This document shows, piece after piece, positions 1 through 57,909 of a DNA stretch of 57,909 nt. Position 1 is the first letter of the stretch; every line of letters starts with the position of its first letter. Under the pieces are notes generated by a model that did not search any database, was not told the DNA's origin, and worked only from the letters and a program-made list of their open reading frames with translations. Position numbers and translations under genes: made by a program. Location of the stretch: assembly GCF_005871165.1 (NCBI RefSeq), contig NZ_SWKP01000012.1:1-57909 (forward strand), written 5' to 3'. The DNA comes from Maricaulis alexandrii (GTDB lineage: Bacteria; Pseudomonadota; Alphaproteobacteria; Caulobacterales; Maricaulaceae).

Positions 1-127
1 GGGCGATAATGTGGAAATGAATGTCGAGCTGATCACGCCGATCGCCATGGAAGAGAAGCTGCGCTTCGCTATCCGTGAAGGCGGTCGTACCGTCGGCGCC
101 GGCGTCGTCTCCAAAATCGTCGAGTAA
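1..127 (+). CDS. tuf: Elongation factor Tu, C-terminal end (partial)
   Basis: Translation elongation factor that delivers aminoacyl-tRNA to the ribosome. Only the last 41 codons are present, reading in frame from base 2. They match the end of EF-Tu domain III, including [20 protein letters not shown] and the closing [11 protein letters not shown]. It lies directly upstream of rpsJ, as expected where the str operon runs into the S10 operon. The rest of the gene is outside the window. Confidence 0.95.
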
Positions 128-139
128 TTGTAAACAACT

Positions 140-188
140 GGTCGGGGCGGTGCCTCAGCGGTATTCGCCCCGGCCTTTCGCTCTTTTT
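140..188 (+). terminator. Hairpin with T-rich tail between tuf and rpsJ
   Basis: A 10-bp stem (GGTCGGGGCG pairing with CGCCCCGGCC, one G-U pair) with a 16-base loop is followed by a pyrimidine-rich stretch ending in five T. It could terminate or attenuate str-operon transcripts before the S10 genes. The loop is long and the T run does not begin at the stem, so full termination is uncertain. Confidence 0.4.
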
Positions 189-214
189 GAAAGTTTAGAC
201 ACGGGATCGGTTTG

Positions 215-529
215 ATGGAACGTCAAAACATCCGCATTCGCCTGAAGGCGTTCGATCACCGGGTACTGGATAATTCCACCCGGGAGATCGTCTCCACCGC
301 CAAGCGCACCGGCGCGAACGTTCGCGGTCCGATTCCGCTGCCGACGCGTATCGAGAAGTTCACGGTGCTGCGTGGACCGCACATCGACAAGAAGTCGCGC
401 GAACAGTTCGAGATCCGGACTCACAAGCGCCTTCTCGACATTGTTGACCCCACCCCGCAAACGGTTGATGCGCTGATGAAGCTCGACCTGTCTGCCGGTG
501 TGGACGTCGAGATCAAGCTGGGAGCGTAG
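215..529 (+). CDS. rpsJ: 30S ribosomal protein S10
   Basis: Small-subunit protein of the 30S head, also NusE in antitermination complexes. The 104 residues are full length for the family, starting [16 protein letters not shown] and carrying the conserved [20 protein letters not shown] loop and the HKRLLDI motif. An in-frame TTG lies one codon upstream, but ATG at 215 gives the standard N-terminus. First gene of the S10 cluster; rplC starts 4 bases after its stop. Confidence 0.97.
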
Positions 530-533
530 GATT

Positions 534-1343
534 ATGCGCCAGGAAGATCGCAGAACCGGCGTTGTTGCCCGCAAGCTGGGCATGACGCGAGTTTTCGCCG
601 ACGACGGGGCTCACGTGCCCTGCACGGTGCTGCAGCTGGAATCTGTCCAGGTTGTTGCGCACAAGACGGCGGATCGTGATGGTTATGTCGCAATGCAGCT
701 CGGCGCGGGTGAGGCCAAGGCCAAGCGGACGCCGAAGGCGCTGCGCGGTCATTTCGCCAAGGCCAAGGTTGCGCCCAAGCGCAAACTGGTCGAATTCCGC
801 GTTCCGGAAGGAAACCTGATCGAAGTCGGCGCCGAGCTGACGGCGGATCACTTCGTTCCGGGCCAGAAGATCGATGCCGCAGGCATTTCGATCGGTAAGG
901 GTTTTGCCGGTGCCATGAAGCGGCACAATTTCGGTGGTCTGCGCGCCTCGCACGGCGTGTCCATCTCCCACCGTTCGCACGGCTCCACCGGTCAGTGTCA
1001 GGACCCGGGCAAGGTGTTCAAGGGCAAGAAGATGGCCGGCCATATGGGTGCCGTCCGTGTCACGACCCAGAATATCGAAGTTGTCCGCGTCGATGCCGAA
1101 CGTGGCCTCATCCTGGTCAAGGGTGCGGTTCCGGGCTCGGCCGGCGGCTGGGTTGAACTGCGCGATGCAGTGAAGGGTCACGGCGATGCCGAGCTCCCGC
1201 TGCCGGGCAAGTTCCGCACGCTGGACGAAAAGAACGCACCGGCTGAAGCGGCTCCGGCTGTCGAAAACGACGCCGCGCCGGCTGAAGCCGAAGCTGCGGC
1301 GCCGGAAGCGGCTGCCGACGGTGAAGAAGGAACGCAAGCATGA
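534..1343 (+). CDS. rplC: 50S ribosomal protein L3 with acidic C-terminal tail
   Basis: Large-subunit assembly protein that binds 23S rRNA near the peptidyl transferase centre. The start is ATG 534 ([19 protein letters not shown]), preceded by GGGAGCGTAGG; the reading frame stays open upstream, but that part overlaps rpsJ and is not family-like. The core carries the GHMG/VTTQN region typical of L3. At 269 residues it exceeds the E. coli protein (about 209) because of an N-terminal lead and roughly 45 Ala/Glu/Pro-rich residues at the end, which probably extend from the ribosome surface. Its stop overlaps the rplD start by four bases (ATGA). Confidence 0.96.
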
Positions 1344-1975
1344 AGATCGAGGTAAAAACCCTCGCGGCGAAGGACGCCGGTGCTATCGATCTCGACGATG
1401 CCGTTTTCGGCATTGAAGAGGTGCGCTCCGACCTCCTGCAGCGCGTTGTGAAGTGGCAGCTGGCCTCCCGCCAGCAGGGCACGCACAAGACGCTCGGCCG
1501 CTCTGAAATCGCCCGCACGAAGAAGAAATTCGGTCGCCAGAAGGGTGGCGGTGGCGCTCGCCACGGCGCTCGCTCGGCACCGATCTTCGTCGGCGGCGGC
1601 AAGGCGCACGGCCCGCGTGTGCGCTCCCACGCCCATGAGCTTCCCAAGAAGGTCCGGGCCCTGGGTCTCAAGCATGCCCTGTCGGCCAAGGCCGGCTCCA
1701 AGGCGCTCATCATCCTGGATGATGCCGCCATGAAGGCACCGAAGACCAAGGACCTGCGCACCTCGCTGGAAGGCCTGGGCATCTCCAACGCCCTGTTCAT
1801 CTCCGGTGATCAGGTCGACGAGAATTTCGCCATGGCGGCTCGCAACCTGCCGTGCGTCGACGTTCTGCCCGCACAGGGCCTGAACGTGTACGACGTGCTG
1901 CGTCGCGATACGCTGGTGCTGACGAAGGCTGCCGTGGAGAAGATCCACGAACGCCTGAGCGCGAAGGAGGCTTAA
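1340..1975 (+). CDS. rplD: 50S ribosomal protein L4
   Basis: Binds 23S rRNA and lines the exit tunnel with its extended loop. In E. coli L4 also represses its own operon; whether it does so here cannot be seen. The 211 residues include the basic tunnel-loop region ([20 protein letters not shown]) and the C-terminal Rossmann-like part with [11 protein letters not shown]. Translation is probably coupled to rplC through the ATGA overlap. The next gene starts one base after the stop. Confidence 0.97.
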
Positions 1976-1976
1976 G

Positions 1977-2273
1977 ATGACGGCTGCTGCGCGCCATTAC
2001 GACACGATCCTGCAACCGGTGATCACGGAAAAGTCCACCCTGCTGTCGGAAGACGGCAAGGTTGTCTTCTTCGTCCCGCTGACGGCCAACAAGAAGGAGA
2101 TCGCGGAAGCGGTCGAACAACTCTTCAAGGTCAAGGTCACGGCGGTGAACACGATCAAGGTTCACGGGAAGACCAAGCGTTTCCGGGGTATTGCCGGCAA
2201 GCGCAATGACCAGAAGAAAGCGGTCGTGACTCTCGCAGAGGGTCACTCGATCGACGTGACGACGGGTCTCTAA
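1977..2273 (+). CDS. rplW: 50S ribosomal protein L23
   Basis: Sits at the tunnel exit, where it docks trigger factor and SRP. The 98 residues are normal length. They show the opening [15 protein letters not shown], the tunnel-loop [15 protein letters not shown] and the acid-rich C-terminal half. GGAGG lies 9 bases upstream of the ATG, within the end of rplD. Confidence 0.97.
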
Positions 2274-2274
2274 G

Positions 2275-3111
2275 ATGGCTTTGAAAACATTCAAACCGAC
2301 GTCTCCGGGCCGCCGCGCCCTCGTGCTCGTGGATCGCTCCGCGCTGCACAAGGGTCGTCCCGAGAAGACGCTTGTTGAAGGCCTTACCAAAAAGGGTGGC
2401 CGCAACAATACGGGCCGGATCACCGCCCGCCGTCGTGGCGGTGGTGCGAAGCGCCTTTACCGTGTGATCGATTTCAAGCGCCGCAAGTGGGACGTTCCCG
2501 CGACGGTCGAGCGCCTGGAATACGACCCGAACCGGACCGCATTCATCGCGCTCCTCAAGTATGAGGATGGCGAGCTGGCCTACATCCTGGCGCCGCAGCG
2601 CCTGGGCGTGGGTGATACGGTGATCGCGTCGGCCAAGGCTGACGTGAAGCCGGGCAATGCGATGCCGCTGAAGGCCGTTCCGGTCGGGACGATCCTGCAC
2701 AATGTCGAGATGAAGCCGGAAAAGGGTGGCCAGATCGCCCGTTCCGCCGGTGCCTATGTCCAGCTGGTCGGCCGTGATGCCGGCTACGCCCAGATCCGTC
2801 TGGCTTCGGGCGAGCTGCGCATGGTTCCGGACAGCTGCATGGCGACGGTCGGGGCTGTGTCCAACCAGGACCACCTGAACGTCAATCTCGGCAAGGCCGG
2901 CCGCAAGCGTCACATGGGCAAGCGTCCGTCTGTTCGCGGTGTTGTCATGAACCCGATCGACCACCCGCATGGTGGTGGTGAGGGCCGGACCTCCGGTGGT
3001 CGTCACCCGGTGACGCCCTGGGGCAAGCCGACCAAGGGTGCCAAGACGCGCAAGAACAAGTCCACGGACAAGTTCATCATCCGCTCGCGCCACGAGCGCA
3101 AGAAGCGATAG
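2275..3111 (+). CDS. rplB: 50S ribosomal protein L2
   Basis: Large-subunit protein needed for subunit joining and peptidyl transfer. The 278 residues match the family. Visible motifs are [19 protein letters not shown] at the N-terminus, [19 protein letters not shown], and the highly conserved [17 protein letters not shown] with the catalytically implicated His. It begins one base after rplW and is followed by rpsS after 12 bases with a GGGAG site. Confidence 0.98.
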
Positions 3112-3123
3112 GGAGCCGAGACG

Positions 3124-3402
3124 ATGCCTCGTTCTGTCTGGAAAGGTCCGTTCGTCGACGGTTATCTGCTGAAGAAAGCGGAAAAGTCGCACGAAGGCGG
3201 ACGCAAGCAAGCGATCAAGACCTGGTCGCGCCGTTCCACCATCATGCCGCAATTCGTGGGTCTGACCTTCCAGGTCCACAACGGCAACAAATTTGTGCCG
3301 GTGCTGGTGACCGAAGATATGGTCGGCCACAAGCTCGGTGAATTCTCGCCGTCGCGGACCTATTACGGTCACGCTGCGGACAAGAAAGCGAAGCGGAGAT
3401 AA
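3124..3402 (+). CDS. rpsS: 30S ribosomal protein S19
   Basis: Forms a complex with S13 in the 30S head and contacts the intersubunit bridge. The 92-residue protein opens [20 protein letters not shown] and has the [13 protein letters not shown] and [15 protein letters not shown] motifs of the family. A GGGAG site precedes the ATG. Three bases separate it from rplV. Confidence 0.98.
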
Positions 3403-3405
3403 GCG

Positions 3406-3786
3406 ATGGGCCAGTCTGCCAATCCCCGTCGCGTCGCTGACAATGAAGCACGCGCCAAGCTGCGGATGATCCGCACCAGCCCGCAGAAGCTCAATCTCGT
3501 CGCGGCCCTGATCCGTGGCAAGAAAGTCGAGCGCGCGCTGGCGGATCTCGAGTTTTCGCGCAAGCGGATTGCCAAAGAGGTTCGAAAGACCCTCGAGTCG
3601 GCGATTGCCAATGCCGAGAACAATCACGGCCTGGACATCGACAGCCTTGTCGTGTCGGAAGCCTTCGTCGGCAAGAACCTGGTCATGAAACGGTACCGGG
3701 CTCGTGCACGCGGTCGCGGCGCGAAGATCCTGAAGCCGTTTTCCGAGCTCACCATCGTGGTGCGCGAAGTCGAGGAGGCCGCCTGA
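3406..3786 (+). CDS. rplV: 50S ribosomal protein L22
   Basis: Lines the polypeptide exit tunnel opposite L4. The 126 residues include [19 protein letters not shown], the long alpha-helical core, and the beta-hairpin tip [16 protein letters not shown] where macrolide resistance changes arise in other species. The stop codon TGA shares its last A with the ATG of rpsC. Confidence 0.97.
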
Positions 3787-4490
3787 TGGGTCAGAAGATT
3801 AATCCGATCGGTCTGCGCCTCGGCGTCAACCGCACCTGGGAATCCCGCTGGTATGCGGGCGCCGGCGAATACGCCAAGCTGCTGCACGAGGACATCAAGA
3901 TCCGTGCGATGCTTAAAAAGCGCCTGAAGAATGCCAGCGTCTCGAAGATCGTGATCGAACGCCCGCACAAGAAGTGCCGCGTCACCATCCACACGGCCCG
4001 TCCGGGTGTGGTGATCGGCAAGAAGGGTTCGGACATCGAAGTCCTGCGCCGTGAACTGTCCAAGATGGTTGATGGTGAGGTCTTCCTGAACCTGGTCGAA
4101 GTGCGCAAGCCGGAAATCGACGCCAATCTGGTGGCCGAATCCATCGCTCAGCAGCTCGAGCGCCGCGTGGCTTTCCGCCGCGCCATGAAGCGTTCGATGC
4201 AGTCTGCCATGCGCATGGGTGCCAAAGGCTGCAAGATCCTGTGCGGCGGCCGTCTCGGCGGTGCTGAGATCGCCCGTTCCGAGCAGTACCAGGAAGGCTC
4301 CGTGCCGCTCCACACACTGCGCGCGGACATCGACTACGGAACCGCCGAAGCCAAGACCGCGATGGGTATCATCGGTATCAAGGTCTGGATCTACAAAGGC
4401 GAGATCATGGAACATGACCCGATGGCCCAGGAGCGTCGTCTCCAGGACTCGGGTGAGCAGCGCGCCCGTTCGGGCCGCCAAGCCGCGTAA
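3786..4490 (+). CDS. rpsC: 30S ribosomal protein S3
   Basis: Part of the mRNA entry channel and its helicase activity. At 234 residues it is full length. The KH domain GxxG loop is visible as GKKG at residues 78-81, followed by the C-terminal domain with [13 protein letters not shown] and the [19 protein letters not shown] motif. Start and preceding stop overlap as TGATG, implying translational coupling with rplV. Confidence 0.98.
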
Positions 4491-4502
4491 GGAATTACAG
4501 CC

Positions 4503-4916
4503 ATGCTGCAACCGAAACGCACGAAATTCCGCAAGGCGCACAAAGGCCGCATCAAGGGACAGGCGAAGGGTGGTTACTCCCTGAACTTCGGTTCCTACGG
4601 TCTCAAGGCGCTGCAGCCGGAACGCGTCACCGCACGCCAGATCGAAGCCACGCGTCGGGCCATCACCCGTCACATGAAGCGTGCCGGTCGCGTGTGGATC
4701 CGCATCTTCCCGGATGTGCCGGTTTCCAAGAAGCCGACCGAAGTCCGGATGGGTAAAGGTAAGGGCTCGCCCGAGTTTTGGGCGTGCAAGGTCAAGCCGG
4801 GCCGCATCATGTTCGAGATCGACGGGGTTCCCGAAGATGTCGCACGTGAGGCTCTGGCGCTCGGCGCTGCGAAGCTGCCGGTCAAGACCAAGATCGTCGC
4901 CCGTCTGGGCGAGTAG
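4503..4916 (+). CDS. rplP: 50S ribosomal protein L16
   Basis: Binds near the A site and helps position tRNA. The 137 residues begin [19 protein letters not shown] and contain the conserved [20 protein letters not shown] region followed by [18 protein letters not shown]. It is followed after 11 bases by rpmC; AAGGAATTACAGCC precedes the ATG. Confidence 0.98.
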
Positions 4917-4927
4917 GAGCACGGACA

Positions 4928-5149
4928 ATGAGCAAGTCTGAACTCAAGGCCGTCGACGTTCGGGCCATGACCGAAGACCAGCTGACGGACACGCTCCTGA
5001 AGCTGAAAAAAGAGCAATTCAATCTGCGCTTCCAGCAGGCCTCCGGCCAGCTGGACAACACCGCCCGCTACGGCCAGATCCGCCGCGACATCGCGCGTAT
5101 CCAGACGGTCCAAAACGAGCGCAAGTCGCAGCAAGAGCAAGGGAGCTAA
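4928..5149 (+). CDS. rpmC: 50S ribosomal protein L29
   Basis: Small two-helix protein near the tunnel exit, next to L23. The 73 residues contain the family pattern [19 protein letters not shown] and [10 protein letters not shown]. The N-terminal lead ([18 protein letters not shown]) is a little longer than in E. coli. Spacing to rpsQ is 3 bases. Confidence 0.96.
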
Positions 5150-5152
5150 GCG

Positions 5153-5395
5153 ATGCCTAAGCGTATCCTGCAAGGCGTCGTTGTGAGTGACAAAGGTGCC
5201 AAGACCGTTGTGGTGCGTGTGGAACGGACTTTCCTCCACCCGCTGCTGCGCAAGACGGTTCGTCGCACCAAGCGTTACCACGCGCATGACGAAGCCAATA
5301 CGTTCAAAGTGGGTGACACGGTCCAGATCCAGGAATGTGCACCCAAGTCGAAACTGAAGCGGTGGGAGGTCGTCCCGGCTCAGGCGAACGCCTAA
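5153..5395 (+). CDS. rpsQ: 30S ribosomal protein S17
   Basis: Primary 16S rRNA-binding protein with an OB fold. The 80 residues start [20 protein letters not shown] and carry [19 protein letters not shown] and the [16 protein letters not shown] ending typical of S17. GGGAGC lies just upstream of the start. A 31-base spacer with a near-perfect ribosome binding site leads to rplN. Confidence 0.97.
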
Positions 5396-5426
5396 GCAGA
5401 GGACCCTTTCCTAAGGAGGATCTGCC

Positions 5427-5795
5427 ATGATCCAGATGCAAACCAATCTGGACGTAGCCGACAATTCTGGCGCCCGCCGTGTGCAATGCATCAAGGTGTT
5501 GGGCGGTGCCAAGCGTCGCTATGCCCATGTGGGCGACATCATCGTCGTCTCCGTCAAGGAAGCCATTCCGCGTGGCCGCGTGAAGAAGGGTGACGTCCGC
5601 AAGGCCGTCGTCGTTCGCGTGGCCAAGGACATCAAGCGCAAGGACGGTTCCGTCATTCGCTTCGATTCCAATGCGGCGGTGATTATCAACAATAACAACG
5701 AGCCGCTCGGCACGCGTATCTTCGGCCCGGTTCCGCGCGAACTGCGTGGCAAGAACCACATGAAGATCGTTTCGCTGGCGCCGGAGGTGCTGTAA
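5427..5795 (+). CDS. rplN: 50S ribosomal protein L14
   Basis: Large-subunit interface protein that forms bridge contacts and binds silencing factor RsfS in other bacteria. The 122 residues are standard, opening [20 protein letters not shown] and ending in [11 protein letters not shown]. It is preceded by TAAGGAGGA, one of the strongest ribosome binding sites in the operon. Its TAA stop shares a base with the rplX ATG. Confidence 0.98.
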
Positions 5796-6112
5796 TGGCT
5801 GCCAAGATCAAGAAGGGCGACAAGGTCGTCATTCTCGCCGGCCGTGACAAAGGCAAGACCGGTGAGGTCACCAAAGTGCTGCCGTCCGATAACAAGGTCG
5901 TCGTCGCTGGCGTGAATGTGGTCAAGCGCCACACGCGTCCGACGCAGACCGAGCAGGGCGGCATCAAGGAAAAAGAGGCCCCGATCCACGTCTCGAACGT
6001 GGCCCTGGCCGATCCGAAAACCGGCGAACCGACCCGTGTCGGCTTCACGACGAATGAAGCGGGCGAGAAGGTCCGGGTCGCCAAAGCATCCGGCGAGGTC
6101 ATCGATGTCTGA
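5795..6112 (+). CDS. rplX: 50S ribosomal protein L24
   Basis: Assembly initiator of the large subunit, with a KOW motif. The 105 residues show the KOW stretch [20 protein letters not shown] at residues 4-23, followed by the conserved [13 protein letters not shown]. It overlaps rplN by one base and rplE by eight, so the three are probably translated in a coupled way. Confidence 0.97.
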
Positions 6113-6665
6113 CGTTGCGACCTATACTCCGCGCCTGCGTGCGAAATACCGCGAAGAGATTCGCGCTCGCATGAAGGAAAAGTTCGGCTACGCCAACGAC
6201 ATGATGATCCCGCGTCTGGACAAGATCGTGATCAATATGGGTGTTGGTGAAGCGTCCCAGGATTCCAAGAAAATCAAGGGTGCCCTTGAGGATCTGGAAG
6301 CCATCACCGGCCAGAAGCCGGTCAAGACGGTTGCCAAGAAGTCGATCGCCGGCTTCAAGCTCCGCGAGGAGCAGGTGATCGGTGCGAAGGTGACCCTGCG
6401 CCAGGATCGTATGTACGAATTCCTGGACCGTCTGATCACCATCGCCCTGCCGCGCGTGCGTGACTTCCGTGGGCTCAATGGTAAGAGCTTCGACGGTCGC
6501 GGGAATTACGCGATGGGCATGAAAGAACACATTGTGTTCCCGGAGATCGACTACGACAAGGTCGAGAAGATCCGGGGTATGGATATCGTTGTCTGCACCA
6601 CCGCCGGCAATGATGAGGAAGCGAAGGCCCTGTTGGCCGAGTTCGATTTTCCGTTTTCGAACTAA
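6105..6665 (+). CDS. rplE: 50S ribosomal protein L5
   Basis: Binds 5S rRNA and contacts P-site tRNA. The chosen start is ATG 6105, inside the end of rplX, giving 186 residues that begin [20 protein letters not shown]; the open frame upstream is out of register with any L5 homology. Conserved motifs are [36 protein letters not shown] and [19 protein letters not shown]. Confidence 0.97.
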
Positions 6666-6714
6666 CGCAGCAGGAGAGCAGGACCGCTCGGGTTCTGCAC
6701 GCAGGAGGATATAA

Positions 6715-7020
6715 ATGGCGAAGACTTCCGCAGTTGAACGCAATCGCAAGCGTGAACGCCTGGCTCAGCGCTATGCTGCCAAGCGTGCCGCACTGAAGGC
6801 GATGGCGCGCAATCAGGAACTGCCGGTTGAGGAGCGTTTTGCTGCTCAGCTGAAACTGGCCCAATTGCCCCGCAATTCGGCCCCGACGCGTGTGCGTAAC
6901 CGGTGTGAGATCACCGGCCGTCCGCGGGCGTTTTACCGCAAGCTGCGTATGTCGCGTATCGCGCTGCGCGAACTGGCCAGCCAGGGCATGATCCCGGGCA
7001 TGGTCAAGTCGAGCTGGTAA
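6715..7020 (+). CDS. rpsN: 30S ribosomal protein S14 (zinc-independent type)
   Basis: Assembly protein of the 30S head. The 101-residue form lacks the two CxxC pairs of the short zinc-binding type; only one Cys is present, in [16 protein letters not shown]. That places it in the C-minus class usual for proteobacteria. A GGAGG site stands upstream, after a 49-base spacer from rplE. Confidence 0.97.
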
Positions 7021-7036
7021 GAGAGGGAGACGAAAC

Positions 7037-7435
7037 ATGTCCGTGAATGATCCTCTCGGCGATATGCTGACCCGGATCCGCAACGCGCTGATGCGCAACA
7101 AGCGGTCTGTGAACACGCCGGCTTCGGCCCTGCGCCGCCGCGTGCTCGATGTGCTGAAAAGCGAAGGCTATATCCGCGACTATGCGGAAGTGGACCACGC
7201 CAACGGCCAAAAAGAGTTCGAGATCGAACTCAAGTATTTCGAAGGTGACTCGGTGATCCGCGAGATCAAGCGTATCTCCAAGCCGGGCCGCCGTGTGTAT
7301 TCCGGCGTCAAGGACCTTCCGCTCGTCCAAAATGGCCTGGGCATCGCCATCCTCTCCACGCCGAAGGGCGTGATGTCGGATGCGACTGCTCGCGAGGCCA
7401 ATGTGGGCGGCGAGATCCTGTGTCACGTCAGCTAA
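7037..7435 (+). CDS. rpsH: 30S ribosomal protein S8
   Basis: Binds the 16S central domain; in E. coli it also represses the spc operon, which was not tested here. The 132 residues start [19 protein letters not shown] and end with the conserved RREANVGGE-like segment (here [14 protein letters not shown]). The ATG follows GAGGGAGACGAAAC. Confidence 0.97.
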
Positions 7436-7447
7436 GGGAGCGCGCCA

Positions 7448-7981
7448 ATGTCACGTATCGGTAAACTCCCCGTCGCCATTCCGGGCGGTGTCAACGTCAC
7501 GCTGACGGATGACAGCCTGACTGTGAAGGGGCCCAAGGGCGAACTCTCGATGCCGATCGTCGAGCATGTGAGCCTGTCGCAAGGTGAAGACGGTCTGACC
7601 GTCAAGCCGGTGGACGAGTCCAAGAAGGCCCGTGCCATGTGGGGCATGCAGCGTGCGCTGGTTGCCAACCTGGTGCACGGCGTCACGAACGGGTTCGAAA
7701 AGGACCTGGAACTCGTCGGCGTCGGTTACCGCGCCCAGATGCAGGGTTCGTCCCTGAAGCTGTCGCTCGGCCTGTCGCACGACGTCGTCTATGACGCACC
7801 GGATGGCATCACCATTTCCTGCCCGAAGCCGACCGAAGTGAAGATCGTCGGCTCCGACAAGCAGAAAGTCGGTCAGGTGGCGGCTGAAATCCGTCGCTTC
7901 CGTCCGCCGGAGCCCTACAAGGGCAAGGGCATCAAGTATGCTGGCGAATACATTCGCCGCAAAGAAGGCAAGAAGAAGTAG
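7448..7981 (+). CDS. rplF: 50S ribosomal protein L6
   Basis: Two-domain protein near the factor-binding site and sarcin-ricin loop. The 177 residues are full length, from [19 protein letters not shown] to the conserved [20 protein letters not shown] segment close to the C-terminus. GGGAGCGCGCC precedes the start. Confidence 0.97.
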
Positions 7982-7989
7982 GGCGAGCG

Positions 7990-8352
7990 ATGAAGACTCA
8001 ACGCGAAAAACAGGTCCGGCGTGCCCAGCGCAACCGGATCCGCCTGCGGAAATTCGCCAATGGGCGTCCGCGGCTCTCGGTCTACCGTTCTTCGAAGAAC
8101 ATCTATGCCCAGATCATCGACGATGTGGCGGGCAAGACCCTGGCTTCTGCGTCTTCCCTCGAGGAAGTGGCTCTGAAAGAGCACGGCAAGTCCTGGGACA
8201 CGAAGGCGGCGGAAATCGTCGGCAAGCTGATTGCCGAGCGCGCTGTCAAGGAAGGCGTCAAGGACGTCGTCTTCGATCGTGGCGGTTACATCTATCACGG
8301 GCGTATCAAAGCGCTCGCAGAGGCGGCCCGCGAGGGCGGCCTGAACTTCTAA
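7990..8352 (+). CDS. rplR: 50S ribosomal protein L18
   Basis: 5S rRNA-binding protein. The 120 residues have the basic N-terminus ([19 protein letters not shown]), [20 protein letters not shown], and the ending [20 protein letters not shown]. It lies 8 bases after rplF with GGGCGAGCG as ribosome binding site, and 12 bases before rpsE. Confidence 0.97.
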
Positions 8353-8364
8353 GGGAGCGGACGT

Positions 8365-8982
8365 ATGGCTCATCAGAACGAGCAACAGCGCGACCGTGGT
8401 GATCGCGGCGATCGTGGCCGGGGTCGTGGCCGTGGCCGGGACCGTGACCAGGAGCGCGACGACGAGCTCGTAGACAAGCTCGTCCACATCAACCGTGTGG
8501 CCAAGACCGTCAAAGGTGGCCGGAACTTCCAGTTTGCCGCGCTTGTCGTGGTCGGCGACACCAAGGGTCGCGTCGGCTTCGGTCAGGGCAAGGCTCGCGA
8601 AGTGCCGGAAGCCATCCGCAAGGCGACGGACGAAGCCAAAAAGACGATGATCCGTGTGCCGCTGCGCGAAGGTCGCACGCTGCACCACGACACCAAGGGC
8701 CGTCACGGCGCTGGCAAGGTCATCCTGCGTGCTGCGCCTCCGGGTACCGGTGTTATCGCCGGTGGCCCGATGCGTGCCGTGCTGGAGACCCTGGGTGTCC
8801 AGGACGTCGTTGCGAAATCGGTTGGTACCTCCAACCCGTACAACATGATCCGCGCCACCATTGACGCGCTGAAGTCGCAGTCGAGCCCGCGCTCGGTTGC
8901 TGCCAAGCGGGGTCTGAAGGTTGGTGATCTGGTGAACCGCCGTGATGACGGTGCGTCCTCGCCGGAAGCGATCGAAGCGTAA
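8365..8982 (+). CDS. rpsE: 30S ribosomal protein S5 with RG/RD-rich N-terminus
   Basis: Decoding-fidelity protein at the mRNA entry channel. The 205 residues contain the S5 dsRBD-like domain ([20 protein letters not shown]) and the C-terminal domain with [20 protein letters not shown]. Unlike E. coli S5, residues 9-28 form a run of Arg-Asp and Arg-Gly dipeptides encoded by near-repeated GATCGCGGC and CGTGGC units, probably a disordered RNA-touching tail. Some alphaproteobacterial S5 proteins have similar charged tails. GGGAGC precedes the ATG. Confidence 0.96.
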
Positions 8983-8994
8983 GGAACGGATCCA

Positions 8995-9180
8995 ATGGCC
9001 AAGAAGACCATTCGCGTGCGCCAGACGGCGAGCCCGATCCGTCGCCCGCAAGATCAACGTGCCACGCTCGTCGGCCTGGGCCTCAACAAGGTCGGTCGTG
9101 AACGTGAACTGGAAGACACCCCGGCTGTCCGCGGCATGATCGCCAAAGTCAGCCACATGGTGGAAATCGTCGAGGAGTAG
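8995..9180 (+). CDS. rpmD: 50S ribosomal protein L30
   Basis: Small large-subunit protein. The 61 residues carry [20 protein letters not shown] and the conserved [20 protein letters not shown]; the family is usually about 60 residues. AAGGAACGGATCC lies upstream. A 40-base spacer separates it from rplO. Confidence 0.97.
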
Positions 9181-9220
9181 GTCCCGTCACGGGAAACCGC
9201 TCGTTCGAATGGAGAACGAC

Positions 9221-9697
9221 ATGCGTCTCAATCAATTGCGCGACAATGACGGCGCCGCCAAACTCCGCACCCGTGTGGGTCGCGGTATCGGCTCCGGCAA
9301 AGGCAAGACCGGTGGTCGCGGCGTCAAGGGCCAGAAATCCCGTTCGGGTGTGGCTATCAAGGGTTTCGAAGGCGGTCAGATGCCGCTTCACATGCGCCTG
9401 CCGAAGCGCGGCTTCAACAAGCCGAACCGGAAGGCCTATGCCGAAGTGAACCTCGGACGTCTTGAGAAAGCCATTGCTGAAGGCAAGATCGATGCGAAAG
9501 CCGCGATCAATGCTGAAGTCCTGATCGCGGCCGGCCTGGTCCGTCGTGAACTGGACGGCATCCGCCTCCTTGCGAAAGGTGAGCTCAAGTCCAAAGTAGA
9601 CATCACCGTTGCCGGTGCCTCCAAGGCGGCCATCGAGGCTGTCGAGAAGGCTGGCGGTAAAGTGACCGTCACCGCTGCCGAGAAGGCCGCGGACTAA
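9221..9697 (+). CDS. rplO: 50S ribosomal protein L15
   Basis: Late-assembly large-subunit protein. Two in-frame ATGs exist. The second, at 9221, gives the family-typical [20 protein letters not shown] and is preceded by GGAG at 6 bases, whereas the first at 9209 has no ribosome binding site, so 158 residues is preferred. The glycine- and basic-rich [20 protein letters not shown] segment is diagnostic. secY follows after 33 bases. Confidence 0.96.
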
Positions 9698-9730
9698 GCG
9701 ACTTCACGCTGACCTTTCGGGGACTGGTTG

Positions 9731-11071
9731 ATGGCTTCAGCAGCTGAACAGCTTGCACAAAACATGAGTTTCAGCTCCTTCGCGAAAGCGAAGGAGCTGC
9801 AACAACGTATCCTGTTCACGATCGGGATCCTGATCGTGTACCGCATCGGGACCTTCGTTCCGATCCCGGGCATCGACCCGGAACAGTATGCGCGGGTATT
9901 CGAACAGTTTCAGGGCGGGTTCCTGAGCATGTTCAACACGCTGGGCGGCGGTGCCGTCGAGCGTATGGCGATTTTTGCGCTCAATGTGATGCCGTACATC
10001 TCGGCGTCGATCATCATGCAGCTCATGTCCGCCACCATTCCCTCTCTCGAGAAGATGAAGAAGGAAGGCGGCGAGCAGGGGCGTCAGCAGATCAACCAGT
10101 ACACCCGGTATCTCACCGTGGTTCTGGCCACCGGCCAGGCGCTGGCGATCGCGATTCCCATGGGCAGCGTGAATGCGGACGGCCTGTCTCTGGCTGTGCA
10201 CCCGGGACCGTTCTTCATCGTGTCGACGGTGACGACCCTGGTGGGCGGTACGATGCTGCTGCTGTGGCTGGGTGAGCAGATCACCTCGCGTGGCGTCGGC
10301 AATGGCGTTTCGCTGATCATCTTTGCCGGTATCATCTCGGCCGTGCCGGGCCTTCTGGGCAATGCCTTTGGCCAGGCGGCGTCCGGCGCCATTACGCCCG
10401 CCGTCTTCTTCTTCGGCGTCGTGATGGTTCTGGCTGGTCTGGTCCTGGTCGTGTTTGTCGAGCGCTCCCAGCGCCGTCTTCTGGTCCAGTACCCGAAGCG
10501 CCAGCAGGGCAATCGCATGGTGGGCGGTGACACGTCCTTCCTGCCGCTCAAGCTGAATACGGCCGGCGTGATCCCGCCGATCTTCGCTTCCTCGCTTCTT
10601 CTGCTGCCGGCGACGGCGGCCCAGTTCCAGGCCCAGTCCGGCCCGCAATGGCTGCAGACCGTGGTTGCCTATCTGGGTACCGGGTCTCCGCTCTTCCTGA
10701 CGCTCTATGCCGCGCTGATCATCTTTTTCTGCTTCTTCTACACCTCGGTTGTCTTCAACCCGGAAGATACGGCAGACAATCTGCGCAAGTATGGCGGCTT
10801 CCTGCCGGGTATCCGCCCGGGCGCCCGGACCGCCGAGTACATCGATTTCGTGCTGTCGCGTCTGACCCTGATCGGGGCGATCTATCTGGTCATCATCTGC
10901 ATGGTTCCCATGCTGATGGGTGGCGGAGCGGCGATCGCCCTGGGTGGCACGTCCATTCTCATCGTGGTTTCGGTGACGATGGATACCGTGTCCCAGGTCC
11001 AGTCCCACATGCTGGCTCACCAGTATGAGGGCCTGATCAAGAAGTCGAAACTGCGGGGGCGCAAGCGATGA
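9731..11071 (+). CDS. secY: Sec translocon channel subunit SecY
   Basis: Forms the protein-conducting channel of the inner membrane with SecE and SecG. The 446 residues have the ten hydrophobic segments expected, the opening [13 protein letters not shown] just after helix 1, the [14 protein letters not shown] segment and the cytoplasmic loop [19 protein letters not shown]. An in-frame TTG sits one codon before; ATG 9731 is preferred. The stop overlaps the adk start as ATGA. It is the usual last big gene of the spc operon. Confidence 0.98.
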
Positions 11072-11634
11072 ATATCATTCTGTTCGGACCGCCGGGCTGC
11101 GGGAAGGGGACCCAGGCCAAGCGTCTGGTGACCGAGCGCGGCTGGGTACAGCTCTCCACGGGCGACATGCTGCGTGCAGCGGTTGCGTCCGGTTCCGAAC
11201 TCGGTAATCGCGTGAAGGCGATCATGGATGCTGGCAATCTCGTCTCCGACGCGATCGTCATCGAACTGATCGAGGAACGCCTGCCGGAAGCCGAAGCTGC
11301 GGGCGGGGCCATCTTTGACGGTTTCCCGCGCACCGTGGCCCAGGCTGAAGCCCTGGATGCAGCGCTGGAAAAGCGCTCTACCAAGGTCGACGCAGTCATC
11401 CGTCTTCTGGTGGATGATGCTGAACTTGTGGCCCGCATGGAAAAGCGGGCTGCCGAGGAAGGCCGCGCCGACGACAATATCGAGGCCTTCAAGGTTCGCC
11501 TGAATGCCTACCAGGAGCAGACCGCTCCGCTGCTGCCCTTCTATGCTGATCAAGGCAAGTTGCGGGAAGTGGAGGGGATGGGCTCCATGGAAGATGTCGC
11601 GGCTCGTATCGCCACGGCACTGGATGAGAAGTGA
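11068..11634 (+). CDS. adk: Adenylate kinase, short form
   Basis: Interconverts ATP plus AMP and two ADP in the cytoplasm. Walker A is GPPGCGKGT at residues 7-15; the NMP-binding region includes [11 protein letters not shown] and DGFPRT. At 188 residues it is the short class, in which the long LID domain with possible zinc ligands is replaced by a short loop ([14 protein letters not shown]). The four-base overlap with secY suggests coupled translation, a common pairing in bacteria. Confidence 0.97.
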
Positions 11635-11655
11635 CACACACCTGTTGCAACCCCA

Positions 11656-11685
11656 TTGACGGGGCGGCAACGCTGACTGTAGATA
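11656..11685 (+). promoter_or_regulatory. Candidate sigma-70-type promoter for rpsM-rpsK-rpoA-rplQ
   Basis: TTGACG (11656-11661) and TAGATA (11680-11685) are separated by 18 bases in the 143-base gap between adk and rpsM. A small hairpin, CGCCC with GGGCG around a 10-base loop (11687-11706), lies at the expected start of the transcript. It is the largest gap inside the cluster, so an internal promoter for the alpha genes is reasonable. This is a by-eye match only. Confidence 0.45.
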
Positions 11686-11777
11686 GCGCCCTTCGCGAAA
11701 CGGGCGAGCACATGCGGCGACCGAAAGGTTGCCCATTGGTTCGTCCGTGAATGGCGTTCTGAATTAGGAGATGGAAA

Positions 11778-12146
11778 GTGGCCCGTATTGCCGGCGTCAA
11801 TATTCCGACGAACAAGCGCGTTGAAATCGCGCTTCGCTACATCCACGGCATTGGCCCGGCCAAGGCGAAGGAGATCTGCGAGCAGGTTTCCATCACGCCT
11901 GAGCGCCGTGTCGCTGAACTGACCGACGCAGAGGTCCTGCAAATCCGTGAAGTGATCGATCGCGATCACCTCGTGGAAGGGGATCTGCGCCGTGAAGTGG
12001 CCGTGAACATCAAACGTCTCATGGACCTGGGTAATTACCGCGGCCTGCGCCACCGTCGTGGCCTGCCGGTCCGCGGCCAGCGCACGCACACCAATGCGCG
12101 TACGCGTAAAGGTCCGGCCAAGCCGATTGCCGGCAAGAAGAAGTAG
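11778..12146 (+). CDS. rpsM: 30S ribosomal protein S13
   Basis: Head protein contacting P-site tRNA and S19. The 122 residues start (V/M)[18 protein letters not shown] and end in the basic [20 protein letters not shown] tail. The start codon is GTG, preceded by TAGGAG; no in-frame ATG fits the family N-terminus. First gene of the alpha segment, which lacks rpmJ in front of it. Confidence 0.96.
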
Positions 12147-12157
12147 GGCCCTGACAG

Positions 12158-12547
12158 ATGGCTAAGGAACCGAGCCGCGTAAAGCGGCGCGAACGTAAGA
12201 ACATCACGTCGGGCGTTGCCCACGTGAATGCCAGCTTCAACAACACCATGGTGACCATCACGGACGCCCAGGGAAATGCGATTTCCTGGTCCTCTGCCGG
12301 TCACATGGGCTTCAAGGGTTCGCGCAAGTCGACCCCGTATGCAGCCCAGATGGCTGCTGAAGACGCTGGCAAGAAGGCAATTGAACACGGCATGAAGACC
12401 CTGGAAGTCAAGGTCTCCGGTCCGGGTTCGGGGCGCGAAAGCGCGCTGCGTGCGTTGCAATCGGTGGGTTTCACCATCACCACCATCCAGGACGTCACGC
12501 CGATCCCGCACAACGGGTGTCGTCCGCCGAAGCGCCGCCGCGTCTAA
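12158..12547 (+). CDS. rpsK: 30S ribosomal protein S11
   Basis: Platform protein lining the mRNA exit. The 129 residues contain [33 protein letters not shown] and the C-terminal [18 protein letters not shown] that is nearly invariant. It follows rpsM by 11 bases. Confidence 0.98.
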
Positions 12548-12578
12548 TCCAGACGTTTCGCGCATTTCGCCTGTTGAA

Positions 12579-12598
12579 CGCGCCGCCGCTAAGGCGCG
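12579..12598 (+). other. Hairpin in the rpsK-rpoA gap
   Basis: CGCGCC and GGCGCG pair around an 8-base loop in the 76-base gap before rpoA. There is no T run, so it is unlikely to be a terminator. It may affect RNA stability or the ratio of rpoA to ribosomal protein synthesis; the function is unknown. Confidence 0.35.
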
Positions 12599-12623
12599 CG
12601 GCTGATGAAGGGGCAGTAAGAAC

Positions 12624-13643
12624 GTGATCGAGAAGAACTGGCAAGAACTCATCCGCCCGATGAAGCCGGAAATCGAACCGGGCCACGACCCGGAGCGGCA
12701 TGCGAAGATCATCGCCGAACCGCTGGAGCGTGGCTTCGGCATGACGCTCGGCAATGCGCTTCGCCGCGTGCTGCTGTCCTCGCTCCAGGGCGCGGCCATC
12801 ACCAACGTCCATATTGATGGCGTGGTGCACGAGTTTTCGTCGATCGACGGTGTGCGGGAAGATGTCACTGACATCGTCCTGAACATCAAGCAGATCGCCC
12901 TGCGCATGCATGGTGAAGGCCCCAAACGCGTCGTGCTGAAAAAGTCCGGCCCGGGTGCCGTCACGGCGGGTGATATCGAGGAAACCGCCGACGTCGAGAT
13001 CGTGAACAAGGACTTGGTCCTGTGCACGCTGGACGAAGGTGCCGAGATCCGCATGGAATTCACGGTGAATACGGGCAAGGGCTATGTCCCGTCCGAGCGC
13101 AACCGTCCGGAAGATGCTCCGATTGGCCTGATCGGCGTGGATGCGCTGTACAGCCCGGTCAAGCGCGTCTCCTACAAGGTCGAGAACACCCGTGAGGGCC
13201 AGGTTCTCGATTACGACAAGCTCACGCTTGAAGTGGAGACCGATGGTACGGTCACGCCGGAAGACTCCGTGGCTTTTGCCGCGCGCATCCTGCAGGACCA
13301 GTTCCAGATCTTCATCAATTTCGAGGAAGCCGTCGAGGCCCGCCCGGCCGAGGACGACAAGCCCGAGCTCGACTTCAATCCGGCGCTGCTGCGCAAGGTC
13401 GACGAGCTGGAGCTGTCGGTGCGTTCCGCGAACTGCCTGAAGAACGACAATATCGTCTACATCGGCGACCTGATCCAGAAGTCCGAGGCGGAAATGCTCC
13501 GTACCCCGAACTTCGGCCGCAAGTCGCTTAACGAGATCAAAGAAGTTCTCGCCCAGATGGGTCTCCACCTGGGTATGGAAGCGCCGAACTGGCCGCCGGA
13601 GAACATCGAAGATCTTGCCAAACGTTTTGAGGATCACGTCTAG
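12624..13643 (+). CDS. rpoA: DNA-directed RNA polymerase alpha subunit
   Basis: Scaffold for RNA polymerase assembly and target of activators and UP elements. The 339 residues show the N-terminal dimerisation domain with [25 protein letters not shown] (shown in part as [17 protein letters not shown]), a linker near residues 235-250, and the C-terminal domain with [18 protein letters not shown]. The start is GTG, with GGGG upstream. It is in the usual place between rpsK and rplQ. Confidence 0.98.
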
Positions 13644-13688
13644 GCAGCCGCCGGGAGGCGCCTGAACCGGACCTGAGGAGATAAAGCC

Positions 13689-14111
13689 ATGCGTCACGGC
13701 ATCGCACACCGCAAACTCAATCGCACGCACTCGCATCGCAAAGCCATGCTGGCCAATATGGCCTCGTCGCTGATCGAGCACGAGCAGATCGTCACCACCC
13801 TGCCGAAGGCCAAGGAACTGGCCCCGTTCATGGACAAGCTCATCACGCTGGCAAAGCGTGGTGATGTGCACGGCCGCCGTCTGGCCATGTCCCGCATCCG
13901 GAACGAGGACCAGGTCAAGAAGCTGTTCGACACGCTGGGCGGCCGTTATTCCGAGCGCAATGGGGGCTACACCCGCGTGCTCAAGGCCGGCTTCCGTCAC
14001 GGCGACAATGCGCCGATGGCTGTCATCGAGCTGGTTGATCGCGACCCGGAAGCCAAGGGTGCCGTCGACCGGGCCCGTCTGGCGGCCGAAGATGGCATGA
14101 CTGAAGAGTAA
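13689..14111 (+). CDS. rplQ: 50S ribosomal protein L17
   Basis: Large-subunit protein near the tunnel exit. The 140 residues begin [20 protein letters not shown] and include [19 protein letters not shown] and [19 protein letters not shown]. The extra C-terminal residues after [11 protein letters not shown] are common in alphaproteobacteria. GAGGAG is upstream. It is the last gene of the cluster and is followed by a strong terminator. Confidence 0.97.
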
Positions 14112-14137
14112 GCTTCCAGTCAGCACAGGTTCAGGGA

Positions 14138-14169
14138 AAGGCGGCTTTGCTCTTGCAAGCCGCCTTTTT
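14138..14169 (+). terminator. Rho-independent terminator of the ribosomal protein cluster
   Basis: A perfect 10-bp stem AAGGCGGCTT/AAGCCGCCTT around a 9-base loop leads into five T. It sits 26 bases after the rplQ stop and only 21 bases before the next start codon. Confidence 0.92.
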
Positions 14170-14190
14170 CATGTCTCGAACTCGGCCTAT

Positions 14191-15612
14191 ATGGACACCA
14201 TGATCAAACACATCCTGCTTGCCTCCGCCCTCGTCACTGCGCCGGTCGCGGCGCAGGAGACCGGTTTCACCCCCGAAGCCACCTTGCCCCAGGACCGGAT
14301 CGTGCCGGACAGCCGGGCCGAGGTGCAGCTGTCTTTCGCGCCCATTGTCCGCGATGTGACGCCGGCCGTGGTGAATGTCTATTCCCGCCGCGTGGTGCAG
14401 AACCAGCACCCCTTCGCGAATGATCCCTTCTTCTCGCGCATGTTCCGCAGCCAGCCGCAGGAACAGAACTCGCTGGGCTCCGGGGTGATCGTGGATCCTT
14501 CCGGTGTGATCGTGACCAATAATCACGTCGTGGCGAATGCCACCGAATTGCGCGTCGTACTCGCGGATCGCCGCGAGTATGAGGCGGAAATCCTGCTGAC
14601 TGACGAGACAACCGATCTGGCCGTCCTGCGCGTGGAGACGGACGAGCCGCTGCCTGTCCTGAATTACGACATGTCGGGCGATATCGAGGTCGGCGATCTG
14701 GTCCTGGCGATCGGCAACCCCTTCGGCGTCGGCCAGACGGTCACCTCCGGCATTGTGTCGGCCCTGGCGCGGACCGATGTCGGACGCAGTGATTTCGGCT
14801 CCTTCATCCAGACGGATGCGGCGATCAATCCGGGCAATTCCGGCGGCGCCCTCGTGGACATGGATGGCGAACTGGTTGGCGTGAACACGATGATCTTCTC
14901 GCGCTCGGGCGGATCCAACGGGATCGGCTTTGCCATTCCGGTGGAGATGGTCCGCCGTGTCGTGGATACGGCCTTGGGCGAGGGGGAGTTGATCCGGCCC
15001 TGGCTGGGCGCGCGTCTTCAGCCCGTCGACAGTGATCTGGCCCAGGCCCTGGGTCTGGACCGGCCGCGCGGGGCCCTGGTGGGCGAAGTTTATCCCGATG
15101 CCGCCGCGGACGATGCCGGATTGCGCCAGGGCGATGTGATCCTCGCCATCGACGGACGGGATATCAATGACGAGTCCGGTGCCCGGTTCCGGCTGGCGAC
15201 CCGAGCGGCCGGTGATGAAGCACGCTTCACCGTTCTGCGCGGCAGCCGCGAACTCGACCTGGATGTCTTCGTGGAGGCCGCCCCGGGCAATAGCGAACCC
15301 GTGCCCTTCGAGGCGGAAGGCCGCAATCCGTTCAACGGGGCCGGTCTCGTCCAGATGTCGCCGGCCTTCAATGAACGCGTGGGCTTGGACCCCTTCCTGG
15401 ACGGTGTGATCGTGTCAGGCGCGGCCCGCCGCAGTATCGCGGCGCGGTTCGGCTTCCGGCCGGGCGATGTCGTGGTGGAAGTGATGGGTGAGCCCGTGCG
15501 TACGATGGACGATTTGGCAGAGACCCTGATTCGTTATGATGGCGAGCGCGTCTGGCCGGTGGTCATCGAACGCCGGGGACGCCGCTACGAGACGGCGCTG
15601 CAGCTCTATTGA
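14191..15612 (+). CDS. Periplasmic DegP/DegQ-type serine protease
   Basis: Envelope quality-control protease and chaperone. A signal peptide (MIKHILLASALVTAPVAA with cleavage near AQ-ET) is followed by the trypsin-like domain with His112 (TNNHVV), Asp142 (TTDLAVL) and Ser217 (PGNSGGA), then two PDZ domains at about 270-360 and 385-470. The 473 residues are normal for the DegP/DegQ group; which ortholog it is cannot be decided. ATG 14200 is an alternative start that would suit the signal peptide as well. No clear ribosome binding site is present before either ATG. It is convergent with the VOC gene, 16 bases apart. Confidence 0.93.
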   Translation: MDTMIKHILLASALVTAPVAAQETGFTPEATLPQDRIVPDSRAEVQLSFAPIVRDVTPAVVNVYSRRVVQNQHPFANDPFFSRMFRSQPQEQNSLGSGVIVDPSGVIVTNNHVVANATELRVVLADRREYEAEILLTDETTDLAVLRVETDEPLPVLNYDMSGDIEVGDLVLAIGNPFGVGQTVTSGIVSALARTDVGRSDFGSFIQTDAAINPGNSGGALVDMDGELVGVNTMIFSRSGGSNGIGFAIPVEMVRRVVDTALGEGELIRPWLGARLQPVDSDLAQALGLDRPRGALVGEVYPDAAADDAGLRQGDVILAIDGRDINDESGARFRLATRAAGDEARFTVLRGSRELDLDVFVEAAPGNSEPVPFEAEGRNPFNGAGLVQMSPAFNERVGLDPFLDGVIVSGAARRSIAARFGFRPGDVVVEVMGEPVRTMDDLAETLIRYDGERVWPVVIERRGRRYETALQLY

Positions 15613-15628
15613 GTCTCGACCGGCTTGG

Positions 15629-16072
15629 TCAGCGCTTCAGCTCGACCACGCTCCAGACATGCCCGAACGGGTCGCGCAGCTTGCCGTGCCGGCCGAAGAA
15701 TTCCTGCGTCAAAGGGCGCAGGGTTTTCGCGCCGGCGGCCGTGGCCCGCTCGAACCAGGCTTGGGCGTCATCCACATTGAGATTGATGGTGGACGTGGTG
15801 CGGCCGCCCAGGGTCTTCGGTGAGACATTGCCGATCAGGTCATCGGGGTCGGGAAATTCGTCTGCCAGCATCAGGATGCCGCCATTGATGCGCAGGGTGG
15901 CATGTCCCAGCTTGCCCTCGTGCTCGTACCGCTCCAGCACTTCGGCGCCGAAGGCCGTTTCGTAGAAGGTGAGGGCAGCCGCCCCGTCATCCACGCTGAG
16001 ATAGGGCACGACCCGCATCTCGAGGCTGACTTGCTGGGTTTGCGCGACCGGATCGTCCATCTTCGTCGACAT
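15629..16072 (-). CDS. VOC superfamily (glyoxalase/PhnB-like) protein
   Basis: Cytoplasmic protein of the vicinal oxygen chelate fold. The 147 residues have two beta-alpha-beta-beta-beta modules: VVPYLSVDDGAAALTFYETA at the start and NLNVDDAQAWFERATAAGAK in the second, ending LRDPFGHVWSVVELKR. This matches the PhnB/YdhR-like group often annotated as glyoxalase or bleomycin-resistance related; the substrate is unknown. The start at 16072 is set by GGGAGGACAGC directly upstream, rather than an open stretch 14 codons longer. Confidence 0.85.
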   Translation of the reverse strand: MSTKMDDPVAQTQQVSLEMRVVPYLSVDDGAAALTFYETAFGAEVLERYEHEGKLGHATLRINGGILMLADEFPDPDDLIGNVSPKTLGGRTTSTINLNVDDAQAWFERATAAGAKTLRPLTQEFFGRHGKLRDPFGHVWSVVELKR

Positions 16073-16177
16073 GCTGTCCTCCCAGGCAGAGGCCGTCACT
16101 CTAGCACAGTCCAAAATGACTGCGGATAGGCGAGCGGGACAGGTGTGTCCGCGCTCCGCGCGTGGCAGGGTAGGGAT

Positions 16178-17494
16178 ATGAGCACATTGTTCGAATCAGC
16201 CGGCCTTGAGGCCGAGGCGCCGCGTCCGCTCGCGGACCGTCTGCGTCCGCGGACGCTGGATGAAGTCGTCGGACAAGACCATCTCCTCAAGGGGGATGGG
16301 CCGATTGCCCGCATGCGGGCCCAGGGACGACTGGCTTCGCTGATCCTGTGGGGCCCGCCCGGTGTGGGCAAGACGACCACGGCCCGGCTTCTGGCTGAGG
16401 ATAGCGGCCTGGAGTTCGAACCGCTTTCGGCTGTCTTCTCCGGCGTGGCCGATCTCAAGAAGGCGTTCGAGCGAGCCCGGGCCCGGCGGCAATCCGGCCG
16501 CGGCACGCTGCTTTTCGTCGACGAGATACACCGGTTCAACCGCGCCCAGCAGGACGGCTTTCTGCCGGTCGTGGAAGAGGGCGTCGTCACCCTTGTGGGT
16601 GCGACCACGGAGAACCCGTCCTTCGAGCTCAATGCGGCTCTGCTGTCGCGGTGCCAGGTCCTGGTGCTCAAGCGTCTGGACGAGGAGGGGTTGGATCTCC
16701 TCATGGCCCGGGCCGAGCAGGAGATGGACCGGTCCCTGCCGGTGGATGAGAGCGGACGGGCAGCCCTGCGCGGCATGGCGGACGGGGATGGGCGCTATCT
16801 GCTCAATCTGGTCGAGGAGGTCTTCACCTTCGACTTCCCCGAACCGGTCAATGCCCAGCGCCTGGCGCAGCTCCTCAACAAGCGTCCGCAGGCCTATGAC
16901 AAGGACCGGGACGAGCATTACAACCTGATCTCGGCGCTCCACAAATCGGTGCGGGGGTCCGATCCGGATGCGGCGCTTTACTGGTTCGCTCGCATGCTGG
17001 AAGGCGGGGAAGATCCGCTTTTCCTGGCCCGCCGTCTGGTGCGCATGGCGTCGGAAGAAATCGGTTTGGCCGATCCGACCGGACTGATGATCGCGTCTGA
17101 AGCGGCACGGACCTATGAGCGGCTCGGCTCGCCGGAAGGCGAATTGGCCCTGGCGCATGCCGTTGTGCATCTGGCTACGGCACCCAAGTCCAACGCGGTC
17201 TATACGGCCTACAAAAAGGCCCGCCGCCTGGCGAAGGAAACCGGTTCGCTTATGCCGCCGGCTCATATCCTCAATGCGCCGACCAAGCTCATGGAAAGCC
17301 AGGGCTATGGGAAGGGGTATGAATACGACCATGATGTCGAGGGCGGTGTGTCGGGGCAGGACTATTTCCCCGAGGAGATGCGCGAGCGGCCCGTCCTGTA
17401 TGAGCCCAAGGATGTGGGACGCGAAGCGCCGCTGCGCGAGCGTCTGGCCCGGTCACGGGCGCTGCGGGACCAGCGCCGCAAATCGGCTGAATAA
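16178..17494 (+). CDS. rarA: Replication-associated recombination protein RarA (MgsA), AAA+ ATPase
   Basis: Clamp-loader-like ATPase acting at stalled replication forks. The 438 residues have LADRLRPRTLDEVVGQDHLL, Walker A GPPGVGKT (59-66), Walker B LLFVDEIHRF with Asp115-Glu116, and sensor 1 GATTENPSFELN. The C-terminal tetramerisation region includes DAALYWFARMLEGGEDP and GLADPTG. ATG 16178 follows AGGGTAGGGA; the frame is open 11 codons further upstream without support. It is transcribed divergently from the VOC gene. Confidence 0.95.
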   Translation: MSTLFESAGLEAEAPRPLADRLRPRTLDEVVGQDHLLKGDGPIARMRAQGRLASLILWGPPGVGKTTTARLLAEDSGLEFEPLSAVFSGVADLKKAFERARARRQSGRGTLLFVDEIHRFNRAQQDGFLPVVEEGVVTLVGATTENPSFELNAALLSRCQVLVLKRLDEEGLDLLMARAEQEMDRSLPVDESGRAALRGMADGDGRYLLNLVEEVFTFDFPEPVNAQRLAQLLNKRPQAYDKDRDEHYNLISALHKSVRGSDPDAALYWFARMLEGGEDPLFLARRLVRMASEEIGLADPTGLMIASEAARTYERLGSPEGELALAHAVVHLATAPKSNAVYTAYKKARRLAKETGSLMPPAHILNAPTKLMESQGYGKGYEYDHDVEGGVSGQDYFPEEMRERPVLYEPKDVGREAPLRERLARSRALRDQRRKSAE

Positions 17495-17561
17495 AGCGAC
17501 GCTTGCCACGATCGCGGAACCGGAGAATTCTCCTGCCACTTGAAACTCTGGGGGGAATTCA

Positions 17562-17936
17562 ATGAATCCGATTCGTATCAATCTGACGCTGGGATTGCTC
17601 TGGCTGCTGCTGGGCATGTTGCTGGGCGAGCATATGGGGCGCACCGGTGACCACGGGCAAATGCCGACCCATGCCCACATCATGCTGCTGGGCGGCGTGC
17701 TCTCGATCAGCTGGGCCGTGATCTACAAGGTGTTCGAAATCCCGGCCGGTTTGCTGGCTTGGGTCCAGACCGGGTTCCACCAGGTCTCGACCGTCGTGAT
17801 GATCACCGGTCTCTACATGCTCTACGGCCATATGGCGGAAGAAGCGGTTCTGGGGCCGGTCCTCGGCCTGTCCGCGATCGGTGCTGTGGTGTCGGTCTTG
17901 CTGGTGCTCGTGCAGACGCTTCGCACCAAGGTCTGA
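17562..17936 (+). CDS. Small membrane protein with His-rich loop
   Basis: The product has 124 residues and four hydrophobic segments (about 8-24, 40-57, 68-88, 95-118). Between helices 1 and 2 is GRTGDHGQMPTHAHIMLLGG, and helices 3-4 carry FHQVST and YGHMAEE. The HAHxMLLGG pattern recalls single-subunit pieces of heme-copper oxidase subunit I, where such His ligands bind heme or copper; this is a resemblance, not an assignment. GGGGGG lies upstream. The next gene is convergent with no spacer. Confidence 0.75.
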   Translation: MNPIRINLTLGLLWLLLGMLLGEHMGRTGDHGQMPTHAHIMLLGGVLSISWAVIYKVFEIPAGLLAWVQTGFHQVSTVVMITGLYMLYGHMAEEAVLGPVLGLSAIGAVVSVLLVLVQTLRTKV

Positions 17937-18650
17937 TCAAGGCTGTTCGTCGTCCGGTCCGGCGTCTTCGTCGCCGCAGGCTTCACTGACGAAGGCGTCC
18001 GGATCGAGCGGCGGCAGGCCCAGCGCCTCGCGGCGCTCTGCGAGCGCTTCCGGGGCGCGGACCGGGGCGAGGGCGGTTTCACCAGACAGGCAGACAAGGG
18101 CGGTGCCATAGGATTGCGGTGCTTCCTGGCTGACGGCCAGGGCATCGGCCATCTGGGCAAAAGCGAGACCGTCGTAATCGCCATTCAGGGCGACCGGTTC
18201 CAGCGCGGCCACGATCTGAGGACGGGCCGATTCGGCCCGCTCCGCCCAGCGCAAGATGTCCTGGGCCATGCGTGGTTCCTCGGCATAGAGCACGGCGAAG
18301 TCTTCCGGGGTCAGCTGATCCACGGCCCATTGCGTATTGGCGTCCTCGACGGCGGCGATCTGCGGACCGAAGGCCTGCAGGATTTCACCCCGTGCGCCAT
18401 CATCCAGATCAGTGCGGCTGATGACGGGCAAGACGAGCCCGGTCAGATAGCGTTCGCGGGCCTTGCGGGCGGCGAGTTCGGCGGCCAGTTCGCCATAGGC
18501 GGCTGCACGGCCTTCAATGTCAGCAATCAGGGTCGGTGCGTCTGTGGGCACGGCCGGCGCCTCGCTCCCGGTTTCCGCCGGTGGCGTCTCCGGCTCCGGG
18601 GTCGGCGTGTCCTGGACGAGCACAAGGGCAATGAGGGCCGTGAACAACAT
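17937..18650 (-). CDS. DUF6624-family secreted protein
   Basis: A protein of unknown function with 237 residues. A hydrophobic start (MLFTALIALVLVQ) looks like a short signal peptide, followed by a Pro/Glu/Ala-rich linker (to about residue 45). The C-terminal half resembles the DUF6624 pattern: TQWAVDQL..DFAVLYAEEP..., then ALAVSQEAPQSYGTALVC, whose PQxYGT motif marks the family. The ATG at 18650 is preceded by AGGAG at 8 bases. A further open stretch upstream crosses a terminator and is not coding. Confidence 0.75.
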   Translation of the reverse strand: MLFTALIALVLVQDTPTPEPETPPAETGSEAPAVPTDAPTLIADIEGRAAAYGELAAELAARKARERYLTGLVLPVISRTDLDDGARGEILQAFGPQIAAVEDANTQWAVDQLTPEDFAVLYAEEPRMAQDILRWAERAESARPQIVAALEPVALNGDYDGLAFAQMADALAVSQEAPQSYGTALVCLSGETALAPVRAPEALAERREALGLPPLDPDAFVSEACGDEDAGPDDEQP

Positions 18651-18675
18651 GACGCAATCTCCTGACTGGAGCGGC

Positions 18676-18704
18676 AGTCTAGGCGGTTCAGGTTCGCTGC
18701 CAAG
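18676..18704 (-). promoter_or_regulatory. Candidate promoter for the DUF6624 gene
   Basis: On the minus strand CTTGGC and TAGACT are separated by 17 bases, just downstream of the terminator hairpin of the preceding small gene and about 25 bases before the start codon. The match to sigma-70 is partial. Confidence 0.3.
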
Positions 18705-18712
18705 AGCGCAAA

Positions 18713-18751
18713 CAAAAAGCGGGAGCTGTGGGGGCAGCTCCCGCTCTTTTT
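18713..18751 (-). terminator. Strong bidirectional terminator
   Basis: An 11-bp perfect stem AGCGGGAGCTG/CAGCTCCCGCT with a 6-base loop is flanked by A5 on one side and T5 on the other. It can stop minus-strand transcripts of the 33-residue protein gene at 18833-18934 and also any plus-strand transcription entering the region. Confidence 0.88.
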
Positions 18752-18832
18752 GGTGAGGGATCGATCCGACCGGTCTGGGCTGTCTCGTGAGGCGGTGAGG
18801 CAGCCGGGACCGGGATCGTAGCCGTTCAGGTT

Positions 18833-18934
18833 TTAGGCAACCGCGCCGGACAGCGCGATCGTCATGGCCCCAAACACACCGGCCACGAAGAGGATATTGA
18901 TCACCGTCGACAGGGTTGAAGTGACGCGGTCCAT
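18833..18934 (-). CDS. 33-residue membrane protein, copy 1
   Basis: Too short for routine ORF calling. The 33 residues start MDRVTSTLSTVINILFVAGV and consist of a short polar N-terminus and one hydrophobic helix (about residues 9-31). It is a clear paralog of the 33-residue protein at 19170-19271: both share N-x-LFV-x-G-x-FGA-x-x-I-x-LS at the same positions and have identical length. AAGGAC lies 7 bases before the ATG. Its own terminator follows about 80 bases after the stop. The role is unknown; it is probably an inner-membrane small protein. Confidence 0.72.
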   Translation of the reverse strand: MDRVTSTLSTVINILFVAGVFGAMTIALSGAVA

Positions 18935-19051
18935 AATGAAGTCCTTTTCTCTTGGCGAGACCGGGCCCTCCCGGTTCGCGTCTTGGTAAATAAGGACTTA
19001 GCCGAAATCCGGAAGCGCCATTCCGCCAATGCGGCATTGCAAAAATGCATA

Positions 19052-19066
19052 TTAAACGTTTGTTAG
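19052..19066. promoter_or_regulatory. CtrA-box-like sequence TTAA-N7-TTAG
   Basis: TTAA at 19052 and TTAG at 19063 are 7 bases apart, one mismatch from the TTAA-N7-TTAA box bound by CtrA in Caulobacter-like bacteria. It stands in the spacer upstream of the 33-residue copy 1 gene. A by-eye match with one mismatch can arise by chance, though TTAA is rare in this GC-rich sequence. Confidence 0.3.
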
Positions 19067-19071
19067 TATGA

Positions 19072-19102
19072 CAAAAAAGAAAGGGCGGCCGAAGCCACCC
19101 TT
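19072..19102 (-). terminator. Rho-independent terminator with UUCG loop
   Basis: Read on the minus strand, AAGGGTGGC, the tetraloop TTCG and GCCGCCCTT form a 9-bp stem with one G-U pair, followed by TCTTTTTTG. It closes the transcription unit of the 33-residue copy 2 gene, whose stop lies about 70 bases upstream. Confidence 0.9.
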
Positions 19103-19169
19103 GCTGCAGACTGTGTCTGGCGGCGATCCGCCCGGTGACGGGCCGCGATTTTCGGGACCGGGTTGGGCC

Positions 19170-19271
19170 CTATCCGGCCAGGGCCGACAGGATGATCATG
19201 GCGGCGCCAAAGAAACCGATCACGAAGAGGGTATTGAAGGCGCTGGAGATCTGGGTCTGGTTGCGAGTCAT
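19170..19271 (-). CDS. 33-residue membrane protein, copy 2
   Basis: Also too short for routine ORF calling. The 33 residues start MTRNQTQISSAFNTLFVIGF and have one membrane helix from about residue 11 to the end. The ribosome binding site AAGGAGA is 6-7 bases before the ATG. It shares about half its residues with copy 1, with the NxLFVxGxFGA core conserved in register. Upstream on the minus strand TTGTGC and TATGCT are 16 bases apart, a possible promoter. A dedicated terminator follows, so the gene appears monocistronic. Confidence 0.75.
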   Translation of the reverse strand: MTRNQTQISSAFNTLFVIGFFGAAMIILSALAG

Positions 19272-19446
19272 GGGAGTCTCCTTTCAATCGGGCTCAGCAG
19301 TATTTCGCATGTGCAGCATACTGCGAATGGTGCGGTGCACAATTTGCAGAAACGGATACCGGGTATGAATTTCCGGGCAGGCGCGTGGCGCGGGTCTTGA
19401 AGCCATTCCGCTTGCGTCCTGCGGGGCAGGGCCTTATCGAGCCGCC

Positions 19447-19845
19447 ATGACCAATCTTTTGCTGATCGGCGCCGGGGGCGCACTGGGTGCCATCTCGCGC
19501 CATCTGGTCGGACGCGCCGCCCTGCGCTGGCTTGGACCGGACATGCCACTGGGTCTGCCCTGGGGCACGCTGGCCGCCAATGTCCTGGGCGGGCTGTGCA
19601 TGGGTCTCCTCGTCGGTTGGCTGGCCCTGTCGGGCCGGGGCTCGCTGGATCATGATATCCGCCTGTTCGGGGCTGTGGGATTACTGGGCGGGTTCACGAC
19701 CTTCTCCGCCTTTTCGCTGGAACTGGCGCAAATGGTGGAACGCAAGCAGGTTACGCTCGCTTTCTCCTATGCTGCCGGATCGGTGCTTCTGTGTCTGGCC
19801 GCAGTTTTCCTCGGCCTGTTTGTCATGCGAAAGGTGCTGGCATGA
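19447..19845 (+). CDS. crcB: Fluoride-specific ion channel CrcB/Fluc
   Basis: Inner-membrane dimeric channel that exports fluoride. The 132 residues contain four hydrophobic helices, the N-terminal GAGGALGAISRHLVG with the conserved Gly-Arg features, GTLAANVLGG with the pore Asn, and the signature GGFTTFSAFS. No fluoride riboswitch is recognisable upstream. Its stop overlaps the start of the pseudouridine synthase gene (ATGA), an arrangement seen in other alphaproteobacteria. Confidence 0.94.
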   Translation: MTNLLLIGAGGALGAISRHLVGRAALRWLGPDMPLGLPWGTLAANVLGGLCMGLLVGWLALSGRGSLDHDIRLFGAVGLLGGFTTFSAFSLELAQMVERKQVTLAFSYAAGSVLLCLAAVFLGLFVMRKVLA

Positions 19846-20834
19846 GTGGTGTTCAGACCCTCCGGGTCGAGCCGTCCGAGGACGGGTCCCGCCTGGACCG
19901 CTGGTTCAAGCGGCGCTTTCCCCATGTCTCGGCCATCATGGTCCAGAAGCTCTGCCGCAAGGGTCAGATCCGGGTCGATGGCGGCCGGGTGAAGGGGGAT
20001 AGCCGGGTCACAGCCGGCCAGGAAATCCGGGTTCCGCCTTTGCCCGAGCCCAGCGAACGCAAGCCCAAGCCGCGCCTGTCGGACGAGGATATCGATTATG
20101 TCCGCTCCCTCGTCATCTATGAGGATGCCGAGCTGATCGCCTTCAACAAGCCTGCCGGTCTGGCCGTGCAGGGCGGGTCCAAGACCACGCGACACCTGGA
20201 CGGTCTGCTGGATGCGTTCGGCGAGGGGCTGGAGCGCCCGCGCCTCGTTCACCGGCTCGACAAGGATACGTCCGGTGTCGTGATTGTCGGCAAAGGGCCG
20301 AAGGCGACGGCGAAACTGGCCAAGGCTTTCCAGTCCCACAAGACCAAGAAAACCTATTGGGCCATCGCCCTGGGTGTGCCCAAGCCGAAAATGGGTGAGA
20401 TCAAGGGCTTCATGAAGAAGGCCGCGGGGGCGGGCGCCGATTCAGAGCGCGAGACCATGGTCGCGGCCCGCCATGGCGATGAGGGCGCCAGCCATGCCCT
20501 GACCCGCTATGTCGTGGTCACCGAGGCCGGTCAGAAAGCGTCCTGGGTGGCGCTGCGACCGGTGACGGGCCGGACCCACCAGCTGCGCGTCCATCTCGCT
20601 GCCATGGGCCATGCCATTCTCGGCGACCGCAAATACACCTGCGACCGTGAAGCCCCGGAAGACCTCGACCGCCGCCTCTGCCTGCATGCCCGCCGTCTGG
20701 AAATCCCGCGCGAGGGCAAGAAGCCGCTGGTCCTCACAGCGGACCTGCCGCGCCAGACCCAGAAGATTTTCGACACGCTGGGCTTCTTCGCGAACGAGAT
20801 CGACGAAGCGGCAGCGGAAGAGGATCTGGCTTAG
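19842..20834 (+). CDS. rluC: RluC/RluD-family 23S rRNA pseudouridine synthase
   Basis: Isomerises specific uridines of 23S rRNA. The 330 residues have an N-terminal S4 domain (about 14-70: RLDRWFKRRFP...RVTAGQEIRVP) and the catalytic domain with VHRLDKDTSGVVIVGKG, in which Asp140 is the expected nucleophile. RTHQLRVHLAAMGHAILGD is the second family motif. The RluC label is the usual one for this gene next to crcB and hat-family neighbours; RluD cannot be excluded. Its last codons overlap the convergent gene by four bases. Confidence 0.9.
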   Translation: MSGVQTLRVEPSEDGSRLDRWFKRRFPHVSAIMVQKLCRKGQIRVDGGRVKGDSRVTAGQEIRVPPLPEPSERKPKPRLSDEDIDYVRSLVIYEDAELIAFNKPAGLAVQGGSKTTRHLDGLLDAFGEGLERPRLVHRLDKDTSGVVIVGKGPKATAKLAKAFQSHKTKKTYWAIALGVPKPKMGEIKGFMKKAAGAGADSERETMVAARHGDEGASHALTRYVVVTEAGQKASWVALRPVTGRTHQLRVHLAAMGHAILGDRKYTCDREAPEDLDRRLCLHARRLEIPREGKKPLVLTADLPRQTQKIFDTLGFFANEIDEAAAEEDLA

Positions 20835-21295
20835 TCGGTGGGAAGCACGAATACGGCTTGAGCGCTTTCTGCGAGTTCGGTCAGGTGTGATCTCACACAC
20901 TCGGCGTCATCTTGATTGATGACTCTTACGGACGTGAAGGGCCCGCGAGCGGCATTGCGCACGAATGGCTCTCGAGCATCAGCCGTCATTCTGAGAACAA
21001 TTAAGCTATCGGTTTCAGGTGAGCTGATTTGATCCTGACCCGTGAAATATCCGGACCATCCGACGTCCCACACAGTGTCAGCGTCGCACGCCTCAAGTCT
21101 TACTGTGTAGAGCGTGCTATCGATGCCATGCGCTTGGTTAACGATGCGAAATTCACCCGCTGTGGCGGGGAAGGCAAACCCGCCGAGGATGAAGCCGGTC
21201 GCGGGGCGAACGGCACGCTTGTCAGGTTGCAGCAGGATTGCCGTTGCAGTGGCGCCCAATAGGGTGCCTGCGACCAGAGAAACGACTACCTTCAT
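20831..21295 (-). CDS. Hypothetical protein with N-terminal anchor
   Basis: The product has 154 residues and a hydrophobic N-terminus (MKVVVSLVAGTLLGATATAI) that could be a signal or an anchor. The rest is soluble, with two cysteines (EACDAD, DDAECVRSH) that might pair in the periplasm. No family was recognised. Codon choice includes more AT-rich codons than neighbours, which may mean recent acquisition. GGAAG stands very close to the ATG. It lies downstream of the DUF1244 gene on the same strand. Confidence 0.6.
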   Translation of the reverse strand: MKVVVSLVAGTLLGATATAILLQPDKRAVRPATGFILGGFAFPATAGEFRIVNQAHGIDSTLYTVRLEACDADTVWDVGWSGYFTGQDQISSPETDSLIVLRMTADAREPFVRNAARGPFTSVRVINQDDAECVRSHLTELAESAQAVFVLPTD

Positions 21296-21348
21296 CTTCC
21301 ACTCTTTTCGTCCGTCAGTGTGTCCAGCTCAGCGCCGAAGATGGGCAA

Positions 21349-21663
21349 TTATTTGGCCACCTGCTTCGCCTTGAAGGCCGCAATCTTTTCCGGGCTGGCT
21401 TCGGCTTGGTGTTTCGATTTCCACTCGGCGTAGGGCATGCCGTAGACGCGTTCACGGCCTTCTTCCCTGGACACCTCCAGACCGCGTTCGGCGGCGGCTT
21501 CGCTCCACCAGTCGCCCAGGCAGTTGCGGCAGAAATCGGCCAGCAGCATGAGATCGATGTTCTGGACCTCCTTGTGGGCATCCAGATGCGCCAGGAGGCG
21601 GCGGAAGGCGGCGGCGTCCAGTTCGGTTCGCTGGGCGTCGGTCAGGTCGGTGGGGGCAGTCAT
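21349..21663 (-). CDS. DUF1244-family protein
   Basis: Small cytoplasmic protein of unknown function found widely in proteobacteria. The 104 residues contain the family signature EVQNIDLMLLADFCRNCLGD and VYGMPYAEWKSKHQAEAS. The FCRNC pair of cysteines could bind metal. ATG 21663 is preferred because CCGGAG stands 9 bases upstream; a GTG two codons earlier is possible. It is divergent from the HAD gene. Confidence 0.88.
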   Translation of the reverse strand: MTAPTDLTDAQRTELDAAAFRRLLAHLDAHKEVQNIDLMLLADFCRNCLGDWWSEAAAERGLEVSREEGRERVYGMPYAEWKSKHQAEASPEKIAAFKAKQVAK

Positions 21664-21772
21664 GGACACAAACTCCGGTTTGGCAGGGGCGCATAGCTAG
21701 CATGCCGCGCCCCCGTCTTGCCAAGCGGCAGGCAGGCTTCTATCTCGCGGTCAGACCCCGAACGGAGACGCC

Positions 21773-22468
21773 ATGTCCGCCCCGCTGAAACTCGCTGTCT
21801 GGGATATTGACGGCACGCTGATCGACAGCCGCAAGGTGATCCAGCAAGCCATGGAACGGGCCTTTGCCCGTGCCGGCCTGCCGCCGATCGAGTATGACCG
21901 CACTCGCACGATTGTCGGATTGGAGCTCTCCGAGGCCATCACCCGCTTGGCGCCGCCGGACTATCCGGCCGAGCACATCATGCAGCTGGCGACCTATTAC
22001 AAGGAAGCCTTCGTCGAGCAGCGCGCCGAGAAGGGGTTTGACGAGCCACTCTATGAGGGCGCTCTGGAAACAGTGGAGCGGCTGGCCGATGAAGGCTGGC
22101 TGCTGGGCGTGGCGACCGGCAAGGCCCGGCGGGGGCTGGACATCGTCTTTGGCCATCATGATCTGCACCGCCTGTTCGACACGCTGCATACGGTGGATGG
22201 CGGACCGGGCAAGCCGCATCCGCGCATGGTGCTGGATGCGATGCGCGAGACCGGCACCGACCCGCACCAGGTCGTCATGATCGGCGATACGCGCTTCGAC
22301 ATGGAAATGGGCCGCAATGCCGGGGTGCATGCGCTGGGCGTCAGCTGGGGCTTCCACACCGAGGACGAGATCCGCGAGGGCGGAGCTCATTCCATCCATC
22401 ATGATTTTGACGGGCTGAATGCCGCGCTGGACGCCTTCGGGGCTTCCGTGGAAGGACGGGTCGCATGA
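21773..22468 (+). CDS. HAD-superfamily hydrolase (phosphoglycolate phosphatase-like)
   Basis: Cytoplasmic Mg-dependent phosphatase. The 231 residues show motif I DIDGTLIDS (Asp11, Asp13), motif II VATGK, motif III GKPHPRM and motif IV VMIGDTRFDMEMG, with an alpha-helical cap between residues 20 and 90. The substrate cannot be inferred; the family includes phosphoglycolate and pyrophosphate phosphatases. The ATGA overlap with the ATP12 gene suggests an operon. ACGGAGACGCC precedes the start. Confidence 0.9.
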   Translation: MSAPLKLAVWDIDGTLIDSRKVIQQAMERAFARAGLPPIEYDRTRTIVGLELSEAITRLAPPDYPAEHIMQLATYYKEAFVEQRAEKGFDEPLYEGALETVERLADEGWLLGVATGKARRGLDIVFGHHDLHRLFDTLHTVDGGPGKPHPRMVLDAMRETGTDPHQVVMIGDTRFDMEMGRNAGVHALGVSWGFHTEDEIREGGAHSIHHDFDGLNAALDAFGASVEGRVA

Positions 22469-23232
22469 GCGAGAAATACGAAACCAAGCCCGGCGTGCGC
22501 CTGCCCAAGCCGGAAGATGCCCGCCCGAAACGTTTCTATGAAACCGTGTCGGTGGAGCCGACGGAGACCGGCTTCGCCGTGCGCCTGGACGGGCGGCCGG
22601 TGAAGACCCCGGCCAAGATGCCGCTGGAAGTGCCGACCGAAGCGCTGGCCCGCCTCATCGCGGCGGAGTGGGACGTGCAGGGGGAACGGATCGATGCCCC
22701 CTCCATGCCGACGACCCGCCTCTGCTTTGTCGCCCTGGACCGGATGGGTGAAAGCCTGGAGGCCACCGTGGCGGAAGTGACCCGCTATGCGGCGACGGAC
22801 CTGTTGTGCTTCCGTGCGCCGGACCCGGCCGAACTGGTCGCCGCCCAGGCCGCTGCCTGGGATCCGCTGCTGAAATGGGCGGACGAGACACTCGGGGCGC
22901 ACTTCGTGCCGGCGACCGGCGTGCTGCCGGTCGACCAGGACCCGGTCGCCCTGCAGCGTGTCATGGCCAAGGCCGGCGAGCAGGACAAATGGCGTCTCAC
23001 CGCACTGGCCCATACAACGGCTGTATGCGGTTCTGCCATTCTCGGCCTGGCGCTGCTGGAGGGCGAGATTGATGGCGAGCAGGCCTTTGCCCTGTCCTCC
23101 GTCGACGAGGCTTTCCAGGCCAGCCAGTGGGGCGAGGACAGCGAAGCGGCCGAGCGTCTGGCCCTGCTCAAGGGCGAATTGCAGGCGGTCGATGCCATGC
23201 TGCGCGCTTTGGACGCGCCTGCCGCGGTTTGA
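22465..23232 (+). CDS. ATP12-family F1-ATPase assembly chaperone
   Basis: Predicted chaperone for the F1 alpha subunit, like mitochondrial Atp12. The 255 residues have KRFYETVSVEPTETGFAVRL with LDGRPVKTPAKMPLEVPTEA, the AEWDVQGERIDAPSMPTTRL motif, and DLLCFRAPDPAELVAAQ. This family is mostly alphaproteobacterial and mitochondrial, which supports the taxonomic reading. It is coupled to the HAD gene by a four-base overlap. Confidence 0.92.
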   Translation: MSEKYETKPGVRLPKPEDARPKRFYETVSVEPTETGFAVRLDGRPVKTPAKMPLEVPTEALARLIAAEWDVQGERIDAPSMPTTRLCFVALDRMGESLEATVAEVTRYAATDLLCFRAPDPAELVAAQAAAWDPLLKWADETLGAHFVPATGVLPVDQDPVALQRVMAKAGEQDKWRLTALAHTTAVCGSAILGLALLEGEIDGEQAFALSSVDEAFQASQWGEDSEAAERLALLKGELQAVDAMLRALDAPAAV

Positions 23233-23286
23233 AGCTTCGGCCAGCTGCGTTAGATTGCGCCGCATAAACTGATCGGAGTGGATGTG

Positions 23287-23976
23287 ATGGCTGAAACCGT
23301 CGCCAAGGACACCGCGGCTGAAACGCCCAAGGCCGGCAAGACTGGACCGGGGGGCATGCTGGATTTCGACGCGCTGCGGTCAGCCCGCCTGCGCACCGAG
23401 CCCTACAATTATTTCGTCGCCGAGGGTGCGCTGTCCGAAACCGAGGCAGCCGATATCCGCCGCGACTATCCGGCCATCAACAAGCCGGGCTATCTGCCGC
23501 TCTCCAAGCTGGAAGCCACAGGCGAATTCCAGCGTCTGATGGACGATCTCAATTCCGCCGAGCTGGCTGAAGTCCTGACCGAGAAATTCGGCGTCGATTT
23601 CACGCAGAAGCCGCGCATGATCACCGTGCGCCGCCTGTCGCAGCTGTCCGACGGTCCGATCCACAATGATTCGAAATCGAAAATCCTGACCATGCTGACC
23701 TATCTCAATGCCGAGTGGGACGGTACGGGCGCCGGCTGCATCCGCGTGCTCAATGGGCCGAAGGATTTCGAGGATTTCACCGAGGAAGTGCCGCCGCTGG
23801 CCGGCTATGTCTTCGCCTTCCTGCGCGATGACCATTCCTGGCACGGCCATCTGCCCTTCGAGGGCGAGCGCTATGTGGTGCAGACGACCTTCCTGACCTC
23901 CCAGGAAGAGCTCGACCGCAAGGAAAACCGCGGTGGCCTCCAGTATTTCCTCAAAAAGCTGAACCCGTTCCAGTAA
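23287..23976 (+). CDS. 2-oxoglutarate/Fe(II)-dependent oxygenase-like protein
   Basis: The product has 229 residues with a double-stranded beta-helix dioxygenase signature: IHNDSKS (His126, Asp128), SWHGHLP (His186 or His188) and ERYVVQTTFL (Arg195 for 2-oxoglutarate). This is the pattern of the prolyl-4-hydroxylase-like group; the substrate is unknown. The N-terminal 20 residues are charged and low-complexity. ATG 23287 follows CGGAG at 8 bases; a GTG three codons upstream overlaps that site and is not used. Confidence 0.82.
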   Translation: MAETVAKDTAAETPKAGKTGPGGMLDFDALRSARLRTEPYNYFVAEGALSETEAADIRRDYPAINKPGYLPLSKLEATGEFQRLMDDLNSAELAEVLTEKFGVDFTQKPRMITVRRLSQLSDGPIHNDSKSKILTMLTYLNAEWDGTGAGCIRVLNGPKDFEDFTEEVPPLAGYVFAFLRDDHSWHGHLPFEGERYVVQTTFLTSQEELDRKENRGGLQYFLKKLNPFQ

Positions 23977-24113
23977 ACGAACAGCTTTCCGGTCCGCCAA
24001 TCCGGACGGCCCTGAACGGGCAGTACCGGCGGTTTGTTCCGGTTCGAGACTGTTTGGTCTTGTGACACTGCACGCTTGCGCTAACCTGTTGCCAGCCAGC
24101 AAGGGGGGATATC

Positions 24114-24653
24114 ATGCGCGCAATCTGGGCAGTGGGGATTATCTGGTTTTCCTTGGCCGCCATGGCCGAAGGTCAGGCCTATCAGGCCGGGCTCTATGAT
24201 GGACGGTCCGTGCCGGGCTGGACCTATTCGGAGGCCGGGACGCAATCGGCCAATCTGCCAACCTGGTATCCCACTGACGGATCCCAGACCCGGGATGGGG
24301 CCAATTGCAATGTCGGCACGGCCGCGGTGAGCGGGACCGCCGCCCAGTGGAACGAATATTTCGCCTCGGTTACCCCGCAGAGCTTCGTGCAGCAATTGCG
24401 CGCCAACGGCACGGATGCCACGCAGGGCTATCTTACCGAGATTGTGACGCTCAATGGCCGCCCGGCTATGCGCAATCTGCTCGCGGTTAATGCCGGCGAT
24501 CAGCAGATGGAATTCATGATCCTGTCGATCAGCGGCGCAGACCAGCTGGTAACGGTGACCTGCACGGCTCTGAGCGGTCAGCTTCTGCCGCGGCTGACGC
24601 AATTCTACAGTTTCGCCGAGGGGCTGACTGTGTATACGGCGGCCCCGCGCTGA
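24114..24653 (+). CDS. Hypothetical secreted protein
   Basis: The product has 179 residues, with a signal peptide (MRAIWAVGIIWFSLAAMAEG, cleavage near residue 20-22). The mature part contains two cysteines (GANCNVGT and TVTCTALSG), aromatic residues and a beta-rich look. No family was recognised. AAGGGGGG lies upstream, so the start is solid. The next gene is convergent, three bases away. Confidence 0.7.
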   Translation: MRAIWAVGIIWFSLAAMAEGQAYQAGLYDGRSVPGWTYSEAGTQSANLPTWYPTDGSQTRDGANCNVGTAAVSGTAAQWNEYFASVTPQSFVQQLRANGTDATQGYLTEIVTLNGRPAMRNLLAVNAGDQQMEFMILSISGADQLVTVTCTALSGQLLPRLTQFYSFAEGLTVYTAAPR

Positions 24654-24656
24654 GCC

Positions 24657-25748
24657 TCACAAGGCGTGCACACTGGCCCATTTGTCGATCCGGCGGATCG
24701 CCTTGCCCGGCCAGGCGGACGCCCGGCCCAGGGGCAGGGCCTGGGCCATCCGATCCAGGCCGCGGCCCAAGGCGACGACGGCCTGGGTGACGGACGGCCG
24801 ATGGACCTGGCCGGAGACCACGCCGAAACCGGCATTGCCGAGACGGCGTTTGAAGTCGTAATCCCCCGGACCCATGTGGATCTGGGTGAGCCCGTCCTCG
24901 CTGAGCGTCCGGGCCATTTCGCAATAAAGCGACAGTCCCGGTCCGAGATTGGCGTGGTCCGGCCAGAAGACCGGAAACCAGTAATGCAGCACGGTTTGCG
25001 AGCGCATGCCGAAATGGGCCGCGGCCAGCTGGCCATCAATTTCCAGCGTCGAGAGCAGTCCGGAAAATTCCGGTTCGCGGGTATCGAACAGGTCCAGGAT
25101 CGCGGCCTGCACCCAGGGGGCGACGAAAATGTCCAGGGCCCGGGTCCGGCGATATTGCTCGCGCTTGGCTTCGACCAGGGCTTGCAGCGCTTCGGGGCGC
25201 CGGTCATCGATCCGGAAAACCACGTCGGCATCCAGCTTGTCCAGCTTGCGCAGGCGGGCCCGAATATTCCGCATCGCCTTGGCATCCGCGGCGGCGCATT
25301 CGGCCATGAAGCTGTCATAGCCGCGTGTCAGATCGGACACCCAGGATATCTCCGGCGGGCCATCACAATGCTTCAGGAAAGCGGTCTGGTCAGCGAGGGC
25401 GCCATGAAAGGCAAAGACCCCGAAACCGGCACTCACCAAGGCGGCCTCCAGATCCAGCTCGGGCTGGTCGGTGATGAAGCCGTGATGATCACCCAGCGGT
25501 CCGCCGATCGGACGGGCCACGCCGGAGCGGGACAGGTGCAGGGGCAGGAAACCGGCCAGCGTTCCGTTCCGGGACACGACCAGAATGCGGGTATCGGCCC
25601 GGTGCATGGCCATGATGTCCGTGAATTCAGGCGCAAAATAGGGGGAGGCCAGCGCGAAATTGCTGTCCCGCATGGCATTCCAGGCCGCGCGCTGACGGTC
25701 TGTCAGCTGGTCAGCCGTGATGATATCGGTTGATAGTGACGGCACCAT
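24657..25748 (-). CDS. GNAT-fold acetyltransferase of the BcsL/CelD type
   Basis: The product has 363 residues. The C-terminal half fits the acetyltransferase group once annotated as involved in cellulose biosynthesis (CelD/BcsL): [70 protein letters not shown]. The last motif, GxGDYxFK, is typical. The acyl acceptor is unknown; relatives act on polysaccharides or lipids. GGGAGC lies 12 bases before the ATG. Confidence 0.82.
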
Positions 25749-25894
25749 CTTGCCTTGCTCCCAATGCGTTCTCCTTGACCCGGCTGCAAAATCCGCGCCG
25801 GTTCCGGCCTATTAGCCGCACCCGTTTGATTGCCTGTGCGGCCCGGCCTCTGCTATCCGGTGATCACAAGACCAATTCCGGGAAGGATGCCGCC

Positions 25895-27427
25895 ATGAAA
25901 GACGTTCTCGAACAGCTTGAAGCCAAGCGCTCTGCGGCGCGTCTGGGCGGGGGTGCGGCGCGGATCGAGGCGCAGCATGCCAAGGGCAAGCTGACGGCGC
26001 GCGAGCGGATCGAGATGCTTCTGGACGAAGGCTCGTTCGAGGAATGGGACATGTTCGTGGAGCATCGCTGCACGGATTTCGGGATGCAGGACAAGAAGAT
26101 CCCGGGCGATGGCGTGGTCACCGGCCATGGCACGATCAATGGCCGCCTGGTCTATCTCTTCTCCAAGGACTTCACCGTGTTCGGCGGCTCGCTGTCGGAG
26201 ACCCATGCCCAGAAGATCGTGAAGATCCAGAAGGCCGCCATCCAGAACGGCGCGCCGATCATCGGCATTTTCGACGCCGGCGGCGCACGCATCCAGGAAG
26301 GCGTCGCCTCGCTGGGCGGGTATGCCGACATCTTCCTGCAGAACACGCTGGCGTCCGGTGTGGTGCCGCAGATCTCCATGATCATGGGCCCGTGCGCCGG
26401 CGGGGATGTCTATTCCCCGGCCATCACCGACTTCATCTTCATGGTGAAGGATACCTCCTACATGTATGTGACGGGTCCCGATGTGGTGAAGACGGTCACC
26501 AATGAGACGGTGACCCACGAGGAGCTCGGTGGCGCCTCCATCCATGCCAAGAAGTCCGGTGTCGCCGATGGGGCCTTCGAGAATGATCTGGAAGCGCTGG
26601 TTCAGATCCGCCGCCTGATCGACTTCCTGCCGCTCTCCAATCGCGAAACCCCGCCCAAACGTCCCAGCTATGACAATGCGGACCGTCAGGAACCCAGCCT
26701 GGACACGCTGGTCCCGTCCAACCCGAACAAGCCTTACGATATCAAGGAACTGATCGAGAAGGTCGCCGATGAGGGCGATTTCTTCGAGATCGCGCCGGAC
26801 TATGGCGCCAATATCGTCACCGGATTCGGGCGTCTGGATGGCCAGCCGGTCGGCTTCGTCGCCAACCAGCCCATGTCCCTGGCCGGCGTGCTCGACATCG
26901 ACGCCTCCCGCAAGGCGGGCCGCTTCGTGCGCTTCTGCGATGCCTTCAACATCCCGGTCGTCACCTTCGTGGACGTGCCCGGCTTCCTGCCCGGCACGAA
27001 GCAGGAATATGGCGGCCTCATCAAGCATGGCGCCAAGCTTCTCTTCGCCTATGCCGAAGCCACGGTTCCCAAACTCACCGTCATTACCCGCAAGGCCTAT
27101 GGCGGCGCCTATGACGTGATGAGCTCCAAGCATCTGCGCGGCGATGTGAACTATGCCTGGCCGACCGCCGAGATCGCGGTGATGGGCGCCAAGGGGGCCG
27201 CCGAGATCATCCACCGCAAGGATCTGGGCGATGAGGAGAAGATGGCCGCCCACACGAAGGAATATGAAGACCGTTTCGCCAACCCCTTCGTGGCCGCCGG
27301 CCGGGGCTATATCGACGACGTCATCATGCCCCACAACACCCGCAAACGCCTGATCTCAGCGCTCCGCACGCTGAAGAACAAGAAGGCGGAAAACCCCTGG
27401 AAGAAACACGACAATATTCCGCTTTAG
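25895..27427 (+). CDS. pccB: Propionyl-CoA carboxylase beta subunit
   Basis: Carboxyltransferase subunit that makes methylmalonyl-CoA from propionyl-CoA with PccA. The 510 residues start [20 protein letters not shown] and include [12 protein letters not shown], the N-half oxyanion stretch [34 protein letters not shown], and the C-half [17 protein letters not shown] with [15 protein letters not shown]. Start chosen at ATG 25895, after GGAAGG; the frame is open upstream without homology. The alpha subunit is 7 kb downstream rather than adjacent. Confidence 0.95.
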
Positions 27428-27451
27428 GGGGCAGTGCCGGCACCAAAAACG

Positions 27452-27546
27452 CCGTCATCCCCCAGCTAGCCCGGGGGACCTTGTCCCTCCGGTCCACAGG
27501 TTAGCTCAGCTCCCCCGGATGCCTTTCAGGCACCGTGGGATGACGG
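27452..27546. repeat. Inverted-repeat element after pccB
   Basis: CCGTCATCCC and GGGATGACGG stand as 10-base inverted ends about 95 bases apart. The interior contains CCCGGGGGACC. This is the look of dispersed REP-like elements common in alphaproteobacterial spacers. It starts 25 bases after the pccB stop. Confidence 0.55.
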
Positions 27547-27564
27547 GGCGGGTGCGTTGGCGGT

Positions 27565-27834
27565 TCAACCTCCCACCAAATCCTCCAGCACATCCCGCAC
27601 CGTCCAATCACCATTCATGGCGAGGGCCTCTTCCTCGCAATCCAGGCTTTGCGCCAGGCGGCAGTCCGGCAGGCGGTCCATCAGGCGTTCCGTCGTGGCG
27701 ATGGCTTTGGTGAACTGACCGGCTTGGGCCTGTTGGTGTATGACAGTGTGGAGGAGGTGCAGGGCGTCCTGTTCCCAGGCGAAGACCTGCATGTTGATGG
27801 GGGTGCGCGGGGATTTGTGGTGTTCGCGGGACAT
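27565..27834 (-). CDS. Hypothetical 89-residue protein
   Basis: Short, mostly helical, soluble product: FAWEQDALHLLHTVIHQQAQ, then AIATTERLMDRLPDCRLAQS and an acidic end (DWTVRDVLEDLVGG). No family was recognised. The ATG at 27834 has AGGAG at a good distance; an open reading stretch continues upstream through repeat sequence and is not likely coding. It lies between two repeat blocks in the pcc spacer. Confidence 0.6.
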   Translation of the reverse strand: MSREHHKSPRTPINMQVFAWEQDALHLLHTVIHQQAQAGQFTKAIATTERLMDRLPDCRLAQSLDCEEEALAMNGDWTVRDVLEDLVGG

Positions 27835-27847
27835 GTTGGCTCCTGAG

Positions 27848-27994
27848 TTTCTTCCCCATTTGATGGGGAAGTGGGCCGATGCGCAGCATCGGGTCGATGG
27901 GGCGGCGCGCAGCGCCGGGTTCAAGCAATGGTTTCCGGCTTCGCCGGCCCCTCCGTCCCTGCGGGACACCTCCCCATGGAATGGGGAGGAAAGA
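27848..27994. repeat. Nested-hairpin dispersed repeat, family 1, copy 1
   Basis: Starts with CTTCCCCATTTGATGGGGAAG, continues with hairpins CGATGCGCAGCATCG, GGCGCGCAGCGCC and CCGGCTTCGCCGG, and ends CTCCCCATGGAATGGGGAG. A second copy lies at 48231-48374 with the same order of hairpins and many identical blocks. The element begins 13 bases upstream of the hypothetical gene start. Confidence 0.8.
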
Positions 27995-28033
27995 GGTTCA
28001 GCTCCACAGGTTTTCACCTTGGAGGGATGAGAG

Positions 28034-28101
28034 GCGTGCGGGAGACCTGACGGGTCGGATTTCTTAGTGAGTGTGAGTGACCTGACAGGTCTCCCGCACG
28101 C
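28034..28101. repeat. Long imperfect inverted repeat (23-base arms)
   Basis: Left arm 28034-28056 and right arm 28079-28101 are complementary over 23 bases with two mismatches; the outer 16 (GCGTGCGGGAGACCTG) are perfect. The loop is 22 bases and AT-richer. No T run follows, so it is not a standard terminator. It lies in the 719-base non-coding stretch 27835-28553, together with the repeats on either side; 28102-28346 holds nothing else I can name. Confidence 0.75.
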
Positions 28102-28346
28102 GGAGATTTGATCGTCTTCCCTTGCGGGCGACGCACCGAAACCGCCTGGGTGCCAGCACGGTCGGGACCTTGTGCCGTGTGGCCCGGGCGATGGCCCTGC
28201 CGGAGCTTGGGATGTCACCCCCTCGCGCGGACAGGCTCCGCACACTTCCGGGCACAAGGGACTGAGCTCGCGCCTCTCTTCCCGGAAGTCGAGACAAGTC
28301 TCTCACAGGTTTTCAGGGTGGGGATAAGTTTGGCTGGGTCGGCACG

Positions 28347-28483
28347 CCCTCTCCCTGGGGAGAGGGTGGCGCGCATGCGCCGGGAGAGGGGGAAATCCCG
28401 GTGTTTAAAGGTAGTCTCGAAGACCCCGCCATCCCCCCTCATCCGCCGCTTCGCGGCACCTTCCCCCCAGGGAGAAGGAGGGG
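28347..28483. repeat. Dispersed repeat, family 2, copy 1
   Basis: Begins CCCTCTCCCTGGGGAGAGGG, contains GTGGCGCGCATGCGCCGG and GGGAGAGGGGGAAATCCCGG, and ends with CCGCCGCTTCGCGGCACC and CCCCCCAGGGAGAAGGAGGGG. A 48-base block is identical in the copy at 57695-57812. Between 28484 and 28553 further small hairpins (GCGCCCGC..GCGGGCGC; TTCCCCGCAAACGGGGAG) abut the next gene's stop. Confidence 0.8.
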
Positions 28484-28553
28484 CTAGCCTGTTATGCACG
28501 CGCCCGCAGGTGGCGGGCGCGTCAGTTCCCCGCAAACGGGGAGAAGGAGGGCG

Positions 28554-29759
28554 CTACTCCGCCAGACCGCGATCCTTCACACCCGCGCCGTCGACGACGC
28601 CTTCGCCGGGATAGAGCACCACCACATCGCCTGCAGTCAGCCCGTCCAGGACTTCGGCGTCGACGCCATTGTCCTGGCCGATGCGGACCGGGGTGAGGGC
28701 GGCGCGGTTGTTGTCGACGCGATAGACGGCCCAGCTGCCGTCCTGGCGGAAGAGGGCGGCGACGGGAACGCGCAGGGCGTCCTCGCTGTGCCAGACGGTG
28801 ATGGCGGTTTCGACGCGATAGCCATGGCCCAGGGCCGACCAGTCACCCGGCTCGCCGGTGAAATCCAGCACGACATTGACGCGTTGCTCCTCCACGCCGA
28901 GCGCGGAGACCTGTTCAAACCCGTAGGGCTCGACCCGGCGGACGCGGGCCGGCAGGGGCGGGGCGTCGCGGCGCCAGCCGGTGATCTGCGCCGGATCGCC
29001 GGGCGTGGTCTGGACGGCGTCGGCGGAGAGGAATTCGGCGACGATTTCCAGCCCGGACGGATCGCCGATCTCCAGCAGCGGGGCGCCGGCCGCGACCGGG
29101 CCCTCGCTTTCGCGCACGGTCTGCAGGACGACACCGTCAATCGGGGAGCGGATGTCGAAAATCGCGCTGTCCCGGTCGCCGGCACCGCTGCCATGGAGAT
29201 GGATGCGCGCGGCCTCGATCTCGGCTTCGCGCATGCGGATCGCGGCCTGGGCGCGGCCGGCAGCGGCTTCAGCGGCGCGCAGTTCGGCGGCGGCCCGGTC
29301 GATCTGGGCCTGGGAGGCGATGCCGGTCTCGTGCAGGCGGGCGATCCGGGCATGATCCTCGCGGGCCAGGTCGAGGGCGGAGCGGGCCGTGCCGGCTTCG
29401 GCGCGGGCTGCGGAGCGGGCGGCTTCGGCGAGCGCGATGGCGGCTTCCGCCTCGCCCTGGCTGCGGGCATCGAGAATGGAGGGTTCCGCCGGCAGGATGC
29501 GCGCCAGGACATCGCCGGTCGCGATACGGTCGCCCGGTTCCCAGTCGATCCGCAGGAGACGGCCGGAGACCGGGGAAGCGATGGCATAGACATCGCGGAT
29601 CCGTGTGCGCCCTTCATCGCGGATCGCGACGGAAAGCGCGCCGCGCTCGATCCGGGCCGTGTCGACGAGGACCGGGCGGGGCCAGAAACTCCAGCCGATC
29701 AGGGCGATGACGAGCACGGCCGTGCCGGACCAGAACAGGGTGCGGAAACGAAGCGTCAT
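28554..29759 (-). CDS. HlyD-family membrane fusion protein of an ABC exporter
   Basis: Periplasmic adaptor anchored by one N-terminal helix (FWSGTAVLVIALIGWSFW). The 401 residues have a biotinyl-lipoyl-like half (ASPVSGRLLRIDWEPGDRIA), an Ala/Glu/Arg-rich coiled-coil hairpin at about 95-195, the second lipoyl half (FDIRSPIDGVVLQTV), and beta-barrel and membrane-proximal parts. It is the last gene of a three-gene minus-strand operon (ATPase, permease, adaptor), 6 bases after the permease stop. The exported substrate is unknown. Confidence 0.88.
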   Translation of the reverse strand: MTLRFRTLFWSGTAVLVIALIGWSFWPRPVLVDTARIERGALSVAIRDEGRTRIRDVYAIASPVSGRLLRIDWEPGDRIATGDVLARILPAEPSILDARSQGEAEAAIALAEAARSAARAEAGTARSALDLAREDHARIARLHETGIASQAQIDRAAAELRAAEAAAGRAQAAIRMREAEIEAARIHLHGSGAGDRDSAIFDIRSPIDGVVLQTVRESEGPVAAGAPLLEIGDPSGLEIVAEFLSADAVQTTPGDPAQITGWRRDAPPLPARVRRVEPYGFEQVSALGVEEQRVNVVLDFTGEPGDWSALGHGYRVETAITVWHSEDALRVPVAALFRQDGSWAVYRVDNNRAALTPVRIGQDNGVDAEVLDGLTAGDVVVLYPGEGVVDGAGVKDRGLAE

Positions 29760-29765
29760 GGCGGT

Positions 29766-32165
29766 CTAGTCTCCCGTCTTCAGGGCCGCGACCATGTCGA
29801 GCCTGTTCAGTCGCGCCCGGACCATGAGGCCGGAAGAGAGCGCGACGATCAGCACGACGAGGGCGGTATAGCCATAGGTGGCCGGATTGATGATGTAGGG
29901 CAGGCGGAACAGGTCGGAACTCATCGCCTCGGCGAAATACCAGGACAGGCCGGCACCGAGCAGGCAGCCCACGGGCAGGGCAATGAGGGTGAGCAGGGCG
30001 ATCTCGCCGAGCAGGACATAGGCGACTTCGCCGCGGGTGAAGCCGAGCACGCGCAGGACGGCGAGTTCATGCTCGCGTTCGGAAAAGGAGATGCGGACAC
30101 TGTTATAGACCACGCCGACGGCGATCATGCCGGCGAAGATCGTGTAGATGTAGATGGAGGTCCCCATGCCTTCATCCATCAGGGTTTCGAACTGTTCGCG
30201 CGCTTCAGTCTCCAGTGACACACCGGCGATGGCGGGAGCGTTCTTCAGCTCGGCATAGAGCGTGTCGGCCCGGTCCGGATCAATGCGCAGCCAAGCCCCG
30301 GAGATCAGGGCGTCCTCGCCCAGCACCTGGTTGAGATCACCGATCTCCATCAGGGCACCGGACCCGATCAGCGTGGTGACGACATTGGCGACCGGGATCG
30401 AGAAGACCGGCCGGTTGCCTTCGGTGATCTCCACGTCGATCCGGTCGCCGGGGCTGACGCCCAGCGGGGCGGCGATGTCGCGGGACAGGATGATGGAGCC
30501 GGGCGGCGGCGTGACCGGCTCGCCCCGGCTGTCGATCAGGCGGGACAAATGGGCTCCGGTCGGGGCGCCGGTCAGGGCGATGCGTTCCTCATGGCCGGCA
30601 AAGTGCAGACGGGCCGGGGCATGACGCACCGGTTCGGCCGCCAGCACGCCGGGCAGGCGGGCCATGGCGTGCAGGGCGGCACGCGGCCGCGGCTCGACCA
30701 GGCTGACCGTCACGTCCTGGCGGTTGGACAGGTAGAAATGGGCATCGATCATCGCCCGGGTCGCATCCAGGAAGTACATGGAACTGGCCAGCAGGCCGAC
30801 CGAGACGGCGACGCCGGCCAGGGTGAAGCCGGCGCGTCCGGGCCAGCGCAGTGTGTGGCGCAGGATCATGCGCGATTGCTGGTCGAAGCGCTTCCAGCGG
30901 GCCAGGGCGGCACCCAGCGCGCGGGAATAGTCCGGTGGCGGCGAGGGGCGCATGGCTTCGGCCGGAGAGAGGCGCGCGGCGCGCAGTCCGGCGAGCATGG
31001 CGCCGCCGCCCACGGCCAGCAGCGTCACCGCGAAAGCGCCGGCATAGACGGAGGCAGGCAGGTCGAAGAGCAGGAAGGGGAAGTGATAGTATTCGATATA
31101 CATGGCCGCCATGAGACGGCCGAGCCAGGTGCCGCCGCCCAGGCCGAGGGCCAGACCCAACGCGCCGATCACCAGGGCGAATTTCGTGTAGTGCCAGACC
31201 ACATCGCGGGAATAATAGCCGAAGGCCTTGAGCAGGCCGATCTGGGCCCGTTCCATCGCGATCAGCCGTGTCAGAACGACATTCACCAGGAAGGCTGCCA
31301 CCAGGAGGAAGACTGGCGGCAGCAGCGAGGCCATCGTGCCCAGCTGGTTGATCTCGCTGGAGACGAAGGCATCGGAGATGTGATCCGCACGGCCATAGGC
31401 GCCCGGTGCGCCCCAGGGCGCCAGCAGCCGGTCGAGGGCATCGATCACGCGGCGTTCCCCGGCGCCGGGCTGCAGGATGAGGGCGGCCTCATTGAAGGCG
31501 CCGTCACTGTCGGCGGCCTGTTCCAGGGCCTCGCGTCCCATCCAGCCGACCCCGAACAAACGGTCGTCCGGCACGATCTGGCCCGGCGCGATGGCGTAGA
31601 CGAATTCCGGCGCGAGGGCGAAACCGACCACGCGAAACGCCTCCCGGCCGCCGCGGATCGTGGTGGTGACGCGGTCTCCGATGGCCAGTCCATGGGCGCG
31701 GGCAAACCCGTCCAGCAGAACGATTTCCTCGCGCTGACCGGGCCGGGGGCGGCGGCCTTCGGTCAGGTGGATGCGGTTGACGGATGGCAGGCCGGTTTCC
31801 GGCAGGGAGAGGATCAGCCCGCTCGCCGGCGCGGACAGGCCCGGCATGTCGAACAGGGCCGGCTGGCGCACCCGCGTCTCGACCCGGGCCACGCCGTCGA
31901 GATGCTGGATGGCGTCCGCGACACTGTCCGGGGCGCGCACGACCGGGGCCCAGACATCGGCAAACCGGTAGCGGTCATAATAGGCGTCGCGGGTCTCGCG
32001 CAGACTGTCCAGCATGCCGGCCGACACGACGAGCACGGCGACACCGGCGGCCACGACCAGGGCAATCGCCAGGGCTTGAAGCCGGATGGCCCACAAATCC
32101 CGCACCATTTTGCGATCCAGCCGGGCCGGCAGGGCGGCGGCGATATCGCGGGCGGGGCGGGTCAT
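29766..32165 (-). CDS. ABC exporter permease with duplicated FtsX domains
   Basis: Inner-membrane permease of the ABC3/FtsX (MacB-LolE-like) superfamily. The 799 residues have an N-terminal helix (LWAIRLQALAIALVVAAGVA), a periplasmic domain, three helices near residues 270-390 (FLLVAAFLVNVVLTRLIAME), a second N-terminal-type helix near 440, a second periplasmic domain, and three C-terminal helices. The double FtsX organisation in one chain is seen in DevC/YknZ-like or COG0577 permeases. The ATG overlaps the ATPase stop as TGATG. Confidence 0.88.
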   Translation of the reverse strand: MTRPARDIAAALPARLDRKMVRDLWAIRLQALAIALVVAAGVAVLVVSAGMLDSLRETRDAYYDRYRFADVWAPVVRAPDSVADAIQHLDGVARVETRVRQPALFDMPGLSAPASGLILSLPETGLPSVNRIHLTEGRRPRPGQREEIVLLDGFARAHGLAIGDRVTTTIRGGREAFRVVGFALAPEFVYAIAPGQIVPDDRLFGVGWMGREALEQAADSDGAFNEAALILQPGAGERRVIDALDRLLAPWGAPGAYGRADHISDAFVSSEINQLGTMASLLPPVFLLVAAFLVNVVLTRLIAMERAQIGLLKAFGYYSRDVVWHYTKFALVIGALGLALGLGGGTWLGRLMAAMYIEYYHFPFLLFDLPASVYAGAFAVTLLAVGGGAMLAGLRAARLSPAEAMRPSPPPDYSRALGAALARWKRFDQQSRMILRHTLRWPGRAGFTLAGVAVSVGLLASSMYFLDATRAMIDAHFYLSNRQDVTVSLVEPRPRAALHAMARLPGVLAAEPVRHAPARLHFAGHEERIALTGAPTGAHLSRLIDSRGEPVTPPPGSIILSRDIAAPLGVSPGDRIDVEITEGNRPVFSIPVANVVTTLIGSGALMEIGDLNQVLGEDALISGAWLRIDPDRADTLYAELKNAPAIAGVSLETEAREQFETLMDEGMGTSIYIYTIFAGMIAVGVVYNSVRISFSEREHELAVLRVLGFTRGEVAYVLLGEIALLTLIALPVGCLLGAGLSWYFAEAMSSDLFRLPYIINPATYGYTALVVLIVALSSGLMVRARLNRLDMVAALKTGD

Positions 32166-32911
32166 CACCAGCTCAGCGCCTCCGGTTCCACCGGATGCTC
32201 ATTGCGGCGGGATTCGCGGACCTCGCCATCGGCCAGGGTGATCACCCGGTCGGCCATGGCGGCGACGCCGGCATTGTGGGTGATCAGGAGCACGGTGGAG
32301 CCCAGATCGCGATTGACCCGTTTCAGCGCCTGCAGGACGCGGACCCCGGTCGCACTGTCCAGCGCGCCGGTCGGCTCGTCGCACAGCATGACTTCCGGCC
32401 GTTTTGCGATGGCCCGGGCGATCGCCACGCGCTGCTGCTCGCCGCCGGACATTTCGGCGGGGAAATGGTCGGCCCGTTCGGCCAGTCCGACCAGGTCCAG
32501 CGCTTCCAGCGCCGGCATGGGATCGGCCGCGATCTCGGTGACGAGCTCGACATTCTCCCGCGCCGTCAGGCTGGGCATGAGATTGTAGAACTGGAAGACG
32601 AAGCCGACATGATCCCGCCGAAACCGGGTCAGGGCGGTGTCGGTGATGGTGGTCATGTCCCGGCCGCGGAATTCGAACGCCCCGTCCGTGGCCCGGTCCA
32701 GCCCGCCGAGAATGTTCAGCAGGGTGGACTTGCCCGACCCGGACGCGCCCAGCAGGACAACGACCTCGCCGGAGGGAATGGTCAGATCGACCCCGCGCAG
32801 AGCCCTGACCTGGGTCGTGCCTTCGCCGAAAACGCGGGTCAGCCCCCGGGTCTGGAAACAGGCCCGGTCGTGTCCCTGATCGGTCGGAACGGATGGTGGT
32901 GTCTCCCCCAT
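32165..32911 (-). CDS. ABC exporter ATPase (MacB/LolD type)
   Basis: Energises the permease. The 248 residues have Walker [11 protein letters not shown]-loop [20 protein letters not shown], signature [15 protein letters not shown], Walker [13 protein letters not shown] and switch His in [11 protein letters not shown]. The closing D-loop SATG and short N-terminus match the LolD/MacB branch. ATG 32911 is chosen; a GTG two codons upstream is equally compatible with the GGGAG site. It is the first gene of the operon. Confidence 0.93.
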
Positions 32912-32991
32912 CGGCACCGGTCTCCCTTCAACCCCTGTTTGCTAGCACCGTTCGGGCGGCGCGCGAAGCAGGCGGGAAGCGGCAAGACGTC

Positions 32992-33915
32992 TCAGGCCGG
33001 GCTTTGAACCGCCTTGGTGAGCATGTGCGGATAGGAGCGCGAGATGCAGCGATAGCCCTCATAATAGCCCCGTTCGGCCAGGAGGCGGTGCAGGCGGGGC
33101 AGATTGTAGGGCGGCACGGCGGCGAACATGTGGTGTTCCAGGTGGAAGTTCACATTGTTCGGCGCCACCAGGAGGCGTTCCAGCCAATTGGCCACGGTCG
33201 TATGTGTGTTGAGCCGGGCGTCCAGATCATAGCGATCCGTGGCGGCGCCATGCTCGCCGATATTCCGCAGCCGCATGATCACGGGATAGATGAAAATCCG
33301 CGCCACCCACCACAGCAGCCAGGCCCAGGGCGCACCGGCCAGGGTGAGGGCGCCGAGGAGGACGGCCTGGAAGACCAGGAAGGGGGTCTTGGCGCGCCAG
33401 TCGGGGCAGCGCCAGGCCATCACCATTTCCTTGAACCCGGTCTGGCCGGTGATGTCGCGGATGAATTTGCGGCGCAGGCTGGCCTGCGTGACCGGATAGG
33501 CCTTCACCAGGACCTGGTCGGGATCCTTGTCGGTCCCGGCATGACGGTGATGGTCCAGATGATAGTCGCGATAGAGCTGCAACGGCACGTCCACCGCAGC
33601 CCCGCCGATCCAGCGGCCGACGAATTCATTGAGGGCGGGCGTGCGGAACAGGGATTTGTGGGCGCAGTCGTGCAGCACGATCGCCAGGGCCAGCTGACGC
33701 CCGCCAATGACCAGCACCGCGACCAGAAAGCTCAGCGGATTGGGCCAGGCAATGGCCAGGGCAAAGGCGAGGGCCAGCAGGAGCAGATCGCCACCCAGCA
33801 TGAGCGCGCCCTGCCAGTTCGTGGTTTTCGACAGGCTGCGCAATTCCTCCCGGCTCAGGCAATCCTTGAGGGATTTGTCGTTTCCGGTGATGGGCGGCGT
33901 TCGGGGTTGGGTCAT
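32992..33915 (-). CDS. Membrane fatty acid desaturase family protein
   Basis: Di-iron acyl desaturase/hydroxylase of the inner membrane. Three His boxes are present: HDCAH (82-86), HLDHHRH (119-125) and HLEHH (258-262). Four to six hydrophobic helices surround them. The 307 residues start MTQPRTPPIT after AAGGAG; the open frame upstream runs into the divergent gene. The exact substrate (acyl lipid, sphingolipid or carotenoid) cannot be told. It may help membrane fluidity at low temperature. Confidence 0.88.
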   Translation of the reverse strand: MTQPRTPPITGNDKSLKDCLSREELRSLSKTTNWQGALMLGGDLLLLALAFALAIAWPNPLSFLVAVLVIGGRQLALAIVLHDCAHKSLFRTPALNEFVGRWIGGAAVDVPLQLYRDYHLDHHRHAGTDKDPDQVLVKAYPVTQASLRRKFIRDITGQTGFKEMVMAWRCPDWRAKTPFLVFQAVLLGALTLAGAPWAWLLWWVARIFIYPVIMRLRNIGEHGAATDRYDLDARLNTHTTVANWLERLLVAPNNVNFHLEHHMFAAVPPYNLPRLHRLLAERGYYEGYRCISRSYPHMLTKAVQSPA

Positions 33916-34024
33916 GCCGGTCTCCTTGGCGAACAGTGTGACAAAAAACCCTGTTTCCTCCAAGCGGTCAGGCTTAGTCTGGGGCAGAGGCCCGGGCGAA
34001 TCTGCGGGTCCGGGGAGGCGGATC

Positions 34025-34489
34025 ATGCTCCAGGCACTTGTCCTGTCAGCTATCATGGTCGTGGTGACGACCGCCATTCACCTGGCCGGGCTGACGCTTT
34101 TGCTCGGCTGGACGCGCCAGCACCGGTCCGAGGTGGACGCGCCGGGGCACACGCTTTCCCTCTTCCTCTTCATCCTGGCCATCGTGATCGGCGTCTTTCT
34201 GGTCCATGTCGTGGAGATCATGGCCTTTGCCGGTGTCTACATGGCGATCGGCGAGATCACCTCTTTCGAGACGGCGGTCTATTTCTCGGCCTCCACCTTC
34301 ACCACGCTGGGCATGGGCGACATTTATCTGGACAGTCATTGGCGGCTTCTGGTCGCCATGGAGGGACTGATCGGTTTCCTGATGATCGGCTGGTCGACCG
34401 CCTTCCTGATCTCCCTTGTCGGCAAGCTTCGAACGCTGGAAGAAGTGTGGTTCGACCGCGATCGCGAGACGGAGCAAGACGCGGACTGA
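34025..34489 (+). CDS. Two-helix potassium-channel-like protein
   Basis: The 154 residues have a hydrophobic N-terminal helix, a second helix (FLFILAIVIGVFLVHVVEIM), a pore-loop TFTTLGMGD (92-99), which stands where K+ channels have TxGYGD, and a last helix (LIGFLMIGWSTAFLISLVG). This matches the Ion_trans_2 pore module. The filter deviates (GMGD), so selectivity is uncertain. GGGGAGGCGG precedes the ATG at 34025. It is divergent from the desaturase. Confidence 0.8.
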   Translation: MLQALVLSAIMVVVTTAIHLAGLTLLLGWTRQHRSEVDAPGHTLSLFLFILAIVIGVFLVHVVEIMAFAGVYMAIGEITSFETAVYFSASTFTTLGMGDIYLDSHWRLLVAMEGLIGFLMIGWSTAFLISLVGKLRTLEEVWFDRDRETEQDAD

Positions 34490-34577
34490 TATCAGCCCAA
34501 GTGCTTGCCGCCCCCCGCCGGGGCACGCTAAACCCGTCCGCATCCGGGGCGTCTGCCCGTTTGCCATTGGGGCCTCC

Positions 34578-36587
34578 ATGTTCAAGAAAATCCTGATTGC
34601 CAATCGCGGTGAGATTGCTGTTCGCGTGATCAAGACGTGTCAGCGTCTGGGGATTGCGACGGTGGCGGTTTATTCGGAAGCGGATGCGGACAGCCTGGCG
34701 GTTGAGATGGCGGATGAGGCGGTGTTCATCGGCCCGCCGGCGCCGGGCGAGAGCTATCTGGTGCTGGACAAGATCCTCGACGCGATCAAGCAGACCGGGG
34801 CGGATGCGGTGCATCCCGGCTTTGGCTTTTTGTCGGAGAATGCAGCCTTCCCGAAGGCGCTTGAAGAGATCGGCGTGGCCTGGATCGGGCCCAATGTGAA
34901 CGCCATTGACGCGATGGGCGACAAGATCCGCTCCAAACAGCTGGCGGCCAAGGCGGGCGTGTCGACGATCCCGGGCGCCGATGGCGAGATCAATGACGCC
35001 GACACGGCGCTCGCGGCCGCCAAGGCGATCGGCTATCCGGTCATGCTCAAGGCCTCGGCCGGGGGTGGCGGCAAGGGGATGCGGATCGCCCGCTCGGACG
35101 CGGAGGTCAAGGAGGGCTTCAAGGCGGCCCGCAATGAGGCCAAATCCTCCTTCGGTGATGACCGGATCCTGATTGAGAAATTCATCGAGGAACCGCGCCA
35201 TATCGAGATCCAGGTGCTCGGCGACAAGCACGGCAATGTGGTGCATCTCAATGAGCGCGAATGCTCGGTCCAGCGGCGCAATCAGAAAGTCCTGGAAGAA
35301 GCGCCATCGCCCTTCCTGGACAAGAAGACCCGCGCCGCCATGGGCGAGCAGGCGGTGTCCCTGTCCAAGGCGGTCGATTATGACAGCGCCGGCACGGTGG
35401 AGTTCATCGTCGACAAGGACAAGAACTTCTACTTCCTGGAGATGAATACCCGGCTTCAGGTGGAACACCCGGTCACGGAGCTGACCACGCATCTGGACCT
35501 GGTGGAACAGATGATCCGCGTGGCGGCCGGTGAGGCGCTGGGCTTCAAGCAGTCGGAGGTTCCCTTGGACGGCTGGGCGGTGGAAGCGCGGCTGTATGCG
35601 GAAGATCCCTATCGCGGCTTCCTGCCCTCCATCGGGCGCCTCAAACACTTCCTGGAGCCGGCCGAGGGCAAGCTCGGCGAGGGCCAGCTGCGCATCGACA
35701 GTGGCGTGCGCGAGGGCGACGAGATCTCGCTCTTCTATGACCCGATGATCGCCAAGGTGATCGGTTACGGAAAGACCCGTGAGATCGCGATCGACACGCT
35801 GGCGGAAGCGCTGGACCGGCTGCATGTGGACGGTCTTCAGTCCAATGCCCCCTTCCTCTCTGCTGTGCTGGACGAGCAGGACTTCCGGTCCGGCCGCATC
35901 CATACCGGCTATATCCCCGAACACTTCCCGGAGGGCTTCCACGGCACCGCGCCGCGCGAGGACCAGCTGATCGCGATGAGCTGTGCGGCGGCCTATGTGC
36001 ACGAGATCAATATCCGCCGTGGTGGCCGCATCGAGGGGCGCATCCGTCCGGAAGAGGACATTACCAGCCGGGACTGGGTGATCTTCCTGGACAAGCGGCG
36101 CATCCCGGTTGAGATCGAGATGACGGCGGAGGGCGAAGCCACCATCTGGTCGCCCTCGCTGAAGGCGGACAAGATCACGCTGACCACCCAATGGCATCCC
36201 GGCCAGCACCTCTTCCAGGCCACGATCGACGGGCAGGAGATCGCCCTGGTCTTCGCGGACCGGACCGAGGGCTATGTGATGCGCCATCGCGGCTTCACGG
36301 CCACGGCCATCGTGTGCACGCCGCGGTCCGCGGAGCTGCATGTGCGACTGCCGGAGAAGGAAAAGCCGGACATGGCCAAGCTGGTCGTCTCCCCCATGCC
36401 GGGCCTGGTGGTCACGGTGGAGGTGGAGGAGGGCCAGGAGGTCAAGACCGGCGAACCCCTCATCATCGTGGAAGCCATGAAGATGGAAAACGTCCTGCGC
36501 GCAGAGACCGACGGCACCATCAAATCCGTCAAGGTCGAAGCCGGTAACTCCGTCGCCGCCGACGAACTCATGATCGAGTTCGAATAG
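34578..36587 (+). CDS. pccA: Propionyl-CoA carboxylase alpha subunit (biotin carboxylase + biotin carrier)
   Basis: Carboxylates biotin and hands CO2 to PccB. The 669 residues start MFKKILIANRGEIAVRVIKT. ATP-grasp features are KASAGGGGKGMRIA, EKFIEEPRHIEIQVLGD and MNTRLQVEHPVTE; a BT-type linker domain follows, and the carrier domain has EAMKMEN with biotinyl Lys635. The N-terminal frame is open back into the channel gene without homology. Order with the next gene (10 bases) suggests a short operon. PccA rather than MccA is inferred from the BT-domain sequence GYVMRHRGFTATAIV and the pccB type. Confidence 0.93.
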   Translation: MFKKILIANRGEIAVRVIKTCQRLGIATVAVYSEADADSLAVEMADEAVFIGPPAPGESYLVLDKILDAIKQTGADAVHPGFGFLSENAAFPKALEEIGVAWIGPNVNAIDAMGDKIRSKQLAAKAGVSTIPGADGEINDADTALAAAKAIGYPVMLKASAGGGGKGMRIARSDAEVKEGFKAARNEAKSSFGDDRILIEKFIEEPRHIEIQVLGDKHGNVVHLNERECSVQRRNQKVLEEAPSPFLDKKTRAAMGEQAVSLSKAVDYDSAGTVEFIVDKDKNFYFLEMNTRLQVEHPVTELTTHLDLVEQMIRVAAGEALGFKQSEVPLDGWAVEARLYAEDPYRGFLPSIGRLKHFLEPAEGKLGEGQLRIDSGVREGDEISLFYDPMIAKVIGYGKTREIAIDTLAEALDRLHVDGLQSNAPFLSAVLDEQDFRSGRIHTGYIPEHFPEGFHGTAPREDQLIAMSCAAAYVHEINIRRGGRIEGRIRPEEDITSRDWVIFLDKRRIPVEIEMTAEGEATIWSPSLKADKITLTTQWHPGQHLFQATIDGQEIALVFADRTEGYVMRHRGFTATAIVCTPRSAELHVRLPEKEKPDMAKLVVSPMPGLVVTVEVEEGQEVKTGEPLIIVEAMKMENVLRAETDGTIKSVKVEAGNSVAADELMIEFE

Positions 36588-36597
36588 GGGAAGTCTC

Positions 36598-37077
36598 ATG
36601 GACTATCAGTACGTTCTTCTGAACCCGAACGGGCGGATCGCCCCGCGCGAATTCTGGATCGGCGTGCTGATCATTCTGGGCGGCAATGTGCTGGCCGGTC
36701 TGATCCCGCTGATCGGCGGGCTGGTCTGGCTGGGTCTGATCTGGGCGGGCATCTGCGTCTATGGCAAGCGCCTGCATGATGCCGGGCGCAGTGCCTGGAT
36801 CCATGTCATCCCCTGGGGGATCAGCCTGGTGACCTCGACCATTTCCGGCGTCATTCTGGGCGGCAGCATCCTGGCCGCAGCCCTGGCCGGTGATGATTTC
36901 ACCATCATGCCGCTTCTGGCGGCCGGGGGGCTGGTGACCGGTCTGACCGGCCTGTCCACCCTCGTCTGGCTGATCTATACCGCATGGGTCGGCCTGGCCG
37001 AGGGGCAGGGCGGCACCAATGCCTACGGGCCGGCCCCCGTCCGCATCATTGACGTGACGCCGGCCGGCGAAGACTGA
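36598..37077 (+). CDS. DUF805-family inner membrane protein
   Basis: The product has 159 residues and about four helices. The family pattern is seen in NPNGRIAPREFWIGVLIILG at the start, then YGKRLHDAGRSAW after helix 2, and GTNAYGP near the end. DUF805 proteins are small inner-membrane proteins of unknown function. It follows pccA by 10 bases with GGGAAG upstream. Confidence 0.88.
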   Translation: MDYQYVLLNPNGRIAPREFWIGVLIILGGNVLAGLIPLIGGLVWLGLIWAGICVYGKRLHDAGRSAWIHVIPWGISLVTSTISGVILGGSILAAALAGDDFTIMPLLAAGGLVTGLTGLSTLVWLIYTAWVGLAEGQGGTNAYGPAPVRIIDVTPAGED

Positions 37078-37101
37078 ACCCGTTCAATATCCGGACCTGA
37101 C

Positions 37102-37620
37102 ATGAATCCGCTCGCCCCTTTCCTGCCGGTCAACCGGGCCTCAGCGACCGCCTATCTGGTCGGGATCGGCTTTCTGGCTGTGCTGGATTTCCTGCGCCTG
37201 AAATCCGGCCTGCCGGGCATGCTGGTCTTTGTCGGCATGCTGGCGATCTGGTTCCTTGTCCTCTCCCTGCACGTCAATCGGCGGCGCCATGCGGGACGCG
37301 ATATCGGCCTGGCTTTCCTGCCGGTCGGTCTGGCCATCCTGGGCAAGGTCCTGGGCAGTTTCATTGCCCTGATGCCCGGCGTGTACAGCGCCATGATGGA
37401 TTTCGCCGAGAGCAATGGGGTGGATACGTCCGATCCCGTCGCTTTGCAGGAGGCCTTGTCCGAGCCCGGTTTCCAGACCGAGTTCCAGCGCCAGATGGAG
37501 GCCAATCCGGAACTGGTGGCCCATATCGCCTCGGCCACGGGCGGCGGCTCTTTCCTGGGGTTCTGGCTGGTGATTGCGGCGTTCGCGATCTTCTACAGCC
37601 GCATGCCGAAAGCCGGCTAG
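37102..37620 (+). CDS. Membrane protein, possibly DUF805-related
   Basis: The product has 172 residues with three or four helices: YLVGIGFLAVLDFL, MLVFVGMLAIWFLVLSLHV, DIGLAFLPVGLAILGKVLG and FLGFWLVIAAFAIFYS. HVNRRRHAGRD after helix 2 resembles the KRLHDAGRS segment of the DUF805 neighbour, so it may be a diverged relative. The soluble loop 90-145 is acidic. No clear ribosome binding site beyond GGAC. Confidence 0.7.
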   Translation: MNPLAPFLPVNRASATAYLVGIGFLAVLDFLRLKSGLPGMLVFVGMLAIWFLVLSLHVNRRRHAGRDIGLAFLPVGLAILGKVLGSFIALMPGVYSAMMDFAESNGVDTSDPVALQEALSEPGFQTEFQRQMEANPELVAHIASATGGGSFLGFWLVIAAFAIFYSRMPKAG

Positions 37621-37626
37621 CCGGGC

Positions 37627-38340
37627 TCAGGCCGCACTGTCCGGAGACGGCGCCTCGACCCGTCGGGTCTCCCCGAAAATCTCCGTGAAGGCCAAGTGCA
37701 GGGCCGTGTCGAAATCGGCCATGGACACATCCAGACCCAGGTCCTGCAGCGAGGTCACCCCATAGCGCGGATCAGAGATGCCGCAGGGCGTGATACCGCC
37801 GAAATGGGACAGGTCGGGCGCCACATTGAAGGCAATGCCGTGGAAGGACACCCAGCGGCGCAGACGCACGCCGATGGCGGCGATCTTGTCCTCACGCTCT
37901 TGGCCGCGATCCACCCAGACGCCGACCCGGCCCTCGCGCGGACCGGCGACGACATCGAACTGGGCGGCCGTGCCGATCAGCCATTTTTCCAGCGACTGGA
38001 TGAAGGCGCGCACATCGCGGCCGCGGCGGGTCAGGTCGAGCATGACATAGGCCACGCGCTGGCCCGGCCCATGATAGGTGTATTCGCCGCCGCGCCCGGT
38101 CTCGTAGACGGGAAACCGGTCCGGCATGAGCAGATCATCCGGCTTGGCGCTGGTCCCGGCCGTGTAGAGCGGCGCGTGTTCGAGCAGCCAGACCAGCTCA
38201 TTGGCGGTGCCATCGGCGATTCGCGCCGCGCGCGCTTCCATGAAAGCGACCGCTTCGGGGTAGGGGACGAAACCGTCGGAGACGGCCCAGTCGACATTCG
38301 GGTGCGCGGTCTGCGGGGTTTGATCAGCCTGTAATGTCAT
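37627..38340 (-). CDS. lipB: Lipoyl(octanoyl) transferase LipB
   Basis: Moves octanoyl from ACP to lipoate-dependent enzymes; first step of lipoylation. The 237 residues include [38 protein letters not shown] with Lys152, and [17 protein letters not shown] with Cys186, the two catalytic residues of the family. ATG 38340 is preceded by AGAAGG. LipA is not nearby. A divergent start shared with the FliN-domain gene leaves an 82-base gap. Confidence 0.95.
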
Positions 38341-38422
38341 ATCGGGCCTTCTTAACCCTGCGGAAACCGAATGGGACAAACATCATGTCCGAGCCCACGA
38401 ATCGCAAGTCAGGAGCGCTCCC

Positions 38423-38671
38423 TTGTCACAGGTCGGATCTGTCGATGTCGAAATATCGGTCCTTTTGGGGCGGTCCAAGATGCCGATTCAGCAATTCCTG
38501 CGCATGGGACGCGGGGCCGTCATCCCGCTGGACAGCGGTGAGGACGACCAGGTGTGGATTCTGGCCAATAATCATCCCATCGCGCGTGGCGATGTCGTGA
38601 TCCAGGGCGACCGCATTGCCGTGTCCATCACAGGACCCGCCGACTCCAACGAGTTCTTCGCTGCTGCATAA
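38423..38671 (+). CDS. Orphan FliN/SpoA-domain protein with TTG start
   Basis: The 82 residues cover a single SpoA/FliN C-terminal domain: SVDVEISVLLGRSKMPIQQF, LRMGRGAVIPLDSGEDDQV and ILANNHPIARGDVVIQGDRI. FliN is part of the flagellar switch C ring. The start codon TTG follows AGGAG at 7 bases; a nearby ATG at 38385 is out of frame. No other flagellar gene is in the window, so it may be FliN placed outside its operon or a related export protein. Confidence 0.82.
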   Translation: MSQVGSVDVEISVLLGRSKMPIQQFLRMGRGAVIPLDSGEDDQVWILANNHPIARGDVVIQGDRIAVSITGPADSNEFFAAA

Positions 38672-38734
38672 AGGGTTGCAGAACACTCTTCACAAGGGGC
38701 GGGGATGTTGCTATCTCCCGCGCCTCCATGACGT

Positions 38735-38821
38735 GCGGTCGTGGCGGAATTGGTAGACGCGCAGCGTTGAGGTCGCTGTGGGGTAAAACCCGTGGAAGTT
38801 CGAGTCTTCTCGACCGCACCA
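38735..38821 (+). tRNA. tRNA-Leu (anticodon GAG)
   Basis: Class II tRNA. Acceptor stem GCGGTCG/CGACCGC, anticodon stem CAGCG/CGCTG with loop TTGAGGT (anticodon GAG), a long variable arm, T loop TTCGAGT, and an encoded CCA end. It reads CUC and CUU leucine codons. The same-strand repeat begins four bases after CCA. Confidence 0.97.
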
Positions 38822-38825
38822 TTTT

Positions 38826-38925
38826 GGATCTCCCGACAATTTGCTTCGCAAATGTCTCCGATGGGGCGGCCCATCAGGCGCCGGCGCGCGGTCGCGCTTG
38901 CGGGCCTGTGGCCCGGGATTTTCAG
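38826..38925 (+). repeat. Gene-end repeat, family 3, copy A
   Basis: Opens GGATCTCCCGACAATTTGC, forms hairpin TTTGCTTCGCAAA, then GATGGGGCGGCCCATC and a GC-rich tail with GCGGGCCTGTGGCCCG. Copy B at 38966-39025 (same strand) repeats the first 58 bases with four changes; copy C at 48385-48478 (opposite strand) matches nearly the full length. This copy starts right after the tRNA 3' end. Confidence 0.85.
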
Positions 38926-38965
38926 ATGTTCCCGCTTCGCTCGACCCGAGTCTGACGCAGCTGGT

Positions 38966-39025
38966 GGATCTCCCGACAATTGGCTTCGCAAATGTCTCCG
39001 ATGGGGCGGCCCGTCAGGGGCCGGT
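38966..39025 (+). repeat. Gene-end repeat, family 3, copy B
   Basis: Shorter copy, 140 bases downstream of copy A, with GGATCTCCCGACAATTGGC and CGATGGGGCGGCCCGTCAGG. It then joins a separate hairpin, CCGGTCCTGCGGGGCAGGACCGG, before the stop codon of the minus-strand membrane gene. Between A and B lie about 40 unexplained bases. Confidence 0.85.
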
Positions 39026-39052
39026 CCTGCGGGGCAGGACCGGCGTGTCCGT

Positions 39053-40000
39053 CTATTCGGCGGTCACGGGTTCCGGTGCCGGTGTCTGGCCTCGCAGCGG
39101 ATCGATGACGACCCGGCGATAGGCGGCCGAAACGATGCTGATGGCGACCAGCGTAGAGGCGGTCGTGATCAGGATGATCGGCAATTCCACCAGGACGAAT
39201 TCCCACAGGAAGGCCGGGTCATCGGCCTGCAGCGTCCAGTCCGACGTGCTGACTGGCAGGTTCAGCGTGCTGCGAACCATCTCCAGGCCGACCATGACCG
39301 CGACGGTCAGGACGGCCATGATCAGGAAATTGCTCCACAGGGCGCCCGCCAGGGCAAAGCCCAGCCGGTGGGTTTCACGCGCAGCCGTGCCGAACCAGGA
39401 CTTGCGCCCCAGTGCGGCGGCCGGGAAGGCGAAGCTGAGCCGAGTCATCACTAGGGAAATGACGGCCAGCCCCAGGCCCAGGAGAAAGCCGAACCCGATA
39501 TCGAACAGGGTGGTCGGCGCGCCGGCATTCAGGATCAGCGCATTGAAGAAGGCGTAGGGCAGGAACAGCAGGCACAGCAGCGCGACGAGAATCACCCCGC
39601 CCAGAACCCCGCGGACCAGAACGGCAAAGAAGCCGCGGTCCGGCAGGTTGAACCCGGTTTCCTGGAAGGGTTTTTCCAGCAGGAAACGGTGTCCCAGGAA
39701 AATCACGCCGCTGCCGGTGAGCAGATCCATGATGCCGAGCGGAATGCCGGTCAGCAGGGTGACGGCCGTGGACAGGGTGTAGAGAAAGGAAATCGCCAGA
39801 AAGAGCGCCAGAATGCGTCCGGCATTGACCCGCAGGCCGGTCAGCCCCTCCATCAGGAGGCTGCCGCTGTAGAGCCGGGTCCCGTCCTCCATCCGGCTGA
39901 CACCGCTCAGCCCGCAGACCAGAAGGATGAGCACGCCGACCAACAGGCCGCCCACGCCGCCCAGTGCGAGCGGAATATATTGTTCAAAACCCGAATTCAC
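39053..40000 (-). CDS. Hypothetical polytopic membrane protein
   Basis: The product has 315 residues and six or more helices, for instance IPLALGGVGGLLVGVLILLV, ILALFLAISFLYTLSTAVTL, VLVRGVLGGVILVALLCLLF and FLIMAVLTVAVMVGLEMV. Its organisation resembles GPDPase-like or DUF-type membrane domains, but no family is claimed. GTG 40000 after GGGGGA is the preferred start. It is divergent from mgtE. Confidence 0.72.
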   Translation of the reverse strand: MNSGFEQYIPLALGGVGGLLVGVLILLVCGLSGVSRMEDGTRLYSGSLLMEGLTGLRVNAGRILALFLAISFLYTLSTAVTLLTGIPLGIMDLLTGSGVIFLGHRFLLEKPFQETGFNLPDRGFFAVLVRGVLGGVILVALLCLLFLPYAFFNALILNAGAPTTLFDIGFGFLLGLGLAVISLVMTRLSFAFPAAALGRKSWFGTAARETHRLGFALAGALWSNFLIMAVLTVAVMVGLEMVRSTLNLPVSTSDWTLQADDPAFLWEFVLVELPIILITTASTLVAISIVSAAYRRVVIDPLRGQTPAPEPVTAE

Positions 40001-40226
40001 GACACGTCCCCCAAGGAAATTCCCGTGGCAACCCAAGATTATCCCGGGGCCGGGGTCAATGTGTTTGCGAGCCGGGGCGCTGTCATTGGCGGGGGCGGAG
40101 CGGTCAAACGCTGAAAAGACGCGTTTCCACCTGAAATTTGTCGCGTTTGGACCTGATACCGCACTCGATTTTGTGTGGCGCGAGCCCTAGTCTGGGCCAC
40201 AGATTCAGCCAGCCGGGGAGGGAGAT

Positions 40227-41618
40227 ATGAGCGAAGCCGCTTTGGAAGACGATCTCCTGGTTGATTCCCCGGCCCGGGCGGACACCGACCCGGAGTTTGT
40301 CGGCAATCTGCGCCAGGCCATCAATGACCAGGATGCCGAACTGATCCGGCGCATGCTGGCCCCGCTGCACGAGGCGGACATTGCCGACGTGCTCGAGCAA
40401 TTGACGGCCGGCCAGCAGGAAGTCCTCGCCACCATCACGCCGGATATCTACACCGGTGAAGTCCTGGCCGAGATGGAGCCGGACTCGCGCGAAGTCGCGA
40501 TGTCCTATCTGGACACGTCCCATCTGGCCGCGGCGATCCAGGAACTGGACTCCGATGACGCCACCGAAGTGGTCGAGGAGCTCGACGACGAGACGCGGGC
40601 CGCCGTGCTCGCGGAGATTTCCGAGATTGACCGCCAGGCGGTCGAGCAGAGCCTGGCCTTCGAGGACGAGACGGCCGGCCGTCTCATGCAGCGTGAATTC
40701 GTGGCGGCGCCGGAATTCTGGACCGTCGGCCACGCGCTGGACCATATGCGCGCCACGGACGAGGAATTGCCGGACAAGTTTCACGATCTTTTCGTGATCG
40801 ATACCGGTTTCCGGCCGGTCGGCGAGATTCCGGTCTGCCGCCTCCTGTCGGCCAAGCGCGATGTTGCCCTGTCGGACCTGATGGAAACGCCGCGCATTCT
40901 GGTCGATCCGGAAACCGATCAGGAAGAGGTCGCCTACCTGTTCCAGAAATACCACCTCGTCTCGGCCCCGGTGGTCGATACGGCCGGGCGCCTGACCGGC
41001 ATGCTGACACTGGACGATATCGTCCACGTCATCCAGGACGAGAACAAGGAAGACCTTCTGGCCCTGGCCGGCGTGAATGATGCCGGCCTGGCCGATACGG
41101 TGTGGAGTTCGGTGCGCTCGCGGGCGCCCTGGCTGCTGGTCAATCTGTTCACGGCCATCCTCGCCTCCGGCGTGATTGCCCTGTTCGAGGGGGCGATCGC
41201 CCAGGTCGTGGCGCTGGCCGTGCTGATGCCGATCGTGGCGTCCATGGGCGGCAATGCGGGCACCCAGTCCCTGGCCGTGGCCGTGCGGGCGATCGCCGAA
41301 CGCGATCTGACGGCCGCCAACACGATGCGTGTGGTCGGCCGCGAACTGGCGACGGGGGCCTTCAACGGGCTGATCTTTGCCGTCGTGATGGGGCTGGTGA
41401 CCCTGGTCTGGTTCCAGGATTTCGAACTGGCGGGCGTCATCGCCATCGCCATGGTGGTCAATCTGGCCTGTGCCGGCCTGTCGGGTATTCTGGTGCCTCT
41501 GGGCCTGGTCCGGGCGGGGGCCGACCCGGCCGTGGCCTCCTCGGTCTTCGTGACCACGGTGACCGATGTGGTGGGCTTCCTGGCCTTCCTGGGACTGGCG
41601 ACGCTGGTTCTGTTATGA
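40227..41618 (+). CDS. mgtE: Magnesium transporter MgtE
   Basis: Mg2+ channel of the inner membrane gated by intracellular Mg2+. The 463 residues have the N domain (about 25-150, superhelix with LHEADIADVLEQL), two CBS domains (to about 285, LFVIDTGFRPVGEIPV and GMLTLDDIVHVIQ), and five helices with the conserved VLMPIVASMGGNAGTQSL and DVVGFLAFLGLATLVL. GGGAGGGAGAT precedes the ATG. No recognisable M-box riboswitch is in the upstream 190 bases. Confidence 0.95.
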   Translation: MSEAALEDDLLVDSPARADTDPEFVGNLRQAINDQDAELIRRMLAPLHEADIADVLEQLTAGQQEVLATITPDIYTGEVLAEMEPDSREVAMSYLDTSHLAAAIQELDSDDATEVVEELDDETRAAVLAEISEIDRQAVEQSLAFEDETAGRLMQREFVAAPEFWTVGHALDHMRATDEELPDKFHDLFVIDTGFRPVGEIPVCRLLSAKRDVALSDLMETPRILVDPETDQEEVAYLFQKYHLVSAPVVDTAGRLTGMLTLDDIVHVIQDENKEDLLALAGVNDAGLADTVWSSVRSRAPWLLVNLFTAILASGVIALFEGAIAQVVALAVLMPIVASMGGNAGTQSLAVAVRAIAERDLTAANTMRVVGRELATGAFNGLIFAVVMGLVTLVWFQDFELAGVIAIAMVVNLACAGLSGILVPLGLVRAGADPAVASSVFVTTVTDVVGFLAFLGLATLVLL

Positions 41619-41666
41619 TGGTATGCATCCCGCATGGGGTGCGTAAGCAAGCAACAGGGTGGTTTC

Positions 41667-42614
41667 GTGCGTAATTGGATCCTACCGGTGATCATGTCCG
41701 TCATGGTCCTGGCCCCGGCCGGGGCCCAGGGACGTTGGGAAACGGCTGCGCGCCTGGATGCGCCGCGCGCCGGTCTGGCGGTGGTCGTTCATGAGGGCCG
41801 TGTCTACGCCGCTGGCGGGTCCGGCCTGACCACGCCGCGCAATGAATTCGAGAGCTATGATCCGGCCTATGACCGCTGGTTCCCGGAAAACCCGCTGCCG
41901 CGCGGGCTGGAACAGTTCGGCATGGCCAGCCTGGACGGGCGGATCTATGCCACGGGCGGGTATGCGCCGGACGAGAATGGCCTGGTCGGGCCCAGCGCCG
42001 CCATGTGGTCCTGGTCGACGGACACCTATGTCTGGCAGAGCGAAGTGGCCATGCCGGGCTCGCGGGCCGATTTCGCCCTCGTGCCGCTGGACGGCCAGCT
42101 CTACGCTATTGGCGGGCTGGTCGATGACCAGACCGGCTATATGTTCGATCCGGAGAGCCGCGAATGGTCCCGCCTCGACCTCCCGGCCGGTGTGACCCGC
42201 CGGGCCGCCGCCACACTGGTGGTCGATGGCCGTATCCATGTCATTGGCGGGATTGCCGGCGAGACCGTGTCGGACCGTCATGACATTTTTGACCCGGAAA
42301 CCGGCAGCTGGAGTGAAGGCCCGGCCCTGCCGGCCGCGCGTTCGGGCAGTGCCGTCGCCCTCTATCAGGGCCGGGTGCATCTGTTCGGCGGCCAGTCCTC
42401 GGACGGACGGACCACGCTGCAAACGCATATCTCCTGGGCGCCGGGTGACACGGTGTGGACAGAGGATGCCGATCTGCCGGCTCCGCGCACCGGCGCCGAG
42501 GCGGTCGTTCTGGAACGGGGCATTTTCCTGATCGGCGGCGGATCGGGCGGCGGCTTCTTCGCCCCCTTCACCGCACTGGATGCGACCGATGTGTTTCTTG
42601 ACGACGCCAGCTGA
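41667..42614 (+). CDS. Secreted Kelch-repeat protein
   Basis: The 315 residues include a signal peptide (RNWILPVIMSVMVLAPAGA) and a six-bladed Kelch propeller, with repeats at GRVYAAGG, GRIYATGG, GQLYAIGG, GRIHVIGG, GRVHLFGG and RGIFLIGG. Such proteins bind sugars or proteins in the envelope; the ligand is unknown. The GTG start follows AGGGTGG; ATG 41634 is an alternative, but its N-terminus is less signal-like. It starts 48 bases after mgtE. Confidence 0.8.
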   Translation: MRNWILPVIMSVMVLAPAGAQGRWETAARLDAPRAGLAVVVHEGRVYAAGGSGLTTPRNEFESYDPAYDRWFPENPLPRGLEQFGMASLDGRIYATGGYAPDENGLVGPSAAMWSWSTDTYVWQSEVAMPGSRADFALVPLDGQLYAIGGLVDDQTGYMFDPESREWSRLDLPAGVTRRAAATLVVDGRIHVIGGIAGETVSDRHDIFDPETGSWSEGPALPAARSGSAVALYQGRVHLFGGQSSDGRTTLQTHISWAPGDTVWTEDADLPAPRTGAEAVVLERGIFLIGGGSGGGFFAPFTALDATDVFLDDAS

Positions 42615-42680
42615 GCACCCGGTGCCGGGCTTGCAGGGCAGCACGGGAACAAGCTGTGCGATGTCCCGAAACGGAACACG

Positions 42681-44585
42681 ATGAAACCGCGACTGAAATC
42701 CTCTCCGGCCGCCCGCGACCTGATCAAGCGGTTCGAGCCCTTCCGCCAGACGGCCGAGCGCGGCGATGATGGTCGCTGGGTTGTCGGTTATGGCCACCGT
42801 GCCGCAGCGCGTGCGGGTATCAAGGTGTCCGAGGAGGAGGCATCCCTCCTGCTGATCTATGATGTGATGCAGGCGGAAGAGGCGATTGATGACACGCTCT
42901 CCACGCCGATCTCGCGCGGCCAGCGCGACGCGCTGATTTCCTTCGTCCATGATATCGGCCTGAATGCCTTCAAGGGCTCCGATGTCGCGCGCTATCTGTT
43001 CGAGGGACGTCTGGAAGCCGCCGGTGAGGCCCTGGCGGCCCATGGTGACGGCACCAGTGCGCGCCGTGAGGCCGAGAGCACGCTCTTCCTCGATGCGCTG
43101 CAGCCCGTGCCGGCCAAGTCGCAACCGGTTGAACTGGTGATCAAGGTCGAGCATCCCAATGAGGAGCGGGTGCTGGAAGGCGCCGTGTCCGGCGGACCGC
43201 CGCCGGCTCCGGTCGAGGATTTCGCGCCGCCGCCACCGCCCATGCCGGACCGCCGTATCACCAGCCGCCGCGAAGCCGAGGCGGAGATCGCCCGCATTCT
43301 GGCCACGGTCGAAGCCATGCCGCTGGAAGAGCGCGAGGCAATGGCGGCCGAGGATGCGGTGGATTCCATCGAGGCGGCCCTGTCAGAACGCCGGGATGAC
43401 CCGATCGAGGGTGAGTATCACGCTGTCGAGGCTGAGCCGGAAACCCCGGAACCGGTCGAGGAAGAGCCGGCTGCTGAACAGAGCGCAGAACAGCCGGATG
43501 TCGAGCCGGAAACAGAGACCGAGCCTGAGCCCGAAGCCTCCGTTGAAGCGGATGTGCTGGCCCGGGTGGCCGAAGCCATCGACGCTGAATTGCCCGCGCA
43601 GCAGGAGGCCGACGCACCGGCCCCCGTCGCAGCCGAGCCTGTCGAAGCGACTGAAGCTGAACCGCTGCCGGAAGGGACGCGGCTGGGCTTTGACTATGTG
43701 AAGAATGCGCCCGTGCGCCGCCGTCCGGCGCCGCGCCCGGTCGCAACGCCCGATCCGGAACCGGTCACCGAACCGGTTGAGGACGCCGCATCCGAACCGG
43801 TCCAGGAATATGTGCTGGACCTGCCGGCCGGAACGCCGTTGGGTTATGCCTTCACGGCCGTCCTGCCGGGCCGTTTCCGTCCGCAAGCGGGCGCGCAGAA
43901 ACCGCAACAGAACCTGGCGCGCGCCGGGCGGTCTTCCGTCCAGTCGGCCGGACTCGTGCCGGTCGCGCCGCAAGCCGTCGCGCCCCTGGCCGCCGACACG
44001 GACCCGTCCGAACCGGATATGACGCCGGAAGCCGAAGCACCGGTCGAACCGGTCCGGGAGGCCGCGCCGGACCCCGTCGAGGCTGAAGATGCCCATACCG
44101 CGCCGGTGACCGAGATCGTCGAGCGCGCCGTGTCCGTGGCCGGTGATGACACACCGCCGCCCCACCCGTCCGACCATCCGGCCGAAAGCGCCGGGTCTGT
44201 CGGCGAAGTGATGGGTGAGACGCGGAACATGTCGGCCAAACCGGCCCTGACCGGTCCGGACCATGATCCGCTGATGGAAGATGATGACCCGCTGCTGGAA
44301 GAGGATTTCTCGCCGCAGGATCTCGCCTCCGATGTGCCGCCGAGCCAGGAAAAGCCGCTGCGCCGTCCCGATGACGGGATCTGGGGATTCCTCTCCATTT
44401 TCGTCGCGGGCTGTGTCGTCGCAGGCTATGGCCTGGCCGTCACCCGCGGCGATTGGGGCTGGATGCTGAGCGAGCGGAATCTGACGATTGATGGCTGGGC
44501 CACGATCGGCGGGGTCTTTCTCATGCTGGCCTCTGCGTGGCCGATGGTCTCGGCAATCGTTGGAAGGTTGAAAGGAAATCGCTGA
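42681..44585 (+). CDS. spmX: SpmX-like polar developmental regulator (muramidase domain, acidic linker, two helices)
   Basis: In Caulobacter SpmX localises and activates the kinase DivJ at the stalked pole. Here residues 8-145 form a GH24 phage-lysozyme-like domain: DLIKRFEPFRQTAERGDDGR with catalytic Glu19, WVVGYGH, and QRDALISFVHDIGLNAFKGS. Residues 150-560 are a Pro/Glu-rich, repetitive, highly acidic linker, and 566-630 hold two helices (GIWGFLSIFVAGCVVAGYGL and WATIGGVFLMLASAWPMVSA). Overall order matches SpmX, but at 634 residues it exceeds the Caulobacter protein (about 430) through a longer linker. No DivJ gene is in the window. ACGGAAC precedes the ATG. Confidence 0.85.
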   Translation: MKPRLKSSPAARDLIKRFEPFRQTAERGDDGRWVVGYGHRAAARAGIKVSEEEASLLLIYDVMQAEEAIDDTLSTPISRGQRDALISFVHDIGLNAFKGSDVARYLFEGRLEAAGEALAAHGDGTSARREAESTLFLDALQPVPAKSQPVELVIKVEHPNEERVLEGAVSGGPPPAPVEDFAPPPPPMPDRRITSRREAEAEIARILATVEAMPLEEREAMAAEDAVDSIEAALSERRDDPIEGEYHAVEAEPETPEPVEEEPAAEQSAEQPDVEPETETEPEPEASVEADVLARVAEAIDAELPAQQEADAPAPVAAEPVEATEAEPLPEGTRLGFDYVKNAPVRRRPAPRPVATPDPEPVTEPVEDAASEPVQEYVLDLPAGTPLGYAFTAVLPGRFRPQAGAQKPQQNLARAGRSSVQSAGLVPVAPQAVAPLAADTDPSEPDMTPEAEAPVEPVREAAPDPVEAEDAHTAPVTEIVERAVSVAGDDTPPPHPSDHPAESAGSVGEVMGETRNMSAKPALTGPDHDPLMEDDDPLLEEDFSPQDLASDVPPSQEKPLRRPDDGIWGFLSIFVAGCVVAGYGLAVTRGDWGWMLSERNLTIDGWATIGGVFLMLASAWPMVSAIVGRLKGNR

Positions 44586-44634
44586 AAACCTGCCAGATAG
44601 TGGCAAGGTATTTCAAAGGTTTCAGGCTTTCATC

Positions 44635-44662
44635 TTGACCGGATCGGCGCGCGTGATACATC
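44635..44662 (+). promoter_or_regulatory. Weak candidate promoter for the leucine pathway gene
   Basis: TTGACC and TACATC are 16 bases apart just before the isovaleryl-CoA dehydrogenase start at 44670. The second element is a poor -10 match and the leader would be very short, so this is tentative. Confidence 0.25.
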
Positions 44663-44669
44663 GCGCTCC

Positions 44670-45842
44670 ATGATTTCGAACCAATACCCCACGCTTGATT
44701 TCCACCTCGGTGACACGGCGGACATGATCCGTGACACCGTCCGTTCCTTTGCTGCTGACGAGATCGCGCCGCGTGCGGCCGAGATCGACCAGAGCGACGT
44801 CTTCCCCGCCGATTTGTGGCGCAAGATGGGCGATCTGGGCCTGCTCGGCATCACCGTCGAGGAAGAGCAGGGCGGCTCCGGTCTGGGCTATCTGGAACAT
44901 GTCGTGGCGATGGAAGAGATTTCCCGCGCCTCGGCCTCGGTCGGCCTGTCCTATGGCGCCCACTCCAATCTCTGCGTCAACCAGCTACGCCGTTGGGGCA
45001 GCGAAGAGCAGCGCGCCCGCTATCTGCCCAAACTGATCTCCGGCGAGCATGTCGGGGCCCTGGCCATGTCCGAACCGGGCGCCGGGTCCGATGTGGTTTC
45101 CATGCGCCTGAAGGCGGAAAAGCGCGGCGACCGCTATGTGCTCAACGGGTCCAAAATGTGGATCACGAATGCACCGGCGGCCGACACGCTGGTCGTCTAT
45201 GCCAAGACAGAGCCGGATGCCGGTTCGCGCGGTATCACAGCCTTCCTGATCGAGCGCGATTTCAAGGGTTTCTCCGTCGCCCAGAAGCTGGACAAGCTGG
45301 GCATGCGCGGCTCGGAGACCGGCGAGCTGGTCTTTGAAGACTGCGAAGTCCCCGAAGAGAATGTGATGGGTCCGCTCAATGGCGGGGTGGAAGTTCTGAT
45401 GTCGGGTCTCGACTATGAGCGCGCCGTCCTGTCTTCCGGCCCGGTCGGCATCATGCAGGCCTGCATGGATGTGGTGATGCCCTATATCCGCGAGCGCCAG
45501 CAATTCGGCCGTTCGATCGGCGAATTCCAGCTGGTCCAGGGCAAGCTGGCCGACATGTATGTGCGCATGAATGCCACGCGCGCCTATGTCTATGCGGTGG
45601 CCCAGGCCTGTGACCGCGGCGAGACCACGCGCAAGGATGCCGCGGGTGCCATTCTCTATGCCGCTGAAAACGCCACGCAAATGGCGCTGGACGCGATACA
45701 GCTCCTGGGCGGCAATGGCTATATCAACGAATACCCGACCGGCCGCCTCCTGCGTGACGCCAAACTCTACGAGATCGGTGCCGGCACGTCGGAAATCCGC
45801 CGCTGGCTGATTGGCCGCGAACTGTTCGGCGAAACGGCTTAA
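44670..45842 (+). CDS. Isovaleryl-CoA dehydrogenase
   Basis: FAD enzyme of leucine breakdown that oxidises isovaleryl-CoA to 3-methylcrotonyl-CoA. The 390 residues carry [33 protein letters not shown], and the IVD-type position of the catalytic Glu at 250 (GLDYERAV) rather than the MCAD-type C-terminal site, where [11 protein letters not shown] is found instead. [13 protein letters not shown] is also typical. The downstream MCC and hydratase genes support the assignment (liuA/ivd). Confidence 0.94.
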
Positions 45843-45871
45843 GACTGGCCGTCACCGTGACACGGGATTAG

Positions 45872-45903
45872 GCTCCGGACAGACCCTCTGTCCGGAGCTT
45901 TTT
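45872..45903 (+). terminator. Rho-independent terminator directly before the LprI-like gene
   Basis: An 11-bp perfect stem GCTCCGGACAG/CTGTCCGGAGC with a 5-base loop leads into TTTTT. It lies 29 bases after the dehydrogenase stop. The stem's 3' arm holds the only ribosome binding site (GGAG) of the gene beginning at 45905. Confidence 0.9.
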
Positions 45904-45904
45904 C

Positions 45905-46405
45905 ATGCGTGCTGCCCTGGTTTTGATGTGTGGCCTCGCCTTTTCCGCCTGTGCCCAGGCGGCGCCGCCGGGCGGCGAAGCCAGCCGGTCCATGCCGCCG
46001 CTGTCGGCCTCTGACACGATCGAGCTCTGCCTGACCGCAGCCGACAATCGCGGTCAGGGCGAGGCGTGCATCCTGGAGTATGCGTCCAATTGCATCTCCC
46101 TGGCCGGAGACCTGCCGACAGCCGCCATTCGTGAGACCTGTTATGGCGAGGAGCGCGAGGCGTGGATGGCGCGTCAGGCCGCGAGCCTGGCCAGCCTGGT
46201 CGATGCCATGAGTGTCGAGCGGCGCGGTTTGCTGACGCAGAGCCAGGACGCCTGGTCCGCAGCCGTCCAGCGCGATTGCGATTTTGTTGCCAGCTTCTAC
46301 CCGCATGAGCCGGTCGCGCAGGCCCAGGGCGCCCAATGCCTTGCGGAACGTTCCGCGCACCGCGCCTTGCAGCTGCAGGCCTGGGACGAGGCTTATACCC
46401 GCTAA
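45905..46405 (+). CDS. LprI-like (DUF1311) secreted protein
   Basis: The 166 residues have a lipoprotein-like signal (RAALVLMCGLAFSAC; Cys at residue 16) and the LprI pattern WSAAVQRDCDFVAS followed by CLAERSAHRALQLQAW. LprI proteins are lysozyme inhibitors in Mycobacterium, so a muramidase-related role is possible, though unproven. Five cysteines suggest disulfides. Its ribosome binding site is inside a terminator stem (see findings). It ends convergent and 3 bases overlapping with the patatin gene. Confidence 0.75.
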   Translation: MRAALVLMCGLAFSACAQAAPPGGEASRSMPPLSASDTIELCLTAADNRGQGEACILEYASNCISLAGDLPTAAIRETCYGEEREAWMARQAASLASLVDAMSVERRGLLTQSQDAWSAAVQRDCDFVASFYPHEPVAQAQGAQCLAERSAHRALQLQAWDEAYTR

Positions 46406-48141
46406 ACCACCGGCAGGCCCAGCTGGGCGCGCATGGTGTCGTCCAGGCCGGCGAGCATGGATGTGGCGGCTTCGTGGCCGGCGGCGACGGTTTCGTCGAA
46501 CCGGTCCCAGTCGCGGATATCGACCGGCGTGTCGGGCAGGATGAGGAGGTCGGCGGCCTCACGGCCGATATCGCGGTGATCGGCCACGCCCACGGTCGCG
46601 GCCCGCATCAGCAGGGAGGCGATCGGCGGCGGGGATTTGAAGCCGTGGCGGCGCACCCAGCCCAGGAAATTGGGCGGATCGATGAAATCATCCGGATTGA
46701 GACCCTGGGCGCGGGTGACATCACTGCCCACCACGGCCCCGCGGTGGAAGGCGCGCATCTCGCGGGCGGGGAAATTGGTGAAGACGGCCCCGTCGACCAG
46801 GATCTGGCCGTGATGAACGACCGGCGGCAAGAGGCCGGGGATCGCGATGGAGGCGCGCAATGCGTCGCGCAGCCGTCCGGACCGGTGCACATGCGGACGG
46901 CCGGAGGCCAGATTGGACGAGAGGCAGAAATAGGGGCGCGCCATCTCCGCGATCTCGACATCGCCGAAATGTTCCTTCAACCGCTTGTCGACCTTCTCGC
47001 CCTTGGTCAGGGAGACCACGGGCAGGGTCCAGTCATCCAGCGGATTGGTCTCGACGAAAGCCTTGCGGATCCGCCTTTCCAGCTCGTCATCATCCCAGTC
47101 CAGCGCCACGCCGGCGGCCACGATGGCCCCCATGGAGGCCCCGCCGACAAAGTCGAAATGCATGCCAGCCTCGCGCAGGGCCCGGATCGCGCCGAGATGG
47201 GCATAGGCGCGGGCACCGCCGCCGGAGACAACCAGGCCGACCGACTTGCCCGCCAGTGTGCGGGCGAGGCGGGCTGTATCGGCAGCGTGCTGTTTCTGGC
47301 GCCAATGGAAGACCCGCGAGGCATCGGAGGCATCGGACCATTCCTGCGGCCGTGAGGCGGCGGTGACGCCCTGCGGGCTCAAGAGGACAACATCGAGCAG
47401 TTTCAGCCGCATGGCGGGTGAGGGATCGTCGGGCAGGAGCGGCCGCGAAGGCCGCGCATCGGCACGGGCAAACAGCCAGAGCCGGTCGGCCCGGCCCATG
47501 GCCCGCCGCGCCCAGCCCGGATCGGAGAAGCGCGCGATCAGAAGGACGATGTCATGGCTCTGTTCCAGCTTGTCCAGCTTCTGCCCGGACCAGTCGGAAC
47601 AGCTTTCATCGGCAATGGCGCAGCTCATGCCCAAGGCCTGCAGCGCCGATTTCAGCTCGGCGGCGCGATAGTCCAGGTCGATCGTGGGGGAGGTGCCGAT
47701 CAGGGCAAAGACCCGGGGTTCGGATCCGGCCGTGCGATTGCCGCCCCGCAGGCGCGCCAGCATCATCTTGGAGAGCTCGCGCATCAGGCTGGCATGCTTG
47801 TCCGTCAGCCGTTCGAAACTCGCCTTGGGCAGACGCACCAGCTCACTGTCGCGCAGGGCGTAGACACTGGCGGAATGGGGGGTCTCGTCCAGCAGGGACA
47901 TCTCGCCCACCGGCTCACCGGCGCGGATGTAGCCCAGCAGGTCCGGTCGCCCCAGCGGCCCCGCCTTGAAGGCGGCCAAGGCGCCGGAGCGGACCAGGTA
48001 GAAGGCGTCGGCATCATCGCCTTCGCGGAACAGGAGCTGGCCTGCCGGCAGGCAGAACCATTCCACCTCATGCTCGACAGCATCCAGCACGGATTTCTCG
48101 ATCCGGTTCAGGAAAGGCAGGAAGGAAAGGTTGAGGGCCAT
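46402..48141 (-). CDS. Patatin-like phospholipase with N-terminal cyclic-nucleotide-binding domain
   Basis: The product has 579 residues. Residues about 5-130 form a cNMP-binding domain (FREGDDADAFYLVRSG; GEPVGEMSLLDETPHSA), the middle is a linker, and from 300 the patatin domain carries VSGGGARAYAHLGAI (oxyanion), the nucleophile GASMG with Ser336, and the catalytic DGA (VDGAVFTNFP). This domain order matches the NTE/RssA-type lysophospholipases. The canonical phosphate-binding cassette of Crp is only partly conserved, so binding of cAMP is uncertain. Confidence 0.92.
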   Translation of the reverse strand: MALNLSFLPFLNRIEKSVLDAVEHEVEWFCLPAGQLLFREGDDADAFYLVRSGALAAFKAGPLGRPDLLGYIRAGEPVGEMSLLDETPHSASVYALRDSELVRLPKASFERLTDKHASLMRELSKMMLARLRGGNRTAGSEPRVFALIGTSPTIDLDYRAAELKSALQALGMSCAIADESCSDWSGQKLDKLEQSHDIVLLIARFSDPGWARRAMGRADRLWLFARADARPSRPLLPDDPSPAMRLKLLDVVLLSPQGVTAASRPQEWSDASDASRVFHWRQKQHAADTARLARTLAGKSVGLVVSGGGARAYAHLGAIRALREAGMHFDFVGGASMGAIVAAGVALDWDDDELERRIRKAFVETNPLDDWTLPVVSLTKGEKVDKRLKEHFGDVEIAEMARPYFCLSSNLASGRPHVHRSGRLRDALRASIAIPGLLPPVVHHGQILVDGAVFTNFPAREMRAFHRGAVVGSDVTRAQGLNPDDFIDPPNFLGWVRRHGFKSPPPIASLLMRAATVGVADHRDIGREAADLLILPDTPVDIRDWDRFDETVAAGHEAATSMLAGLDDTMRAQLGLPVV

Positions 48142-48230
48142 GATGCGGGGCAGCCTGTTGAATCGTCAGGCAGTCTAGGCGTCTCGCGGCCGCTTATGAA
48201 GAGGGACGGGGCAGGGGTGTTTTCTTCCCC

Positions 48231-48374
48231 ATTTCATGGGGAAGTGGGCCGATGCGGAGCATCGGGTCGATGGGGCGGCGCGAAGCGCCAGAAGTGTGAG
48301 GCAAGCCCATCGGCTTCGCCGGCCCCTCCGTCTTGCCCTGCGGGCAATCCACCTCCCCAACTGTGGGGAGGAAA
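48231..48374. repeat. Nested-hairpin dispersed repeat, family 1, copy 2
   Basis: Same layout as 27848-27994: CTTCCCCATTTCATGGGGAAG, GGGCCGATGCGGAGCATCGGG, GGCGCGAAGCGCC, GGCTTCGCCGGCCCCTCCGTC, and CTCCCCAACTGTGGGGAG. The central 30 bases differ. It sits in the 333-base gap between the patatin start and the outer-membrane-protein stop, which otherwise holds only copy C of family 3. Confidence 0.8.
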
Positions 48375-48384
48375 AGTACGACGC

Positions 48385-48478
48385 CATCGGGCCAAAGGCC
48401 CGCAAGCGCGACCGCGCGCCGGCCCTGATGGGCCGCCCCATCGGAGACATTTGCGCAGCAAATTGTCGTGAGATCTAA
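48385..48478 (-). repeat. Gene-end repeat, family 3, copy C
   Basis: Read on the minus strand: AGATCTCACGACAATTTGC, GCGCAAATGTCTCCGATGGG, GCGGCCCATCAGGGCCGG, GCGCGCGGTCGCGCTTGCGG and a GGGCCTTTGGCCCG hairpin. It matches copy A at 38826. It begins inside the stop codon of the putative outer membrane protein gene, so the repeat starts where the gene ends. Confidence 0.85.
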
Positions 48479-49110
48479 AACCGGCGCCGCAGGACCAGAT
48501 GCCCCACCGGACGCACCGAGCGGGACTGGCTTTCGCCGATGGCGTCAGCGTCGACGCGGTCGAGGTCTTCCAGCAGACGCATGCGTTCGCCGGTTTCCGG
48601 GTCGAACAGGACGAGCTGGTCTTCCGAGGAGTCCTGAAAATAGGCCCCGCCTTCCACGGTGAGGCTCCAGTCATCAATGGTACGCACCGTGACGCCGGCA
48701 CCGAAATAGCGGGTCAGTGTGTCGAGCTGGCTATCATCGAGATCCTCGGCCAGTTCGGCGTGCGGAAAGGCGGCCCAGGCCGGCCGGGTGTCGATGGAGC
48801 CCGTGCCGGGGAAAAGGGTCCGGTCATTTCGGGTGACCGTACCGGCCGACAGGAAGAAATCCTCGCCGAAGGGGTAGAAGTCGAACTGGCTGGCGATGGC
48901 CGAGACATCGCGGTCCTGGAGGTGTGATTCTGACAGGATGACGGGGGCCGGCGAGCGGGTTTCCGTGTTCAGGCGCCAGCGCACGGCACCGGTACTGTCC
49001 GGTCCGGCGGGCGCGGTCAGCCAAGCCTGGGAATCGACCGAGGTCTGCGCCTGGGCGGTCGCCGTGGCCATGGCTATAACGCCAATGGAAACAATGATTT
49101 GTATTCTCAT
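48475..49110 (-). CDS. Putative outer membrane protein
   Basis: The 211 residues carry a signal peptide (MRIQIIVSIGVIAMATATAQA), alternating beta-type strands (SQFDFYPFGEDFFLSAGTV; FGAGVTVRTIDDWSLTVEGG) and a terminal Phe (HLVLRRRF), typical of beta-barrel proteins recognised by BAM. Central segments are acidic. No family was recognised. GGGAGGCAGCA precedes ATG 49110. It is transcribed toward the patatin gene. Confidence 0.7.
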   Translation of the reverse strand: MRIQIIVSIGVIAMATATAQAQTSVDSQAWLTAPAGPDSTGAVRWRLNTETRSPAPVILSESHLQDRDVSAIASQFDFYPFGEDFFLSAGTVTRNDRTLFPGTGSIDTRPAWAAFPHAELAEDLDDSQLDTLTRYFGAGVTVRTIDDWSLTVEGGAYFQDSSEDQLVLFDPETGERMRLLEDLDRVDADAIGESQSRSVRPVGHLVLRRRF

Positions 49111-49259
49111 TGCTGCCTCCCTTGAAAGCCCGTGCTCCATGCTAGAGCGTGCGGCTTCCATTCCCTATCAGCCTGTGGGGGAGGGCTGAATCAGACGTTA
49201 AATCCGTCCCCTCCCTTTGAGCTATCCCGGCACTTTTTGACGGCCGGTTCGTGTCTGAA

Positions 49260-49288
49260 ACCTTACGGGAGAAGTGTGACCCTTCCAA
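49260..49288 (-). promoter_or_regulatory. Candidate promoter for the outer membrane protein gene
   Basis: Minus-strand TTGGAA and TAAGGT are 17 bases apart just downstream of the terminator of the preceding gene. A leader of about 145 bases would follow. It is a tentative, by-eye match. Confidence 0.3.
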
Positions 49289-49298
49289 GGCTGACGAC

Positions 49299-49336
49299 CA
49301 AAAAACGCGCCGGGCAGGCGAAAGGTTCCTGCCCGG
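49299..49336 (-). terminator. Terminator of the DUF5694 gene
   Basis: On the minus strand CCGGGCAGG and CCTGCCCGG pair over 9 bp, followed after CGCG by TTTTTT. It lies 14 bases after the DUF5694 stop. Confidence 0.75.
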
Positions 49337-49349
49337 GCAGGGAAAATAT

Positions 49350-50183
49350 TTAATGACGGGTCTCGAGCCAGGGGAGCGGGTCCACCCAGACGAGATTGGG
49401 GGCATTGTCGACGAAATCATCCAGCAGGCGCTTGTGTCCGGACCCGTAGATGACCAGCACCCGCTCGCCCGGCTCGGCGACGCGCGCCACATTCGCGAAG
49501 ATTTCCAGATTGCGGCCCCACCAGTTCGTCATTTCACGGGCTCCGGCCGGATTCGATTCGCTGCCCATCTGGGCGAGCAGGAGGTAGAGATCGTGGAAGC
49601 GGGCGGTCTCGGCGGTGTTTTCCTGGATCATGCGCTCCAGAATGGTGCGGTTCGGCGCGTCCATGGCGGACATATAGGTCTGAACCTCGCCGATATAGGC
49701 CTCCCACTCGGCCAAAAGCGCGGTCTGGCCGGCATCGGCGGCGCTGGACATCATGGCCTCGAAATCCATCCCGCCCTGCGCATCGACAGCATAAAGCCGG
49801 TCATGACCGAGGCGGGCGGCGAGACGCATGCCGATCTGCTGGCGCTCATTCACGTCCAGCTCCAACTCGCCCGCGCGGTAGGCGGCATAGCGTTGATTGA
49901 AGTCCGCTTCGTGCTCGGGCATCAGCTCGACCGCGATCCGGGTCGGGGCGAAGGCTTCCAGCCGGTCCAGCACGGCCTCGATCTCGGCTTGGCGGTGCGG
50001 AGCGTGAAAATCATCGACTTCCGGATTGATCATGTCCTGGCCGCCGCCGCTGAAATGGAATGTTCCCAGCACCATGATTTCCGCCGGCGGTGGATTGTCC
50101 TGCGCCATGGCCGGGCCGGACAGGGCCAGTCCGGACGTCGTCAGGGCAAAGCCCATCAGGATAATGGCGGTCTGTTTGAGCAT
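49350..50183 (-). CDS. DUF5694-family (TraB/GumN-related) secreted protein
   Basis: The 277 residues have a signal peptide (ILMGFALTTSGLALSGPAMA) followed by AEIMVLGTFHFSGGGQDMIN, PTRIAVELMPEH and RVLVIYGSGHKRLL. The TFHF, AVE and GSGH motifs recall the TraB/GumN metalloprotease-like superfamily to which DUF5694 belongs; His and Glu could bind metal. The function is unknown. GGGAGG lies upstream, and it is divergent from the MCC beta gene. Confidence 0.84.
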   Translation of the reverse strand: MLKQTAIILMGFALTTSGLALSGPAMAQDNPPPAEIMVLGTFHFSGGGQDMINPEVDDFHAPHRQAEIEAVLDRLEAFAPTRIAVELMPEHEADFNQRYAAYRAGELELDVNERQQIGMRLAARLGHDRLYAVDAQGGMDFEAMMSSAADAGQTALLAEWEAYIGEVQTYMSAMDAPNRTILERMIQENTAETARFHDLYLLLAQMGSESNPAGAREMTNWWGRNLEIFANVARVAEPGERVLVIYGSGHKRLLDDFVDNAPNLVWVDPLPWLETRH

Positions 50184-50309
50184 GATTTTCCCTCCTGTTT
50201 GCTCCTTTCAGGATGCATCTGCCCCCAGGATCGGATGCAGGGGCAATTGCGTTTGTGGGGGCGGGCAGGGTAAGCAGCGGGCAGGACGGATCAATTCAGG
50301 CCCCAATCC

Positions 50310-51917
50310 ATGACCCAGATCGTTTCCGCCATCGACCCCAATTCCGCGGCCTTCGAAGAGAATGCCGCCACGATGTCGGCCCTCGTCGAAGAGCTCAAAG
50401 CCCGCACTGCCGAAGCCGCGCTGGGGGGATCGGAACGCTCCCGTGAGCGCCATGTCTCCCGCGGCAAACTCCTGCCGCGCGACCGGGTGGAACGCCTGCT
50501 GGATCCCGGCTCGCCCTTCCTGGAGATCGGGGCCCTGGCCGCCAATGGCATGTATGAGGGCAATGTCCATGGTGCCGGCGTGATCGCCGGGATCGGCCGG
50601 GTCTCGGGCCGCGAAGTCATGATCGTGTGCAATGACCCGACCATCAAGGGCGGCGCCTATTACCCGATGACGGTGAAGAAGCATTTGCGGGCGCAGGAAA
50701 TCGCCATGCAGAACCGGCTGCCCTGCGTCTATCTGGTCGACAGTGGCGGGGCCAACCTGCCGCATCAGGCGGATGTCTTCCCGGATCGCGACCATTTCGG
50801 CCGTATCTTCTTCAACCAGGCCAACATGTCCGCCGAGGGCATTCCCCAGATCGCCGTCGTGATGGGCTCGTGCACGGCAGGCGGCGCCTATGTGCCGGCC
50901 ATGTCCGACGAGACGGTGATCGTGCGCAAGCAGGGGACGATCTTCCTGGGCGGTCCGCCGCTGGTGAAGGCGGCGACGGGCGAGGTGATCTCGGCCGAGG
51001 ATCTGGGCGGGGCCGATGTGCATGCCCGCACTTCCGGCGTCGCCGACCATTACGCCGCCAATGACGATCATGCCCTGGATACGGCCCGCCGCATTGTCGG
51101 CACGCTCAATTCGGTCAAACAGGTCGAGCTGGACGTCACCGAACCGCGTGAGCCGAAATACGATCCGCAGGAGCTCAACGGGATCATCCCGACCGATGTC
51201 CGCGCGCCCTATGATGTGCGCGAAGTGATCGCCCGCATCGTCGACGGGTCCGAATTCGACGAATTCAAGAAACTCTATGGCGAGACCCTGGTGACCGGCT
51301 TTGCCCGGCTCTACGGCATGCCGGTCGGCATCATCGCCAACAATGGCATTCTCTTCTCCGAGAGTGCCCAGAAGGGCGCCCATTTCATCGAGCTGTGCGC
51401 CCAGCGCGGCATTCCGCTGGTCTTCCTGCAGAATATCACCGGTTTCATGGTGGGCTCGAAATACGAGGCCGGCGGCATCGCCAAGGACGGCGCCAAGCTC
51501 GTCACGGCGGTGTCCACCTTCAAGGGGCCGAAATTCACCGTGATCATCGGCGGCTCCTACGGGGCCGGCAATTACGGCATGTGCGGCCGTGCCTATTCCC
51601 CGCGCTTCCTCTTCATGTGGCCCAATGCCCGCATCTCCGTGATGGGCGGGGAGCAGGCCGCCTCCGTGCTGGCCACGGTCAAGCGTGACGCGCTGGAAGC
51701 CCAGGGCGGGGAATGGTCGGCCGAGGAGGAAGCCGAATTCAAGGCCCCGATCCGCGAGCGCTATGAGGAAGAGGGCAATCCCTATTTCTCCACCGCCCGC
51801 CTGTGGGATGACGGCATCATCGCCCCGGCGGACACGCGCCGCGTGCTGGGCCTGTCGCTCTCCGCCTCGCTGAATGCGCCGATCGAGAAGACCAAGTTCG
51901 GCCTGTTCCGGATGTAA
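50310..51917 (+). CDS. Methylcrotonyl-CoA carboxylase beta subunit
   Basis: Carboxyltransferase of leucine catabolism that works with the alpha subunit 3.7 kb downstream. The 535 residues have [58 protein letters not shown], and [20 protein letters not shown] near the second half site. The last motif (QNITGFMVG) separates MCC beta from PccB, which has VDVPGFLPG there. The liuB/mccB symbol is used for this protein in other bacteria. Confidence 0.95.
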
Positions 51918-51964
51918 CCGCGACGCCCTGCCACACAGGCGTGGGCGACCCTTCCTGCTAGAAA

Positions 51965-51985
51965 GACCGCACGAGGAGTGCGGTC
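51965..51985 (+). promoter_or_regulatory. Hairpin presenting the ribosome binding site in its loop
   Basis: GACCGCAC and GTGCGGTC form a perfect 8-bp stem with the loop GAGGA. The 3' arm ends directly before the ATG of the next gene. The Shine-Dalgarno GAGGAG is partly in the loop, partly in the stem, so folding should modulate translation. Confidence 0.6.
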
Positions 51986-52573
51986 ATGACGAAAACCATT
52001 TGCGTGATTGATGCCCATCCCGATGCCGGATCGGGGCATTTCGTGTCGGCGCTGGCGGATGCCTATGCGCGCGGGGCGCTGGATGCAGGCCATGATGTGT
52101 CGCGAATCCGGGTGGCCGAACTGCCCCTCGACTTCATGAGCACGGCGGAGGAGTTCGCACAGCCGCCTTGCGAGGCCGTGCAGCAGGCGCAAGAGAAGAT
52201 CACGGCGGCGGATCATGTCGTCCTGGTTTTCCCGCTCTGGCTGGGCATGGTTCCGGCGCGCCTGAAAGCCTTCCTCGAACAGGTCGGACGGGCCGAATTC
52301 TTCCTCGCGACCGGCGGTGACAGTTCCAAATGGCCGGCCCAGAAGATGAAGGGCAAATCGGCCCGGCTCGTGGTCACCATGGGCATGCCGGGCTTTGCCT
52401 ATGGCCTGATCTTCGGCGGGCACAGCCTGAAGGGGCTGGCCAAGGGCGTGTTCGGCATGGCCGGCTTCGGACCGGTTCGCCGCACCGTGATCGGGGCCGT
52501 CGGCGCGCTCGACGAGAAGGCGCGTCAGGCGCGGCTGGACCGGATGGAAAACTGGGGCCGAAAGGCGCAGTAG
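51986..52573 (+). CDS. Flavodoxin-fold NAD(P)H oxidoreductase
   Basis: The 195 residues start TKTICVIDAHPDAGSGHF (an HPDxxS-type FMN site) and include HVVLVFPLWLGMVPARLKAF, where PLWLG resembles the PxWW/FPxWW motif of MdaB/KefF-type quinone reductases, and GAVGALDEKARQARL. The family is Flavodoxin_2. The physiological substrate is unknown. The start lies directly after the ribosome-binding-site hairpin. Confidence 0.85.
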   Translation: MTKTICVIDAHPDAGSGHFVSALADAYARGALDAGHDVSRIRVAELPLDFMSTAEEFAQPPCEAVQQAQEKITAADHVVLVFPLWLGMVPARLKAFLEQVGRAEFFLATGGDSSKWPAQKMKGKSARLVVTMGMPGFAYGLIFGGHSLKGLAKGVFGMAGFGPVRRTVIGAVGALDEKARQARLDRMENWGRKAQ

Positions 52574-52676
52574 GGCGCCGCCAACCCGGCACTGCCAATC
52601 CAGGCGTGTTGCCAGTCTTCTCAAAATTTCAAAGCGTTGCCCCGTGAACCTGAATGGGAAATCACGTGACAAAGAG

Positions 52677-52690
52677 TTAATCTGCGTTAA
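52677..52690. promoter_or_regulatory. CtrA-like half-site pair, TTAA-N6-TTAA
   Basis: Two TTAA tetramers are six bases apart, one base short of the standard CtrA spacing, 36 bases before the first paralogous membrane protein gene. Another GTTAAC is at 53108 in front of the second paralog. The spacing mismatch makes CtrA control uncertain. Confidence 0.25.
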
Positions 52691-52725
52691 GGTCTTCCGT
52701 GTGAGAGCCCGGAAGCCGGGCGGGG

Positions 52726-53052
52726 GTGCGTGTCGAAGTCATGCTGGAAGATGTGTTGATCCTGGCCCGTGAAGGGTTTGCGGAAGTGAATGCGGTGCTC
52801 GGCCTTCTGGTCGCCGCCGTGGCCGCTCTGATCATGCGCAAATGGGCACGCCTCCCCGTGATCGCTGCGGGGGCTGTACTGGTGCATCTGGGGCTGGAAG
52901 TCCTGGCGCCGGTGATTGCGGAATCCGGTGGATTCCGCCTGCCGCCCCTGCTGGAACTCCATTACTGGCGATCCGCTGCCGTCCTTTTGGTCGGCTATCT
53001 GATCGTCATCGGAATTCTCTACGCGATCAAACGGGTTGTGATTAAAAGTTAA
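52726..53052 (+). CDS. Small membrane protein, paralog 1
   Basis: The 108 residues have three helices: NAVLGLLVAAVAALIM, LPVIAAGAVLVHLGLEVLAP and AAVLLVGYLIVIGILYAI. Shared with the next gene are a short N-terminal helix region, MR after helix 1, an in-membrane His in GxxxH, Pro at helix end, a Gly-rich loop, and GYLxxIxIL-x4-K. GTG 52726 is assumed; ATG 52741, five codons later, is possible. No family was recognised. Confidence 0.72.
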   Translation: MRVEVMLEDVLILAREGFAEVNAVLGLLVAAVAALIMRKWARLPVIAAGAVLVHLGLEVLAPVIAESGGFRLPPLLELHYWRSAAVLLVGYLIVIGILYAIKRVVIKS

Positions 53053-53170
53053 CGGAACTCGCCTGTCAGGAGAACCCGCTTTCCATGGGATGAGTTTCGA
53101 ATGATCGTTAACGCAGAGGCTCCTACGGGGTAAGGTAGGGCCGATGTAGCTGCGGAAGGGGACCGCGCAA

Positions 53171-53563
53171 ATGGAATATCTTGACCAAATCATGGGCTAT
53201 ATTCAGCCCGCCATCGACTTCTTCATGCCGGGCCTGCTGGCCTATGCCGGTGACGGGGCTGTTGTGGACTGGATGCCGCTGGGCATCCAACTGGGCGTGA
53301 TCGCGCTCGTCCTGGCGCTCCTGATGCGCGAGTTCGGCGCCATCCTTATCTTTACCGTGGTGGGTGTGATCATCCACATCATCGTCGATACGGTGATGCC
53401 CATGGTGCGCGGTGGCGGCGCTGACGGTTTCGACTTTGCCGTCTTTGCCCAGCAATTCACGGAAATGAATTACCTGCTCTATCTGGGCGCTGTGGCGATC
53501 GGCTACCTCGTGGCCATCACCATCCTGTCCATGCTCAAAGGGCTGGTCTTCCGCGGCGACTGA
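53171..53563 (+). CDS. Small membrane protein, paralog 2
   Basis: The 130 residues start MEYLDQIMGYIQPAIDFFMP; the first 30 are amphipathic. Helices are LGVIALVLALLM, IFTVVGVIIHIIVDTVMP and LGAVAIGYLVAITILSML. The region from MREFG to the C-terminus aligns with paralog 1, with a longer loop (RGGGADGFDFAVF) here. AAGGGG precedes the ATG. A terminator follows at 53587. Confidence 0.78.
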   Translation: MEYLDQIMGYIQPAIDFFMPGLLAYAGDGAVVDWMPLGIQLGVIALVLALLMREFGAILIFTVVGVIIHIIVDTVMPMVRGGGADGFDFAVFAQQFTEMNYLLYLGAVAIGYLVAITILSMLKGLVFRGD

Positions 53564-53586
53564 TCGCGGACGACAGGGGAAATGGA

Positions 53587-53617
53587 AAAGGGCTGCCTCC
53601 CAAGGGCAGCCCTTTTT
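53587..53617 (+). terminator. Rho-independent terminator after the paralog pair
   Basis: A perfect 11-bp stem AAAGGGCTGCC/GGCAGCCCTTT with a 7-base loop leads into TTTTTC. It ends the transcript of the two membrane proteins; the A tract opposite also makes it usable on the minus strand. Confidence 0.9.
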
Positions 53618-53654
53618 CTTTTGGGGTTCGGGTCGGGTTCTTGTTCGATCAGGC

Positions 53655-53815
53655 TCACACTCTCCTCGCCCTTGATGGGCGAGGGGGACCGCGAAGCGGT
53701 GGAGTGGGTGACTGACCAAGAACAAGAAAGCGCACAGCGCTTTCACCCCTTCCGCCGGGCATTCGCCCGGCACCTTCCCCATCAAGGGGAAGGAGGGAGG
53801 CCGGGCCTCCGGCAG
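53655..53815. repeat. Mosaic hairpin repeat block, distinct type
   Basis: The 289-base stretch before the next gene contains CTCGCCCTTGATGGGCGAG, CCGCGAAGCGG, GCGCACAGCGC, CCGGGCATTCGCCCGG and TTCCCCATCAAGGGGAA hairpins. It resembles families 1 and 2 in hairpin style but shares no long block with them. No other copy is in the window. Confidence 0.55.
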
Positions 53816-53906
53816 TTTCCACCAAAAGGCCGCACTTGGGCCCATTGTCCGCCTTGCCGACCGGCGTTAATCCTGAACGGGAAGAAACCCCGACCAGGAG
53901 ATCGCC

Positions 53907-54704
53907 ATGTCCGAGGAAAATCCCGTCCTGCTTGATGTCAGCCCGGCCGGTGTGGCTGTGGTCACGCTGAACCGTCCCGACAAGCACAATGCCTTCAATG
54001 CGGAAGTGATTGCGGCCCTGTCGGACGTGTTCGAGACGCTGCGGGCGAATGAGGACGGGGTGCGGATCGTCTTCCTGCGCGGGTCCGGAAAGAGCTTCTC
54101 CGCCGGCGCCGATCTGGACTGGATGAAGGCCGCCGCCCTTTATACCGAGGCCGATAATGAGGAAGACGCGCTGGCGCTCGCCAACATGCTGCGCAAGCTC
54201 TACGAACTGCCTCAGATGACCGTGGCCCTGGTCCATGGTGCGGCTATGGGCGGCGGGGCCGGTCTGCTGGCGGCCTGTGATATCGGCGTGGTGATGAAGG
54301 ATGCCACGATCCGCTTCTCCGAAGTGCGCCTGGGCCTGACCCCGGCGACGATCTCGCCCTTCGTGATCCGCGCCATCGGCCCGAAATGGGCCCGTGCCCT
54401 GTTCGCCTCCGGCGAGGGCTTTGACGGGGAGTTCGCGGAAAAGATCGGCCTGGCGCAGTACACGGTCGCGGACATGGAAGAGATGACGGCGATGGAGGAA
54501 CACCTCGCCAAGCTCGCCTTCGCCGCGGCGCCGGGCGCTGTCGCTGATGCCAAACAGCTCGTTGACGATGTCTATGGCCGCGAGATCGATCACGGACTGG
54601 GCGTCCACACCGCCAAGGCCATCGCCAAGCGTCGTGCCTCCGAGGAGGGCAAGGAAGGCCTCAGCGCCTTCCTGGAACGGCGCAAGCCGGACTGGGCGGA
54701 ATAG
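53907..54704 (+). CDS. Methylglutaconyl-CoA hydratase (enoyl-CoA hydratase family)
   Basis: Crotonase-fold enzyme of leucine breakdown that makes HMG-CoA. The 265 residues have TLNRPDKHNAFNAEVIAALS, the family oxyanion region SFSAGADLDWMKA, HGAAMGGGAGLLAACDI, and the catalytic-glutamate region RFSEVRLGLTPATISPFV. SAGADLDWM together with the MCC genes around supports the LiuC assignment over a generic hydratase. AGGAGATCGCC precedes the ATG. Confidence 0.92.
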   Translation: MSEENPVLLDVSPAGVAVVTLNRPDKHNAFNAEVIAALSDVFETLRANEDGVRIVFLRGSGKSFSAGADLDWMKAAALYTEADNEEDALALANMLRKLYELPQMTVALVHGAAMGGGAGLLAACDIGVVMKDATIRFSEVRLGLTPATISPFVIRAIGPKWARALFASGEGFDGEFAEKIGLAQYTVADMEEMTAMEEHLAKLAFAAAPGAVADAKQLVDDVYGREIDHGLGVHTAKAIAKRRASEEGKEGLSAFLERRKPDWAE

Positions 54705-54720
54705 GGCAGGCGCCACCCCG

Positions 54721-55587
54721 GTGAAGCGGCCGGATCCCCGCCAGTTTCTCCACGCCCGCCGCGAGGCGCTGCGCGCCTGGTTCGTGCGCGGGCCGTGGAC
54801 GCTGGGCGTGTTCGAATTTGTCTCTTTCGGGATCAAACAGGCCTGGGCCTGCCTGTTCGGCGGGCTCATGCTGGCGCTCCTGCTGGGGACCTTTCTGCTC
54901 TATCCGGCCGACTGGCCGCTGCCGCGCTATGACTTCCTGACGCTGGCGGCGCTGGGCATCCAGGTCACGCTGATCGCGACCCGGCTGGAGACCTGGGAGG
55001 AGGCGAAGGTGATCGCCGTCTTCCACGTGGTCGGCACGGTGATGGAAATCTTCAAGACGCAGGCGGGCAGCTGGATCTATCCGGAGCCCTCATTCCTGCG
55101 CATCGCGGACGTGCCGCTCTTTTCCGGCTTCATGTATGCGGCGGTCGGATCCTATCTGGCGCGGGTCTGGCGGATCTTCGAATTCCGATTCGACCGCTTT
55201 CCGAGCCTGTGGCTGCAATTGTGTTTGGCGGCAGCGGTTTACATCAACTTCTTCGCGCACCACTACACGGTCGATATCCGCAATATCCTCTTCCTAGCGA
55301 CCCTGCTGATCTATGGCCGCTGCGTGGTCTGGTTCCGGCCGGACCGGGCCCATCGGCCCATGCCGCTGGTGATCGGTTTTCTGCTGGTCGCACTCTTCAT
55401 CTGGTTTGCCGAGAATATCGGCACATTTGCCCGGGCCTGGTCCTATCCGGGACAAGAGGTCAGCTGGCACATGGTCTCCCTGGCCAAGCTGGGCTCCTGG
55501 TACCTTCTGATGATCATCAGTTTTGTCCTGGTCGCAGCTGTGCAATACCGTCGCGACAGGAAACAGAGCGAGTCTGCAGCCCCATGA
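54721..55587 (+). CDS. DUF817-family membrane protein
   Basis: The 288 residues have about seven helices and unusually clear family conservation: FEFVSFGIKQAWACLFGGLM, VVGTVMEIFKTQAGSWIYPE, VPLFSGFMYAAVGSYLARVW, FFAHHYTVDIRN and LVALFIWFAENIGTFARAWS. The function is unknown. GTG at 54721 follows GGGCAGG and is the likely start; the frame is open earlier without homology. It overlaps the MCC alpha start by four bases, so it is translated with it. Confidence 0.88.
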   Translation: MKRPDPRQFLHARREALRAWFVRGPWTLGVFEFVSFGIKQAWACLFGGLMLALLLGTFLLYPADWPLPRYDFLTLAALGIQVTLIATRLETWEEAKVIAVFHVVGTVMEIFKTQAGSWIYPEPSFLRIADVPLFSGFMYAAVGSYLARVWRIFEFRFDRFPSLWLQLCLAAAVYINFFAHHYTVDIRNILFLATLLIYGRCVVWFRPDRAHRPMPLVIGFLLVALFIWFAENIGTFARAWSYPGQEVSWHMVSLAKLGSWYLLMIISFVLVAAVQYRRDRKQSESAAP

Positions 55588-57668
55588 TCAAGACGCTCCT
55601 CATCGCCAATCGCGGCGAGATTGCCCGCCGTGTGATGCGCACCGCCCAACGCCTGGGCATCCGCACGATCGCCGTTTATTCGGAAGCCGATGCCGACGCG
55701 CCCCATGTGCGCGAGGCGGATGAAGCCGTCCTGCTCGGACCGCCGGCCGCATCGGAGAGCTATCTGCTCGGCGGCAAGATCATCGAGGCCGCCAAAAAGA
55801 TGGGCGCCGATGCGATCCATCCGGGCTATGGCTTCCTGTCGGAGAATGCCGATTTCGCCGAGGCCTGCGCCGAGAATGACATCATCTTTGTCGGCCCGCC
55901 GGCCAGTGCGATCCGGGCCATGGGGCTCAAGGACAAGGCCAAGGCGCTGATGGAAGAGGCCGGTGTGCCCGTCACGCCGGGCTATCATGGCGACAATCAG
56001 GATCCCGAACTCCTGGCCGAGGCCGCCGAGACGATCGGTTATCCGGTCCTGATCAAGGCCGTCGCCGGTGGTGGTGGCAAGGGCATGCGCAAGGTCGAGA
56101 GCGCCGGCGATTTCGCGGCGGCCCTGGACAGCTGCAAGCGCGAATCGGCCAAGAGCTTCGGCGATGACCGGGTCCTGATCGAGAAATTCATCGCCAATCC
56201 GCGCCATATCGAGGTGCAGGTCTTCGGCGATCAGCGCGGCCGTGTGGTCCATTTTTATGAGCGCGACTGCTCGCTGCAGCGCCGCCACCAGAAAGTCATT
56301 GAGGAAGCCCCGGCGCCGGGCATGACGCCGGCCGTGCGCCAGGCCATGTGTTCCGCCGCCATCAATGCTGCCAAGGCGGTGGGCTATGTCGGTGCGGGCA
56401 CGGTGGAATTCATCGTCGACGGTTCCGGTGAGCTGCGCGAGGACGGTTTCTTCTTCATGGAGATGAATACCCGTCTCCAGGTGGAACACCCGGTCACCGA
56501 GATGATCACCGGCTTCGACCTGGTCGAGCTCCAGCTCAAGGTCGCCGCCGGCGGGTCCGTGCCCGAACAGGACAGCATCCACGCCTCCGGCCACGCCATC
56601 GAGGCGCGCCTCTATGCCGAGGACCCCAAGGGCGGTTTCCTGCCGTCCACGGGGGTGCTGGAGGAGTTCGGCCTGCCGGAGGGGCTGCGCTTCAGCGTGG
56701 CGGCTCATCCGGAGGGCGGGGTGGTCCGCGTCGACAGTGCGGTCCAGCGCGGCGATGAAGTGACCATGTTCTACGACCCGATGATCGCCAAGATCATCAC
56801 CCACTCCTCGCTCTCGCGTACGGACGCCATCGATCGTCTGGTGCGGGCGATCGATGAGGAGTGCTGGGTGCACCCGGTCAAATCCAATGCCGGCTTCTTG
56901 AGAACTCTCCTGGACAGTCTGTCCTTCCGCCGTGCGGATCTGAATACCGGCTTCATCGACAGCCGGTTGGAGGCGCTGCTCGAGAATGGCACGCGGGACC
57001 TGATGCAGGCGAGCTGTGCCCTGATCCAGCTGCGGGCACCGGGCATGGATCGCCGGGCCTCCGATCGGGGACGCGCCGATATCTGGGCCGAACGCAGCGG
57101 TTTCCGGGTCAATGCGCCCGCCCGTTTGCTGACGCGGCATCAATTCGAGGACACGCCCTTCGACACGGTCTGCACGCCGCTCGGCGGTGATAGCTGGCAA
57201 GTCACCATCGGGGACCAGACGCTGCAGCTCGACAAGGTGCGCTTTGCCGGGCAGGGCTTTGGCCGGGGTGAAGCGCATTCCGGTTATCTGGAATTCCAGG
57301 TCGAGGGCGAACCGGTCCTGGCCATGTATTCCCGCCTCAAAAGCGACCCGGACACGATCCGAGTCGCCCTGCGCGGCGAGTTCGGCGAATTCCCCAAGGT
57401 CCGCCCCGACGCTCTGGCCGACGCGGCGGACGCTTCCAGCGTCATCAAGGCGCCGATGCCGGGCAAGGTTCTGGCCGTGAATGTCGCCGAGGGCGACAGT
57501 GTCACCAAGGGTCAGGCCCTGGTCGTGCTGGAGGCCATGAAGATGGAACATGCCCTGACCGCGCCGCGCGATGGCGTCATCGCCCAGCTCTCCGCCAGCG
57601 TCGATGCCCAGGTCGCCGATGGCGATATCCTGGTGGCATTGGCTGAAGACGAGACCGACGCGGCCTGA
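55584..57668 (+). CDS. Methylcrotonyl-CoA carboxylase alpha subunit
   Basis: Biotin-containing subunit: biotin carboxylase plus carrier. The 694 residues start MIKTLLIANRGEIARRVMRT. ATP-grasp motifs KAVAGGGGKGMRKV, EKFIANPRHIEVQVFGD and MNTRLQVEHPVTE are followed by a BT-like domain with DSLSFRRADLNTGFIDSRLE; the carrier has EAMKMEH with Lys653. Placement next to the hydratase and MCC beta supports MccA (LiuD) over PccA. The start overlaps the DUF817 stop as ATGA. Confidence 0.93.
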   Translation: MIKTLLIANRGEIARRVMRTAQRLGIRTIAVYSEADADAPHVREADEAVLLGPPAASESYLLGGKIIEAAKKMGADAIHPGYGFLSENADFAEACAENDIIFVGPPASAIRAMGLKDKAKALMEEAGVPVTPGYHGDNQDPELLAEAAETIGYPVLIKAVAGGGGKGMRKVESAGDFAAALDSCKRESAKSFGDDRVLIEKFIANPRHIEVQVFGDQRGRVVHFYERDCSLQRRHQKVIEEAPAPGMTPAVRQAMCSAAINAAKAVGYVGAGTVEFIVDGSGELREDGFFFMEMNTRLQVEHPVTEMITGFDLVELQLKVAAGGSVPEQDSIHASGHAIEARLYAEDPKGGFLPSTGVLEEFGLPEGLRFSVAAHPEGGVVRVDSAVQRGDEVTMFYDPMIAKIITHSSLSRTDAIDRLVRAIDEECWVHPVKSNAGFLRTLLDSLSFRRADLNTGFIDSRLEALLENGTRDLMQASCALIQLRAPGMDRRASDRGRADIWAERSGFRVNAPARLLTRHQFEDTPFDTVCTPLGGDSWQVTIGDQTLQLDKVRFAGQGFGRGEAHSGYLEFQVEGEPVLAMYSRLKSDPDTIRVALRGEFGEFPKVRPDALADAADASSVIKAPMPGKVLAVNVAEGDSVTKGQALVVLEAMKMEHALTAPRDGVIAQLSASVDAQVADGDILVALAEDETDAA

Positions 57669-57694
57669 TCATTCGGCCGCTGAGAGGCCTCACT

Positions 57695-57812
57695 CCCTCT
57701 CCCTTGGGGAGAGGGTGGCGCGCATGCGCCGGGAGAGGGGGAAATCCCGGTGTCGGCCGGCAATCGCGAAGACCTTGCCAATCCCCCTCATCCGCCGCTT
57801 CGCGGCACCTTG
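57695..57812. repeat. Dispersed repeat, family 2, copy 2 (right end missing)
   Basis: Starts CCCTCTCCCTTGGGGAGAGGG 26 bases after the MCC alpha stop, then carries the 48-base block GTGGCGCGCATGCGCCGG..AAATCCCGGTG identical to copy 1 at 28347, a different middle, and ATCCCCCTCATCCGCCGCTT with CGCGGCACC. The final polypurine arm of copy 1 is lost at 57812. Confidence 0.8.
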
Positions 57813-57827
57813 TATGTGAGTTGGGTG

Positions 57828-57909
57828 CTAGATTGGGCTGTCTTCCGGGACAGCCTGTCTGGCGCACCACCGCCAGACAGGCTTGGCGTCGGACGGGTCG
57901 TGGGCACCT
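57828..57909 (-). CDS. Possible C-terminal end of a minus-strand gene (partial)
   Basis: On the minus strand an open frame enters at the window edge and stops with TAG at 57828. The visible 26 residues are GAHDPSDAKPVWRWCARQA followed by VPEDSPI. Codon use looks native, but it is too short to identify. A perfect 13-bp hairpin (AGCCTGTCTGGCG/CGCCAGACAGGCT) lies inside it, at 57852-57883, which would argue for non-coding sequence. Confidence 0.3.
   Translation of the reverse strand, partial: GAHDPSDAKPVWRWCARQAVPEDSPI

What the first reader, a model, noticed from the sequence alone, without database searches (positions are those of the whole stretch)
18833..19271. Two paralogous 33-residue membrane proteins, each its own transcription unit
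Both genes encode exactly 33 residues, a polar start and a single helix, and share N-x-LFV-x-G-x-FGA-x-x-I-x-LS in register. Each has a good ribosome binding site and its own strong rho-independent terminator (19072-19102 with a UUCG loop; 18713-18751). That is the layout of abundantly made single-gene messages. Small single-helix proteins of this kind often modulate membrane kinases, transporters or respiratory complexes, but I recognise no family.
Basis: partly seen in the sequence, partly recalled or inferred. Interest (0 to 1): 0.75.

Follow-up and report, generated by a model that had tools for sequence, protein, structure and literature searches.

The report
Orphan tiny single-helix membrane proteins
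Two neighbouring genes in a marine bacterium (Maricaulis) each make a 33-residue membrane protein; they are real genes and probably belong to an unlabelled family of tiny single-helix proteins whose core member is encoded beside an uncharacterised membrane protein and a DNA-binding regulator.

Summary
P1 (18833-18934) is an old gene: 18 of 19 Maricaulis genomes carry it, in the same crcB neighbourhood, with the lowest pN/pS (0.35) in its own frame and a terminator kept through paired changes. P2 (19170-19271) is a paralogue found in 2 of 19, also under purifying selection (pN/pS 0.15). No Pfam, NCBIfam, PHROGs or PADLOC model matches either.

They probably have relatives. Profiles link P1 to 32-41-aa single-helix proteins in at least six genera of the same family. 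The commonest form is encoded upstream of a DUF2975 membrane protein and, in this genome, an HTH_26 regulator, beside rdgB-hemW. P1, P2 and seven other copies are orphans elsewhere.

Best reading: orphan paralogues of a DUF2975-partner helix that act by helix packing on a multi-pass membrane protein. The family link is likely (about 0.8); partner and effect are inferred. Against: the sequences are very short, and one unrelated helix scores as well against the P1 profile. Novelty is moderate: a new family of a known kind.

The parts
18833..18934 (-). P1, 33-aa single-helix protein gene
19170..19271 (-). P2, 33-aa paralogue
18713..18751 (-). intrinsic terminator of P1 (may work both ways); hairpin found in 18 of 18 Maricaulis rows with paired changes
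19072..19102 (-). intrinsic terminator of P2 with UUCG loop
18941..18946 (-). ribosome binding site of P1, AAGGAC
   Evidence: sequence; conserved in the alignment
19277..19285 (-). ribosome binding site of P2, GAAAGGAGA
   Evidence: sequence
18987..19014 (-). proposed P1 promoter, TTCCGG-16-TATTTA; pattern TT[GC]NNN-16-TATTTA in 18 of 18 Maricaulis rows; not found by the consensus scan
   Evidence: function inferred
19037..19050 (-). conserved upstream block ATGCATTTTTGCAA, possible regulator site
   Evidence: function inferred
19052..19066 (+). TTAA-N7-TTAA-like site, 1 mismatch (CtrA-type consensus recalled)
   Evidence: 2 in the window against 0.86 expected is not significant alone
18955..18979 (-). 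possible 5' leader hairpin of P1; z -1.14, not better than many shuffles
19447..19845 (+). crcB, divergent neighbour of P1/P2 (context, not part of the finding)

Best explanation
P1 and P2 are orphan members of an unlabelled family of 32-41-aa single-pass membrane proteins. The family's core member is encoded just upstream of a DUF2975 multi-pass membrane protein and, in this genome, an HTH_26 (Cro/C1-type) regulator, beside rdgB-hemW. The likeliest mode of action is packing of the helix, through an Asn near its start and a small-residue (A/G) face, against a multi-pass membrane protein, tuning its activity or stability: DUF2975 for the core member, and the same or another protein for the orphans. 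Shown: coding, conservation, predicted single helix, separate terminators. Likely: the family link. Inferred: N-terminus in the cytoplasm (only charge of P1 is R3 besides D2), partner, effect.
For: P1 in 18 of 19 Maricaulis genomes and purifying selection. P2 against a P1-only profile: 17.5 and 20.4 bits, 0 of 300 class-keeping shuffles as high. Core form upstream of DUF2975 in 19 of 19 Maricaulis genomes, with rdgB visible in 17, and in 12 of 19 further member loci; small gene, DUF2975, HTH_26 order in this genome. P1 to core: hhalign probability 94%, E 9.1e-8; core profile finds P1 of G011 at 5.8e-7; 14 of 17 P1 rows beat the best non-member of 8,341 helix windows under the core-only profile. 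Asn and V columns kept in at least 90% of 32 members.
Against: Under the P1-only profile one unrelated helix (L065/L068) scores 22-23 bits, above P2 and all core forms, and the 14 Maricaulis core forms score 2.2 or less; under the core-only profile P2 and the g8 P1 score 2.6-4.8, at background. P1 lacks the core operon's TATCG palindromes. No shared neighbour among orphans. No interaction evidence.
Confidence: 0.45

Rival explanations
1. P1 and P2 bind an unrelated membrane protein (transporter, division or envelope protein); their likeness to the DUF2975-linked proteins is convergent or no longer functional.
For: No DUF2975 gene beside P1; different upstream control; an unrelated helix resembles the P1 profile as well as core forms do.
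Against: Core profile ranks most P1 rows above the background helices; hhalign E 9.1e-8.
Confidence: 0.3
2. P1 and P2 are hydrophobic toxins of type I toxin-antitoxin modules: tandem, short messages, single helix.
For: Size, tandem copies, own terminators, P2 present in only 2 of 19 genomes.
Against: P1 kept at one place across the genus under purifying selection; the consensus scan shows no + strand promoter in 18000-20000 (a weak test); no Rfam match near its gathering score.
Confidence: 0.08
3. P1 is a SidA-like inhibitor of cell division induced by DNA damage.
For: Same order and similar size; SidA is recalled as a 29-aa Caulobacter membrane protein (search listing only).
Against: No GTTC-N7-GTTC site (up to 1 mismatch) near P1 or P2; nearest is 18441-18455 inside the neighbouring gene. 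SidA sequence not compared.
Confidence: 0.06
4. P1 is an accessory helix of CrcB, the divergent fluoride channel.
For: crcB beside P1 in 18 of 18 Maricaulis P1 loci and in 4 of 5 g8 loci, the fifth cut by a contig end.
Against: Separate divergent unit; rluC and the DUF6624-like gene are kept just as well; other members lie by rdgB, a symporter gene or a Crp-like gene.
Confidence: 0.06

Closest known systems
DUF2975 (PF11188) with HTH_26 (PF13443) gene pair (YoaS-YozG of Bacillus recalled)
   Same: The core member of the small family lies just upstream of this pair.
   Different: P1 and P2 lie elsewhere, alone; the small protein is not part of either Pfam family.
Small single-helix regulators of membrane proteins, e.g. 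MgrB, AcrZ, KdpF (recalled)
   Same: Size, one helix, presumed action by helix contact.
   Different: No sequence family in common by Pfam or NCBIfam; no partner shown.
SidA of Caulobacter (recalled; listing)
   Same: Order, size class, inner-membrane helix.
   Different: No LexA-type site; sequence not compared.
Type I toxins such as TisB, Ldr, Ibs (recalled)
   Same: Size, hydrophobic helix, tandem copies, single-gene messages.
   Different: P1 kept vertically at one locus under purifying selection; no antisense RNA known.

Membership tests
Small single-helix family of this study (core form beside DUF2975) | Profile similarity to the core form | tested here: inconclusive
   P1: hhalign 94%, E 9.1e-8; 14 of 17 rows above the best non-member window. 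P2: at background under the core-only profile, but joined to P1 (17.5-20.4 bits, 0 of 300 shuffles). One unrelated helix rivals the P1 profile.
Small single-helix family of this study (core form beside DUF2975) | Short frame, single predicted helix, ribosome site, in-membrane Asn | tested here: met
   the two g8 P1 rows have Gln in place of Asn.
Small single-helix family of this study (core form beside DUF2975) | Next to DUF2975 | tested here: not met
   Not for P1/P2; 7 of 19 other member loci also lack it.
Curated protein families | Match to a Pfam, NCBIfam, PHROGs or PADLOC model | tested here: not met
   0 families for P1 and P2: E<=10; E<=1.
SidA-like SOS division inhibitor | LexA-type site GTTC-N7-GTTC upstream | tested here: not met
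SidA-like SOS division inhibitor | Blocks division when made | not testable with these tools
   needs experiment
Type I toxin | Antisense RNA antitoxin | tested here: inconclusive
   No + strand promoter by simple scan, no Rfam match near gathering score; RNA-seq needed.
Small subunits of respiratory complexes or pumps (CydX, CcoQ, KdpF; recalled) | Encoded in the operon of the host complex | tested here: not met
   Neighbours are crcB, rluC, a DUF6624-like gene and rarA, and P1 has its own terminator.

The most novel reading that the evidence does not exclude
Caulobacterales carry, beside rdgB-hemW, a three-part membrane switch: a tiny single-helix protein, a DUF2975 membrane protein and an HTH_26 regulator acting at TATCG palindromes. 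In the window's family the tiny helix has been copied to other places (P1, P2 and other orphans) as trans-acting inputs that compete for or retune DUF2975-type proteins. The small frames at the same place in two other families (f3, f5) would be functional counterparts although they show no sequence relation.
Probability: 0.25. Interest if true: 0.72.

Novelty: new member of a known kind. Interest (0 to 1): 0.5.

Why it matters
It adds a conserved, unlabelled small-protein family with one specific, testable partner candidate, DUF2975, a protein of unknown function that the same search reports in 5 of 14 control genomes, Bacillus subtilis and Caulobacter vibrioides among them. Orphan copies at unlinked places would let one separate what the helix does from what its operon does.

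Tried and rejected
Curated families: none for P1/P2. Rfam at a permissive threshold, window 18600-19500: three matches, all far below gathering scores (22.8 of 60, 21.9 of 218, 16.3 of 71 bits), taken as chance. Viral contigs: 177 pattern hits, none a relative. Class-wide search with A5: 2 of 387 genomes at E<=0.01, the own genome and one weak match (0.0039) inside a 386-aa frame; the rows listed show few members of the window's family. Regulon of the P1 upstream blocks: ATGCATTTTTGCAA has one exact and one 1-mismatch copy in the genome; CTAAGTCCTTATTTACC has its own copy and one 2-mismatch copy, no more than the reversed control's five. TATCG palindrome: one match, at the core operon, the control also giving one. 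LexA-type site: none near. f3 and f5 small frames as relatives of P1: rejected, scores at background; kept as positional counterparts only. Weak A1 matches inside long frames were dropped. L172 was fetched but left out (E 0.118).

Literature, six searches: DUF2975 gave 2 papers; small proteins with Caulobacter 14; YozG 12, 10 listed; Maricaulis with small protein 5; small-membrane-protein terms 29, 10 listed; SidA terms 44, 6 listed. For these I saw listings and abstract starts; of PMC4117421 I saw three passages, which do not mention DUF2975 or rdgB. I saw no paper on this family in those listings; the library lacks most subscription journals.

Corrections made: P1 hairpin was flagged by the scan on the + strand only; the spacing to DUF2975 is 60-160 nt, not 85 everywhere; rdgB is visible in 17 of 19; 14 of 17 (not all) P1 rows beat the background.

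Full report
What is there. On the minus strand between the divergent gene crcB and a DUF6624-like gene lie two 33-codon frames, P1 (18833-18934) and P2 (19170-19271), each with a ribosome site and an intrinsic terminator. P1 is predicted as one helix, residues 2-32, mean pLDDT 89.9, pTM 0.48; for 33 residues this says little more than that it is helical.

Is it real? P1 as query over 61 genomes was found in 18 of 19 genomes of the window's genus, the miss being a 69% complete genome; the genus is named Maricaulis. At all 18 loci crcB lies divergent beside P1 with rluC after it, and the DUF6624-like gene lies downstream of P1, with a 700-800 nt gap in L031, L034 and L040. Over all pairs of 18 P1 genes, pN/pS is 0.35 in frame and 0.55 to 4.81 in the other five frames. 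The terminator hairpin is found in 18 of 18 Maricaulis rows, with inner pairs that differ on both sides. The 19th row, from genus g8 (L042), failed that pattern, though a different hairpin followed by TTTT stands just after its stop (by eye). TT[GC]NNN-16-TATTTA lies 79-88 nt before the ATG in 18 of 18 Maricaulis rows and not in L042; I read it as the promoter, but the consensus scan did not list it. Further up is ATGCATTTTTGCAA or a near copy. So P1 is a conserved gene that most likely forms its own unit. P2 is in this genome and G012 only, with 12 synonymous and 5 non-synonymous differences. A tree of crcB-rluC from 10 genomes places G001, which lacks P2, as sister to these two. G001 keeps what looks like the 3' arm of the P2 terminator, which favours loss in G001 over late gain without proving it.

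Family. P1 is also in five genomes of genus g8 (at least eight were searched, and 19 genomes without a match were not listed), beside crcB in four of five loci, the fifth being cut by a contig end. Weak matches reaching the C-terminus in genera g5, g13 and g14 proved to be whole 37-38-aa frames with ribosome sites upstream of a DUF2975 gene and next to rdgB-hemW (seen in L082, L090, L092; rdgB in L083; hemW in L094). In Maricaulis, 19 of 19 genomes have this small frame before DUF2975; rdgB is visible in 17, and in L117 and L120 the contig starts inside the small gene. Spacing between small gene and DUF2975 is about 60-160 nt. A second DUF2975 locus, L121, shows no such frame by the same test. 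In this genome the order is small gene, DUF2975, HTH_26 regulator.

Are P1 and this core form related? For: hhalign probability 94%, E 9.1e-8 (A1 includes P2 and a g8 row). The core profile finds P1 of G011 at 5.8e-7 and five other P1 genes at 0.008-0.03. With core forms alone as profile, 17 P1 rows score 9.8-29.3 bits; the best non-member among 8,341 helix windows scores 12.0 (two higher windows are family member L157), so 14 of 17 are above it, one ties and two are below. The g10 protein upstream of DUF2975 reads LATVIN, as some P1 rows do. Against: under the P1-only profile an unrelated helix from L065/L068 reaches 22-23 bits, above P2 (17.5, 20.4) and all core forms (at most 21.4); the 14 Maricaulis core forms score 2.2 or less; P2 and the g8 P1 score only 2.6-4.8 under the core profile. 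I put the relationship at about 0.8. P1 to P2 paralogy is safer: same place, same length, 0 of 300 shuffles as high.

Spread. Core profile over 348 genomes of the order: 42 have a match at E<=1e-6, all in the window's family, in six genera (my count). Outside that family the best is 3.4e-4, in a frame with a stop. Class-wide with the joint alignment, 2 of 387, one being this genome, which shows three members: P1, P2 and the core form. Of 20 regions fetched around further matches one (L172) was left out; of 19, 12 have DUF2975 and rdgB within reach and 7 have neither. Among these orphans, L154 and L158 are divergent from a sodium:solute symporter gene and L155 and L159 from a Crp-like gene, by Pfam in L155 and by resemblance in L159; L160-L162 share no such neighbour.

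Wider context. DUF2975 was found in 27 of 36 genomes tested outside Maricaulis. Of 30 such loci, 25 show rdgB or hemW, and 8 show a single-helix frame with a ribosome site upstream, 1 in the window's family (g10) and 7 in others. The same filter was positive for 48 of 224 control genes; by my reading 41 of these are DUF2975 or member loci, leaving 7 of about 183, a rate near 4%. The f3 and f5 frames show no sequence relation to P1 or the core form.

How it may work. Across 32 members an Asn near the start of the helix and a Val seven residues later are nearly invariant, small residues follow, and 28 of 32 end in Ala. An Asn in a membrane helix with a small-residue face is a usual basis of helix contact (general knowledge). 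The place of the core member makes DUF2975 the first candidate partner. The P1 upstream region lacks the core operon's TATCG palindromes, so P1 is under other control. TTAA-N7-TTAA-like sites (up to one mismatch) occur upstream of P1 in 10 of 18 rows, against a mean of 1.6 and a maximum of 5 in 200 shuffles; the rows are related and make up about four lineages, and in the window alone two such sites are no surprise (24 of 100 shuffles). That they mean CtrA is recalled consensus and inference.

Verdict. A correct observation of two real genes, part of an unlabelled family of a known kind, with an interesting partner candidate and no proof of function.

Noticed in passing
L113 (own genome, contig C4) and aligned loci L102-L119, upstream of the core small gene: Nearly unchanged palindromes TATCG-AAAAA-CGATA and TTTATCGATAAA in 15 aligned Maricaulis sequences between rdgB and the small gene; probable operator of the HTH_26 regulator.
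   Followed up: partly
L177, L182, L183, L174 (f3) and L201, L184, L192 (f5): Other single-helix small frames, 38 and 44 aa, upstream of DUF2975 in two other families of the order, unrelated in sequence to P1.
   Followed up: partly
Family members in alignment A5: 28 of 32 end in Ala, mostly after a hydrophobic residue, at a fixed distance from the helix; it looks like a signal peptide that stops at its cleavage site, or like an -LVA/-LAA degradation tag (resemblance recalled).
   Followed up: no
L102-L119, between the core small gene and DUF2975: An inverted repeat without a long T run separates the two genes in many Maricaulis rows (by eye); perhaps a partial terminator or processing site.
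   Followed up: no
window 17562-17936 (+): 124-aa conserved frame between rarA and the DUF6624-like gene with no Pfam match at E<=1.
   Followed up: no
L065, L068: A helix in a ~275-aa frame of genus g5 resembles the P1 helix (NILIVAGVLGA), taken as chance likeness and used as a warning against over-reading short helices.
   Followed up: partly
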